From the NCBI GenBank assembly GCA_947179485.1, contig OX359246.1:930001-994000 (forward strand): DNA of 64,000 nucleotides. The letters are read 5' to 3'. Positions 1-64,000 of this stretch are shown piece by piece (the first letter of the stretch is position 1; every line of letters starts with the position of its first letter). The position numbers and the translations under genes are program-made. The DNA comes from Allacma fusca (taxonomy: Eukaryota > Arthropoda > Collembola > Symphypleona > Sminthuridae). Below the pieces are notes generated by a model. That model was not told the DNA's origin and made no database searches. It saw nothing but the letters and a program-made list of their open reading frames with translations.

Positions 1-1
1 T

Positions 2-1218
2 TTATCCGATATGTATTTATCCAATGACAAATCGCCGGAAAATGAACTGGCCGTAAACAGACTCGCATGGTTGATGGAAATGGTAAGTTAAATATTGCAA
101 AAGGTTGAAACGAAATGAAGATGAGCAAAACCGAAACCATAGATTTATAAACTGAAACACATTGCAGAAACAAGGAGCAGCATGCGTCTTAGATGACATA
201 GTGGACGTGTCTGAGACTCGCAGGGATCGCTTGTGCTGGTACAAGGTCGACAATAAGGGATTTAATGCCTACAACGACGGACTTTGGCTTCTCAATGCCC
301 CCTTCATGTTACTGGACAAATATTTTGGAAGCGAAAACTTCTACAAGGAATTATTTGAATTATTTTCTTTTGTAATACACGCTGGAATGTATGGCGAGGG
401 ACGGGATGTACGAAACGCAGAGCTACACAATCATCAAATGTAAGTAAACGACTTAGCTAACCCACGTAAATTGGGATACAGAAAATACATTGAATGCAAA
501 ATATTTCAGGTACAACATTGAGTTTTACAAAGATATGATGGTCTTTAAAAATGGCTACTACACATTTTTCATGCCCGTTGCGGTTGCTATGATTAAGGTA
601 ATGAAATTCAAGGAAACGCTTTGTAGTGGATCATGTTACATAGGACGTATGTATCATATTTAAATGTTGTGAAATTGTCCCTTTTTAGAATGGGTTATCC
701 GACAGGTTTAAGCTGAAGGAAGTGGAAAAGCTTTCGTTGGAAATAGCATTGATGTATTCAATCCAGGATGATTTTATGGACTGCTTTGTGGACCCCAAGC
801 TGACGGGAAAAGTGGGGACGGATATCGAAGAAGGGAAATGTACCTGGTTATTCGTCAATGCGCTGGATAGGTGTTCATCAAAACAACGGCGCATATTGCT
901 GGTAAACTTATGGAATTGTTATATCCGCTTTGAAGGAATTTCACACATTTTACTTGACACTCTGACCGTTAGTGGATTTCCGCAATACCATAATAAAATT
1001 ATTATTTAAAAAAACAGGATAACTACCGATCCAAGGACCCGGTAAAAGTTGATATCATTAAGAGGCTGTACACGAGTGTTGGCATACCTGAGCTTTACAA
1101 AATATGGGAGGAAGAAACAATGATCAGAGTCCTGGATGAAGTTGGTAACCTTTCTATTACGAAACTTCAGCCCATGTTTTACGATCTTCTAGCTGCACTT
1201 TTTGGTAGAGTTCGTTAA
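2..1218 (+). CDS. Farnesyl diphosphate synthase-like (type I prenyltransferase), 3' part
   Basis: Soluble isoprenyl diphosphate synthase that would condense allylic diphosphates with IPP. Five exons are visible: 2-82, 168-439, 510-597, 689-901 and 1018-1218. All junctions are GT-AG and the phases agree, giving 284 residues; the first exons lie outside the window. The first aspartate-rich motif reads DDIVDVSETRRDRLCWY and the second DDFMDCFVDPKLTGKVGTDI, both diagnostic of the family. The region FYKDMMVFKNGYYTFFMPVA matches the mid-protein helix, where the usual KT pair reads KN. Oddly, the residues at -5 and -4 from the first motif are Ala-Ala, where canonical animal FPPS has aromatics that limit chain length. 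The protein ends LFGRVR, without the usual basic tail. It may be a divergent paralogue with altered product, but the reading frame looks functional. Confidence 0.9.
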
Positions 1219-1975
1219 AATATTGTATTCCCTCTAATATAACAGTGATATTGGAGCTTATTGTACCATAAAACGTTTATTGTTTCTGCTATTTGATGAT
1301 AATTTTATACGACTATTCAGTTTATTTGAATAGACAAACCAGCATTTAAAATTGCATCGTATAATTTTTTCAGCTTATATTAACTTAATTTCTTTTGATT
1401 TACCCATACCGTAGTATTTTCCAGCATTCTAATATATGCACATGTGGGCACATGTAGTACATAGTATCACCACCTCCGAGCCCAGAGGGGGTAAACTTAG
1501 ACTTAATCCCCTGATAATATTAATAGTGTTTATATTATAATTATTGAGTGTATACATTCTCAGTTATGCATGAAAAAATATTTCATTTCGAGGCACCAAA
1601 AAAATGTAATAAATCAAATCCCTGATGCAAATGCTTCCAGAGGAAAAAACATTTACGGACAAAATTGGTACTGAAATGTTTTAAATGATATAGTATAACT
1701 TTACTTGTTTGTATTACGTTTAATTAAGAAAAAATGCATTGATTGTTATAATTCAACATCGACTGGAAGCTGTGAGCATTCATTGTTGAAAACACATTTG
1801 AGATAATTCCCTCGAAAATATTCACGTCACTATTGAAACGAATGGTTTGTGATCTTCTATATACTTACACTGCAAATGATTCTTTCTACTTTTAATGTTC
1901 CTTCTTAGGTGGCTGTGAGCACTTCACTTGGCTTGTAAGGGATTGGCTCCGAAGAGTCCTTACATTTTTAATAGG
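1219..1975. other. AT-rich intergenic DNA
   Basis: Downstream of the prenyl synthase stop. I see no long ORF, no splice-bounded exon and no clear repeat. A short GC-richer patch near 1470-1500 has no match I can name. Confidence 0.5.
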
Positions 1976-2875
1976 GTCTTTGGATAATATCGATTCCCGG
2001 GGGCAACCAATTGACCTTCTACCAAAGATGGGCAAAGTATTCGCATACCTTAAAGCCTACATATTTTTAGGTTCTTACGTACAACCTACATTTTAGCCGA
2101 CATAAATCCCACCCGAGAGTTGACGGGTGGTATATTAAAAAACAGACCGAATAATTCCTACTACTTCACAATCAGTGCATTCCTTCTTTGGCAACTCTAT
2201 ATAAAATCCATTAAATGTATTTAATGTTTTTAAGAAAATGTGATATCGTGACATTGTGATATTGTGATAGAAATTAGAAGCCACCGTCATAAAACCTTAC
2301 TATGTTCTTTGCTTCTTCTCTCTCTTAAAAAACCCAAGGCGGCTAGAATTAACCGACTTAGTCGGAAGTCGGCTAAAATCCAAGCATAAGTCGGAAGTCG
2401 GCCAGAATTTCTGTATATTTCAGGTCGGCCAGAATCTACTACAGCCGACTTGGGACGGCCAAAATCATTGGACTTAATCGGCTAAAATCCGATAAGATCC
2501 GACTCACGTCGGCTAATTTTGGCCGACTTGAGGTTCAAATGAACTTCCGATTTCCGACAAAGTCGAAAGTCGGCTAAAATTTGTTCAAGTCGGGTCGGCC
2601 AAAGTCTAATTGAAGTCGGAAGTCGGCTAAAATCCAGAATTTAAGGTCGGCCAAAATCTGAAAATACCCGACTTTAGTCGGCCAGAATCAGCCGACTAAA
2701 GTCGGAAGTCGGCCAAAATTTCGTACCCGTCAACTCTCGGGTGGGATTTATGTCGGCTAAAATGTAGGTTGTACGTAAGAACCTAAAAATATGTAGGCTT
2801 TAAGGTATGCGAATACTTTGCCCATCTTTGGTAGAAGGTCAATTGGTTGCCCCCGGGAATCGATTATCCAAAGAC
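1976..2875. mobile_element. Foldback-type non-autonomous DNA element with about 150-base TIRs
   Basis: The left arm 1976-2128 and the right arm 2725-2875 are near-perfect inverted copies, differing by a 2-base indel near the tip. Both tips read GTCTTTGGATAAT. The 0.6 kb between them is not coding. It is built of many imperfect copies of a word like GTCGGCYAAAATC and its complement, and the same word (TTTTAGCCGACAT) recurs at the inner edge of each arm. No target-site duplication is evident next to the tips. The superfamily is unassigned. The near-identity of the arms suggests recent formation or gene conversion. Confidence 0.8.
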
Positions 2876-3206
2876 ACAGTTATATCGTTTGGCCGATTTC
2901 TTGGGATGAAAGTTTGAGGGCGGAATTGAGGCAGGTACTTGACTGCCGTTCTTCTTGATAAGAACTACCATGAAGGCAATATTTTAATGGATAAACCAGG
3001 AATTGTTGTTCATTATATAACTATACGTAAAATGTTTGTTTTTAAAAATATAATTCTTAGAGTTGGTCACATTTAGCTGAAATGTCATTTATTCCGGATA
3101 CAATTTTTCCCTAGAATGGGAGTTACTTGGAATCCGGCCAAGGGGGAGTTGAGGACACAATGCTGGGAGATCTTACAATCAGGGTTGGCAAATTGAAAAT
3201 GCCATT
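2876..3206. other. Unassigned sequence before the assembly gap
   Basis: No gene or repeat is recognised. The open frame that runs into the gap is not supported by anything else. Confidence 0.4.
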
Positions 3207-3406
3207 NNNNNNNNNNNNNNNNNNNNNNNNNNNNNNNNNNNNNNNNNNNNNNNNNNNNNNNNNNNNNNNNNNNNNNNNNNNNNNNNNNNNNNNNNNNNNN
3301 NNNNNNNNNNNNNNNNNNNNNNNNNNNNNNNNNNNNNNNNNNNNNNNNNNNNNNNNNNNNNNNNNNNNNNNNNNNNNNNNNNNNNNNNNNNNNNNNNNNN
3401 NNNNNN
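3207..3406. other. Assembly gap (200 N)
   Basis: Exactly 200 ambiguous bases, which suggests a scaffolding placeholder of arbitrary length. Confidence 0.99.
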
Positions 3407-3627
3407 AACTTGGAGCAGTAATTATGCAGAACTATTTCAATTTTTGCTTTTGTTTCCCCATTTCTTATGATATCTGCAAAAACATGTATTATATATAACT
3501 GTGACTTTCCACCAGGGATGTCAACGATTAATAATCACGATTAATGATTACTATTAATGATTACTAATTATTAATCATCAATCGTTAATTTAGTAAGCTT
3601 GGATTTATTGAAATAATCGTTAATTGT

Positions 3628-3883
3628 TATCATCAATTAACCGTTTTCAAGAATCAATTATCAATTGCAATCATCAATTAACCGTTTTCAAGAATCAATT
3701 ATCAATTGTAATCATCAATTAACCGTTTTCAAGAATCAATTATCAATTGTAATCATCAATTTACCGTTTTCAATAATCAATCATCGATTGTAATCATCAA
3801 TTTACCGTTTTTAATAATCAATCATCAGTTGTAATCATCAATTAACCGTTTTCAAAAATCAATCATCAATTTTAATTATCAAT
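3628..3883. repeat. Tandem array, about 41-base unit, six copies
   Basis: The unit is roughly AATCATCAATTAACCGTTTT followed by CAAGAATCAATTATCAATTGT. The first three copies are almost identical and later copies drift (TTTACCG, CAATAATC, ATCGATTG). The array is embedded in a wider AT-rich tract of TTAAT and ATCAATT words from about 3525 to 3920. Confidence 0.8.
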
Positions 3884-3955
3884 TATTTAATTATAAATGA
3901 CTAATCGTTAATTGTAAATGAAATTCAAAATTTAGCAAGAAGTAATTTGTTATCG

Positions 3956-4110
3956 GAAGTGTAGATTTAACAATAAGTAATTTATAATCGGAAGTGTAGA
4001 TTTAACAATAAGTAATTTGTAATCGGAAGTGTAGATTTAACAATAAGTAATTTGTAATCGGAAGTGTAGATTTAACAATAAGTAATTTGTAATCGGAAAT
4101 TTACATTTAA
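3956..4110. repeat. Tandem array, 35-base unit, four to five copies
   Basis: The unit is GAAGTGTAGATTTAACAATA followed by AGTAATTTGTAATCG. Copies are nearly identical apart from the last, so the array is probably recent. It lies directly downstream of the 41-base array. Confidence 0.85.
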
Positions 4111-4221
4111 CAAGAAGTAATGTGTAATAATTGTGATCGTAACTGAAACTTTAGTAAAAACTATTTTGTAATTGTAACCTAACCTAACTTCAGTAAAAAT
4201 TAATTTGTAATTGTAATTAGT

Positions 4222-4229
4222 GGTCGGAT
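4222..4229. repeat. 8-base target-site duplication, left copy
   Basis: GGTCGGAT here is repeated exactly at 4780-4787 on the far side of the hAT-type element. Confidence 0.9.
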
Positions 4230-4779
4230 CAGAGATGCGCAGCCTTCGAAGGCTAGCCTTCCAAGAAGGCTTCTTTGAAGGCGGAAAGGTAACTTTCTTA
4301 ACGTTGCAGAAGGAATGAAGGATGGAGATACTTTTTTCTGAAGGCTGAAGGAAGCCTTCACAAAAACTAGCAGCGAAGGATTGTGAAGGAAGGCTTCCTA
4401 AATATTAGCCCTCCAAGGCCGTGAAGGCTTCCAGGTACACGAAATTTCTATAACGTGAAAGCATAGCATATGCAACGACGTTTTACTGCTAGCGCAACAA
4501 TGCAGCCAATTTGTGAATTGACAATGTGTGCCGCTATCTTCACTACACTGAATCCTGCTGGTGCAAAACGTTTTTAAGCGGGTTGTAGTATAAAATTGAA
4601 GGAAGGCTATTTTTAGAAGAAGGCTGAAGGCAAAAATGAGCATATGTATTTTGGAAGGAAGGGTGAAGGAAGGCAGATTTTTCAGAGGGCTTCATTCTAG
4701 GACATTTTGAAGGGGAAATTTTGATTGAATTTTCGCCTTCGAAGGCTTGAAGGAAGGCTGTTTCCTTTGCGCATCTCTG
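4230..4779. mobile_element. Non-autonomous hAT-type element, AAGGC-rich
   Basis: A 550-base element with 12-base terminal inverted repeats CAGAGATGCGCA and an exact 8-base duplication GGTCGGAT on both sides. A CA..TG terminus with an 8-base duplication is the signature of the hAT superfamily. The interior has no transposase. It is made of repeated GAAGGCT and AAGGAAGGC words. A relative lies at 8637-9374. Confidence 0.88.
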
Positions 4780-4787
4780 GGTCGGAT
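4780..4787. repeat. 8-base target-site duplication, right copy
   Basis: GGTCGGAT, identical to 4222-4229. Confidence 0.9.
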
Positions 4788-4945
4788 CGAATCAATTTGA
4801 TTCGAATTTTTCAATTTGATTCAATTTGAAGCTTTAATTGAATCGAAAAACCGATTTTCGATTCAATTTGCCCCAAAGCAATTCAATTTGATTCAATTCA
4901 CCCAGTGAATCGAATTGAATCGTAAATCGAACGATTCAAGTGGGA
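4788..4945. repeat. Low-complexity GATTCAATTTGATT tract
   Basis: Imperfect short repeats of ATTCAATTTGATTC and their complements. No coding signal. Confidence 0.6.
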
Positions 4946-5837
4946 AAATACAAAATTTTCGTTATGTTACTGGAGTGTCGTATACATATTACTAGTAAAA
5001 GCCCTGTGCTCCACAGGGGCAAGTACTTGAGAATTGTGAGAGTACACAAACTTGAGACCTACCGTAAATGACTTCAGATCGCGTATCAAAGCCTGTTGAG
5101 AAGACTTAATGTTAATAGCCCGCGTCACCGGGAAAAATAATCTCATATAGGACATGTGAACCACTAATTGTAAGACTAACAATTCGTTTCATAACGCGAG
5201 TTTACACTACATCATCAAATAATTATGGTACAACATTCCGGCCCACCAAGGTTCTCTCCCAAACTCAATACTTCGCTATACAGTACACGTGGAATCTAAC
5301 TAATCGCTTAATCAATTGATACCAATTTTCCATTGCTTTTAAATCTTGCTGTTGCAACACTGTATGGTGCTTCGCCCCTTAATGGATTTTTAATAATTTT
5401 ATTATAATTTGCATATAGCTCAGTTGTGCCGTAATAATGAAATGTCCGACACTGGGTGCACTGAATATTTCAAATAAGAAAAAATAAAGGAATTCGTAGT
5501 AGGGCAACACGTTTCACGTGCTATAGCCACTAATATGCATGGTTCCTACAAATTAATCCTTAATTGCCTAATGATGTTTTGGGGGATACAAAGATCAAAT
5601 GTGGATGCTAAGGATTACTGACGTAAATATAAAAAATTACAATAAGTACTTTCAATTCCATTTGATGTTCCCTAATAGGAATCCCAAACTTATGTGTACA
5701 AAGTTCAGTCGCTAAAATTCTCCTCTCCTCAAATTCTTAAGTTCTGGAAAATTATAAAGTATATACATTCACTTTGAACGATAGAGCATAGTGACGTTTC
5801 GGCTTCGATTTGACAAAATAATCAGATTGCAATTGTA
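4946..5837. other. Intergenic DNA, nothing recognised
   Basis: Only short open frames with no family resemblance; no repeat ends found. Confidence 0.45.
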
Positions 5838-7128
5838 CAGGGGCGGGCCTTCCTATTTAGACCACTCAATGTCCCTTAATTTCAACGAAGCTAAGGCGCG
5901 AATTAATTAGCGGGAAAGTAATAATTAGTCGCTAGATGTTGTTAAACATGTCAAAAAAGTTTCATTCATTTCCACCAATATTTGGCCCAAAAAACCGATC
6001 CCAAAGTTGAAGGACTCGTTTTGGGACTTTCCACAGCTGGAATGTTCTGAATTTCTTTAGTGCGTGAACTAAAAATAGAGAATATGAGTTTTTATAAACC
6101 GTGTATACTTCATATAAATAATTGCAAAGAAAAAAGTCGGATTTCCAAAGCGATTGGATTTCCGTCGCCGATTAAGTATCAACCATAAAGTGTAGTGACT
6201 CCGACATTCCGGGGAAAAATTAATTCCCTGGCTACCATAGCAAATCCACCAGGTCAAAGTGAAGTTACCAGAAGGTTAATATTGGTACAATAACTGTACG
6301 GAAAATGATTTTAAAATTCCGTATATTCCGGTAAGAAACCCGCGTTCACAAGTTGTCCCCGAAGCGCAATCAGATCCGGAAGACTAATTATAAAACATTT
6401 TGTGAGCACTACCTGTCGGTTGTTTAACAGGAATTAGTGGCCACATTAGATTCGGCAATATTTGAGGTCCACAATACCAACGGGAAAATAATACATTGCT
6501 GTATTAATAAAGCAGTAAAAAATCCGGATGAATGGATAGTGGACCCCGAACACTTTTTTAACACCTTCATGTTGATCGGCGGGTTATGTGTAATAAGTAC
6601 CCCACCTCGCATCAAAGTGCCTAAAAACGTAGATGTGAGTTTAGAGTACTATATTGAGTTTGCGCTGAAGTCAAAACATAGAGAGATTTCCTCGGAAATT
6701 CTACCCAGGTGAGATGTCGAAGATGACTACGCATAACGACGCCTCATCGCCCGACACAACAAGGTAAACCCAGGCGTATACGGAGCAGAATCGTAAAACA
6801 GTGGAGAAATGTTTTTTTACCGAAAGTCAAACATCCTTGAAGTATCCCGATGCAAGCCCATGGACTTTTTCGGGTTTGGCTTCCTCAAGCAGAAGATCTT
6901 TCTGAAGCGCCCGCGGTCAGAATATGGAGTGTGGAAAAAACTTCGCGGTATGTGGAAAAGTGAAACGCTCGCCATGTTTAACGACGTCAACGAATATTCA
7001 AAATTCTTCTTGTGACCAATTTTTACGAAGATTGGTCATAATTTAAAAAATCGGCAGATATTTGTCGCCGATATAAGTGCTCTAAATTAATTGTTATTAA
7101 GTGGTCTAAATAGGAAGGTCCGCCCCTG
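5838..7128. mobile_element. TA-flanked DNA element, about 31-base TIRs, superfamily unassigned
   Basis: The left tip CAGGGGCGGGCCTTCCTATT continues with TAGACCACTCAAT. The right tip is its inverted copy with about two mismatches (CAGGGGCGGACC, ACTTAAT). TA flanks both ends (5836-5837 and 7129-7130), so the duplication is probably TA. The 1291-base body has no recognisable transposase. It carries the exon-like ORF listed separately at 6431-6708 and a second basic 68-residue open frame at 6809-7015. Confidence 0.75.
6431..6708 (+). CDS. Exon-like ORF inside the TA-flanked element, function unknown
   Basis: I do not recognise this protein. An open frame of about 92 codons starts directly after a good acceptor (TTTAACAG) and ends at a consensus donor (CCCAG followed by GTGAGA), so it looks like an internal exon rather than a random ORF. 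The peptide includes AIFEVHNTNGKIIHCCINKA and a segment rich in IKVPKNVDVSLEYY. No start codon, stop or neighbouring exon could be assigned with confidence. It may be part of a degenerate transposon gene or a captured host exon. Confidence 0.35.
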
Positions 7129-7179
7129 TAAAGCTTGGAGTTAGAATTGGATTCCATAGCCATGGAACCAGTGGTCGGA

Positions 7180-7440
7180 CTTTGACTCATCAATACAATA
7201 CTGTATCGCTATTTTTGTACAGTTGCCTCTTCCTGTGCTGTGCTTTAGTGTAGTCTGGATATGATAATTGTTTCAATACAATGCTTTACTGTTAAAAGCA
7301 CATCGGAATATTTGTCAATACTCTGCTTTACTCTAACTAGTTTTGCAAAAATAGCCATCAATACTCTTCTGTACTATACTACTTGTACAAAAATAGTTAT
7401 CAATACTGTACTTTACCCATAGCTGTACGTATATATTTCT
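7180..7440. repeat. Degenerate tandem repeat, about 60-base unit
   Basis: Three to four imperfect copies of a unit like GTACAAAAATAGTTATCAAT ACTGTACTTTAC. Boundaries are approximate. Confidence 0.5.
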
Positions 7441-7813
7441 CAATATGGTCTTATTGACCAGCAACATTCGACTAATATTCTGCAATAGAAGCTGTTTTTG
7501 GATTAATGCAATGAAATATTTAATATTTTGGTTGGACATGAAAGTACATGTTAACGTAATGAAGCGCTTAATTTAATTATTAGAAAAACCGAGACTTAAG
7601 ACAAGTAAGCATGCACATCGCTTGACGTTGCTTTCGAACACATTAATGACTTGCTTCAAATCTACAGATGTTGCACCAACATCATTTCTCCTTTGGTGGT
7701 ACACTTAATAAAACTCATTCCTTTTCTCACTGCAACGGTAGACAACTATTCTTTGGCAATCCGAATATTTAATGAAGGCAGTTTTTACCGATATTACCAA
7801 TCAAAAAAATTAA

Positions 7814-8358
7814 TAGCTAAAAAAGCTAAAACAGAAGATGCTTTTGCGCTCTCAAAAGTTAAAAACAAGTTTTCTGGTTTGATTTGTCAAAGGAATCAAT
7901 ATTCTGTAACTCAAAATGATGAAAACGCTTGAAACGACGAAAAGCAACGCTACGATATGTATATAGTTCGTAGTCACCACAAAGTAGCCGAGTAGCAGCA
8001 CTACACCTTATTTTTATGAAATCCCACAATTTATTATTCATTGATTACACAATTATTGCAATTTCAGTAAATTCAGAAATTCTCACATGTTGAAAATACT
8101 AAGGTGGAATTTCGTATTTTAGAATATTAGATATAAAGTTAGATCAAACATTATTCTGAAACAAAGGTATGGTGCTTCTAATCGGCTACTTTATGGTGAC
8201 TATAAATATATCGTAGCGTTGCTTTTCGTCGTTTCAAGCGTTTTCATCATTTTGACTTACAGAATATTGATTCCTTTGAGAAATCAAACCAAAAAACTTG
8301 TTTTTAACTTTGAGGGCGCAAAAGCTTCGGCAAACTTCTGTTTTAGCTTTTTTAGCTA
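7814..8358. mobile_element. Long-TIR non-autonomous element, copy A, TTAA-flanked
   Basis: Left arm 7814-8001 and right arm 8172-8358 are inverted copies (about 188 bases) starting TAGCTAAAAAAGCTAAAAC. TTAA lies directly outside both ends (7810-7813 and 8359-8362), which would fit a TTAA-duplicating superfamily such as Kolobok or piggyBac. There is no ORF for a transposase. The arms share the word GCGCYCTCAAAAGTT and the ACGAAAAGCAACGC block with the elements at 9826 and 16126, so this is a diverged subfamily of the same group. Confidence 0.78.
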
Positions 8359-8628
8359 TTAATTTATTTCCAACTTTTTGATTCAAAAGCACAGATTACA
8401 ATGGTATCCAATGCTAAGGGGAAACATGATTTTCACGTCCAGTATTGTTAACAACACAGGAAAACAAATTATTTATTTCAACGTTCAACAATATTAAACT
8501 AAAATATTCCTTAAGCTCTGGATATCTTCCATTCCATGCCTGTTGGTTAGCACTAGTTGTTCAATATCAGTTGCGTATCCCGACCCCGACGGTGCTTTCA
8601 GTTTGAGGGAATTATTATGGCTTGCTTA

Positions 8629-8636
8629 GAATGCAG
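8629..8636. repeat. 8-base target-site duplication, left copy
   Basis: GAATGCAG, repeated exactly at 9375-9382. Confidence 0.7.
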
Positions 8637-9374
8637 GTGTCCGTTTGAAATCACCTTCGTTCATCCTTCAGAAGGGGAACCGTTTCCAATTACCCGTTCC
8701 TTCATTGTTGAGTAAAATGAAGCCTTCTGAATATTTACCCATCCTTCGCCCTTCCTTCATTCAAATCCTACTATAATCCTTCTTTCAGACTTCAAAAATA
8801 TTTAAATGCCCTTCATGCGTTACCTTCCTTCCATGTTCATTCAACACAAGTCACAAAATCAGAGCTTTAAAATTCAAACTGCTTACCGCTGAAAAACTAA
8901 TAATAGCTTACAATTAACTGCAATTATTGCAGAGTATCAGTATTACTTAATGTACAGTGAAGGGAATAAAATGCTTAGTACATGCTCCGGGTATCACGCT
9001 GCCATTGTGAGATCAGTTTTTCTAGAATAACATTAAGTAGGTCCGCCAGAAAAATGTTTTTCAGTTGAGTAACAGTGTATACGTATGTATATATAATACG
9101 GTGTACGTATACGTACATGTACGGTAGTTACGGAAGGATTTTATCTAAAATATAGGAAATGGGATTACTTGTTCCAACGGCGTTCGAAGGCTGTAAAATT
9201 AACATGCTACTTCTCTTTCGATTATTTCTGCAAAGAGCAGAGGCCTTCGTGAAGCCTTCGTTTCCTTTCCAGCCTTCCTTCCGCTCCCGCTCCCTTCATA
9301 ATTGCCAAAGCTGACGCTTAATTCGTTCAAAGAAGCCTTTTTGAAGGAAATCCTTCGAGGGATAGACACCTCTG
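8637..9374. mobile_element. Non-autonomous hAT-type element, CCTTC-rich
   Basis: The right tip read inward is CAGAGGTGTCTATC. The left tip starts GTGTCCGTTTG and matches it if the first five bases (CAGAG) were lost. An exact 8-base duplication GAATGCAG flanks this interval. The interior is full of CCTTC and GAAGG words, as in the element at 4230-4779, and has no transposase. Confidence 0.68.
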
Positions 9375-9382
9375 GAATGCAG
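9375..9382. repeat. 8-base target-site duplication, right copy
   Basis: GAATGCAG, identical to 8629-8636. Confidence 0.7.
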
Positions 9383-9825
9383 CATATATTATGCAGATAC
9401 GTCTGCTTAGCTGAATAGTATTAAGTTTAGGATTTTAATAATTTTTTTGATAGACGAATATGCATTATAAATTTTTTATCGTTTAGATTGCAAGAATTTA
9501 TGAAATTTAGTTTTCATTAATTTTAAAATTTATTGTTCAGAAAGTTAAAAATGTTGTTGACAATGATTGTTAAGGAAAACTATATTTAAGGGCTGATCCC
9601 TTAAAGATCACAGTACCAAATTTTTATACTAATTGTAAGGTCCTAGATACTAAAGGCACACTCCTGAAAAATTTCATGTAGTTCCAAGGGGTGGAACGCA
9701 CTTTTCTAGCTTGCAATGCTAAATGAACGGAGGCCATGTATATTTTTTATGAAATTGGGACCAACTTTTGTTTATTTTTGCAAAGGAATGCCAAACCTTA
9801 AGGGATATGCGATTGTAAAAACTAA
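9383..9825. other. Intergenic DNA, nothing firm
   Basis: AT-rich. A short ATCCCTTAA word appears inverted near 9595 and 9810, but no convincing element ends could be set. Confidence 0.4.
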
Positions 9826-10014
9826 TAGCTAAAAAAGCTTAAAAATAGAAGTTGCTTTTGCGCCCTCAAAAGCTGAAAACAAGTTTTCTGGTAGATGCTC
9901 TCAGAATAAATCCCACTAGTTTATTGAAAGTGATGAAAAATTTTGAAATGACGAAAAGCAACGCCACGATGGATAATTTCTCCTTGAGTACTCTTTCGAT
10001 AGTATTAATAATTA
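9826..10014. mobile_element. Left half of a long-TIR element (copy C), split by the CACTA-type transposon
   Basis: Starts TAGCTAAAAAAGCTTAAAAA and closely matches copy B at 16126-16310. The last two bases are the TA duplicated by the CACTA insertion. The element resumes at 15911. Its right terminal arm is not found after 15990. Confidence 0.8.
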
Positions 10015-10461
10015 CACTGTAAACAAAACGTTTATCCTAGATGTGGACTAGTTCTCGTTTAGTTACATCCACGAATAAATTCGGGCTGTCAAAGAAAAAA
10101 TGCGGGCTTAAAATCATCCCACACTGCAGTTTTATTTCAATTCTGAATTATTTATTCCCGAATAGCATAAAGACAAATCATTCCGCGTGTAGCAATAAAT
10201 TAATCCACACCGGGACTACAATATGTACGTTCTACAGACAGTTTTTATGCCTACACATTCATAAAAGCACGGAGCCATTTTGGAAACCGCTCATTTCACT
10301 ACTGCATGGTTAGTCTCAACAATTATTGTTGTTTGCATGATTTTTAAATTTGAATATTTATTACAAATTTGAGTTTATTTTAAAATTAAAGCGCTGTGAA
10401 TAAAATGGAATTCACAATTCTTGAAAAGGTATTCCACCAGCTTCAGCTTCCAGTAAACTAA

Positions 10462-13174
10462 ATGGAAAAATTTCGAGGTAAGTAATTCAAGCGCCGTAAG
10501 ATTAATACTTTATAAATTTATTGCCATACATGCTTTACGCCCAAAATTAATTTTTAGATAAAATTCTTTCGATTTTAAATTCCAATTTTTGTACCCACAG
10601 CGGAATGCATGGACGATCAAATAATGACGATGACGCTAAAAGACGAGGATATGAAAGAGGAGCTACGATCCGTTGTTCCAGTTACTGGTCATCGGATTGC
10701 AATAATAAATGCATTTAAATCAGCAATTAACGCCAATCAGGTAAAATGTTTAATTTGTAAATTATCTCTCTCACTAAAATGGAATGTCGTTTGGAGTCAT
10801 TTACAGAAGGCACATCAATTTAATAGCCGCTGTAAGAACTTCAAATGCCCAGTGTGTGAATCGGAGTTTATTTGGTTTAATTCTTTTCAAAGACATTTTG
10901 GTATGCATGTTGTACCAATGGAAACAGTTTTAGCAGTTAGCACACAAAAAGCAACCGTCAATGAGGATTATGAACATATCGGGCCTGAGCAAACAAGGAC
11001 CTATGAAAGTGATGGAGTTAATTGTGAGGTAGATTCCGAAGACGCAATGCGAGATTTCGAAAAGAGTGTCGTTTGTTGCATAGTAAAGCTAGTATCTACA
11101 GGAAAGATTCCTATGAACGTCTGTACAGAAATATGCAACAGTGTGCAAACTTTGCTAGAAAAAACAGTCAGCATTTGCGAAACGGAATTCTCCAAAACTA
11201 ACGGGGTAAACAATGCCGATTCAGTAGTTGCAAAATTGAAAAATGCATTTAGGAGCATAAAGTCACAGTACGCTTTGGAGAAGTACCTAAAATTCTGCGG
11301 ACTTTTTGTCGAGCCTGAAGAAATTTCACTTGGTTCAAGGCACAAAACAACACTGCGAAAAGGTGTTATCAAAACAAAACTTGTTCATGACACCTACCAG
11401 TTTGTTCCAATATCACAAACGTTGAAAAGAGTTCTAGAGTTACCCGGAGTGCTCGAAAGTGTTATTGAAATGTCAGCTCAAGCTAATTATCCTGAGCCGT
11501 ATTTTATACACTCCAACCCAATGAGGGCATCACATTTTCAAGAAAAAAAACAAAACAAATACTTTTGATGTTCAACACCCGATTGTTTATCTGCTCCTGT
11601 TTTTCGATGAAGTTGAAATTACCAATGTTTTATCATCTCGGGCAGGACTGCACAAACTTGGCAATTGCTATTTTACCCTTCTGAATATTGATCAATTGTA
11701 CAATTCTAAGCTTGAAAATATATTTCATTGTATTTCATTCAAATCCAAAGATATTCCAAAATATTCACTTGCAAAAATCATGACTCCTCTTATTAATGAT
11801 TTACGTGAGATGGAAAATATTGGAGTAGTAGTTCACAGTCATACATATAAAGGAAAAGTGAATGTTAGACTAGGACAAGTAATTGGTGATAACTTGGGAA
11901 TGCACATGCTTTTTGGATTTACACAGTCATTTTCAGCAAATTATTATTGCCGATTTTGCAAGATGCCAAAACTGCAGTGTCAAGTATCTGGAAGAAATGG
12001 GCAGAAATACACTCGCACAAAAGAGAATTACTCCAGAGACCTTGGAAAAAATGCACCATCGGAAACGGGAATTAAATGTGACTCTTCATTCAATGACCTG
12101 AAGTTTTTCCATATAACAGATAATTACAGTCCCGATGTTATGCATGATTTCGACGAAGGAATCGTTCCACTTGACATTAAATTGGCACTTGTACATATTT
12201 TACATTCACGTGAAACATCCATTGAAAATCTGAACTACAGAATTGCAAGTTTTAACTATGGAAATTACCAAAACTCAAAACCTAGCCCACTCAACATGCA
12301 CAAGTTAACTACCAATGATACGAAAATAGGACAGACAGCAGGACAGATTATTACCCTTTTATTTGCGTTTCCATTTTTGTTTGGAGACCTTTTTGAGGCT
12401 GCAGACCCCTACTACAATTTAATGTTACTTCTACAAGATATATTAAAAATTATAATGGCTCCCGTTGTAACCGATGCAATGATCAATACCCTTCGGGATT
12501 TATTAGATGACCACCATTACTTGTACATGAAGCTGTCCAAATGTAATTTAAGACCAAAACATCACTTCGCCACGCATTATCCAGACCTAATTAGAAAGAT
12601 TGGCCCACTTCTTCGCTATTGGACAATGCGCAATGAAGCAAGACACAAGTTCTTCAAAGGGGTTGCAAACATTTGCGGAAATTTCAGAAATATTTGCAAA
12701 ACTGTTAGTCGCAGAAATCAACTTTATACGTGTTACAAATTTTTGCTTCGAGAACCTTTTAGTTCTACGGAATTTTGTGAGCTTGGTTCTACATTGGCAA
12801 GTGCAGACGAAAGTAGTTATTCAGACCTGTTCAGCAATTATTTCGATAAACCAAATGTGTCTATAACGCTGATTGATGAAGTGATTCTGAATTCCTGGAG
12901 ACTTTGTACCAAAACACATATAGTGCTTGACAATGTGGAAGGTGTGCAAGGATTTGCAGTGATAAAGTTACTGTTTAAGTACAATAATGTAAATTACATT
13001 GTAATATCCCGTGTCGCAGTGAATTATGATTCTCACATGAGAGCTTATAAAATTTTGTCAGTTTTAGAACCCACAATTGAGATATTAACCAACGCTTTAA
13101 TGTTCCAGCCACTAAATGTTTTCAAAAACTTTAAGACAACTGATCAGTGGATACAGCTGCCGTATGAAATATAA
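10462..13174 (+). CDS. Transposase-like protein with two C2H2 zinc fingers (frameshifted)
   Basis: Probable DNA-binding and cleavage protein of the CACTA-type element. A short first exon, 10462-10477, joins in phase to 10601-13174. Counting from the Met at 10609, one finger uses C47, C50, H64 and H69 and a second uses C80, C83, H96 and H100. The later part includes FFDEVE, a CRFCK cysteine pair, the motif VMHDFDEGIVP and KHHFATHYP followed by WTMRNEARHKFFK. These resemble a large family of animal proteins usually annotated as uncharacterised. FFDE, MHDFDE and RNEAR are my candidates for a DDE triad (inference). An eight-A run at 11543-11550 carries a one-base excess; upstream and downstream frames are otherwise open for about 315 and 530 codons. 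It may be a sequencing error or a recent mutation. The start in exon 1 is inferred from splicing. Confidence 0.75.
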
Positions 13175-13220
13175 GCTAATGAATGAATTACATTTTTGTT
13201 TATTACTTTAGATCTGTAGC

Positions 13221-15342
13221 ATGCTGGATACGAACGAGAATGCCCAACCTTTGATAATAGACTATGAGGTACAAGTCTTTCTGTCACGAGTATTTTGTAG
13301 CTACAATGTAGTGTACAATTATGTGTTTATATGTAATAGTTAGTGAAACTGAACAATAACCGTTTGCTTTGTTTGAATAGGGCAACGCTTTGTCGGTGTT
13401 TATTCCGAATGTGAAACCGGTAGAGGATTCCGCAACCAGCACAAATTCTGTTTCAAATGTTGAGCAAGTTGTGAAACGCAATCGAAAGAGAAAGAGATTC
13501 TTTGATGACGATGATGAATTAATTGTATGAGTTTTGATATCAGAAGTATATTTTGTCCTTAATAATTTCAAGTCACACCTCCGCTCTTTGTATTTAGAAC
13601 GTGAAAAAAATTTTGCTCCGCCATGACAAGGATATGGGAGTTACATTTGGCCCGGACATTATTAAGACATCCGATTCATTGAAGCCACTTCAACCAAAAT
13701 TACGCAGACACCTTATAAAAATCTTGTGTCAGGAGTTGGTGAGGAAAAGTCATTCTGTAATGTAAGTACACAATTCAGCAAAAATCTGAATGCATAAGCC
13801 GTGTACATATTTATACTCATACTAATCATTATTTCAATTAATATTTCCAAAGGCCCTCAACAGACCAGCGGGATCAATTGGCAACGTGTATTGTTTCTCA
13901 ATTGTATCCGACATTCACCGGGACACAATACAAAGATCTCAAGGTGTCATAAAATCAATTCCAATTAATTACTCTCCATTCGTATTCCATTATGGTATGT
14001 ATACGTGTTAAGAAAACATGGTTATTCTAGGAATCTTTCTACTCACCTTCGACGACCATTTTGGATAAGGTCACTGGAAATAAAAGATTGATCTCGCCTA
14101 CAGGACATATTCAGTACCACTTTAAGAATTTTTGGAGCTCCATCCGCCAAACGAATGGTTCGGCTAAGCTGACGCAAAATGCAGATCCAATTGTTGAGGA
14201 GAATTTTGAGAATGGTAATAAAATTTTATGAATATAATTTTCTGTAAAGTTATTACATGTTATTACATTAATACTTTATGTACTTTGAAATTGCAGTTGA
14301 AATGAAATCAGATGTCATGGATATGAAGAACTGGCTTCTCAATCATGTTGCACCTCCTCAAAAGGTCTGCGACTACATGCTTAAGACGTTCACACTTCGC
14401 CGGATGGAGATATTAAAATGTAAAAGCAAAAATGACTACGGTGCATTTTTGCATGAGTGGCCTAGGCTGGTTGACACTCCCGGAACCGTGAGTTGTAAAT
14501 TCAACAGGTTAATTTCAGAAAGTTTGAATTTTATTATTAAAACTAGCATGCAATTAATTTTCGGAATGTTGTCTTCAATTTTTACAGCTTGAGCATGACT
14601 TCAGTCAATCATATCCACTGGTTGCTGACAATTTGTCTTCCAGATGGGAAACAGTTTCAGCCAAAATTGTTGAATATTTCGGCTCAATGAAAAAAACCCT
14701 TCTTCCGTTCGGAATTCGACAATATTCAGGTAAGTTCACAAATCACCTTACATAAGGACAGAAATTATCCAAATTTAAGGATTTATGCTTTCTGCTTTTT
14801 TCAGAAACGAGTCAAAGCATGATTGCATTTTTTATGTTGGCAGTTCTATTGCGATCTAAAGTCAAGAAGATAACGCAAGCAGATAGCGTTAAAACTTTTA
14901 TTCGTCTAATTCCGGTAATTATTTACAGACATTATTTGATACAATAAAAATGAATATTTTGTACATGTAATCCAAAAATATTAACTACCTGTATACGAAA
15001 ATATTTATTTTTGCCAATTGCTAATATTCTTAGGTTTTGGAAGACATTGATTTGATTGCATCGAATCTACCAGAAACTACTACACTTATCGTTTGCAAAG
15101 GAGATTTGGAGAATTTTGTACTCGATAGCTACTTCGTCATATTTAATTCAAGAGCAATGAAGGCAGAAACATTTTTATCTGCCGTGGACCTTGCGTTCAA
15201 GACGTTTTACGTCTTTAATCTTCAATTTCCAGCAAGTTGTGGGGCAGTCTGGCAATTTCTGGATTACCATATTTATGACATGGTACAGAAGTCACCCCTT
15301 CCCCCAGGAGTGTCAGAGTTATCCGCATTTTTGAATCAATAA
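13221..15342 (+). CDS. CACTA-element companion protein, 460 residues, nine exons, intact
   Basis: Nine exons join without a stop: 13221-13268, 13381-13524, 13598-13761, 13853-13943, 14031-14214, 14297-14487, 14588-14729, 14805-14914 and 15034-15342. All have GT-AG borders and matching phases. Residues 48-55 (KRNRKRKR) are a likely nuclear localisation signal followed by an acidic DDDD stretch. Later segments (TGHIQYHFKNFW, a DFSQSYP stretch, and a C-terminal VFNLQFP block) resemble, from memory, the C-terminal region of proteins annotated as SAM-domain-containing 3-like, which in several animals sit beside zinc-finger proteins of the kind encoded upstream. No SAM domain is seen here. The ATG lies 46 bases after the transposase stop, and a TTTAG acceptor just before it suggests a spliced leader exon. 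Role unknown; a nuclear accessory protein for transposition is plausible. Confidence 0.8.
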
Positions 15343-15343
15343 A
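15338..15343 (+). promoter_or_regulatory. AATAAA poly(A) signal overlapping the companion-gene stop
   Basis: AATAAA overlaps the TAA stop of the 460-residue gene and is followed by a T-rich stretch. It is the likely shared 3' end signal of the element. Confidence 0.5.
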
Positions 15344-15910
15344 ATTATATTATTTTTATAGATACGGCTATTACTGGACTGCCTTTGGTATTTCGTTTAA
15401 TAATTAAATCAAATCACTAGAATTTAATTAATTGTTTTTCTTTATTTTAAATATTCAGATCTTAGAATGTTATTGTTAAATAAACATTGACCCCCCGATG
15501 AATCATTATTATATAGTTGCTATAATTGTCTAAATGTGATGTGTGATGCAAATAAATCTGAATAATTTCTCTTAAAAGTTTTCGTCACGCATTCAATAGT
15601 ATTTTAAAAACGAACATACCAGACCTGCATTTACTAACCTTACGGCATGCAAGAATAACTATAGAGCATTTCCAGATTTAATTTTTTCCCGTACCGGAAA
15701 CTAATTTGTTCTTGGTGACAGTCTCAAAAAATTACGCCTGGGCAGCAATACGTTTTTCAGGCACAAAATCATACCGGGTGGGTTTACTTTTAACCAAACC
15801 GCAGTACAGTACTAGATTATGCATGGCCATGCAACGTGTACCAGATATTACTGGCCAGCCATATGCAATTGACCAGATAGCAATAAATTTCAGCCGGTTT
15901 TTTTAGAGTG

Positions 15911-15990
15911 TAACAATTTCCAACTTACATCTCAAAATTGATAAATTCAGTATTCATTGCAAACCAACTTTTTCACAGCTATTTCTGCAT
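15911..15990. mobile_element. Right remnant of the long-TIR element (copy C)
   Basis: After the duplicated TA, this matches 16309-16388 of copy B with about five differences and then stops abruptly at TTTCTGCAT. The right terminal arm seen in copy B is absent here, so the host element lost that end. Confidence 0.75.
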
Positions 15991-16125
15991 ACAACTCTAT
16001 TTCTGAAACAATATATACATAACTTTTTTTTTTAATGTTTCTATTGGAAAGGAAAAAACTGGAAGCAACACCGAGAGAGGAACATTGTTCGTACATACAA
16101 TAAACTGGTTTAAAAAATAAAATAA

Positions 16126-16546
16126 TAGCTAAAAAAGAGAAGTTGCTTTTGTGCCCTCAAAAGTTGAAAACAAGTTTTCTGGTAGATGCAGTCAGAATAA
16201 ATCCCACTAATTTATTGAAAATGGTGAAACCTCTTGAAATAACGAAAAGCAACGCCACGATGGATAATTTCTCCCTTAAGTATATACTCTTTCAATAGTA
16301 TTAATAATTAACAATTTCAGACTTACATCTCAAAATTGATAAATTCAGTACTCATTGCAAACCAGCTTTTTCACATCTATTTCTGCATCAGTGACAATAA
16401 TGTCGTGGAGTTGCTTTTCGTCATTTCAAGATTTTTCATCACTTTCAATAAACTAGTGGGATTTATTCTGAGCGCATCTACCAGAAAACTTGTTTTCAGC
16501 TTTTGAGGGCGCAAAAGCAACTTCTATTTTTAAGCTTTTTTTATTT
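16126..16546. mobile_element. Long-TIR non-autonomous element, copy B (empty-site sister)
   Basis: The left arm from 16126 and the right arm from about 16405 are inverted copies of about 140 bases. They carry GAAGTTGCTTTTGYGCCCTC and a block ending CTTGTTTTC. The middle holds the uninterrupted sequence ATTAATAATTAACAATTTC, the empty target of the CACTA-type insertion. The right tip is degraded by a T-run. No ORF. Its right edge lies about 65 bases before the first SMC6 exon. Confidence 0.78.
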
Positions 16547-16611
16547 TTAAATCTTTTTGGAGAGTCAACTTCAGTATTTCTAATGTCTTTGGAAATTCCC
16601 TGTACATTTAG

Positions 16612-19600
16612 ATGCTTTGAAGAACGTTGGCAAGAGACGAATGACGCGTTGACTCAGAAAAAGTCTGAGTATGATCAAATTCGTAAGAAGACGCAGTATG
16701 TGAAATTCGAGATAATGGACGTGATCACAGAGATGAAAAATACTATCAAAACAATTGAAACCCTTGCTCAGAATAAGCGAATTGTTCAAGGAAAACTTGA
16801 TGAACATCGACGGACTGCCAGTAATGATTTTGAATTTAGAATGAGGGCTCTAGCAAATGAGAAGGCCCCTCTGGTGGCCCAGGAACAAGCCCTTCAACAT
16901 CAGTTGGCACTTCTACAAGAAGATCGTCCCAGGCTTGTAGCAGACGAAGACAATGCTACCAAGATTGATTCACAACTCAAGTTAAACGTCCAGGAAGTTC
17001 AGCAGAGATTAGGTGAGTGGGGAAAGTTCAACTACTTTTCTTGTGATTGTCACCTTGGTTACCCAACAATAAAATGTGAATGAAGCTCTACTCCTAATGT
17101 GAAATTGAGTGTGATTTTTTTAAAATGCAGATGATACTCAAAAAGAACTAACAGCCTGCCATAAAACCGATAACGCCAAGCATGAAGTGTACGGTCGCGA
17201 AATGTCCAAGCTGGTAGAAAAAATAGGTCGGGAGAAGAGATGGTTAAAGAAACCCCGGGGTCCCTTGGGTTGCTGTATAACCCTTCAGGTTAATAATTTT
17301 ACTTGTGTTTGTCAATCAAAAGTTACATGCTTTTCAGGTCTTTTATATCAAGTTCGGGTTAAGGAGATTTATTGATCGCATGTTTTGTTCACTTTAGGAT
17401 GACAGATGGCTTACCGTGGTTGAGTACATCCTGGAAAACACCTTAAATTATTTTGCCGTTGACAACAAGCACGACCAACAAATCTTACTTAAACTGATCA
17501 GTGACGTGTATAGCACTAGAGGGAGAGGAGGCTGTAAAAATAAGCGGATGCAATCAGTGTGTATGACAACGTTTTTAGTAAGTTTCTATGGAGTGATCCT
17601 CAAGTTAATGCAGCCGAGAAATATGGTCTGTAAAATTTCTCTCTCGAGATAATTGGAATCTCACAATCAAATCTGGGTGTGATTTCAGGACAAGAAGATA
17701 ATTGTTGGGGACAAAAATGCATCTAGACAAGCGGGCGGTCATCCTTCTGTTTTGGACGTGACCTAGATAGTTGATGATGATCCTGTGGTATACAATTGGG
17801 TTGTTGACATGCTTCGCGTGGAGAGGATATTGCTTTTCGAATCCTATGAAGAGGCTTGTGACTTTTTGACCAAACAGATGTGAGTTGAAGAAAGAATGCG
17901 AAAGGATAAGTCAGGATCACTTATTCAGTTCTTAGATTTTCATGAAAATTAGTGTACTGGGTAATTCGGAGCGAAGATCACGATCACGGATCAGATTAGG
18001 ATTTAAAAATTTCCATATTATTTGAAGAATATAAATGAGCTATTGATGACGGAGATACGACATCCCAGTCAAAAGTTACTGCAAATTCTTGAAATTCACG
18101 GTGGCTCCCGAAATGGATAAATAAAAACATTTTGAACAATTTAGACAACGATTTAATTTATCTAAACAGCTTATAAACGATGTAATTATTACCACAATTC
18201 GTGGATCTTACAGGATAGCATTTCATCACTTGTACAATTAGTATGTTTATAACCAAGTTTATAACAAATATTTTTTGTGTTAAAAATGTTTGAAATTATT
18301 ATGTACTGTGTCGTAAGGCAAATACTATTGTGGTATCAGTGAAATAAATTATTTCTTTCTCTCTCTTTGAAACTTTTGAATCCTATTTGAAATAAATTTG
18401 AAATTCTATCAAAGGTAAATTATTTCTCCTATGGTGGAGGGAAAATGTATCTGGCAAATCCGTATTGGAGACAAGAGTGGTTGCGAAATGTTGGTCGAAA
18501 AATCCCCGTGTTGTATTACCCCTCAAAAATTTTGACCAGGAACTGAGTGGAGTTTAATTTTTTAAGCAATGAAGTAGGTTTTACACGAGCTATAAGTATA
18601 GTATACAAAAGCTATTAACAACTGAGATGCAGCATTCTGGTCAAAAGCTATTACAGACTTTCAAGAAAGAAGATTTTTTTAGGAATTTGAAATGTCATGA
18701 AAGGAAATTCCTCCGGCGGGGGTGGGGGAAGCAGTATCGTTGTACAACCCCAAAAATTAGAATTTTGACTACAGTTTCAAACTTATTGTCGAATTGATTT
18801 TTGTATACGGCAATTAAATAGCTTTTGATTGAAATTATATTATGTATGTATGTATAGTTTTATTGATTTGAGCTTCCGCTCCTTCAATATGTATAAGTAC
18901 AAGTGTGATTGTTTACATTTGTTTTGAAATGTCCTCAAGAAAACGATAGATTAGTATGGCAAAATCATTTTTAATATTTTTAATTAAGCTTTCCAGGAAA
19001 GTTTGAATCATGGGATGATGCGATGGGTTGATATTGGATAGACTTGCTGATCTATAGTTGGAGAGCAAGTGACATTCAAGGAAGAGGTGACTCCAAGTCC
19101 TGCTAGACTGTGAACAGAAAATACATTTGTCCCGGCGTAGAGTGATCTCGTGGAAATGAATAAATATTGGCCCCATTCTAATACGGGCTAAGATGCCTGC
19201 GATTCTTAACGGGGTAGAGGTTCTTGTATACTCTTCCGCAAGGTCGTGTGTTTTGATTCGTTTGTATAAGAGGAAATGAGTCGATTCCATCATTTTGGCT
19301 ACATCTTGAACTACTAGTGATTGTTGATACTTGCTAACTATCTCAGGTATAGCGGCACGTATTTCGTCCGGCGATTTGCAGTTCCATAAGCCTTCTGGGA
19401 GAAAATCCTTGATTCTAGAATAGAGAAGGGAGCTCCAGTTGAAATTTTGGAGGCCCGTTTGTTCTCCCCACATGTCCTTGTAGCAGCATAGAAACAAGTT
19501 GCTGGTATTTTTCTGAAGACATTTAGTCCATAATCTTAAAGCTCGTCGTATGATATCCACACTGATCCTTTTAAGCTTGAAATCTAGGTTAAGGAAGAAC

Positions 19601-22600
19601 CCAGGGTGTTTACTGGGAGCCTTAGAAGTTTTTTCACGAAGAAGTTTTGGAGGTTGTCAATTTCTTCTAGGTGACGCAACCCCCAGATTTCGGCGCCATA
19701 AGTCACTACGGAACGAACCATTGAGTTGAAGAGTGAGAAGTGAGCTGTGCTTAGCGGAAGTTTGGCTTTTGCTAATAGCGGCCATATGGATCCGATCGCT
19801 GCTTTACCTCTGCCTAGAAAGTCCTTTAGTGTTTGATTAGGGGAGCCTGTTTGAACAAATAGGACACCCAAATATTTGTATTCATTCACGCATCTAAGTT
19901 TGCTCTTTCCCCAGAAAAATGAGTGTTTCTTAGGTTTGCCACCTGGCCTTTGAAAAACTACGATTTGGGATTTATCCGAATTGAGAGTTAATTTATTTTG
20001 AGCAAAGAACTTTTTCACAACGTCGATTTTTCTCTGCAGGCTTTCGGTGGAGAGAGCGAGTATTACAACATCATCTGCATACATTAGGGCATGCACATGC
20101 CTTTCCCCGATTTTGATTGGACTTGTAAAGGAACTGTCAAGTGATGCGATGATTCCATTTATGAAAATATTAAAAAGAGTTGGGGAGAGACTCTCCCCCT
20201 GTAGAACACCAATGTTAATTTTGAGCGGTTCAGTGAGGCCATCCTCAGTCTTAATGCGTGCTTTTGCTTGACCATAAATTGCCCTGACACATTTTATAAA
20301 CTTTGAACTTATGCCGGCTGAGGCCATTTTGGTCCAAAGTAGATTATGGGTGACACTATTAAATGCACCCGATAGGTCCACGAAAAAGCAAAATAATTTG
20401 GAACTAACGGTGGTATTCAAGTTACATTTAAATACTCACACTAACACTAGAACTAGCTTGAGTGTGAGTCAGACAATGAGTGTGAGTACTAGTGGCAATG
20501 GAATACAAGTTTCCACCACTCAAAAATAAAACCAGCACTCACGTGAGTGACCCCTTACAGTTGGGAAACATGAGAAGTAATTATGTATAAGTAGTTACCG
20601 GTATTAAAGAAAAATTCCTTTAAACAAACGAATTTCATTGTAAGAAGAACACAATTTATTATTTTAATTTTCACACACAAAATGACACAAACTACCTACA
20701 ATAATTCTCCCCAAAAACATCAAATTCTGGACAAGCTAGTTTCGTCCTTTAGTTACATCCGAACGATGATTTTTAATTTCCTTTGTGAAATCCCATGAAA
20801 TCGTTATTGAAAACAAAAAACCCAATAGTTTTCAACGATGCCAAAGAAAAGGTATGGAAAACATTTCCAATAGAAGTCAACTCCAACCCTTCAACCCACA
20901 ATTGTAAATATTTCGAATATGATTCGGGGTATGGATGGTTGAGAAATGAAAACTGTGTCCGCAATTACTGATTGGAATAACCCAGTGGCCAACAATCTTA
21001 ATGCGAAATATCTGAAAAATAATTGGAACATGTCCACGTTTAGAAAATAATAAAGAGTTTGCGCTTAGTTGAACCCGAACGTAAACGCTAACGTTAAATC
21101 ACACAGTTTAGCGTTTGATTTAGCGGTACGGTAACGTAAGTAAACGCAAGGAGAAAGTCGCATCACGTGGTTGATTTCTGGTCGTGACTTCAAATTTAAC
21201 GTTCTACGTATACGGAACGTCAATTGCGCAAACTCTCTAGTAACTGAGTTGTGAAAATCGGTAACAGGAACGCAGAAACAAAAGTATTCTTAAATCGAAA
21301 TCTCTCCCGAAATGAATTGTTACTGAAAAGTTCCAAAGGATTTGACAAATCTTTTAAATACCTACATAAAAGTATTAACTACCAAAAAAACTAAATACAT
21401 ATTAGAAGAAACTGTATTTAGATAAATGTTGTGTATAATGTATGTATGTTTAGGAATTTTTTAAATGACCCCGAATAAAACTAAAAAAATCTCACTGATT
21501 GAACGTTGCTTTAGTTTGGAAATTTAATGAATCGAGACTGCAACGAAGCCAAAATTGTATATACTTTGATTATTATTCGGTGAACGGATGGCTGAGAAAT
21601 GCAATAAATTACTGATTGGAATGACCCAGTGGCCATAAATCTTAACGCGACAAGTATCTGAAAAATAACTGGAACCTTTCCACCTTTAGATGATAGTAAC
21701 TGACGTTTGAAAATCGGTAACAGGAACTCAACCAATACAGTTTTCTTAAATCGAAATATCTCCCGAAATGAATTGTCACTAAAAAGTTCGGAAGGATTTG
21801 ATAAATCTTTTTAATGCATGCGGTTAAGCTTAAGCAGATATTTGAACTTTTGGAAGAGTTCAAACCGCTTATTGTTTATAATCCGTTTCTCCATCTTTTA
21901 TTTTAAATCAGTCTAAATTGAACCACATATATGTAAGTACATGCGAGTGGAGAATCTAGGGACCAAATTGGTAACTTAACGCGTCACTCACTAACGCGAG
22001 TGTACTTGCTGAGTGGAGGTTAAGAAAACTGAACCTGAATACCAAAACGCCACTCGCACTCAAATATTTGTGAGCTGAGTGTGGATTTGAGTGTGAGTGT
22101 AGTAACCTGAATACCACCCTAAGTCTCAACTGTTTATGGATTAAAGATTGTAGTAGAAATATGTGGTTAAGACATCCCATGGTTGGCTGATACGCGGCCT
22201 GCAAGTCCGTTATGAAATTTGTTTTCTCATTCCACTTGAGCAGCCTATAGTTAAGTATAGTGGTAAACAATTTTAGTTTAGTCGTGACCAGTGAAATAGG
22301 TCTATAATTTTTGGGGTTATCATAATCTCCTTTTTTGTAAAGTGGTGATATGGTAACGTGAGCCCATTCAGGGGGAATCTCTCCAGAGGAATGAATTTTG
22401 TCAAAGAGTCCGCAGTTGTTCAAGGCTGGCAACAGTAAAGGATTTCCAAATTTCATTAACAAAAGCATCGGCTCCAGGGGCTTTATTTTCTTCAGATGGT
22501 TTGCAGCCTTCGTGATTTCAGATAGATTGAAGGGTTGGTCGAGTTCGTCGTCAATATTGTTGTTGCCCATTATGGAAGCGGTGACCGGATAATTGATTTT

Positions 22601-25600
22601 GGATTGAAGAATTGGATAGGTCAATAGGACAGGTAACTTTAGGTATGTAAGGGCGGAGTGCACGGATCGCTTTCCAGAAGTCACAGCTCGTTCTGGTGTT
22701 AATAATTTTAGACACCATGTTGTTTAGGTAATTTTTACGGCTATTTTTTAACGTGTGCTTATACAGTTTTTTGGCAATAAAGTAATCATTGATATCTTGA
22801 GTTAGTTTGGTAGCCCTAAGCCTTCTTAATTTCATCTTTAGCTCTCTTTTCATAGAGAGGCATGCAGAGTCAAACCATTTCGCAGGCTTGACATGTTTGC
22901 AAGGTTGTTTAATCATGTCACATTTCACAAGTGCGTTGTTGATAGTTTTTGAAAGTAAACCATCCATCTCATATATAGAGGATTTATCCGAAAATGAAAG
23001 GTTAAGTTTGATTTCTGAACTGAAAGTATCTGCTTTTTCATCTAACCATTTTATTCTTTTACCGACCTCACTGATACTAGCATGGCTACGGATTGACAAA
23101 GTTATTGGCATATGATCGGAGTGAAAAGAGTCACTTATATTGAACTTCTCGAAATATTGCACGAGAGGTGGACGCAAAACATAAATCAATGGTACTTTTA
23201 CCAGCTTTACTAACGAATGTATATTTTGAGGAGGATTCAAGGCCACTAATACCATTTATGAGAACAAGATTGTAGGATGATGCAAAGTTAAGTAATTTTT
23301 GGCCAAAATGGTTTACTGTTCGGTCTTCCGAGTTTCTGTGTGTTTGAGAGCCCAAGGTTTGAAGACTGCCTACTCTTGAGTTGAAGTCTCCCATCAGGAT
23401 GATGTTGTAAGATAGAAGTTCAAGTTGTTCAATATGCGTAAACAACTCACTGAATTGACCTTTCTCAGAGATTGGGTTGATATAGCAGAACAGAACTGCG
23501 TTATTTCTAATCTCATCAAGTTTTTTAAATGTGAGTATAATTAGCCAATTATTTTTAAAGTATAGTTCGAATTTAATGGATTTGTGGATTGCTGCAAATA
23601 GGCCACCTTTATGTCTGCCGTGCGACGCATCTTTTGTGGCGTTCACTACAAACGATGTGTGTGTATTATCAAAATAGCTAATTGGGACCGTCGACCAGGT
23701 TTCACAAAAGCACATAATTTTAGGTGATATATCTTTAATGTCACTGAAGAAGTCTATTGTTTTATTTGCAATCCCATGAACATTCCAGAATAATATTTTG
23801 AGTGGTTTAGTTGGGGGTGAGGTGGGTTGTATTGAAGGAGCGCGAAACTTTCAGGCTGATAGTGAGACTGGAGGCTTCATAAGCTCACCATCTGAATTTA
23901 TGGTGTGTAGGGAGTCGTTTATGTATAGTTCTTCCCGAGTTAACTTGACCTTGTTGCCGGCATCTCTCTCAGCCTTACGATGCTGTAGGTATTTTGATCT
24001 TCTAAGCTGTCCGGCTGCCGAGAGATCATCGCTAATAGAGTAAGGACTGTCCTTTAACTTCCAGATATTTTTGAAAATGGACCCTCGAAAGCACTCATGT
24101 CTAAGAACAATAAGAATCGGCCTTTTAGGGTTTTCGGGTTTCCCTAGACGAAACAGGTCGCCAATAATATTCATTTGCGCATCAAGTGTTTCAAGGACAG
24201 GTTTGATTGCTGCAAGGAGTTCCTCTTGAGTTTCATTTGCCGATGGTGGTACACCCCGAAGAATGATATTCTTTTCTCTGTGCTTGTCCTGTAATTCCTC
24301 CGATTTCAAGTACAGATTTTCAATTTTCTCACGGTTGACTTCAGTAGCGTTGTGCACAAAATTTACATCCCTTCTGAGTTCTCCCAGGGTCGCTTTAATG
24401 GAGTGTTCCATTTTATAGACTTGATCACTTGTAGCTACTTTCGACAGGCTGTTCATAATTGATTCGAGTTTCTCTTCAGTAGTTTGTGGCTTGCTTGGGT
24501 TGGTGGGGTCAGATTCATACATTGCTAATTTATAAGGCGGAGAGTCAGATTCCGAGGATGTGAAGGAGTTTTGTTGGATTATTCTGGCTTTGTTTCGATG
24601 GGCCCTTTTAGTCATTTACGGGTCCTGACTAGCTGGAAGTCAAAATAAAATTTCCGTGCCAGTATCTTAAGGACCAAAACTTTCAAACGAGTCAATAATG
24701 TGGTTGCTGGCTCCGGACGTATACTAAAGTAAATTGTGCTTATCTGTATTGAAGCTGGGTTAAGAGATCCTTGTATATGCAAAGTAGAATGTTTGGACTG
24801 GATCCGACTTGTGCTGAACTTGATAGTCTCTCCTCGTCACCGATCACGGTAGGAAGTAAACCTCTTAGATTGAATCCCGATTCGGAGACGAAAATAACAT
24901 TGGAATAATGAGACTTTGTCCACAGATATGCTCAAGAAACTGACAGATTTTGAAATTTTGAATGAGAGAAAATATTTACGATCACACTTGTTAGAGTTCG
25001 AATTTCGCGCCGATTGAAATTATATTATAGAAACAAATGTAGATCAGACATCGCAGTCAAAACGAATTGCGGTTTTTCGAGAGTATTAGAGAGCCCCCAA
25101 AGTCGGTTTTTTGAAATTTTCAGTTTTTTAAAAATACCTCGGTCAAAAGTTTACAAAACCGTCGAACTAAATCGAAACTTAACTAAAGAAAAAACAACGG
25201 TTTGATTGGGGAATTGATCATGGCTCTGTTAATTACTTCAGGAGTTATATCGAGTTTTTCCTACAAATATAAGCTAAAGAAACAACGGTCACATTTTTGA
25301 CCCCTCCGATCGTTTGTACTACATTCTTTCAGGTTCGTGATCTACTTATCGGTCTTACTCAGTAAACCATTTTGATGAAGATCTAAGAATAGCTAGTAGG
25401 CGTGACTTGTTCCGAACATTGACTGTCAATAATTCTCCGGGCTCGATTATTTTTCATGAAATGTACAAGCTGAATAATTTTATTTTCAGAGTACCCCCGA
25501 CCCTCCAGAAAGCGTATACTAAAGATATTTATTTATTCCATCCCAATCCCCTGAAAGCAATGTGGCAGACGGTACCCAGGTCACCTAAATATCTGAAGCT

Positions 25601-28376
25601 TACCCAACAACAGAATAACAGGTACATGGCTTTTTTGCCCTATCATTGCATTGACCGACTATATAGTAGTTGCCGCAATTGCAGAGTTTGGTAACCCCTG
25701 CTGTCCATAATCAGCACCTCTTTGACTCACTTTACTAATCGTTTTTTTCCTCACTTCCAGTGTCCTGCACAAGAGCCGCTTGAGTGCCGAAATATCCAAT
25801 TTAAGAATGGAATACGAAACTGTATTGAAGAGTCATGATATGCATGCGAATTCAGCAACAAATTTCACAAGAAATCAACTTGAAATAAATACATCAGAAA
25901 TTCGGAGGCTAACATATGCGGTAAATGTTATCCAGAATAAGATATCCACCCTCGATGCATCCGTTCTCACCACATCCGATGTGGCGTCGTGGGTAAATTT
26001 TAATGGTTTAGTTTTTTATGCCTGGCATTTTGTACGTGGAACAACTACAGTTGCAATTTTCTTGAATAATTTCAGGTCGATGAGATAGAAGAGACACAAC
26101 GTCAGATTCAGAGTAAGGAAGCCCAGAGGTCCGAATTGGAGTCTCGTAGACAGCGATTAATGGCTGACACGGATCCTAATAAGGAACAGCGAATAGACGA
26201 CGATATGAAGTTTTTGCAAAGGAAATTAACATCTTTAAAGGAGCAAAAGAATTCTGCTGAGTTACAGATCAAATCGTTGAAAGCGGTGCGTATGCTTTTT
26301 TTAGTGTTCAACAAAATGAAAGCAATAAGGTCCTTCTATGTAAAACTTTGTTTGAATCTTCAGGAGTTGAAGAAGAAAGAAACCCTATTTGCCCAACAGC
26401 AAAAATTTGCTGCCGACGTCAACAAAAAATTCCAAGAAGTGGAGGAAACTCTGCAGAGTAAAATTCACGAGGCTACGTTAGTGTGTTCAAGGATTGACCC
26501 CGAAGGGTAAGGTTTTTATAGATTAAGATCGTTAGAGAATTTAAGTATTTTAAGAGGTTAGTAACATTAAGATTATTGCTCAGAGGTTTGCTAAAACATG
26601 GGGGGAAGTAAATGTTTTTTACTTTTACCATCCCTCCTGATTTTGCCTAAGGCATGGTGGAAAGGTGTCTTAACACCCAATACGTATTATGATCTGCAAT
26701 TTGTATTAAATTTGTGTTCGTAGAACTGCGTCCGAAATAAAGTCTTCAATTGATTCCTTAACGGACGAACTAACCGCCAACAAGGAAAAAATAGCAAATA
26801 AGGAATATATCTCCCGTCAGTGGCAGAATGCCAAAGACGTGGCCGATCGTGTCGGAAAGGAAATAACCATTATGGATGTTCTTATTAAGGTAAATTTTAT
26901 ATCTATTATTAGTGAGGATTTTTGCATTGAACATTACTATCAGGTTATGGTATAGTCCGGATGAGTGGGGGACGCGTGAGCCTGATGTTCCAAAATATTA
27001 AGAGATACTATTCCCTACTGCTTCTCCCAAGCTGGCAACCGTAAGCTTCTTCCACTATGCGTGTAATTAAATGCGGAGCAAGGAAAGTGTTTATTCTGGA
27101 TGAGAAATGACTTTTTACTTTGATTTCAAAATTATGAAAGTTTTCAAAAATGGAAGGAACTCAATAAAATAAAGTACAGCTCAGTTCAGAGTTCAGTCTC
27201 CCTCTCCTTTTCTCTCGAGCTCGACCTCACGCAGGAGATCAGCCCAGAGCTTTTCCACCTTATCCACCTCCTCTCACTTTCCAGTACTTTACAAAGTACT
27301 CCTCCACATGACCTTTGAAATATCACATACATATCCCAACATTCCCCCAACACAGACACACTCACTCCAATACTCCTTCCCAATACATACACATGACCCC
27401 CCAACCTTAACCTGCACAAGTGCTACAGGACAAGGTTCTATGGCTAATAATCCTTCTTTATCAAAACTTAGCGGAACCAAAAATTAAACTCCAACGGAAT
27501 TTCTTCAATGACAAACTGGCGGAATATGCGATTGCCATCAAATCCAGTTTCCGCTTCCTCATTCAGTCCAGGGGATATCATGTAAGTACAATCAATTATA
27601 ATAATTATCTCAATGCGCATAAAATTTTAGTATATAAATCAATAGTACATATATTTGATTTTTTTAGGGTGACTTGGTAATCAACCATGATTCAAAAACA
27701 CTTCTTTGCTATGTCAGCATGGATAGTTCCGGAGAAACTCAAGCGAAGAAAAATATAGGAACAGATGATGTAACGGGCAAGGAGATTGTAACGAATAAGT
27801 AAGTAAAAAGTTCAACAACCTGGCTCTAGTGGGTCTTCTGTACATACAAAATGACGAAAAACCACTAATTGAGGTGATAATGACGCTTTTAGCTGGAAGC
27901 TAATGCTTATAAATTGTTTTAATTACAGGAAGGGGATAATGGAGTACGCAAATGGAATGTCTGGCGGTGAAAGATCTTTCACTACAATTTGTTTCCTGAT
28001 TGCATGTTGGCAATTGATGGACATGCCGTTTTATATCTTGGATGAATTCGATGTCTTCATGGATACTTTCAACAGAAGGAAGAGTCAGAAGATTTTAATG
28101 AATGTAGCTAAAAGCAAACCTTACGCCCAATTCTTTGTTTTCACACCTTTGCAAATGGAGGGTTCGACACCTCATGGTTGTAGCGTAACAACGTAAGTTG
28201 AGATTTTGCAATAATTATGATATCATTGTTTCTAAATAACAATTACAAAATAAGGAAAATAGTTACCCACACTTTATTTTCAACTAATTTGTAGACTCAA
28301 GAAAGGTCAGACGGAAATTACCGAAGAAGATCAACCCGAAGCTGGAAAGAAAACACTTAAGATTAAAGGAGGTTAA
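16612..28376 (+). CDS. Smc6: SMC6 (structural maintenance of chromosomes 6), lacking the N-terminal head
   Basis: Subunit of the nuclear SMC5/6 complex for DNA repair and replication-stress tolerance. Thirteen exons: 16612-17012, 17131-17288, 17398-17577, 17689-17879, 25490-25621, 25761-25992, 26076-26285, 26364-26506, 26724-26889, 27429-27581, 27668-27798, 27929-28192 and 28295-28376. All are GT-AG with consistent phase, about 813 residues. Order: coiled coil, hinge (KPRGPLGCCITLQ, then DDDPVVYNWVVDM), returning coiled coil, ABC signature MSGGERSF, Walker B YILDEFDVFMD, stop. SMC6 is normally about 1,100 residues. The Walker A head and first coiled coil (about 300) have no exons between the prenyl synthase and 16612. 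An in-frame TAG at 17764-17766 interrupts the hinge, but CCTAG there could also be a phase-0 acceptor. Intron 4 contains a LINE. Either a decaying partial copy or a rearranged locus. Confidence 0.85.
17880..18826. other. Smc6: SMC6 intron 4, part before the LINE
   Basis: Non-coding. Contains diffuse repeats of phrases such as CAGTCAAAAGTTACTG and GGTCAAAAGCTATTAC, also echoed just after the LINE near 25050. No ORF of note. Confidence 0.6.
18827..18843. repeat. 17-base LINE target-site duplication, left copy
   Basis: GATTGAAATTATATTAT, identical to 25012-25028. Confidence 0.93.
20405..20407. repeat. TAA target-site duplication of the Harbinger element, left
   Basis: TAA, matched at 22120-22122. 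Confidence 0.75.
20408..22119 (-). mobile_element. PIF/Harbinger-type DNA element inside the LINE
   Basis: 1712 bases. Tips are CGGTGGTATTC and, inverted, GGGTGGTATTC, flanked by a TAA duplication typical of PIF/Harbinger (TWA). Subterminal regions hold many GAGTGTGAGT and CACTCAC words. A fragment of Harbinger-type transposase is readable at 21511-21735 on the minus strand. A second internal segment near 20860-21010 resembles 21540-21680, so the body contains a partial internal duplication. The LINE open frame resumes cleanly outside it. Confidence 0.82.
21511..21735 (-). pseudogene. Harbinger-type transposase fragment
   Basis: 74-residue open frame with VALRFMATGSFQ and SQPSVHRIIIKV, matching the N-terminal helical part of HARBI1-like nucleases (usual pattern LRFLATG followed by SQSTVSR). 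The DDE catalytic part is not seen in the rest of the element, so this is a remnant. Confidence 0.75.
23851..24615 (-). CDS. LINE ORF1 protein, coiled coil plus RRM-like region
   Basis: Open frame of 254 residues. An N-terminal basic, Ser-rich stretch is followed by a heptad-rich region (about residues 50-115) and then NIILRGVPPSANETQ, which resembles the RRM-like domain of L1-type ORF1 proteins. The C-terminal part is rich in basic residues. It is a nucleic-acid chaperone candidate for the LINE. It has no internal stop. The start is the first ATG of the frame. Confidence 0.75.
   Translation of the reverse strand: MTKRAHRNKARIIQQNSFTSSESDSPPYKLAMYESDPTNPSKPQTTEEKLESIMNSLSKVATSDQVYKMEHSIKATLGELRRDVNFVHNATEVNREKIENLYLKSEELQDKHREKNIILRGVPPSANETQEELLAAIKPVLETLDAQMNIIGDLFRLGKPENPKRPILIVLRHECFRGSIFKNIWKLKDSPYSISDDLSAAGQLRRSKYLQHRKAERDAGNKVKLTREELYINDSLHTINSDGELMKPPVSLSA
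25012..25028. repeat. 17-base LINE target-site duplication, right copy
   Basis: GATTGAAATTATATTAT, identical to 18827-18843. Confidence 0.93.
26890..27428. other. Smc6: SMC6 intron 9, longer than its neighbours
   Basis: No exon. From about 27180 the sequence turns into a CT-rich stretch of unclear origin. It may be part of a repeat, but no ends were found. Confidence 0.4.
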
Positions 28377-29661
28377 ACAAAAGATTTTATCCAGCAAAGG
28401 AAGGAACCCATATGGGGTTAATGTACATTATGTTTTATTTCGTAGATATTTCACGCATAGTAATATTTTAAGCAAATTTTAGTAATTTTACCGGTTTTAG
28501 TCGTCCATAATGATGTTAATAAGTGTATTTCAGTCAATGTGATAACTGCATACAAAATCGTATGATTCAAGTTAGAACAGAACAACAAAAATATATAGAA
28601 ATAAGATGGGTTTCCCTTGGTTTGGTTTATCAATTTGCAGCAATTTTATCCTTCGTAAGGGAAGTGTGAAAGAAGGGGCTGCTGAATGGTAATAATTTTG
28701 GATCATACAAGTCGATCTTGTAAATTATGTACTTCAAATCCGTATATTTAAATTGATTTAAAACTAAATCAGGGTTAAGGAATCAGACGGTATTTATAAT
28801 TAAAGCTGAAGGAATTTCCTATAGTGTGTAACATACATTGTAATTAAAACAGTTTGACGTAATGTTGACTGTGTAATTATACAGCTTCGGATGCAGACCC
28901 AAATGACTGACCAGCGTGGTGTATTAAGGTTGCTCTCTGCATTGGGTGACCGTTTGTCACTACAAAAGTCTATTGACGTTGCATTGCTAATTGTAAGCAC
29001 TAACTAGTTTATTTTCACCGATGTTATATACTTGTGTAGAGCATATGTGTAGGACATACTTTGAGTCTGTGTACATTGTTGCGTAAGTATAAGTGTTAGA
29101 GTACTGAAAAATTGCATAAATTAAATAAAGTAACGTTTTAAAGTAATAAATTATTACGTTAAATCATTGTCACAATAACAATTTCTGGAAAGATCTTGGG
29201 AATCTTTGTTACGACCATTTAAAAGCATACATAGCAAATACAAACCGAAACTGGTCCTGAAATCCAAGCTGGATTTGCTTCAAAGTGATCAATACTGTAA
29301 GTAAGAATGGTAGAACAAATAAAATTCCCCCCTTTTGAGTAAATTTTTGATCCTGTATTTTCGAAACTACGGTTGCATATTCCTCATATTCTCGAAACAA
29401 TCTAAGAAATAGCACCCTTGGTTCATATTGCGGGTGATAAAAAAAATGTAAATGGGAAAATTCACTTGATTATACCTTGTCTTTAGTGTGGTTTTTGCAG
29501 ATATTTGTATCACACCATTGCATTGCCTTCCTGGTGCTTCCTCTTCCCTTTCTGTATGAAGACAGTCTATATAGTGTTAAGTTTAATATTGATGTACGTA
29601 TATACTATTCCATGATGCAATGATATGCTAGTTATAAAGAACATTCGTATATTTGTTTATG
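28377..29661. other. Intergenic DNA after SMC6, nothing recognised
   Basis: Short open frames only. No repeat ends, RNA gene or promoter could be supported. Confidence 0.45.
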
Positions 29662-30073
29662 TGTGGAACAAACCTGGTGTATGAAAATGTAAGGAGGCTG
29701 AAGTCATGAATTCAGCCTCCCTATATAAACTTGTATCACCACATGAAATGTAACAAGTGGTTGGAAGAGAGAGAAGGATGAAGGAGATAAGGAGAGAGAA
29801 TTGCAGACAATAAACGAGACATAGATCACCAAGAGTATACATACGCACTTATTTGTATAGACTTCACGACAGTTCCTCTCATACACGCACGCATAAGAAA
29901 AAGTATTCCCACCCTCGACACATTTGATATTCTTCGTGTAATTCTCCATCCTCTATATGTACTTAACATGATGGAGGTGCTACGTTTTCTATATTTTAAT
30001 TAGTTAATTACAATATAGACGTTCCATGTCCTCTCTCCAGTGCTATTAGGACATCCTTCTTCCCAAAATTACA
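29662..30073 (+). repeat. 5' LTR of a gypsy-like fossil
   Basis: Starts TGTGGAACAAACC and ends AAAATTACA. It holds a perfect palindrome-like GGAGGCTGAA / TTCAGCCTCC, a TATATAAAC box near 29722 and an AATAAA near 29810, in the order expected for U3-R-U5 on the plus strand. A TGGTGGCGTC stretch follows and may be the primer-binding site. Only one copy is seen, so the ends are provisional. Confidence 0.6.
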
Positions 30074-30784
30074 TTTGGTGGCGTCAGCCTCTGCCAAAGG
30101 CTCCGCTCAAAACTTCCACAAACATTCTCCCATTACCCCCATGTCCCGCGAAATCCGACTTTTACGAGTTGTACAACTTCATTCAAACCAGGAGTTTGTT
30201 CAACTTAACGGCGTGAACTTCATAGCCATACTTCAACGCGACGCTAATCTGGTAGACTTAACCAACGAGGAACAACAACTCGCCTGTGTTAAATATTCAC
30301 ACTTGACGAACGAGAAGGCAATCCGCCAATACAGATACTATACACTTTTCAAGTTCAAGTTACCCCTTTACCAACATTCCGAAATACAACCTCAACAAAT
30401 TGCCGAGACCGACTACGTTGTGTTTCATAAACGCCAAAAACGGATACCACGTTCAACCCTTTCAACATCCCACGTGCCAGACGCACCTGTAACTTCTGCC
30501 GAACTACCTTCTCTGGTACAGTCAACCTCGGAAGAGGACAACACCGAAGGTCCTACTCCGGAACCTACTACTCACGTCGGTGGATTTCACAGCTTCCAAA
30601 TCGCCAGGGCATCGACTCCAGCCGTCGTCACGGACATCGTGGATGCCACCTCTGATACTGTAAGCTCAAATTTACATACTTCTATCCAGTCCACCGTTGT
30701 AGGAGCATCACCCTCCACAACTCTAATCACTTCTTCTCCCATCCCTCTGACGTACCACCCTACAAGTCATATCCCACGAATACT

Positions 30785-32500
30785 TCGATAGAACGTCGGA
30801 AGCCGTGCTGGTTTTCATCAATACGACTGCCACATTGCAAAAGAAGGCGCTTGTAAATAATCTTCTCAAATAATTTGTTTAAGAATGGTAATGAATGGAT
30901 AGGACGATAAGAATCAGCACTGCATTTACTTCCTTTACCTTTATAAATGGGGGTGATTGTGGCGGTCTTAAAGTGAGATGGAAAAGAACCATGTAGCAGT
31001 ATTAAGTTAAACAATACTAGTATAGGTGTAACAATTGAAGCTTTTCCAAATACTGTGTGGTTAATTATATCATGGGTACTACCTTTAGGTTTCAGAGCTG
31101 TATAAGCATTCCAAACTTCCTTTCCATCAATTACATTACATTCAGAGTTTATCGGTAGCAGGTTTTTAAACATTAGGATATCACTATCAACATAGGAGCA
31201 CGGTACAGTGAATGAATTAGCTAACAAGTCACATATTGCGGGGGTATTACTTATAGTAGCATCATTATCAGGACTAGTGTATAATGTTTCAATATTACTA
31301 TTAGATTTACGTGGTATACCCAATACAGAGTCAATGATATTCCATACATGCTTAGGATTATGTTCATGGTGGGATAGTTCTGCACGGAAATAGTTTCGTT
31401 TTGTCTTATAGATTTCATTTTTCACCTCTGCACGTAACTTAATATACTCTGCCCATAAATTAGAGTCGTTATTTAAAATTGATGTATGTTTGCACATGTC
31501 CCTTCTTTTAATTTGCAGTCGTATGTGCTTATTTACCCAGGTTTTAGAGTTTGCTTTAATGCGCTTACACCTTAGGGGTAATACATCCTCAAGTAACACA
31601 CGTATGGTTGTACTTATAACATTATATATAAAATCGATAGAGTACAATTCATTATCAAGAAATTCCCAATTAATTTTACATATCTCAGTATTGAGAATAT
31701 TCCAATTACAGTTCACAAAGTCCCTATGTTGAACAATTTTCGGTGTGTTGCTACCTGCCTTTTTAAAAGATAAGTCAAACATTAAGATATCATGGTCTGA
31801 GAGCCCAGTAGTGCATGTTTTCCACTGAATGTGCTTCTGTACATGTATATATAGGTGGTCAATGAGTGAGCTCGAGGGTTTTTTCCCTTGGAATCGACGG
31901 GTCTGAACGTCAATAATTTGTTTGAAGCTATACATACCAATACATGACAGCAGCTTGACAGTATCTAAGTTAGCATTAGAGAGGTCGATATTCATATCTC
32001 CTACAATCATGCACTGTGTCTTGTGTGTCATAAGTTTTTTAAGGAGATTGTCCAAAAAGAGCATAAATTTCTCAATAGAACTGGAAGGAGGTCTATATAG
32101 AATAACAATAATCGTGGACTGGAATTCTGAGAGGCCAATTTTATAGGCAGTGTACTCTACATTTGAGTTGAAGGTATCAATTGCTAAGTCCAAATGCTTA
32201 TGCCGGAGACGCATATGTATATAGATCAGTAAACCACCATCTTTCTTATTTGTTTTCCTATTATGAGTAAGCAGTGTGTAGCCAGGTAAATCATATCGAA
32301 AAATGTTTGTCTTACCGTCAAAAAAGGTCTCAGCTAGCGTCACAACGTCAATTGTATTTTCATATATAAGTTCCTTTAATTCCTCAAATTTATAGGAAGA
32401 AAAATTATTAATATTTAAAAACAAGAATTTGACAAGTTTACGATTATGTGTGTGCATATCTGGTCTGAGGTGTGGTGGATGTAAGTAGTTCAATAGGTTC
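30785..32500 (-). pseudogene. LINE endonuclease and partial reverse transcriptase
   Basis: One open frame of about 570 residues. Endonuclease motifs are TLAETFFD, ILYRPPSSS, VGDMNIDLS, SLIDHLYI and GLSDHDILMF. The reverse transcriptase starts with PIYKGKGSK and YRPIHSLPFLNKLFEKI and ends at ENQHGFRRS. The catalytic YADD box and later motifs are absent, so it cannot act alone. There are no internal stops, so the insertion is not very old. Confidence 0.8.
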
Positions 32501-32722
32501 GATGTTTTGAAGGCAATGATCTGTAGACACAGTACCATCTTCACACAATTTGCAGGTCCAGAGATCAAGGTCCATATAACGGTACATGGACAAGCAAACA
32601 TTTATACATTTTCTATAGAAATACTCTTTACATTTAAGGCACTTCAAGGATAATACATTTCTCCGGATCTTTGTATTACAGAATTTACAGATAGTGGCGG
32701 ATATTCCCATTTTGCAGAGCAC
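32444..32722 (-). pseudogene. LINE ORF1 fragment with PHD-like zinc finger
   Basis: A 92-residue frame with paired cysteines (CKFCNTK, LKCLKCKEYFYRKC, WTCKLC) spaced like the PHD-type finger in ORF1 of CR1-group LINEs. It overlaps the start of the endonuclease frame. Only this domain is left, or the ORF1 is naturally short. Confidence 0.6.
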
Positions 32723-34658
32723 ACGTTAGCACAGCAAAGTAAACGTAAAAAGAAGAGCACAGTTTTCAATTATCAAAATCAGAGTAGATGATGGTCCAAA
32801 CGCTATAACTTTTCCGAGGGAGTTACACAACCCAGCTCCTATACAGATGGAAGGGCCAGCAGCCCTTCGTAACTTTTAATGGTAGTCAGGAAACCATCGC
32901 TGCAGAGCAGCAAAAGTAATATAACCACACAGCTCAGCAGTCAGTGTGGAAGTGACCCAGCTGCTCGATGCTCTTCGTGAATATGAAGCGTGTGCGGACA
33001 CGCTCAACCAAGGCCTGCCTACACCTATTCCATCTGCAACTATTCCTGTAGCCTTGGACAAGAAGCTAGACACTGTCTTAGAACGCCTTGAGAAACATGA
33101 ATCTAAGGACACTGCAAGTATGGCTGTCGCACCTTATCATCAACCTCGTACTCCAAATCCACGCGACACTTACTATCGCCCTCCTCCTACCGAGGCCACT
33201 CGGCCCGTTACTTGTTGGTCTTGTGGTAAGTCATGGCATATTGCGAGAGACTGTCGCTGTGCTCCTCGGAATTACTCCAGCCCACAGAATCGGTCATTCG
33301 CACCTGTGTGGCCCGTGTTCCAAGCCCAACCATCACGCCAATGATTTTCGACAGCCACAACCCATACGCTCCCAACATTGGGCTCCCCAACGATTCCAAC
33401 CACTTTAAACCGGTTTAAACTCCTACGGGCAGCCGGGACGCGGACCAACCCGCCAACTGTCCGCAGTCCAATCCCTAGAAAATCGAAATTATTATCCAAA
33501 TCGACAACTAACGTCATCCTTGTCTTATTGACACCGGCGCCGCCGCTCCGTCAATAAATCCGTTGTATGTTCCTCCGGGGATTCATGTAACCGAATCCAC
33601 AATTAAACTTATAGACGCCTATGGCAATCCCATGCCTAATCAAGGCCTCGCTCTCATCAAATTCAAAATTGGAAATTGCACATTCCTACACACGTTCATC
33701 GTAGCACCTTCAAAGGATCTTCGCGTCATTCTTGGTACAGACTTTCTCTACTCGAAGGGTGGCTTTGTCATAAACACAGCAGAACACATTATACAACAAG
33801 TTTATAGGCTCAATCTCTCTGATTCATACTCAACTACAACATACAGCTGTCATCGCTTCACAATGCAGCTCGCCAGTTCCCACGATTACAAATTCATCCC
33901 CAACATCACAGACGGATTTCCCAATGTCTACCAGACATCCGGTTAATCGTCTAGACAATCTGACCTCAACCACGCCCATACAATGCTCCTCATCTACAGA
34001 CCTTAACTTCCCCACAATCTGCCGCAACCCAGACAGACAATAACAGAACCATAAATCATCGTCGTAAAAACCCACCACCGTCCGTGAATTTTCAAGACGC
34101 TTCCACGTCACCCTCATCGTCTGAGAGTTCAGACTATGCGTTCAACTCCACACTTCCACAACGACGTCGAATTGCTATCCCTCATAAATCACGTCATGCC
34201 CTCTCACATTACCGCACCAACCGACTCCCATCGTCAGCATCTCTAACAAGCACTCCCGTTCCAGTCCTTTGTGTATCCCGTGAGGGCTCTAATGGACTTC
34301 TTCGTGTCACAGGCACTCATGCCATCCCACCCCGATGTCATGTCACTATTCCCGTTCGTTATACAGCCGCGGCTGCAACCCCAATTAATTTTGAACCTCA
34401 CGATTCCCTATATGCCCAGTATCACTTATTGGCGCCCCATGCCATTTTATCCACCAACGCTAAATTTATGATCCTGATGAGCCCAACGTCCATGCCTATA
34501 ACTGTACTAGCAGATACGTCTATGGTTCCAGTACCTGTTAATGCCATTGCTCTTGACAACTACAAAATCCAAGCCGAAATAAATTCTTTCAAGATTAACC
34601 CCCAACTCTCGAGTGCAGATAAACACCTGCTCCGTATGTTACTGACCGAATACATCTG

Positions 34659-37600
34659 AAGTCGGATTTAGTAGCTGTGGAAACTAAACTGGGGTGGACT
34701 CTGATGGGAGAGGTAACAAAATCTAATCATGTAGATACTTTGGTACTAATAGTTAGTAGTTTGATGAACTCCCATGCACAACTGTCGAACCTTTGGCAAC
34801 TCGAGACAATTGGGATTAATGATCCCGTAGACGTTACTTCCAGAGAGGAGTTGGAATCAGCCGCAAGAGAGAATTTCTGTAACACATTGAGCATCAATGA
34901 AGAAGGAAGATACGAAGTTCATCTTCCATGGGTGGAAGGACATCCTAAGTTAGGCTCCAACCGAGGAATCGCTGAACGGAAACTTTTGACTGCTACCAAT
35001 AAGTTGAAAGAAATTGGGCGCTATCAGGATTATGCTAACGTATTTTCACAATGGTTAGAAATGGGCGTAATAAAAGTCGTTCCGGATCGGGAGAATGATA
35101 ACAGCGTCCATTATCTTCCACATAGGGCCGTTATCAAGGACAGTAGTGCGACTACTAAAGTGAGGCCCATGTTTGATGCATCTGCTCATGAAAAGGGATT
35201 TCCTTCCCTTAATGACTGCCTTGAAAAAGTCTCTAATTTGATCGAGAAGATTTCAGTACTGCTCATTCGTTTTCGGGAAAAGGCTGTTGGAGTTACATCC
35301 GACATAAGCAAGGCATTTCTCCAGCTAAGCGTTACGCGCAAAGACAGGAACTTCCTTCGTTCCCTGAAATTTTGGAGAAATTCCTGACGTGGGCAATGGA
35401 ACTCCCCTCTTTGACTCATGCAAAGATACCAAGATGGGTCACAGAACGCTATAGTGAGAGGAAGACCTGGACTCTGCATATCTTTTCCGATGCAAGTAAG
35501 TTGGCGACTTCCTTCGATCGGAATCCAGTCGGGGCACGGTGGTACAACTCGTGGTCGCAAAATCGCGAGTAGCCCCATTGAAACAAGTTACCATACCGAG
35601 GTTGGAGCTACTATCTTGTGTTATTGGCACACGACTCGCTACTGGGGTAAAAAGAAGTATGTGCTTGGATGGCATCCCATGCTACTATTGGACAGATTCA
35701 TCAACTGACTTATACTGGATCAATAAGGATGACCAATGGGGAACATTTGTTGGAAACCGTGTGAAGGAGATCCGATCCACAACAACATTTGAGCAGTGGA
35801 GACATATTCCGGGGGTTCTTAACCCAGTAGATCTTCCTTCAAGAGGATGTACTGCTAAGCAAATTGTAGAATCCCGTTGGTGGGAGGGCCCCGCTTGGCT
35901 AAGGTTACCATCGGATGGCTGGCCTAGTTCAACTGTGGATATCGAAGAGGAATTGGTCAACAAAGAGAGGAGAAGAACTGTATCCTCATTGTTAGTATCT
36001 CAATCTGGTTGGAGTTTGGTACGAAAGATATTCGCGGACCTAAGCAATTACACGAAGATAACCCGACGTGTAGCAATCTATCTACGATTTCTAAGATGAC
36101 TCAATAAGAAGGAAGCGAAATATGGCAATTTTACCGTGAGAGAGATTGATGAGGCCGAATTAATTCTTTTGAGAGCAGTGCAGTTAGATGCGTTTGGAAA
36201 ACATCCGGCCCAAATATCCAAAGAGATGGCCGTATTTGAAGACAAGGACAGGATTTACCGGATCAAGACCAGGCTCTTACTTGGAGATGACCCAGACACT
36301 TTTAAGTTTCCAATTCTACTCCCAGGATGTCACGTGGTCACGGATATGTTGGTTAAGCAGCAACATATTGAGAATTCTCACGTTGGAGTTCAAGGGTTGC
36401 TAAGTATTTTGCGGGAAAAATATTGGATATTGCGGGGTCGTCAAAGCGTGCGAAGAATATTTAAGACATGCACTCGATGTCAAGGATACGAATCTACCCA
36501 TTTTCAGAATAAGCAGGCTCCTCTTCCGAAAGATAGAATCCGAGAAGCTGGGGTTTTTGAAGTAGTTGGGGTCGACTTAGCAGGCCCATTGTATCTCAAG
36601 GGTAATGAGAAAGCTTGGGTGGTGATTTATATTTGCGCTTTGTACCGCGCTGTTCATTTTGGACTCGTTACCTCCATTTCCACAGAGCGCTTCATCATGT
36701 CTTTAAGAAGATTTATTGGCAAGAGAGGCCGGCCCACTACAATGTACAGTGATAACGGTGCAAACTTTGTGGGAACTGATAATCTTTTCAAACGGGTGGA
36801 TTGGGGGTTAGTTGAGAAATTCTCATGTCAGAAAAGGATTCAATGGCGGTTCAATCCTCCATCGGCAGCTTGGTGGGGAGGTTGGTGTGAGAGAATCGTC
36901 CGAATTCTAAAACATCATCTCCGGAGAGTTCTAGGGAAGGCCACGTTGGATTACGAGGAGCTGATGACCACGTTTCTGAGGATATGTCCGACCTAATCCC
37001 CATTACTCCTGCAGTATTTCTGAGTGACCTGAGAGGACAGCGAGTCATTGAATAAGCACTGGCGTAGGAGACAAAAGTTACGCGAGGATCTGCGAAAGCG
37101 TTTTCGAGCAGAGTACATGAGCCAACTGGTTGAGAAATCTGTGAGTCAACGAAAATTCCGTGTGGTCAATGTGTGAGAAGTTGTCCTAATTGGCAGTGAT
37201 AACGTAAAGCAAATGAACTGGCCCCTGGGAAAAGTATTAGAGGTCATCCCTGGCAGGGATGGAAATTCACGTGTTGTCAGAGTGAAGACAGCAGTCGGAG
37301 AATATACTCGTCCAATTCAGCGTGAACGTGGACGAATTTGCTGAGAAAGAGGAACCAGAACCCAAGAATGACATTTCGCAGTTAACAGTACACCCGGCTG
37401 AACCAGTCAAGGTATTCAAGACCCATAGTGGAAGACATGTGAAAGCCCCCATCAAGTATATTGCCACACAGATGTCAATGTTTACTCATGGTTCCTAGAG
37501 GAATGTATGGTTTTATTATTGAGTTATTAAATAACTCAGGTGGGAGAATGTGGGAAATAGATGTACATATGTATTGGGTACATACCAATGGAGTCTCATT

Positions 37601-37918
37601 GTCAGCGGAGTGGATTCTTGCGTGGCCGTGGTTACTTCACTTCACGCCAACTACTCGACTCAGGAGTGTAGCTATTATGTAACAAATTATTTCATTCATT
37701 CGATACATTTATAACTATGTACACCGTCTTCTCATTTGTGCGTTTCTTTCACGTGGGCACTCTTATTATTTTACTCATATAAATGATCTATGCAAATAAT
37801 TATTGAGTATCTCTGATCTGCCCGTCGGTGTGTCACTTATTGTTTTTTGCTGTTGTCAGTACTATTGTATTTTGCACACTGAATAAAACTCTTAAAAAAC
37901 TCTTCTAAATTTTCCACA
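34659..37918 (+). mobile_element. BEL/Pao retroelement fossil, first copy, beginning within pol
   Basis: Plus strand. The copy starts at ETKLGWTLMGEV. Recognisable parts are the N-terminal portion of reverse transcriptase (HYLPHRAVIKDSSATTKVRP), an RNase H region (YYWTDSS), integrase with its zinc-binding and catalytic segments (about 36300-36950, with TMYSDNGANFVG and NPPSAAWWGGWCERI) and the 3' LTR. Gag, protease and 5' LTR are absent. It is broken, with roughly five or more breaks. It is related to, but clearly distinct from, the BEL/Pao copy at the window end. Confidence 0.85.
37549..37918 (+). repeat. 3' LTR of the first BEL/Pao copy
   Basis: About 370 bases from TGTGGGAAATAG to AAATTTTCCACA, so the ends form a short inverted repeat. 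An AATAAA near 37881 fits a poly(A) signal. No partner LTR is in the window. Confidence 0.7.
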
Positions 37919-38263
37919 CCAATGGTCTGCATTTGACTTTAGTGTATCTAAAGTAGCAACTACCAACAGTTACTTATTTCTTATACACGTACTATATTTT
38001 CTTGAAGGTTCTACTTGACTCCTATCTCCGATCTACTCCGAGCGTACTACTTCATTTTGTCGAGGTTTCTATCTATGTTCAGATTTTTCCTACAAGCGTT
38101 TCCGTTCGGACTTCAGGTCTATTACTGCTTCCTGTGTTTCCTAAACGGAACTGTGCTCGGGTGTTATCTAACTGAACTTGATAATAGTATAGTCGTACTT
38201 ACTTATCGAAACTGTAGTGGACGTAGCTGGTTGTGAATTGTGTCTGAAAACTTATTCTTGTTA

Positions 38264-38271
38264 CTTCTGAG
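38264..38271. repeat. 8-base target-site duplication, left copy
   Basis: CTTCTGAG, repeated exactly at 38613-38620. Confidence 0.9.
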
Positions 38272-38612
38272 CAGGGTTGGCAAGTGGCAAGAAATCGCCT
38301 GGTCAATATTGGTAAAATCCGGTTCTAACCGGCTTGGACCTTTTGTATGCGTTGGTATTATTATTGGTTATACCACCGGCTTGGTTAAAATTAGGCATGC
38401 ATGAACACAGGGTTGTCAAATGGTCAGAAATGGCCTGGTCTTTATTGGCTAAAATCGGTTCTAACCGGCATGGAGCTGTTGTATAGGTTTGTACAAAATG
38501 GCCAAAATTAATATTATCCAAATAAATCCACTATCCAATAAAAACCAGTTGTTGCCATTTCTTGCCACTGGCTTGGCCTTTACTAATAAAATCCGTTTTT
38601 TTGCCAACCCTG
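38272..38612. mobile_element. Short non-autonomous hAT-type element
   Basis: 341 bases. Both tips read CAGGGTTGGCAA inward and an exact 8-base duplication CTTCTGAG flanks it. The left 66 bases are directly repeated at 38408-38474 with a few changes, so the left end was duplicated inside the element. No ORF. Confidence 0.9.
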
Positions 38613-38620
38613 CTTCTGAG
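38613..38620. repeat. 8-base target-site duplication, right copy
   Basis: CTTCTGAG, identical to 38264-38271. Confidence 0.9.
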
Positions 38621-39814
38621 TTAACTCTGAGTTGACTGAGATTCGGATGACGAACACAGAAAATTTGATGGAATCTGTAATTACTACAAGTCTAGCCAAT
38701 ATTCCTGGCAATATTCCTATCCCCGTTCGTGTAAATCCGTGTTTGTATACGTTCCCTGTATATCCTCTCTTAGTGCCCTTATGAAACTAGAGTCGGGTAT
38801 TCTTCACTGAAGTGTACCCTCCACTGATTTCATGAACTAGGGTTCAATATAAAGATTACGAGGTCGTCCAAACAAGCTACTACAAAACGTACGATTTGGT
38901 ATACTGTATTTCGTTTTTATGGTTTTTATAAAATGACAATTTGCGGACTTATGATACTGCATCTTCCTACTACATACCTGTAATTATATTACGATTCTTT
39001 ATTTAATCCCTGCGAAGACGTCATTCACGAATACAAAATTGTCTGTTCTCTTTCATCAAATTCCAATCGAATTCGACTTTCTTGGTAAATGGAATGACTA
39101 ATTGGGTTCACTCCTAAATACTTTACAGCTCATGAATCCGTGGAAACTGTTCTGGATGAGACAATTTGGGATCAAGAGTAAAACTTTCTTCTAAATAGAT
39201 ACATACTTTCACAATAAGTACCATTGTGAGGCACAAAAATAATTGAGTCCTCATGTTGAGTTCCGAAAAAAAAAATTCTGGTAAGTCTTGATTGTCCACT
39301 GAGTAGTCTCAAGTATTGAGCTCTCTAGAGTGATGGGAATGATTATGAGAACTCTCGGTTGAGAGCCTCTGTCTTATACTCCTCTTTTGTTTATTGTTTA
39401 CGTGTTTTCCAAATGCGGAAAGAATTGTGATGGTCGAGATCTAGGTTAAGATCTGACCTGTAACTTCCTGTGGCGTAACTTATTACATCCTAGGATTATG
39501 AGATCATTTGAATTGTTGAAACACATCCTTCATTTTTGTTTGATTTTCAATACATTTTGTTATTATTTTTATTTGATTTTTCTCTTATTACTACACTGTT
39601 TTGTTGACGGCTATGCAACATCCACCGTAAATCCCAATGGCTGATGTCACATAGCGTCTTGTTAAAATGCAACTACACTAGATCATTCCTTTGCAGAAAT
39701 GAATTAATCTACATTCCCCTAAGGAATTACTCCCGTCATTGGGCAATTTTGCTCCCGCTTGTTTTTTTTATGGCCGTGACTAAGCTGTTGGTTGTCTGGC
39801 CGACGTACTCTTTG
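38621..39814. other. Unassigned DNA, may contain the end of the long gypsy fossil
   Basis: No coding region. The 3' LTR of the minus-strand gypsy element should lie near here, but no second LTR copy is available to define it. Confidence 0.35.
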
Positions 39815-42800
39815 TTAGGTTATTGACGTTCTTCTTGTTGATTGTAAGACCCCTCGTGGGTGTCCTTCTCGGCTTCTTCGTCTCTCTTCGTTCGAAATGA
39901 CAACACGATGAATGGGTGGGATTGGGTAGGGGTTGAATCTCGTCCTGCGTGATATCGTTCCTTCCTTAACTCTCGTACGAGTTGTTCTCTCTGTTGGTAT
40001 AGAGATGGAAATGTATCTGATCTGTCTTGATGTGTTAACTGGGTCCCTTCTGAGCGTGTTTAGCACCTCGTGTTCAGGATCTCTGAAGATGATTTCGATG
40101 TCCGTTCGCTATCCCAGCGTTTGGACTAGGTTTTCCAATTCTCGCTCTGCCAGCCTGGCTTCCACCACAATTGATTGCCAAAATGGCCCCATTGGAACCT
40201 CTCTATTGCTTGATTTACCAGATGTATTGGGGTTACTCCTGGTCTTCGTCCATCTTCTTCTCTCATAATGTAGGGTTGGTAGTGGGGTCCCTCTGGCCGT
40301 TCGCGGATCATTTCCCGTATCCTGTGGAATTGTTCCTTCTCCCAGATTCTGACTGTAATAATCTCGTCCAGGTATAAGAATCTTCCAGCACCTCGGGGAT
40401 GTCGCACAGTGACTACTCCTCCGGGCTCTCGTCTCATGTGGAGTGTCGTAGGCTTTTCCCCTTCGTTTGCGCCGATCATCGCGAACATCCAGTCTTCCCA
40501 TTGTCCAATTTCCTGTAAGATTTCTGAGATTTGATTTTGTCGGGATCCGGTACTATGGTTAAGTGAACCTAAACGCTACCATTCTTCGATCGCTTCCTCC
40601 TGCTGGTATAGAGTTATCGTCCGTTCAGCCATACTCGCGAATTCCGTGAAACTAAGTAAATGCGGAGGTGTGTTAGCTAACATCTCCAAGGCTTTTTCTC
40701 CACGTGGGATGATGGCTTCTCCTTTTACTATAATATACTATTTTACGACTCCATCCAAGCTGTCGTCCAACTATAAATGCTTCTGAAGTTGCAATCTCAA
40801 CAGTTTGTTGTGGTTAGGGTGGCATTTCCGGTGTTTATCTTGATGTCCTTTTCATTCTCCTGATCCAAAGAATTTTCCTGAGCAAGCACTCGCTCGAGCT
40901 CTCCGGATGTTGCCGTTGACGTGGCAGGGCTAAGTTTCCAATCCCTGATGGTGACCGGAAATTCTCTCGTAGCTGGATCGATCTGAGATTCTCTGCATAC
41001 TTGTTGAAAGTTCACTATGATCCGCCAGTCGAGCCATTTTTGACGGTGTTCGATCAAGTCCTTGGTTAACTTATCCTTTTGTTTCTGCATCTCTGAGGTG
41101 TCCATACTGCACAAGTGCAGGTGATGAATAAGTTGTTCTTGATCCTTAATTTTTCGAGTTGTTGAGCTGGTCCAAACAGTTTCGCCACTGTCTTTCTCAT
41201 TTCTTGCTTGGCTTTCTTCTGCATTCGCAGGCGCTTCTTAGTGATGTTTCACACTCCTCCTGGATTTGTGAGCCTCTGATGGTCGTGATAGTGTGTCGGG
41301 GCCTTTCACATCCTCGCTTTTTGCATGGAGGTATCGTCGCCTCCTCCTCTTCATCTTCCTCTTCTGAATCTGAAGTTGACTCGTCTGTCTCTGGCCATTG
41401 AGGTGGTTCATTTCTTTCCTCGTTCATCTCTTCGCTCCAGAGTGTTACGTGCACTAGTGGTGGAATGGGCTCCGGTGTTGTTGTCGGTGTCTCTGCTCTT
41501 ACAATAAAGACGGCTGGTTGTCGTGGTGTTGGCTCGGTTCGAGTAAGTATTGTTGGAGTTGGTGTCTTGACTGCCTCCGTGTGCGTTTGTACTGGTAAGG
41601 CTATAGGTGTTACCAGCTATGACTCCCTTTCTATTTCCCGCCTGTGTTCCCTCTGCGGTTGTGGTGGTGTCGGAGTTTTGTCCCTTCGAACCCTTGTTTT
41701 GGGTGGACTATCTAAACAGTTACGTGACCTGTCACCATCCCGTCGTTTCCTGACTTCGGATGAAGAGTCAGGCTCACGTGTGCGAGTTCTGGAATCCCTG
41801 GAGTTGTACCCGTCTCCCGAACTTCCTCTGGAGCCTCCTTGTCTGTACTCCTCTTGGATTCCTCTCGTTTACCCGCGTCCTCTCCCATCTGGGTTGTTGA
41901 ATGCTAGGTTTGCTGCATTCCTTGGCGTGTCTCTTCTCCTCTCATCTGTTCGCTCGTCTCGGTTGGCTGGTCCGTAATTTATATTGACCCGCCTTGCCGT
42001 TTCCTCTCTGATTGCCCGTTGCTTTTCTTCCTGCGTGGTGGGCCATTCGCTCACGTTTGGGATGTGTACTTGGGTGACTCCGAAGTCCTGGTTGTCGATG
42101 AATCTTCTTTTGTACGATTCTTTTGTAGTTTTGTCCCTCTCCCTCTGTAGACTGTCCTTATAATCCCATGGGTTTCTAAGGTAGTCTGCGTCTGGGACTA
42201 GTTCATTTTCCACGTCATTTTCTGATCTATATGGTTTGATTAACCATGGATCTCCTGGCAGACGGTTTCGTAACTTACAGTTTGGAGGTTTCCTTCGGAT
42301 TGGAGTGGGGTCGAAATCTTGTCCCTTGAATAAGTAGAGTAGTTCCTCTGGTGCCCTATTACCATCCTGAATGTCTTTCTGATGCTCTGGGAAGTTTATG
42401 GAGCCACAGTACTGAGGTTCTCTTTTGCAGAGTCTGTAGTCGATTGGCAGCTCTCTTCCGTTCTTGAGCACTCCTAATAGTAATGAGTGGGTGATAAATT
42501 CTCTGCCATCTCGTCCTTTGATGATGATGATTCGGTTGGGAATCCTTCCGTCGATACGATTTACTACCTCCAATCTCCCTGTGTCCGCGTTTGGTAATAT
42601 TTTTGCCTGAGGTGGTTCGATGGGTTACGTATTGCTTCCAATATCATGGTCTATCCATATCGTCGCGATCCACTCCTGGTCGTTCTTACCCAGACGAACG
42701 TGTTGACCTATTGTCGGTCATTTCTTTGTAGGTAAAGAATTCTTGGATGTGTTAGGTCCTGGCCTTGTGTACGTACCTATGAGACGCAACATTCTTCTGC

Positions 42801-44303
42801 CTTGGTAGTGTAGGTAGCTGATGAGATTGACTTGTTCGCCGACTCTTAATTCAACTTCATCTGCTCTGAAACAAACGCAATCTGGAATTTGTGTTAGGAC
42901 TCGAGCGTTGTTCATGCCCTTTCAGAGTGATCCTGTTCTCCTGGTCTGTCGACGCTTTCGGGTGGGGTACCTTCGGTCTTGACGGTGCGCTTCCTCCTTG
43001 TCGCCTCTTCCGTGAATCTCTGGTTCTCCTCCCGAATTTTCTGGATCTTCTTTTGTACTTGCTTCAGTTCTTTCTCTATCTTCAGCCTCCGATTGGTGAG
43101 TTCCACTGAGTAATACAACGTCCTCTTGTGTATCCTGGAGATTCTCTCTGTTGCTCAGAGTTCTGTTGCTCTTGACTGGGTGGGCTTTCCGTTTAATTCC
43201 ACTTTGGTGGGCTGTTCCACTGCCTCTCGCTCATCTGAGTTTATTGATGTTTTTTGCTTACTGTTCTTGTTGGCGACCCTTGATCTGTAGTTCCTTCAGC
43301 TTTCTTCGTATATTCGCGATGACTTGCCTCCGTTATTCCAATTCATTCTGCAATCGGCGGAGTTGGGTCAGTAATCCCCGTTCAAATTCTTTATTGCATT
43401 GGTGTTCGATTCTATGCTGATGGGACCCGATCTTCACATGAAGTTGTGCTGGATTTTGATGTGAAATACTTAAATTTTTAAGTGTTCCGGTATGAGTGTT
43501 TTCAACTGTTTCACTGTCTTCTTGAGATTTATGTTCTCCTCCTGGAGATGTTTGATGGTTTCTATTGCTGTTTTCAGGTCGTTGTGCCGGCGATCCGCCT
43601 CTTTCCTTAATTCTCTCACTTCGCCTTCGAGGTGGTAGATTGTTTTCTTTGCGTTGAGGTATCTCACACGGACAAGTTGCTGTTCCTTCAACTGTCCCGA
43701 TGTTATTTCTCCCAATTCCTTGATTGTGAATTGACCTTCCTGGGTTTGTGAGACTTGGCTCGTCTCTGTCATCAAGTATGAGTTGAGTTTCTTCGTCACT
43801 TATTGGAATGATTCCTGTGACTTGTCCAGTCGAGCTGCAATTTCGTTTATTTGATCCCTCACCTTGTGGATTTCTTTGAGATTTGTCCCGTACCCCACTT
43901 CCGTCTTGGAACGTTGTTGAACAATCTTCTCTTGTTCTTCTGTTTGTTGAAGGATTCGCTGCCTGAGACAAATTTCGTTCTCCTTGGCTTGAATCAATTG
44001 AATTTGTAGGATTTCTATAATTTGGATCAGCTTCTTTCGATTGAGAGTCATTAAACTGCTTGCTTAATCCTTCTGTACTGGTTTCTCCAATCCTAGGAAG
44101 AAATTTCTGTACTCCAGGATCTCTTCTTGCATCTGTGGGTTCAACGCTGCAATCTGCTCCTCGATGTTTTGCTTGTGTGCTTCGTACCTGCGAATTTTTA
44201 ACAATGTCTTTACGCTTTCCAGTTGTAGTTTGTTCACTTTCTCTGGGATCTTTTCTATGTTCATGTGTCTTGGAACGTTTAAGGGGCCGTTCAAGTAATT
44301 CAT
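39815..44303 (-). other. ORF-rich tail downstream of integrase, no recognised domain
   Basis: Several long minus-strand open frames fill this 4.5 kb. They include a Gln/Glu-rich coiled-coil portion (44303 to about 43470), a charged portion with many Arg, Asp and Pro residues (42573-41869), an acidic and basic mixed portion (41454-41197) and a portion near 40500-40109. The plus strand is poor in A, so the minus strand reads rich in A and C, as in the leader at 57500-60834. No signal peptide or membrane segment is apparent, so a typical envelope protein is unlikely. I do not recognise any of it. It is probably an extra coding region of the gypsy fossil. Confidence 0.5.
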
Positions 44304-45009
44304 AACGCAGGGGTAGTGGGTGGCCCTACGAACTAACTTTATGCTTCGTTACGTGCATCGGGGTGTCATCGATCACCTTGGTACGTAACACAATGTTTTG
44401 ATGATCGTTCTTACCTCTGAAAATTAAATGACTCGTTTTTAAAGCTTCGAAGTTTACGACGAGTTGGTGGTCCTATTATAGACACACGTAACGTAAATTT
44501 CGTACATATACGATTTTTCACATACATCCTTCGAATCATTTGTCCAGGGAAAAGGCAAATTTGTCTTAAAGATTTGAAGTATTGTGAATCATTTATTGAA
44601 TTTTGTTTATTAATTTGAAAATTACAAATGGCACAATTTATTGCATGTGGAGCATGTTTCAAACCCCTTCCGGGTAACCCGGAGGAGATCAAGGAAGTGA
44701 TTATCACGCTGTAGCTTTAAGCTGTGGACATTTACTTCATAAATTCTGCCTGATTTCATTTTTTCAAGGAATTGAAAGTATAAACGCCGAATCGTTACCA
44801 CGAGAGAGATGAAGAGAGTGACATTGAAGGTATTGAAAGTATTGCTGACTGCTTAAAAGTCTATTTCTTGAATGTGAGGCTGAAGCCACAAATTGACTAA
44901 AGCTAATTTTACCAGATGAATCGTAGTCTTTAAGCAGGCATACATATATTTAATCTAATGTATTTGCTAAACCAGCATTTTAATTTCCGCTCTGAATTCG
45001 GATCCTCCG

Positions 45010-45490
45010 TCGCTCAGCAAGTTTTTCCATGCTTGAGAACTACCTTTTGCAGCAAAAACTCTGCTATTTGTTCCGCAGTTTTATCTGAAATAGCCTCGGC
45101 TATGACATATTTTGACACATAGTCCTGGGCAATTATTATGTACTTGTTGCCTTTTACACTGATCTGCATGGGACCTATGAGATCAATGCATAGTGCATCT
45201 CCTACATTTTCTATCCTTACAGGGTGTAAAAGTCCTGGCTTCATTCTCATGGACTTAGCCCCTTGACAGCTCTCATATGACATACTATGCGATTGAGGCA
45301 TTCATCTTTTTCCAAAAATACGACTTGTTGAGTCTGTGTAAAGTTTTCTGGAATCCTAGATGACCTCCACATAAAACATCGTGGGCTTTGGATAGTAAAA
45401 AATTTCTCAATACCCTGGGTACGTATAATTTACGTCCCTTCTTATGTACTACTATCAGAATGCCTTCCTCATCTAATACATACCTGCGGG
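45010..45490 (-). pseudogene. Gypsy-type integrase region of the long fossil
   Basis: Contains DALCIDLIGPMQISVKGNKY and IIAQDYVSKYVIAEAISDKT, the start of a retroviral-type integrase core with its first catalytic Asp. A zinc-binding segment lies just upstream in element order. Fossil part. Confidence 0.75.
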
Positions 45491-45506
45491 TATTTTCTTG
45501 CTACCT

Positions 45507-46930
45507 CTAATTAAGTTTATAAAGCTCCTTTATCTTTTCCAAAATGAGAAGGCAGTCGGGGTCATCCTTTTGCATCTCCTTGAGATTGTGTTCACTCAGC
45601 AATGTTACTTGTTTTTCTTCCTCTAGCGTCCAACACACAGGAATGTGTGTGGACTGATTTTCCTCCCTAGCTTCACACCCTTGCTGTGCGTAAGCTACCA
45701 CGAGTGATTTTATGACATGAGCCTTGGCTGTGCCTTTGCACTCTTCAGTCTCACTTCTTGCTGGATGGTCAGCGTGAAAGTCGCTTGGTACATGTAACGT
45801 CTTTTCATCTGCTACATTGCCGGGCACCTTCAGTGGCTGACACTTCCATACTCTTCCGTTTGTGAATTTTATTTCCCCTTCCCGGATATTTTGGCGTAAT
45901 TCTTGACCTGAGCGGGCTTGTAAGGATAATTCTTCCTCCGAATCATGCATGGGTGCATACCGTTGGATACTCGCCGGTTTTTTTCCTACAAATTCCACAG
46001 TGCGGACCTTTGCTGAATTAAATTCATCCAAGTTTAGATATCTTTCGAAATTTTCTTGGCTTTGATCTGATTGATATTTTCTGTCCTTGGATTATTGACA
46101 TCTTCTGCCCTGCACCTACTGAAGTACTTCCTTCAATAGGGAGCGCAGTCGGTGTTGATAATTGCAAAATTCTTTCCATTTTGATGTATTGTTCAAATTT
46201 GTTGACTGGCATGGGGTCCACCCACGTCTCCTCGAACATGAATTGGTCTTCAACTTTCGTGGGGTTATTTCCGGACGGATTGAACCCAGCTACACTGTCC
46301 TTTTCTTTCAGTGTCGGTTGGGTCTGTTCCTTCTGGACGTCTTCCTGATGTTCTTCTGGATTGTCCTGCGGTATTTCCATGGGGATGGCGTGTCGGGTAG
46401 CTGGATGGTTTGTTGCTGTATTTTTGTCCGCAGCAACCCTCCCGCTTTCCACGTTTGTCATTTCCGTTTTCGTCTCATCCTGGACGGTATTTTTATCTGA
46501 GTCGGGATCTACAACTATGGTAAGGATCTGTTGTCCAGCTTGAGTAGCATCAACTGGTCCTTCCATTCTTGTCGGTCTCGTTTTCATCGGAGTTTATTTC
46601 CTCCTGGATTTCTGGTGGTGTTTGATCAACATTTTCTTCTCTAGCATGCTGTGATTGGATTTGTAATTGGTGCTGGAGCGTGAGACTGTTTTGTCCCACC
46701 TCCACTCAAAATTACGATTCTTATGTTCTCTCCCTCATCTTTCCTCGTGCTATTTGCCTGCTGTGGAGTTGAAAATTCTTGTAGATCTAATTTATCAATG
46801 CCTGCGTTATGTGCTTCCATTTCTGCAATTTTCTGAGGTTTTCCTCGTAGATGTATTCATTTGTGAATTTCCAGCAGCCTTCCCTTTCATCAGAATCATC
46901 TGGTCGGAATTTGTGAATTACCACTAATTC
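45507..46930 (-). other. Linker between RNase H and integrase of the long gypsy fossil
   Basis: Two acidic, Gln/Glu/Thr-rich open frames (46587-46024 and 46031-45507) without a recognised fold. A linker this long is unusual for the family. Confidence 0.5.
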
Positions 46931-47073
46931 ATCCACGGATAATTACTATTCTTTGAGCGTCGGTGTACCGAGTGTAATTTGGTTTATTCGGTCTTCGACG
47001 CGCAAGGCATGGTATTCCCAGTCTTTTTCTTCTAGCTCTGGATTATAAACTAGAAATTCGGCTCGTAGTTTTG

Positions 47074-48072
47074 TCACCCTCCGAGGCTGTCTGACCAAGA
47101 CTTTTCCTCCTCATCCGTTTCTTCCTCGGAAGATTGGCTATCCTCATTCGTCCAGAATTTATCATCCTGATCTTCTTTGAACGTCTTTATGCTGACCACA
47201 CATGCCGGTGGTGGCTCGGGCCTATTCAGACGTGGTTTTGGGATTTCTGCGATTTCTTTCATGGCCATTTTATGATCTCGTATGGGATCTGGCTCAAAGT
47301 CAATTACATAGTCGTCTACATCTGCGAGATCTTCTTTTGTGTAGGGTAACGGTGCCCTTGATAAAAAGTCCGCATCTGGATGTAATGATCCTTTCTTATT
47401 TGTGATGGAAAAATCAAATTCCTGTAATTTGTTGACAAATTTGCTTATCCTGTGATTTGTATCCTTTTGCGCTTTAAGGTAACATAATGCAAGATGATCG
47501 CTGCTGATTTGAAAATTTCGCAAATAAAGATATTGTATAAATTTTCGCACTGCGAATACGGACGGAATAATTCTTAAGCTATTGGATGTTTACCATCCTC
47601 ATCTTGTAATACGCAGCATCCAAATCCTGCGATTGAGGCATCCGTGTGAAGTATACAATCCAACTCTAGGTTAAAATGTTTCAGTACTGGATGTGTCATT
47701 AATTTGCTCTTCAAAATGTTGAATGGTACGGTTGCATCTGTACTCCATTGAAAGCATCTAATTCTCTTTTTACATTCTGCTTTCCCCTTGCTCCCTATCC
47801 ATGATTGTGAGATGGGATTTGCAATCTTGGCGAAATCTTTAATGTATTTCCTGTAGAAACTGCAAATTCCAAAGAATTTTCTTGCCTCTGTTTCTGATTT
47901 TGGTACTGCTACATGTGGCATTGATTCTACTTTGGCTGGATCTGGGCTTGTACCTCCTCTTGATACTTTGAATCCCAATACTATGATCTCTTGAAATCCA
48001 AATTTACATTTTGTGGGTTTGAACTTGAAATTTGTATTGCTGGCTCCTAGGGAAAGCTCCTCAAGGATGCCA
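47074..48072 (-). pseudogene. Gypsy-type RNase H and end of reverse transcriptase
   Basis: Shows SETEARKFFGICSFYRKYIKDFA, the connection segment after gypsy reverse transcriptase, then LHTDASIAGFGCCVLQ and SSDHLALCYL with a HPDADFLSR stretch of RNase H. Fossil part of the long element. Confidence 0.82.
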
Positions 48073-48495
48073 ATTTGTCAAATAAATTTATTCCATATTG
48101 TGGTTGAGTACCATGGAAACCCTCGTCAACATCTAAGAAAACAAAACAAATGTTAAATGCTTGTTATTATTATAATAAAATGTTTAGCAACATAGTTAAG
48201 AAACATTAATAGATCCAAGCCAGATGAGAGTTCTTGAGGAACAGTCGAACTGAATGGAGCAAGAGAGTTTTCTCCTGATCGAGCTTGCCATTTTACTCTT
48301 CCATTTGTTAATAATTTAAATAAAGAAAATTGTAAACTACAATTTCTGACACTCAGAGCTAGACAATTACTATCATAAACTTCCGGTCTCTTTTGTGAGA
48401 TTAGATCGCTGAAACATGTTGAAACGTTGCGCCGGTTTTTCACGTCATTTAAACTTAGAGCATTGAAGGGGGATTGAGTTGGTCCCGCTATCCAC
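48073..48495 (-). mobile_element. LINE 3' fragment inserted in the gypsy reverse transcriptase
   Basis: The minus-strand frame at 48500-48153 reads like the C-terminal end of a LINE ORF2 (NALSLNDVKNRRN, CFSDLISQ, LFKLLTNGRV, VPQELSSGLD), followed by about 80 bases of tail. The gypsy reverse transcriptase stops at YLDDVI on one side and resumes on the other. It is strongly 5'-truncated, as is usual for LINEs. Exact ends and target duplication are uncertain by about 20 bases. Confidence 0.6.
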
Positions 48496-48992
48496 AACAC
48501 ATTAAATTACGTCATCGAGATAAACCATTGCTCCTCTGAACTTGAGCGAGCCTAGCATCTGATCTGCTGCTTTCTGAAATGCTGATGGTGCAATCTTGAC
48601 TCCCATTGGTAGTCTTTTGAATGCATAAAGTCCATCCTGTGTAATAAATGAGGTGATGACTTGTTCATCCTCGTGAATTAATAGCTGGAAAAATCCTGAC
48701 TCCATGTCGAGAGTGTCAAACATTGCGGATTTTCCAAATTGCATGAGTATGTCATCAATTCTTGCTAGAGGGTAGACTTGATCTTCAATTGTTTTGTTGA
48801 GTGCTCTGTAATCAACAACTGATCTGAAGGTTCCGTCCTTCTTCTTAATAAGAAATAATGGACTACTGTAAGGTCCATTGACTTCCTTTATGATGTCTTC
48901 ATCTAACATCTTCTGGACCTCTTCCCGTACTTCCTGTCGCTCCACTGGTGAGCATGGGAAGGGTTTTGCTTGGACAGGTGGATTATTACCTT
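48496..48992 (-). pseudogene. Gypsy-type reverse transcriptase core of the long fossil
   Basis: The frame includes PYSSPLFLIKKKDGTFRSVV and DYRALNKTI, DTLDMESGFFQLLI, FKRLPMGVKIAPSAFQ and ends at MVYLDDVI with the YLDD catalytic box. Fossil part, bordered by the BEL/Pao LTR at 48993 and the LINE fragment at 48495. Confidence 0.88.
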
Positions 48993-49471
48993 TGTTCCAA
49001 CTGGGAACGGGTTCTATATTATATGAAAATAGGAAAACCAAATAAACCGTGGATTCACCAAATACAAAATTTTCAAGTCGTCTTGAAATTATTATTGGAG
49101 TAAAATAATTACAAACCGATACACAGAAGGCGAGAAGGGCGAATAATCACTCTGATTTTCTTGTCCCATAATAATCCTAGGTACAATTTTCTTAACCAAT
49201 AAATTTAGGTCGCTAGGACGCTACGAGAACATTACACATACCGATTACCAATCAATACAAATAAGCACTGTCACATGATGAACTTGATGACTCAACAATA
49301 TCAACAGAATTAATAACTTACTGAGCTATATGGTAATACTAAGGAAACAAATTAGAAACTATAGTAACAATACAATTCAATCACCGCTCACAATCATACA
49401 ATGCAAATTCTCCCCGATTGGAAGAATCACGTCGACGTGAGTATAGGTGGCTACACTCTACAGTTCTAACA
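48993..49471 (-). repeat. 3' LTR of the nested BEL/Pao copy
   Basis: Runs TGTTCCAACTGG to CAGTTCTAACA on the plus strand. Almost identical to 54659-55114, apart from a short length difference and a handful of substitutions. Confidence 0.9.
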
Positions 49472-49539
49472 TACTCCCACCATTTGATTTTAATTATTAT
49501 AAATCAAATATTATAATTTACTCAATTACACTAAACGAA

Positions 49540-52500
49540 TCAATGACTTCTTTCTTCCACTGGTACCTCCAAAGGAAATAGTCGTTGCACGGGACGGATT
49601 ATTTCTCCCGATGTCGTTCTCACCTTGACTACTCGAACTATTCCGTCTTTACCAGGAAGGAGTTCAATCACTTTTGCCAAGGGCCAGTTGATTCGCTTCT
49701 TATTGTCTTGCTCCAACAAAACAATGTCACCAATCTTCATAGATCCACGGAATCTTTTCGCTTCGAAGCGATGCACCAATGTACTCAAGTACTCTGCCCG
49801 AAATCTGCTTCTGAAATGGTCCCGCAATCTTGATTGATACTTCAGTCTTCTGTTCAGCGACTTGGAAGTTAAGGGAGCTTAGCATCGCTGGAGTTAAGGG
49901 AATCAAATCATCACTGTCTTCGGATACATATGTCAAAGGTCTAGAATTAAGAACAGATTCGCAATCACAAAGAACAGTTAATAACTCCTCATAATTGAGA
50001 CACGCCCGACCCAACACTCGCTTCAAAATGTTTTTGATGAGCCCGATCAAACGCTCCAACCATCCGCCCCACCACGGAGCACTTGGGGGATTAAATCTCC
50101 AATCGATTGGATGAATGGAATGGCTCTGTCTCAAACTTGATTCACATACTTTCTCACAATTCACAGTTTTAAGCAAGTTCTTCGAACCTTGGAAACCGAG
50201 ACCATTATCTGTGTATATTATCTTCGGTCGTCCCCTCCTTGCAACAAAACGTCTAAGAGACTGGAGAAACGACTCTGTGGAAAGAGACTAGACAAGTTCG
50301 AGATGAAGAGCACGATAGACTGCACACGTAAACACCACAATCCAAGACTTCTCACCCTTCTTCAAGTAGAGCGGGCCAGCCATGTCGATCCCGGTAACTT
50401 CGAACGCCGCAGCAGAACGAATCCTGTCGACAGGAAGAGGAGCAGGAGCGGTCTTAATCTTAGTGCAATCAAATCTTCGACACTTCGTGCAGTTAACTAC
50501 AACATTACGGATGGTTCTTCTCGCTTGAGGAATCCAGAATCTTTCCCTCAGGTTGCACATCACCATTTGAACTCCAGCATGTGATAATTCTTCGTGTACT
50601 TTCTTGATCAACAATACAACAGCTGGATGATCCCCAGGTAGCAAAACGGGAAGCCGGAAGTTCTTTTTATCACGTCGTCGTAACAACTTCGTGACGACAC
50701 GATAGAGTCCATCATCAAATAACTGTACATTTAACTGCTTGAGTACTTGTGATTTTTCACTATAAGTTTCTGCTCGAATTAACTTAAACAAACTCATCTC
50801 AGCAGTACGTAATTCTTTATCATTCAAATGTTTCATTAAAATGTTTCCACGTCTACAGTTACAAACAAATCTAAGAACCCAAGCAATTCTTCTTACAACC
50901 TTCCAGTAGCTTGTCAGTCCACTGTAATACCAGTCAGCTGATCCAGTCGACTGGACAGTATTTGTCAAAACTGACTTCATTACCTCGCTTCTGATGATTT
51001 CTTCATCCGGGACTGGATCAGAATTTGGCCACGTATCTGGATCTCCTTTGAGCCAGTTTGGACCACACCACCAACTACTTCGAAGTAGACGAGAAGATGA
51101 GCATCCTCTGGAAGGAAGGTCAGCTGGGTTCATTTCACCTGGAACATGAATCCACGATGAGGGAACAGTCAGCTCTCTGATCTCCTTCACCCGATTCTTC
51201 ACGAACACTCCCCACTGGTTCTGCTTCTTGATCCAACAAAGGGCATTACTTGAGTCTGACCAGTAGGTAAAAGGAATGTCCGAGCAATTTATTGCATTCT
51301 TAACGGATTCAGCTAATCTGACACCAATGCAACAGACCATCAACTCTAATCTTGGAATCGTAATTTTCTTCATTGGAGCCACACGCACCTTAGCAGATAC
51401 CAACTGTACTGACACCGTATTCATCGTGTCGACACGAAGGAAAACCACTGCAGCATAAGCATAGGAACTTGCATCCACAAATACATGAAATGAGAGTTTA
51501 CAATCAGAAATAGTACCGACTAACCACCTTGGTATCTTGATTTTCTTCAACTCCGCAACTTGTTCTGACCATCGATGAAACTCCTTAGTGATCTCCTCAG
51601 GCAGCTCGTCGTCCCATCCCAACTTGAGTGACCAGGACTTCTGAAGTAGTAACTTCGGAACTACAGTGACTGGGCATGTGAAACCAATGGGATCGAAGAC
51701 ACGGTGAGCACACGACAAAATTACTCTTTTCGTCACCTTTGTGCCGACGCAAACTACATTGTCCACAGCAACAGTAAGAGTATCAGCCACAGTACACCAA
51801 GACAACCCCAACACCGATACATCGGAATTAGTAGTGGAGTTTGCCAAATCGTTATGGTTCCACCTCCAATCTCTAAGGTTAAAATGTCCTTTCGAAAGGA
51901 GTCTCACAGATTCACAAATGAAAACATTTAGTTCATCTTTAGTATTCACGCTGGTCACACAGTTGTCAACATACAGGGAGTCTAAGAGTTTATTAGCAAT
52001 AGTTTTTCCATTTTCACTAACCTCACATAAGTGTTTGTTCAGTGTAGCTGCCAGAAGAAACGGACTTGAAGACACGCCAACTACAACTCGACGATGACGA
52101 TACTTTTTAATTCTCTCAAAGCCAGGCTCCCACCATAGGAATCTGAGAAAATTCCTGTCGACAGGAGCAACTGATAACTGCAAGAACGCCTTTTCAATAT
52201 CTGAAATAACCCCAAATCTTCTTAACCTGAACCTCAAAAGGATGGTAGGGATTAACTCCAACATATTTACACCCTTCTCCAGGCAGTCATTTAGGAAAGG
52301 CTTGTTCTTCAACTTGGCCGAAGCATCAAACACAGGGCGGATCTTTGTGGTTGCACTACTCTCCTTGATGACGGGTCGGTGAGGCAGGTAGTGCCCAAAA
52401 TCATTCAGTTCTTCTGTCGGCACTTCCTCAATGATTCCTCTTTCTACCCAGTCCATAAACACGTCTTGATAGGCTTCCAACTTCCCCATGCCTTTTAACT

Positions 52501-52927
52501 TCTTTGTTGTAGAATACAACCGTCGTGTAGCTAGTTCTTCGTTAGACGGAAGATCAACTTGATCGGTGAGCCAAGGAAGACCAACAATATACCTTCCATC
52601 CTTTTCTCTTCGAAGAGAATCTTCAAATCTCTTCAGGATGAATTCTTGCTCTTCACCTTTGGTTTTCACTTCACATGGATCAGTAATCCCCAGAACATCC
52701 AGCTTCCACATATTCGACACGGTAGTATCTAAATTACAAAGTTAGGAAACTAAGGTAGTCGATGTCTTCTCTCGTGTCGACACGAACTGTTCCCCCATTA
52801 TAACCCAACCCAGCTTTGTCTCAACCAGTTGGACCAGACTTCGTTGCATGGAGTTTTCCAGTAAATAACTTGCCCACAACATCCGCGTCCAATAACAGCT
52901 GGATCTTGGTGTCGTTGGATTCGGCAT
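49540..52927 (-). pseudogene. BEL/Pao pol (reverse transcriptase, RNase H, integrase), second copy
   Basis: The longest frame (52720-50288, 810 residues) shows HYLPHRPVIKESSATTKIRP and SVSPFLLAATLNKHL-type reverse transcriptase blocks, SLYVDNCV, an RNase H block (TYWSDSSNAL) and the start of integrase (FEVTGIDMAGPLYL). The integrase end (NPPSAPWWGGWLERLI) and a DUF5641-like tail follow at 50176-49540. Fossil part, nearly whole. Confidence 0.88.
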
Positions 52928-54610
52928 CTAATATCCGAATACCTTTCTGATTCAATTCTTGAACAACCCTTGTGTTTGAAAGTTTCGGAATCTTACCGCA
53001 AATTTCTTGATGATCCAAGGCACTAATCTCGCAAGAAAAAGAATTATCTTTACTTACTAGTTCAAAATTGTAAAGTGAATGTTCGATAGGTCCCGTTTCC
53101 GACCCTTCAAATAAAGAATGATTTAATTCCAGTCGACTGGAAGATTTCAAACCCAATTCCTTTGCCAGCTCGGACAGTATACGGGACCGTTGAGAACCTT
53201 GATCTATCAATGCACGAATCAACCTCTCCTTCTTCCCAATTCTGACCTTAACAACCAATGTCTGCAAAAGAACCTCAGGATCACAGGAAGCATTCATACT
53301 GACTTCACTCTTGTTCTCAGAACTAGCTGTGTCTTCCTTGGACTTCAAAAGTTCAGGACACATGATAACAAAATGCTTCTTCGAACATATCTGACACCGA
53401 TGTTTCGACTTACAATTTGCTGATGTATGACCTGATTTTAAGCAAACAAAGCAGAGTTTTTTCTCTTTGATTACCTTATTCTTGTCGTCAAGAGTCATCT
53501 TTGCTGCCTTGAAACATTCTTGACTGGAATGACCTTTATCACAGAAACCGCATTTCTTGACTTCAGACTTCATGCTTCCAGTAAATAAACCTGTAGTAGT
53601 AGGAGTTTCTTCTTGACTTTGTTTTTTTCGACTTCGGCTTGTTTGTCTTCGGTTCTTCTAAACCAAGACCAACCTTAGCCATTGAAATTCGTGTTTCACC
53701 ATCAACTTCACCCTTCAGGAACTTCATGAGACCCTCTAAGCGACCTTCATTATTCGCATCGATGCGACGATTGCGCTCCCACGTACGGAGTACTTCCTCC
53801 CGAAGGCACGACTCGACCGACGGATACAACATAGCTGCATACTTGTCTTGAGTTACTCCAAGGGATTCTAACGCACGAAGCTGAGTCTCCAACTTGTCAT
53901 AAAGAGACGAGATGGATATGACATCACTTCTGAGCGGTTTTAAGCACTAACCTTAAAAGTTCACGAACGTAAACTTCCAATAGAATGTCGTCACGACCAA
54001 AACGCTCCTTGAGGTAATCAATTACTTTCGGGTAATTACTACCGCCCAACGGAAAACTGTCGACGACTTCTCTAGCCTTAGAACCTTCTCTCATAGATTG
54101 GATGAGGTATTGAAACTTGTCCTCCGGAGCCATCTTGACATCAGAGTGAATCTTCTTAAACTGACTCCAGAACCCCAACCACTCCTTGGCGTCTCCAGAA
54201 AACTTCGTTAGTTCAAGCTTGGGTAGGCGCAATTGAATAGAACTGGCACTTTCACGTACAGTTTGGTACACACTACCACTACCCGCGTCGACGCGATCCA
54301 CATCGTGTCGAAAGCAATTCTTGTAGCAAACTTCAAGTTCCAGAAAACGATCCTGATAATCCGATTGGACTTCATATTCTTGATTAGCTTCTTCATCGGT
54401 TAAATCATCTGCTTCCAACATGACTCCTTGAATTCTAGCATCAAAATCCAAGAGTCTGGATCGATGATTTTCCAGTTTGGCTAGGATTTGCAGGAGAAGG
54501 ATTAAGTCGGGAGCTTCCTTCCCTAATTCTTCCTCCAACTCTTGCGATGCCCGAGTAAAAGCTGCTCGAACGGGTGCACGAGTTTTCCGTAGGTTTTCCA
54601 TGATTTTCAA
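52821..54610 (-). pseudogene. BEL/Pao gag and protease region, second copy
   Basis: Starts MENLRKTRAPVRAAFTRAS, typical of BEL gag. It then shows LPKLELTKFSGDAKEWLGFW (DUF1759-type), cysteine knuckles (CGFCDKGHSSQEC, CFVCLKSGHTSANC, CQICSKKHFVIMC) and the protease block ALIDQGSQRSRI. Fossil part. Confidence 0.88.
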
Positions 54611-54658
54611 ACAAAAAAGTGTTCAAAGTAACACTATCCTGCCGGCTGCGCCAATAAA

Positions 54659-55114
54659 TGTTCCAACTGGGAACGGGTTCTATATTATATGAAAGTAGGA
54701 AAACCAAATAAACCGTGGATTCACCAAATACAAAATTCTCGAGTCGTCTTGAAATTATTATTGGAGTAAAATAATTACAAACCGATACACAGAAGGCGAG
54801 AAGGGCGAATAATGACTCAGATTTTCTTGTCCCATAATAATCCTAGGTACAATTTTCTTAACCAATAAATTTAGGTCGCTAGGACGCTACGAGAACATTA
54901 CACATACCGATTACCAATCAATACAAATAAGCACTGTCACATGATGAACTTGATGACTCAACAATATCAACAGAATTAATAACTTACTGAGCTATATGGT
55001 AATACTAAGGAAACAAATTAGAAACTATAGTAACAATACAATTCAATCACCGCTCACAATCATACAATGCAAATTCTCCCCGATTGGAAGAATCACGTCG
55101 ACGTAGTTCTAACA
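54659..55114 (-). repeat. 5' LTR of the nested BEL/Pao copy
   Basis: Partner of 48993-49471, same terminal TGTT..AACA. Confidence 0.9.
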
Positions 55115-57483
55115 ACCTGTATGAATTCTGACGGGATCGACCCATGCTGGCTCTTTTAAATCAGCCTTGCTAAATTCGAAGCATTCCGGGTATCGTGTCA
55201 AAAGTTCTCGATACTTCCTCCTTGCTTCTTCTTCAAGTCCTTCAAAGATGTCAAAGCAGTCCAGCTGTTCTTGTGTGAGTCTTTTGCTGGCATCACGGAG
55301 CTGGTTTGATCTTGATGAGGTCAAATTTTTCTTCTTCATGACCAATAGCTGTCTTCTCAAACATTGTCTGACATGGTGCAGGGTTAAATACATACGCAAA
55401 GGGTTCCTTCCTTGTTACTACTCCTGCTGCGACTAAAAGTCTCTTGCTGCTATACAGTTTTTCTGATGGTTCCAGGTAAAAATCCCTTGTAATTCTTCGT
55501 GTTACGCGGATTGGCACTTTGACAACGCCGTATGGAATTGTGACTGTTTCTTTAGTCCTGCATATAGACTTTGCTGGTCGTTTCGATGTGTTAAATGCGA
55601 AGACCGATCTGACTACTTCCGTGTCCGCTTTTCTGTCCCCTATGTAGAGGTGAGTATCTCTGCGCATTGGCACTGTGCGAAACATGTCGCTTCGAATTTT
55701 CAGATTTTTGAAATCTAGTGTTAGTCCATATTTAGTCATCAGATCTTCTCCAATGATCATTTTTGGTTCTAGTGCTTCCATGACTAGACCTTTAAATAGT
55801 AGTTGAACGCCTTCGATTATCATTGTAAATCTTGTCAAACAGATGGGTTTAACCAATTCTGTATTTGCAACTGAAACTCTTAGTGTACTTGGTGTTTGTT
55901 TAATTTGTGCGCAATCTGGTAATAAATTTCTTTAAATACATGACCTGGTAGCTCCTGAATCTAATATTGTTGATATTACCCCAAATTACACCAGATTTGA
56001 ACTTGTAGTTGATTTGTTGCCGTTTGCTATGCGACATGGATTATTATCTACAATTTCTAACTCACCTTCTTCATTCGTCTCCTCCCCTTCCATTTTTGTT
56101 ATCATTGCATTTATTCTTTCTTGAACGTCTCCGATTATTGAGGGTGCGTCCCCCTCCGGAAGTTTCCCGAAGGGTACATACTTGCCGGGCGTCTGTTTGG
56201 ACAATTTCTCTTGACATGGCCTGGATTTCGGCATCCGTAGCATACCATCTCATTTTGTGCTGGTTCCAAAGCAAGTTGGCCTGGCATGGGTTGTGGCTGC
56301 TCTGGATATTCGGGGTGTCCGTTCCAGGTTCTTGCTATGTCGACACTCTGATGATTTCGGTCTCTTGAGTTGCTTGGGCTTCTGATGCCATTATTGTTGC
56401 CCTGGATTTGTTGTTGACCTACTTGTCCATAGTTCTGTTGGAAATTTGGCTGTTGAAAATTTCCTGGATTGTTCTGAATTGCTTTTGGAGCTTGATTGTT
56501 GTAGGTGGTCATGGGTGTTGGTCCGTAACTCTGTTGTGTTGCGAAATTTTGAGATGGTCTAAACCCCTGAGGTGGTCCGAAACCTTGAGGTGGCCCAAAA
56601 TTTGGAATGGATTTTGTTGGTATCCTTGATTTGGAATGAAGCCCTGTTGTTGTGCAAAGCCTTGGTTTGGGTAAAAACCCTGGTTGTTGAACCCGTTGTA
56701 AGGTTGATTGTAGTTTGGATCCATGGGTTGGCCGTTCCATGGGCCATTTTCTTGGTTGTTGAAGTTGTTGTTATTGAAACCTCTGTTTGGGCTTCTACCT
56801 GAGCTGAAGTTTTGGATGATTGGTGGGTAGCCTTGACCTCCTTGGTTGTATCTATCGTTCCTGTACTGAGGTCTTCCTCTATCCTGGTTATTGAACGATC
56901 TGTCTGGTGTAGGTGATCTGCGTCCGTTCTTAAAATTTCCTCGGTCACTATTTGGTGATGGGTATCGGTAATCCCTGTTGTCATTACGGCTCCGGTTTCC
57001 GTAATTCTTGTTGTTCTCGTAGCCTGGGCTGTTGTTGCGGGAGTTATTGAAGTTTCCTTGACCTGAATTTCGCCCGCGTTGGTCATTGTTGCGTGGCTCG
57101 GGTCTTTTGAACTCCGGCTGTTCCCTTATGGCTGCTACTTTGACTATTTCCGTCTCCATTTTTACTGCCTTCATACCTGTTGTCAGTTGTTCCAACATTT
57201 GTTGAACTTTCACGAATCTGGTCTCTTTGGATTCTGCTCTATCCGTCTTGCGATCCTCGTGGTATTTCTTGATGGCGTATACAAAATCGGGTACGTTGTC
57301 CACATCCCAACCTCTGCATATTACCACGTATTCGGGTGTTAATCCTCCTCGAATTAATCGGATCTTTTCCGGATCTGGAAGGAACCTGTCAACTGTGTAG
57401 ATCAATTCCAATTTTGCATCTATGTATTCACATGGGTCTTCATCTTGTTGCATCTTGCGCCTTTCCATGAGAGTACGGATCAT
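55115..57483 (-). pseudogene. Gag, protease and start of reverse transcriptase of the long gypsy fossil
   Basis: In element order: a capsid-like block (MIRTLMERRKMQQDEDPCEY, 57483 side), an Asn/Gly/Arg/Gln-rich nucleocapsid region about 57100-56400 with many short NNF and QGF repeats, a zinc knuckle CYGCRNPGHVKRNC, a protease region with a DSGA site near 55960 and MIIGEDLMTKYGLTLDF, and a lead into reverse transcriptase (RYPECFEFSKADL). Fossil part. Confidence 0.75.
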
Positions 57484-57499
57484 TGGGTCTGTGATTACG

Positions 57500-60400
57500 T
57501 ATCTTAATAAAAATTCTTCCCTGAAATCTTCCCAGTTTACATTTGCCCATGCTATACGTTCTCCATGTCTTCGTTCGGCTATCCAGTTCTTGATTCAGTC
57601 TCGTACCGTTGGACTGAAAATAAGTTTAACGTACTGCATACGTGTGGCAATCGTGTCCCCTCCAAACCTGTTGGTCTGGAGCTCAGCTGTTACGAAAGCT
57701 GTTTCGGGGTCATCTTCGCCGGGGTTGAATTCCACTTTAGGAAACATGAATGTTGTCATTTCGTCGTCTAAATACCTTCTAATAGGTGGTTCTTCGACTG
57801 GTACATCCTCGATGTGTACAACTTGATGATTTTGATGTTCAACTGGTTGACTAAGTTGTTTCGGCGTACTAATTGTGCGTGTCTTAAGTCGTTATAGTAG
57901 TTGTTACGGTCCTTCCGGTTGCTTTGGTCTGAGTTGTAGCTGCTGGAGCTGGATGATGAGTCGTCTACTGAATCTCCGGGATCGTCTCTCGCTCTCCTAC
58001 TTCATCTTATGTGGCGACCTCCTTTTACTCCTCCTCGACCTGGGTTTCCTCTCTGTTGAGGTGCTCGTGGGTCACTCCCATTGTTATTGTTTGGTGGTGA
58101 ACGTGGGTTACCTTGACCTGCTCCACTGGGTCCTGGACCAGGTGGTCGTGGGTTATTATTGACTAGCTGGCAACGTGCACGTAACGGAGGTCTTTTTCTG
58201 TTGTTTCCGTCTTTCGTGATTATAATCTGGTATTCTGGATTGAGATCTTGTAATTGTAATCTTGGGAAGAAGTGTACTACTTTGCTTTCGTCGATTAAGT
58301 GGATTTCTTCCTCTGGGTCTAATTCCCTTAATGCTCTTACTGTTGCTTCTTGAAGCTCTTCACCGGGTACTCTTAGTGAAAATTCCCCTGGTATTGCCTG
58401 TATGACGTAGTCCTCGATATCTATCGCGATTCTAAATTCGTCTTCGTGGACGTCGGAGTTGTTGCTGCTGTGTCTTTCGTTTTGTCGTAGTGGAGTTGGT
58501 CGATAGACTTCCCGCTCTTCTACCTGCTCTTCCTCTTCTTCACTGGAGGTTTCGGTTAGAACTTCTATGTTCGGGCTGTATAATAGTCTGGGCAGTGCTT
58601 CCTGATGGTCGTGTTCATCTACTAACCCTGTAAAAAATTCTGGTGGTACCCTCTGACGGTGTATTCCGTTGGGTAGGTTGGTGTGTCGGTGGTTAAGTGT
58701 AATTTTGTGAAATGAAACTGGTGACCTGACCTGGATCTATAGACCTTCTATTTATTAATTGTCTAAACCTACTGGTGGATCGTCACTTGATATGATCTCT
58801 TCTTCTAGTAGTTGCTACTGCTTCGAAGTTAGCGTTTATTGCTGGCATGAAGTTTCGCTGAATTACGTCGTCTTCTCTGTTAAAATAAATTAATCGTCTC
58901 AACTGACCTGTCCAAGTTGCTTCGTAGGCAGCTTTTCTATCTCTACATCTGTCGTTGGCTCGGTGCAACCTTATTACCTGGCGAGTGGTTACTCGGTTGC
59001 GAATGAGGTTTCGTTCTCTTGCGTCTTCCTCGCTGAGGTAGATTCTTCCGCTCGGTCCTCGCCAAGTGTCTACTCCGTAGTATGGTTTATGGTGCCAATT
59101 TGGGTCTGTTTGACCTGTGGACGTTGCTTGAGGTGCCGTAGGTGGCCTAGCTACTTTTGGAGTTGGTTTTGTGGTGACCGTTGTTGTAGTAGTTGTTGTT
59201 GAGTAATTTATTGATCTGTTTACTGACTTTTCCCTAGCGACCGGTATATACCTGGTCGTCCTACTGGTAGGCTGTATAGTGATCCTCCGGAGGATTGGAA
59301 TATCGTGAACCGATCTCGGTTGCTGAAAGCCTGGTAGTAGGTACCGTCTATGTTTCTGATGGTTCTTACTAAAGTTTCAGATGGTCGTTGATCTCGAGTG
59401 ATCTGTCCTGATTGTACAAGTCCTCTTAGAGCTGCTGTACTAACTATCAAAGTCGGCGTGCGTAAAGCATGGACTGGTGGGTGAGTGCAGATTCTTCCTC
59501 CGGGTGACTGGTATACCTGTTGTGATACAAAGTCGACGTCGTCGACATCGTTGAATTCGGTGTTTACGTATAGTCTGCTTGTAGCTCTGCTTGGTCTGTT
59601 ACTTGACCGCGCTCCTGTGCCTAAATGTGTAGACGGGGTCTCCTCTGTTGGAGTTTCGAAGTCGTTTTGAAGGGTTTGGTTTCTAAACCGTAGATTTGGT
59701 TGAGTTGGTTGGTTCCTGGGTGTAGTTTCTGTTGCCTTTTGGTTTTCGTGGGTGACAGGTGTGAGCTGTATTGGGTTTACCTGTAGAGTGATGTCTAGGG
59801 TGACGTCAGGGTGATGGTGCAGTCTTTGCTCGGCTGTCCCGGGGGTGTTGCGACAAGTATTACCGGACCTCGGGGTTACTCCGGTTTTTGGCGTAGAGTC
59901 CCGAATCGTCGTTGGTGTACTTGTCTTGACTCCTGTAAGTGCCCTAGGTGTTTTCGAGTTGATCTCGCTACTAGTTGGTCTGCTACAGGTATCTCTTGAT
60001 GGGTTGGTTAGGTTGGTACCTTGTTGCTCACTTGACGTTGGTCGTACATGTTCTTTGGATAGTTCTGAAATTTGTGTGGGTTGGTCTCGTGCTGGCAAAG
60101 CTTGAGTTGAAGTCGTTGATCTCGACGGTGGGGATTCGGTTGATTCGTCTAGGTGTCTTCCCAAAGGATGGGGTTCTCGTTGTCGAGTTCACCTGGTCCT
60201 CTCTATCATTCCCATTATTTGCTCGAGATGATGTTAGATTAAGGCTCTTGACCTTGTTCAGTTGTGTTGCTGCGGGGTTTCTTCCCCCAAATTTCTTCCT
60301 TATTTCTTCTGCGATCGCTATGTCTGCTGCGCTGGGCTGTTGTTGAGTTGGAAGCTGCAGCTTCAGTTGATCCTGAAGCTTGCGGATTGTTCTTGGGGTG

Positions 60401-60834
60401 ACTGGTTGACTGTTGAGGTCAATGTAGTGTCTTTACAATTTTTACCTCCGAGGTGTGCTTGCCTCCTCGTTGGGTAGTATCGGATCTATGAGATCTATAC
60501 GTCGTTATCCATGGTAGACTGCTCTATCTTCGAAGTCTAGTCGGTCAGTTATGTCTGTTGGTCTTACTGTTGCACTTGTTGCCGGTTCTAGTAAACCCGT
60601 TATCAGATTTCGTGTGAATGGTGGGTTTCGTGCGTCGTACCTTAAGTACCTACTTAAAATGTCGGTACCATTGGGATCTACTACTCGACGTTCACCTGTC
60701 TCGTTATTATTCGGGTCTTGATCTGAACCTGACCTCTCTTCGCGTAATTCTAATTGCGTGGGTGATACGTAGGTTTTCCTACCGCTCGGAGTTCCGCTTG
60801 TCGTGGGTCTAATATTAGTGCCCGTTGTATTCAC
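57500..60834 (-). other. ORF-rich leader upstream of gag in the long gypsy fossil
   Basis: Minus-strand open frames rich in Thr, Ser, Pro, Arg and Asn, the largest at 60164-59220 (314 residues, with a C-terminal part reading STAALRGLVQSG and RNIDGTYYQAFSNRDRFTIF). Others are at 60834-60505 and 58968-58783. No domain is recognised. The base composition matches the region downstream of integrase (39815-44303). They may belong to an enlarged gag or an extra ORF. Confidence 0.45.
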
Positions 60835-60867
60835 GGTTGCTATGATTGTGGGTCTGATGACAGTACC

Positions 60868-61297
60868 TGTTGGAAATTGTATGTTTCAAAGTTGTAAGTG
60901 TATGTAATATTATACATGGGGAGAGTAGTCGAGAAAAGTTACTCCGCTACTCCAGAAATGACTCGGCTTAGGAATGTCATAGTTGGTCATTCTATTGTTC
61001 TTGGTATGAATGAATGGTATGAATGAATGGCTGGTGCGTTACTGTTAGGTCGGCAATCTAGAGTTACTCTTTCTGTTAGTATATAATAATAAAGTGTGTC
61101 TGAATACGAGGCCCCTGGAATGAATCAATGGAATGAATTCTGCATCTACTGCACTTTGTTTTGCGCACAATAAAATAAATCAAAAGAAAAAACTTAAACG
61201 AGTTCCTAATTTGTCCGGCATCACCAGTCCATATCTGTGTAGGGTAGCTTTATAGTAAGTCCCAGCAGTTACCAAAATTCAAGTGTTATTTGTAACA
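60868..61297 (+). repeat. 5' LTR of the third BEL/Pao copy
   Basis: About 430 bases from TGTTGGAAATTG to TTTGTAACA, with terminal TGTT..AACA. It contains TATATAATAATAAAG near 61080. The sequence AAGGCGACCGTGACAGG follows as a likely primer-binding site. The 3' LTR lies beyond the window. Confidence 0.75.
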
Positions 61298-64000
61298 TTT
61301 TAAGGCGACCGTGACAGGACTGTTGGTGTGATTTAAAATGGACAGTTTGAGGAAGCTCCGTGGGCCCCTCAGAACTGCTATTTCTCGTAACGGAAATTTT
61401 CTTGAGGCTGAATTAGCCAAACCAAAGTTGGATTGAGAAAGAATCGAAGTTCTGTCGGCCACTTTGGAAGAGAAAGAGAAAGAACTTGAGACTGCAGACC
61501 ATAACATCAAGGAAGTGTTGCAAGAAGATGGCTCTGATGAAGATTACGCTAAGGAATGCGAAGATATCGACATCTATAAGGAAAAGTTAATTACATACAG
61601 AGTCCAGATGAATTCATTGTTTCGAAATCCAGGAGCTTCCGTTTATGATGAGGCAGCTAGCGTATTGAGCTCATCTAAGAAAAAATTTCGTCTCCCTTCG
61701 GAAATTTCAGTACCTTCTACAATCAATCCATCCCGGTTCGAGAGCTAGAGAGCTCCTACAAAGTTATCCTCCCACTGCTGATAACTACCCAAAGGTCATC
61801 AAAAGTCTCCAACAACGGTTTGGTAGAGAGGATCTGCTAGTTGAAGTTAATGTGCGCGAATTATTGCGACTTGTGCTTCATAATGCTTCGAATCTAAAGG
61901 AGAAGGCCAATATCACCAAAATATATGACCAATTGGAGTCACATATCAGAGCACTCGACACACTTGGGGTAACGAGTTACAAATGTGTAGCCATGCTCTA
62001 CCCGTTAGTAGAGTCCTGTCTTCCCGAGGAAGTTCTTCGAGCTTGGCAAAGAGGATCAGCCTCAAGCACCACAGACACCAAAGACCCATTGAAAAACCGC
62101 CTGAACGAGCTGTTGCAGTTTTTACGGTCGGAAGTAGAAGGCGAAGAACGCATACGTTTGGCACGTGATGGGTTTGGGCTGAAGTCAAAGGTGGAGAAGC
62201 ACGAGAAGAAGGTAATTATTGAAGAAGTTCCCACAGCTGCAGGTCTATTTACTGGAGAAAGTCAGCCCTCCGGGAAAGTTCAAAATTGCATTTTTTGTGA
62301 CAAAAGACACGCAAGCCAAGAATCCAGGCGCAGAAGATGACAATGGAAGCGAAGAAAGCCAGTTTGCAAAAACGGAAAGGTTGTTTCGTTTGCCTGAAGA
62401 GCGGTCATTTCGGGAAGAATTACAAGCAAACAGTGAAGTGCATTGTATGTTCCCAGAAACATTTCACTGTGATGTGTCCCGATTTACCCCAGAAAAAGGA
62501 GCAACCCACCAACAAGGAATGTAATTCGGAAGAGAAAGCATCATTAGCTAACGTCTCCAATTCCCCGGAGGTTTTGCTGAAAACTTTAATTGTAAAAATT
62601 GATGTCGCTGGGAAAATGAAACGAGTGAGAGTTGTAATTGACGACGGCTCTCAAAGGTCCTACATACTTAAACATGTTGTTGAGGAATTGTGTTTGAGAC
62701 CAATTGGCTCCGAGCCTATAGTCCATGCCCTATTTGGCGGGGTAAAGACTGATCCCATTATACATAAACGCTATAAAGTTTCCCTTACGAGTTTGGATTT
62801 TTGATTATTTGGAGGCATTTGAAAGGGGGCTTGTTGGCTGTGGAGACTAAATTGGGCTGGACCCTGATGGGAGAAGTACCCAGAATCGGTGGAACTGAAT
62901 CAAAAGCGTTAATGATTCCCAACCTACTTAATTCGGATACATGCCTTTCAAATATGTGGAAACTGGAGACTCTCGGGATAACAGATCCCAGTGAAACCAC
63001 GTCTCGTTTGGACTTGGAGAAAGCAGCGATGGATCATTTCCGGAGCACTGTCACTGTCAACGAAGAAGGCCGGTACGAGGTGAAGTTACCTTGGTTAGCG
63101 GGGCATCCTGCGTTGTCGTCCAACAGAGCTGTGGCTGAACGACGGTTAGTCGCTGCCACTAGCAAACTGAGAGCGGGGGCAACCTGAGAGCATATCATCA
63201 AGTAATTGAAGACTGGTTGGAGATTGGAATCATCGAGCGTGTTCCAGGGAGCGAACTAAAGAGTTTTGGTCACTACTTGCCCCATTGAGCAGTAGTGAAA
63301 GAGAATAGCTCCACCACCAAAATTCGCCCAGTTTTTGATGCGTCTGCCCATGAGAAGAACTCGCCCAGCCTAAACGACTGTCTAGAGAAAGGACCAAACT
63401 TGATCGAGACAATTCCAACAGTCCTGCTTAGATTTCGAGAGAAGAGGATCGAGGTAGTCTCAGACATCGCCAAAGCTTTTTTGCAGTTGAGCTTAGCGAG
63501 CAATGAAAGAGATTTTCTGCGATTTCTATGGTGGGAGGAGCCTAATATGTAACAGGTTGTGGAACTGAGACACTGCCGAGTTGTTTTTGGCGTTTCGAGT
63601 AGCCCCTTCCTTTTGACTGCAGCAATCGAGTACCATTTGGACCATTCATCAGAGAAGTTCAGACCTGTAGCAGAACTCTTGAGGAAAGCATTTTATGAGG
63701 ATCTGATGGCTATGGGAAAGTTTGACCTAATAGGGTGGGAGCACTCAGTTGTACCCGGCCAGGAAATTGTAAATGACTGCACGGAGGTGCCACTACTAGG
63801 TCTAGTATGGGACAAGAAAGCTGATACGCTGAGGTGTGAAGCCATTCCGGTAGTTCGGGATGGTCCTGTCACCAAAAGAAAAATTTTAGCAGTGACGCAT
63901 AAAATTTTTGACCCTCTGGGATTCACGTGTCCAGTTACTCTGGAACCTAAGAAGTTACTCCAGCTTACATGGGAATCCAAGGTTGGATGGGATACAGAAC
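60868..64000 (+). mobile_element. BEL/Pao retroelement fossil, third copy, running off the window end
   Basis: Plus strand, inserted in the 5' part of the long gypsy fossil. Parts: 5' LTR, gag (from 61338, MDSLRKLRGPLRTAIS), knuckles (CFVCLKSGHFGKN, CIVCSQKHFTVMC near 62350-62460), protease (VVIDDGSQRSYIL), and reverse transcriptase from 62840 (ETKLGWTLMGEVPR, STTKIRPVFDASAHEKN) to the window end. It is broken, with at least five breaks in the visible part. Confidence 0.88.

Follow-up and report, generated by a model that had tools for sequence, protein, structure and literature searches.

A CACTA/RAG1-type transposon in an arthropod-like genome whose transposase and companion protein look like two splice forms

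Boundaries, target site and copies of the element

The window, a stretch of 64,000 nucleotides from contig OX359246.1 of Allacma fusca, contains an element of 5,896 bp (positions 10015-15910) with a zinc-finger transposase-like gene and a second gene on the same strand. The element starts with CACTG at 10015 and finishes with GAGTG at 15910, i.e. it has CACTG/CACTC ends. The left terminal inverted repeat is CACTGTAAACAAAACG (10015-10030, forward strand) and the right one, reading inward on the reverse strand, is CACTCTAAAAAAACCG (15895-15910). The element is flanked by a TA target-site duplication (10013-10014 and 15911-15912). A paralogous empty site was found inside a host repeat (families D2 and D6) at 16285-16388 on the forward strand: 16285-16310 matches 9989-10014 and 16309-16388 matches 15911-15990, the overlap being exactly the 2-bp TA. 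Nearly the whole element is present four more times elsewhere with 98.5-99.3% identity. The left end is identical in all five copies; three of the four additional copies have both ends, and L013 is truncated at the 3′ end. The letters of the window, the empty site and the further copies thus confirm the ends and the TA duplication described in an earlier note on this DNA.

At least seven diverged subfamilies of the element are present in this one genome, some of them with both protein frames open. The terminal consensus is CACTS..SAGTG, with the variants GCGTG (L021 and L022) and CACTA (L029), and with both terminal bases altered in L015. Equal 2-bp flanks (TA, CA, TG, AA or CT) were found in all 18 two-ended copies, in 16 by script and in two after a one-base correction of the left end. 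The earlier note had suggested looking for CACTR ends with duplications of 2-3 bases; a 3-bp match was seen in only one of the 18 copies, with the left end set one base off. Plant CACTA elements make 3-bp duplications. Because the duplication is 2 bp in every two-ended copy, the CACTA/EnSpm-type 3-bp duplication was rejected, and the element differs from plant En/Spm in this respect. Exact octamers occurring three or more times in the terminal 300 bp at both ends numbered 1, 0, 2, 1, 0, 0 and 2 in seven elements, against means of 0.10-0.21 and maxima of 2-3 in shuffled sequences. By this exact count, which degenerate repeats would escape, no subterminal repeat array was found in these regions.

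The transposase gene and its companion

The first gene encodes a transposase domain preceded by two C2H2 fingers. Its exon 1 (10405-10477, forward strand, as for all exons and domains below) contains the start of a SAM-like domain, the remainder of which lies in the first part of exon 2 (10601-10740); both parts are common to the two predicted proteins. The rest of exon 2 (10741-13174) belongs to the transposase only and corresponds to the intron of the predicted companion form. It covers the zinc fingers (10747-10908), the DDE core (11606-12637, window positions derived by hand from the alignment) and a C-terminal beta-rich domain (12785-13171; ten-residue blocks from 731 onward have pLDDT 59-85). 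Two lesions disrupt the gene in the window copy: exon 1 carries an in-frame stop, and the reading frame shifts near 11.55 kb. Exon 1 is open in L010-L013, and 881-residue transposase frames are open in L010 and L012.

The core residues are D (11606-11608), D (11888-11890), C(2)C (11948-11959), H(3)H (12563-12577) and E (12635-12637). Among the non-gap rows of the alignment the aspartates are conserved in 13/13 and 15/15, the cysteines in 15/15 and 13/15, the histidines in 14/14 and 13/14, and the glutamate in 14/14. The transposase carries the CMCT (CACTA/Mirage/Chapaev/Transib) signature. Pfam Transposase_21 (tnp2) matched six of 15 members, the best with an E-value of 0.0012, which implies a score under the curated cut-off of 28.6 bits. 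Against the PDB, the transposase model gave 36 matches at E<=0.001, every one a RAG1-length chain from a RAG1/2 complex, and HzTransib appeared at ranks 38-40 (about 1e-3). The model is poor (mean pLDDT 48.9; TM-scores to RAG1 of 0.19-0.31), and at this low confidence it suggests a RAG1/Transib-like catalytic fold with RAG1 as the best match. Its structure matches also include BAH1 of DNMT1 and BAH-bearing enzymes, given without a query range, and on these matches the C-terminal domain is perhaps BAH-like. The element, which lies in an arthropod-like genome, is a cut-and-paste transposon and is of the same kind as plant CACTA elements and RAG1.

The second gene, here called the companion, has its first ATG at 13221, 46 bases after the end of the gene-1 stop at 13174. 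Counted from this ATG it has nine exons and 460 residues, and all eight introns between the exons are GT-AG. The earlier note had described the same arrangement of genes, but translation of the companion probably does not begin at the ATG at 13221. The companion's first exon, of 57 bp and phase 0, is placed at 13212-13268. It is followed by exons at 13381-13524, which has a conserved basic patch (KRxRKRK-FFDE) at its 3′ end, 13598-13761, 13853-13943, 14031-14214, 14297-14487, 14588-14729, 14805-14914 and 15034-15342, the last of which holds the most conserved block (FYVFNxPFPxxC...WQFLDY). The gene is open in four of the five near-identical copies; in L013, where the script misplaced the first exon, it is not open.

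No convincing match for the companion was found in Pfam or the PDB. The last exon alone, modelled with a mean pLDDT of 69, showed no known fold in the PDB (best match E 2.3). Outside this genome, pattern matches in viral contigs (15, 44 and 22) and in prokaryotic genome contigs (42 and 326) included no confirmed relatives, and a BFVD fold search gave nothing at E<=0.001. An AgrD match in one companion member (L031; 21.6 bits at E 0.00022, with the cut-off at 22.7) falls where this member's tblastn-anchored sequence diverges from the rest, and was rejected as probably intron or wrong frame. No SAM-like domain was found in the companion exons; it lies in the reading frame of the transposase and is predicted to be joined to the companion by splicing.

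A transposase adjoins 39 of the 61 companion loci listed in this genome, and in all 39 the companion lies downstream on the same strand. Among the other 22, the four inspected (L029, L030, L033 and L035) all proved to be elements with internal deletions, bounded by CACT ends and duplications of 2 bp, rather than lone companions at host loci. The pattern named in the earlier note as speaking against its proposal, companions standing mostly by themselves at host sites that lack transposon ends, was not seen among these loci. Sixteen of 55 gene-1 loci have no listed companion within 15 kb; the one of these that was inspected, L024, breaks off within gene 1, and 10 kb of sequence there gave no match to the companion. 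The companion has the same position in subfamilies whose identity falls to about 45-55%. Companion and transposase distance matrices of 18 copies are correlated at 0.91, and none of 9,999 permutations gave a value as high; the deep branches of the two trees disagree, mostly with support below 0.9. The companion is part of the element, and its evolution largely parallels that of the transposase, which supports the earlier description of a conserved companion in a CACTA-type element. In four pairs between the clades L015/L016 and L018/L019, dN/dS was 0.12-0.22 for the companion and 0.26-0.32 for the transposase, indicating purifying selection between the two clades. Companion constraint was weak in other pairs (0.84 for L015-L016 and 0.38 for L010-L012). 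A rougher count, which takes in frameshifted copies and intron read-through, gave 0.73-0.78 among L021, L022 and L034 and for L025-L026.

Predicted splice forms and alternative readings

The 2.6-kb exon 2 of the transposase contains a single MAG/GTRA (the slash marking the cut) in the representative of each of the seven subfamilies, always at the end of the N-terminal SAM-like domain. In the window this predicted alternative 5′ splice site is CAG/GTAAAA, in phase 0 (10741-10746, forward strand). In all seven subfamilies it is in phase with the acceptor between the two genes, a predicted 3′ splice site (AG) at 13210-13211 on the forward strand. From codon use alone, and with the subfamilies taken as independent, MAG.GTA would be present in all seven with p of about 7e-8. 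The decayed copies L025 and L026 gave no match in the donor-stretch search. For the first companion exon, acceptor and donor were paired by eye in 14 copies; two of these, L021 (acceptor altered) and L018 (diverged), did not conform and were excluded. In all of the remaining 12 the exon has a length that is a multiple of three and is open from the acceptor, and in seven of them (subfamilies C, E, F and G, four of the seven) it contains no Met. A direct join of exon 1 to the companion exon was rejected, since the donor phase is wrong and a stop follows immediately; the donor at 10740 fits instead. Profile-profile comparison of the SAM-like domain with SAM gave P 1.7e-4 and 6.3e-4, and its hhalign SAM probability of 11.5 exceeded all of 60 column shuffles (at most 0.4). 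Pfam SAM (SAM_2) was found in one of four N-termini (E 0.11) and in none of three altered N-termini.

Conservation of donor, acceptor and phase is read from the sequence, and from it we infer the splice form itself. What is new here is that the transposase and the companion look like two splice forms: with a probability of roughly 0.78, they would be forms of one unit with a common N-terminal SAM-like domain, not separate genes, and the products would probably be a SAM-ZF-DDE transposase and a SAM-companion protein. Of the earlier proposal, the conserved pair is supported, while one unit with two splice forms would probably replace the two separate genes. If gene 2 had its own promoter and started at ATG 13221, the SAM-like domain would belong to the transposase only. 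The 460-residue companion frame is complete alone, and subfamilies A, B and D have an in-frame ATG in the first companion exon; therefore, an own companion start is possible in these three. However, the exon is open and in phase in the subfamilies that have no Met in it, each of the 12 copies checked has an acceptor ahead of it, and the conserved donor-like site, single in its exon, has no other obvious purpose in gene 1. Separate genes thus appear improbable.

The companion may also act in self-defence or regulation, as an anti-silencing factor or as a repressor made from deleted copies, rather than in transposition, a reading that we find possible but rather unlikely. The deleted L029, L030, L033 and L035 retain the SAM-like start and the end exons of the companion while the catalytic core is lost, and maize TnpA also regulates its own promoter (PMC1636069). 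On the other hand, such copies may simply be non-autonomous. A translatable fusion protein was rejected for L029, L030 and L033, in which no single open frame joins the parts, and the junction in L035 is, as we read it, out of frame. A double role of the companion in transposition and regulation, by analogy with TnpA, would be possible as well. Capture of a host gene as a passenger might account for the nine-exon structure, which is unusual for a transposon gene. It seems very improbable given the constant place of the companion in diverged subfamilies, the correlated distances and the absence of a stand-alone host copy among the four of 22 unpaired companion loci inspected.

Proposed mechanism and comparison with known systems

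If the two proteins are splice forms, exon 2 kept whole would yield the 881-residue transposase, with the SAM-like domain, two C2H2 fingers, a RAG1/Transib-like DDE core and perhaps a BAH-like C-terminus. Splicing from 10740/10741 to 13211/13212 would omit the fingers and the catalytic core and yield a SAM-companion protein of about 534 residues. The two may meet via the common SAM-like domain, and the companion may be a TnpA-like partner whose basic region binds element DNA, leading to end assembly, promoter regulation or both. The transposase would cut at CACT and join the ends to a target with a 2-bp stagger. This layout is a simple testable proposal for how a transposase and its accessory protein recognise each other.

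Most of what is known about how RAG1-like, CACTA-kind transposases use a second protein comes from maize, and TnpA-type subterminal repeats are characteristic of plant En/Spm. In comparison with En/Spm, the exact-octamer count found no subterminal repeat array in the element, its transposase does not reach the Transposase_21 gathering score and its companion has no convincing Pfam family. A common N-terminal SAM-like domain is not known from plant elements. Like maize En/Spm (TnpD, TnpA), the element has CACT ends and a DDE transposase. According to the cited part of one report, the second protein of maize En/Spm is required for transposition and comes from the same transcription unit via alternative splicing (PMC1636069), which in our element is predicted from sequence. 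The two-way splicing layout recalls that of maize Spm.

With Transib and RAG1 the element's transposase shares the fold, in a low-confidence model, and the D-D-C(2)C-H-H-E signature. Transib duplications are 5 bp, RAG2 is a different kind of protein from the companion, and we know of no companion spliced from a common domain in Transib or RAG1. Genes for SAM-domain proteins presumably adjoin zinc-finger transposase genes in other animals; if such pairing is real, the splice layout would explain it. Animal SAMD3-like proteins have a SAM domain and a C-terminal region that may resemble the companion, at about the same length. Tentatively, and with less than even confidence, we suggest a widespread animal CMCT lineage with splice forms that dock via the common SAM-like domain, of which the host SAMD3 and SAMD3-like genes, vertebrate SAMD3 included, would be the domesticated accessory form. 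With its subfamilies in which both frames are open, this arthropod-like element would be a tractable animal model.

The earlier view of the pair as an undescribed module is only partly right, since a two-ORF animal CACTA-related element, SmTRC1, was in print in 2006, and TRC elements are reported from Schistosoma, Aedes and Tribolium (PMC1636069). As described in the cited part of that report, these resemble our element in being animal and CACTA-related and in having 2-bp duplications, alternative splicing (here predicted) and two tandem ORFs, found there in one clone with a second protein of 299 aa (PMC1636069). In contrast to our element, TRC termini are CCC and the SmTRC1 TIRs are 54 bp; in the same part, conservation of TRC regions outside Transposase_21 is reported as undetectable and a SAM domain is not mentioned (PMC1636069). 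ESTA, Plavaka and Lanisha, as far as the cited part of another report covers them, share with the element the CMCT group and the C(2)C and H(3-4)H motifs, and ESTA and some Plavaka also have 2-bp duplications (PMC12730594). Unlike the element, ESTA and Plavaka are fungal, some carry TET/JBP genes, and Plavaka termini are TGT..ACA or CATCA..TGATG (PMC12730594).

Association of the companion with the transposase

From the listed matches in the assembly (393 Mb, 91 contigs), 61 companion and 55 transposase loci were compiled, leaving out rows that were additional exons or fragments of a locus already counted. The companion search gave 181 matches, listed in part, with 92 of 333 candidates scored. 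Among the matches listed, 39 of the 61 companion loci had the transposase gene within 15 kb, and in all 39 the companion lay downstream of the transposase gene on the same strand. Four of the 22 unpaired companion loci were inspected (L029, L030, L033 and L035). All had lost the catalytic core, retained the SAM-like start, at least part of the zinc fingers and the companion end exons, and carried CACT ends with 2-bp duplications. Adjacency of the pair is recurrent within this genome. A companion mostly alone at host loci and without transposon ends, which the earlier note named as counter-evidence, was not the pattern among the matches listed and the four unpaired loci inspected. Conversely, 16 of the 55 transposase loci had no companion within 15 kb among the matches listed; the one inspected, L024, had no companion in its 10 kb, and its similarity to sister copies breaks off inside the transposase gene. 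The companion belongs to the element.

About ten further loci among the matches listed resemble L029, L030 and L033, and together they form a family of internally deleted, multi-copy derivatives. The three named loci differ in length (3,269, 2,642 and 2,125 bp, respectively), and an intact 110-residue last companion exon is kept in their family.

The protein distance matrices of transposase and companion were correlated across 18 copies (0.91; none of 9,999 permutations was as high). Young clades were common to both trees; some deep branches conflicted, mostly with support below 0.9. Between clades L015/L016 and L018/L019, dN/dS was 0.12, 0.19, 0.16 and 0.22 for the companion and 0.28, 0.26, 0.32 and 0.31 for the transposase. 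Companion constraint was weaker in the pairs L015-L016 (0.84) and L010-L012 (0.38). A rougher count gave 0.73-0.78 for L025-L026 and pairs among L021, L022 and L034, values that are noisier because frameshifted copies and intron read-through were included. Such weaker constraint would also be expected from the decay of dead copies. In deeper pairs, synonymous sites were saturated.

Predicted splice forms of a single unit

The earlier note had described the companion as a second gene. Its conservation was confirmed, while a candidate donor (10740|10741) and acceptor (13211|13212) flanking most of the 2.6-kb transposase exon 2 suggest that it is instead a splice form of the same unit. In 12 of 14 copies, the intergenic stretch contained a pyrimidine-rich tract and an AG soon after the transposase stop; the exceptions were L021, with a changed AG, and L018, divergent in the acceptor region. 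In these 12 copies, which represent seven diverged subfamilies (A to G), the first companion exon, delimited by this AG and the following GT, was 36-57 bp long. In all 12 its length was divisible by three, its frame open and its phase that of the later exons; the choice of exon limits by eye weakens this phase count and leaves the donor count unaffected. Seven of the 12 exons (subfamilies C, E, F and G) contained no Met, so that in these the start must lie upstream or at a later ATG.

The predicted donor, CAG or AAG followed by GTAA, lies immediately after the SAM-like domain and in the right phase. It was found in 25 of 27 loci searched. Phase 0 holds in 23 of these, L023 and L028 being frameshifted there; L025 and L026 had no match to the search motif. 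In each of seven subfamily representatives, this donor (columns 68-74) was the sole MAGGTRA of exon 2, and an in-frame MAG.GTA occurred in any other codon column in at most two of the seven. Its occurrence in all seven from codon use, given the residues, has a probability of about 7e-8 if the subfamilies are independent. The predicted companion would comprise 71 + 3 + 460 = 534 residues.

Domains, proposed mechanism and relatives

Residues 1-71 of the transposase look like a SAM domain. Pfam reported SAM in one of four N-termini (E 0.11). In hhalign comparisons with four SAM domains, P was 1.7e-4; a repeat run gave 6.3e-4 and a probability of 11.5, against at most 0.4 in 60 column-shuffled controls. 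A PDB profile search with the SAM-like N-terminus gave no match better than E 0.24; BICC1, a SAM-domain protein, appeared at 0.85.

In an alignment of 15 contiguous exon-2 translations, partial ones included, the catalytic signature residues were nearly invariant. In a profile search, the zinc fingers matched C2H2 chains in PDB (best E 7e-5). Of the 15 members, six matched the Pfam family Transposase_21, at best with E 0.0012; ten matched zf-Di19 and two SF3a60_Prp9_C, a zinc-finger-bearing family. The AlphaFold model was weak (mean pLDDT 48.9). All 36 of its PDB matches at E<=0.001 came from RAG1/2 complexes, the chains being RAG1 by length; HzTransib stood at ranks 38-40. TM-scores to RAG1 were low (0.19-0.31), so that we claim the family and not the details. 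By eye, the secondary-structure elements near D338, D432 and E681 in the weak model (strands, helices) are arranged in RNase-H order. Its longest well-modelled stretch is residues 731-859 (exon 2 of copy L010; window about 12785-13171), mostly beta, with pLDDT 59-85 by blocks. DNMT1 BAH1 and BAH-bearing methyltransferases were also in the PDB list (E 0.003-0.02, no query range given), and we infer that these matches fall on residues 731-859. The BAH domain in DNMT1 reads a histone mark. The transposase C-terminus is possibly BAH-like, and a lead to follow is that the transposase may read chromatin.

In the mechanism we propose, exon 2 left unspliced would yield the transposase and exon 2 spliced the SAM-companion, and the two would join through their common SAM-like domain. 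The conserved basic patch of the companion, KRxRKRK-FFDE, may serve nuclear entry and DNA contact. Together the proteins would pair the element ends, and the RAG1-like core would cut at CACT, with insertion at a 2-bp stagger. This follows the maize TnpA/TnpD logic as outlined in the introduction of PMC1636069. According to the same paper, SmTRC1 showed 2-bp duplications in seven of the 14 copies analysed there, alternative splicing and, in one clone, two tandem ORFs. PMC12730594 describes CMCT (CACTA/Mirage/Chapaev/Transib) elements as having C(2)C and H(3-4)H motifs, mostly CA..TG ends and duplications of 2-5 bp. Among the papers listed by full-text searches of the open PMC literature, none described a SAM-domain CACTA pair in its title or abstract opening, and the novelty of the pair is meant in that sense and no more.

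Element ends and recent mobility

Within the window, which spans 930001-994000 of contig C8, the element (10015-15910) begins with CACTGTAAACAAAACG and its right end, read inward, is CACTCTAAAAAAACCG; TA flanks it on both sides. A paralogous empty site in a host repeat (16285-16388) aligns with both flanks, 9989-10014 on the left and 15911-15990 on the right, and the two alignments overlap by exactly 2 bases. The 2-bp flanks were equal in all 18 two-ended copies (16 by script; L029 and L033 after a one-base shift of the left end), several ends of diverged copies having been moved one base by eye so as to begin with CACT. In L015, the terminal base was altered at both ends. The duplicated sequences were TA, CA, TG, AA and CT.

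The transposase DNA query gave at least 40 scored matches: the window, four at 99% and 35 at 64-74%. We examined 20 loci of 10 kb, six of 6.5-7.5 kb and one of 6.2 kb. Among the five near-identical copies, L013 is truncated at its 3′ end and the other four carry both termini. The transposase frame was open in L010 and L012; in the window copy it is interrupted by an exon-1 stop codon and, near 11.55 kb, by a frameshift. All five but L013 retained an open companion frame; in L013 the script had in addition misplaced the first exon. These data show that the family is mobile and was recently active.

The transposon is inserted within one copy of a host repeat that resembles a foldback, has arms of roughly 140-146 nt and is present several times in the window (7803-8369, 9831-10014 with 15911-15990, and 16110-16551). 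Just past the repeats right of the element, the plus strand contains an open frame of 203 residues (16472-17083), rich in charged, coiled-coil-like sequence, which may be a host-gene exon. COX1 of this genome can be read through in the invertebrate mitochondrial code, and six of the contigs measure 48-82 Mb, features that would suit a springtail. Elsewhere in this genome (G000), several near-full-length COX1 copies occur in the large contigs C12, C5 and C8, besides the 14.9-kb contig C91; those in the large contigs are probably nuclear mitochondrial insertions. Two contigs of chromosome size carry terminal 18S rRNA sequence (L036, start of C1, by eye; L037, end of C8, Rfam match), marking either rDNA at chromosome ends or the place where the assembly stopped.
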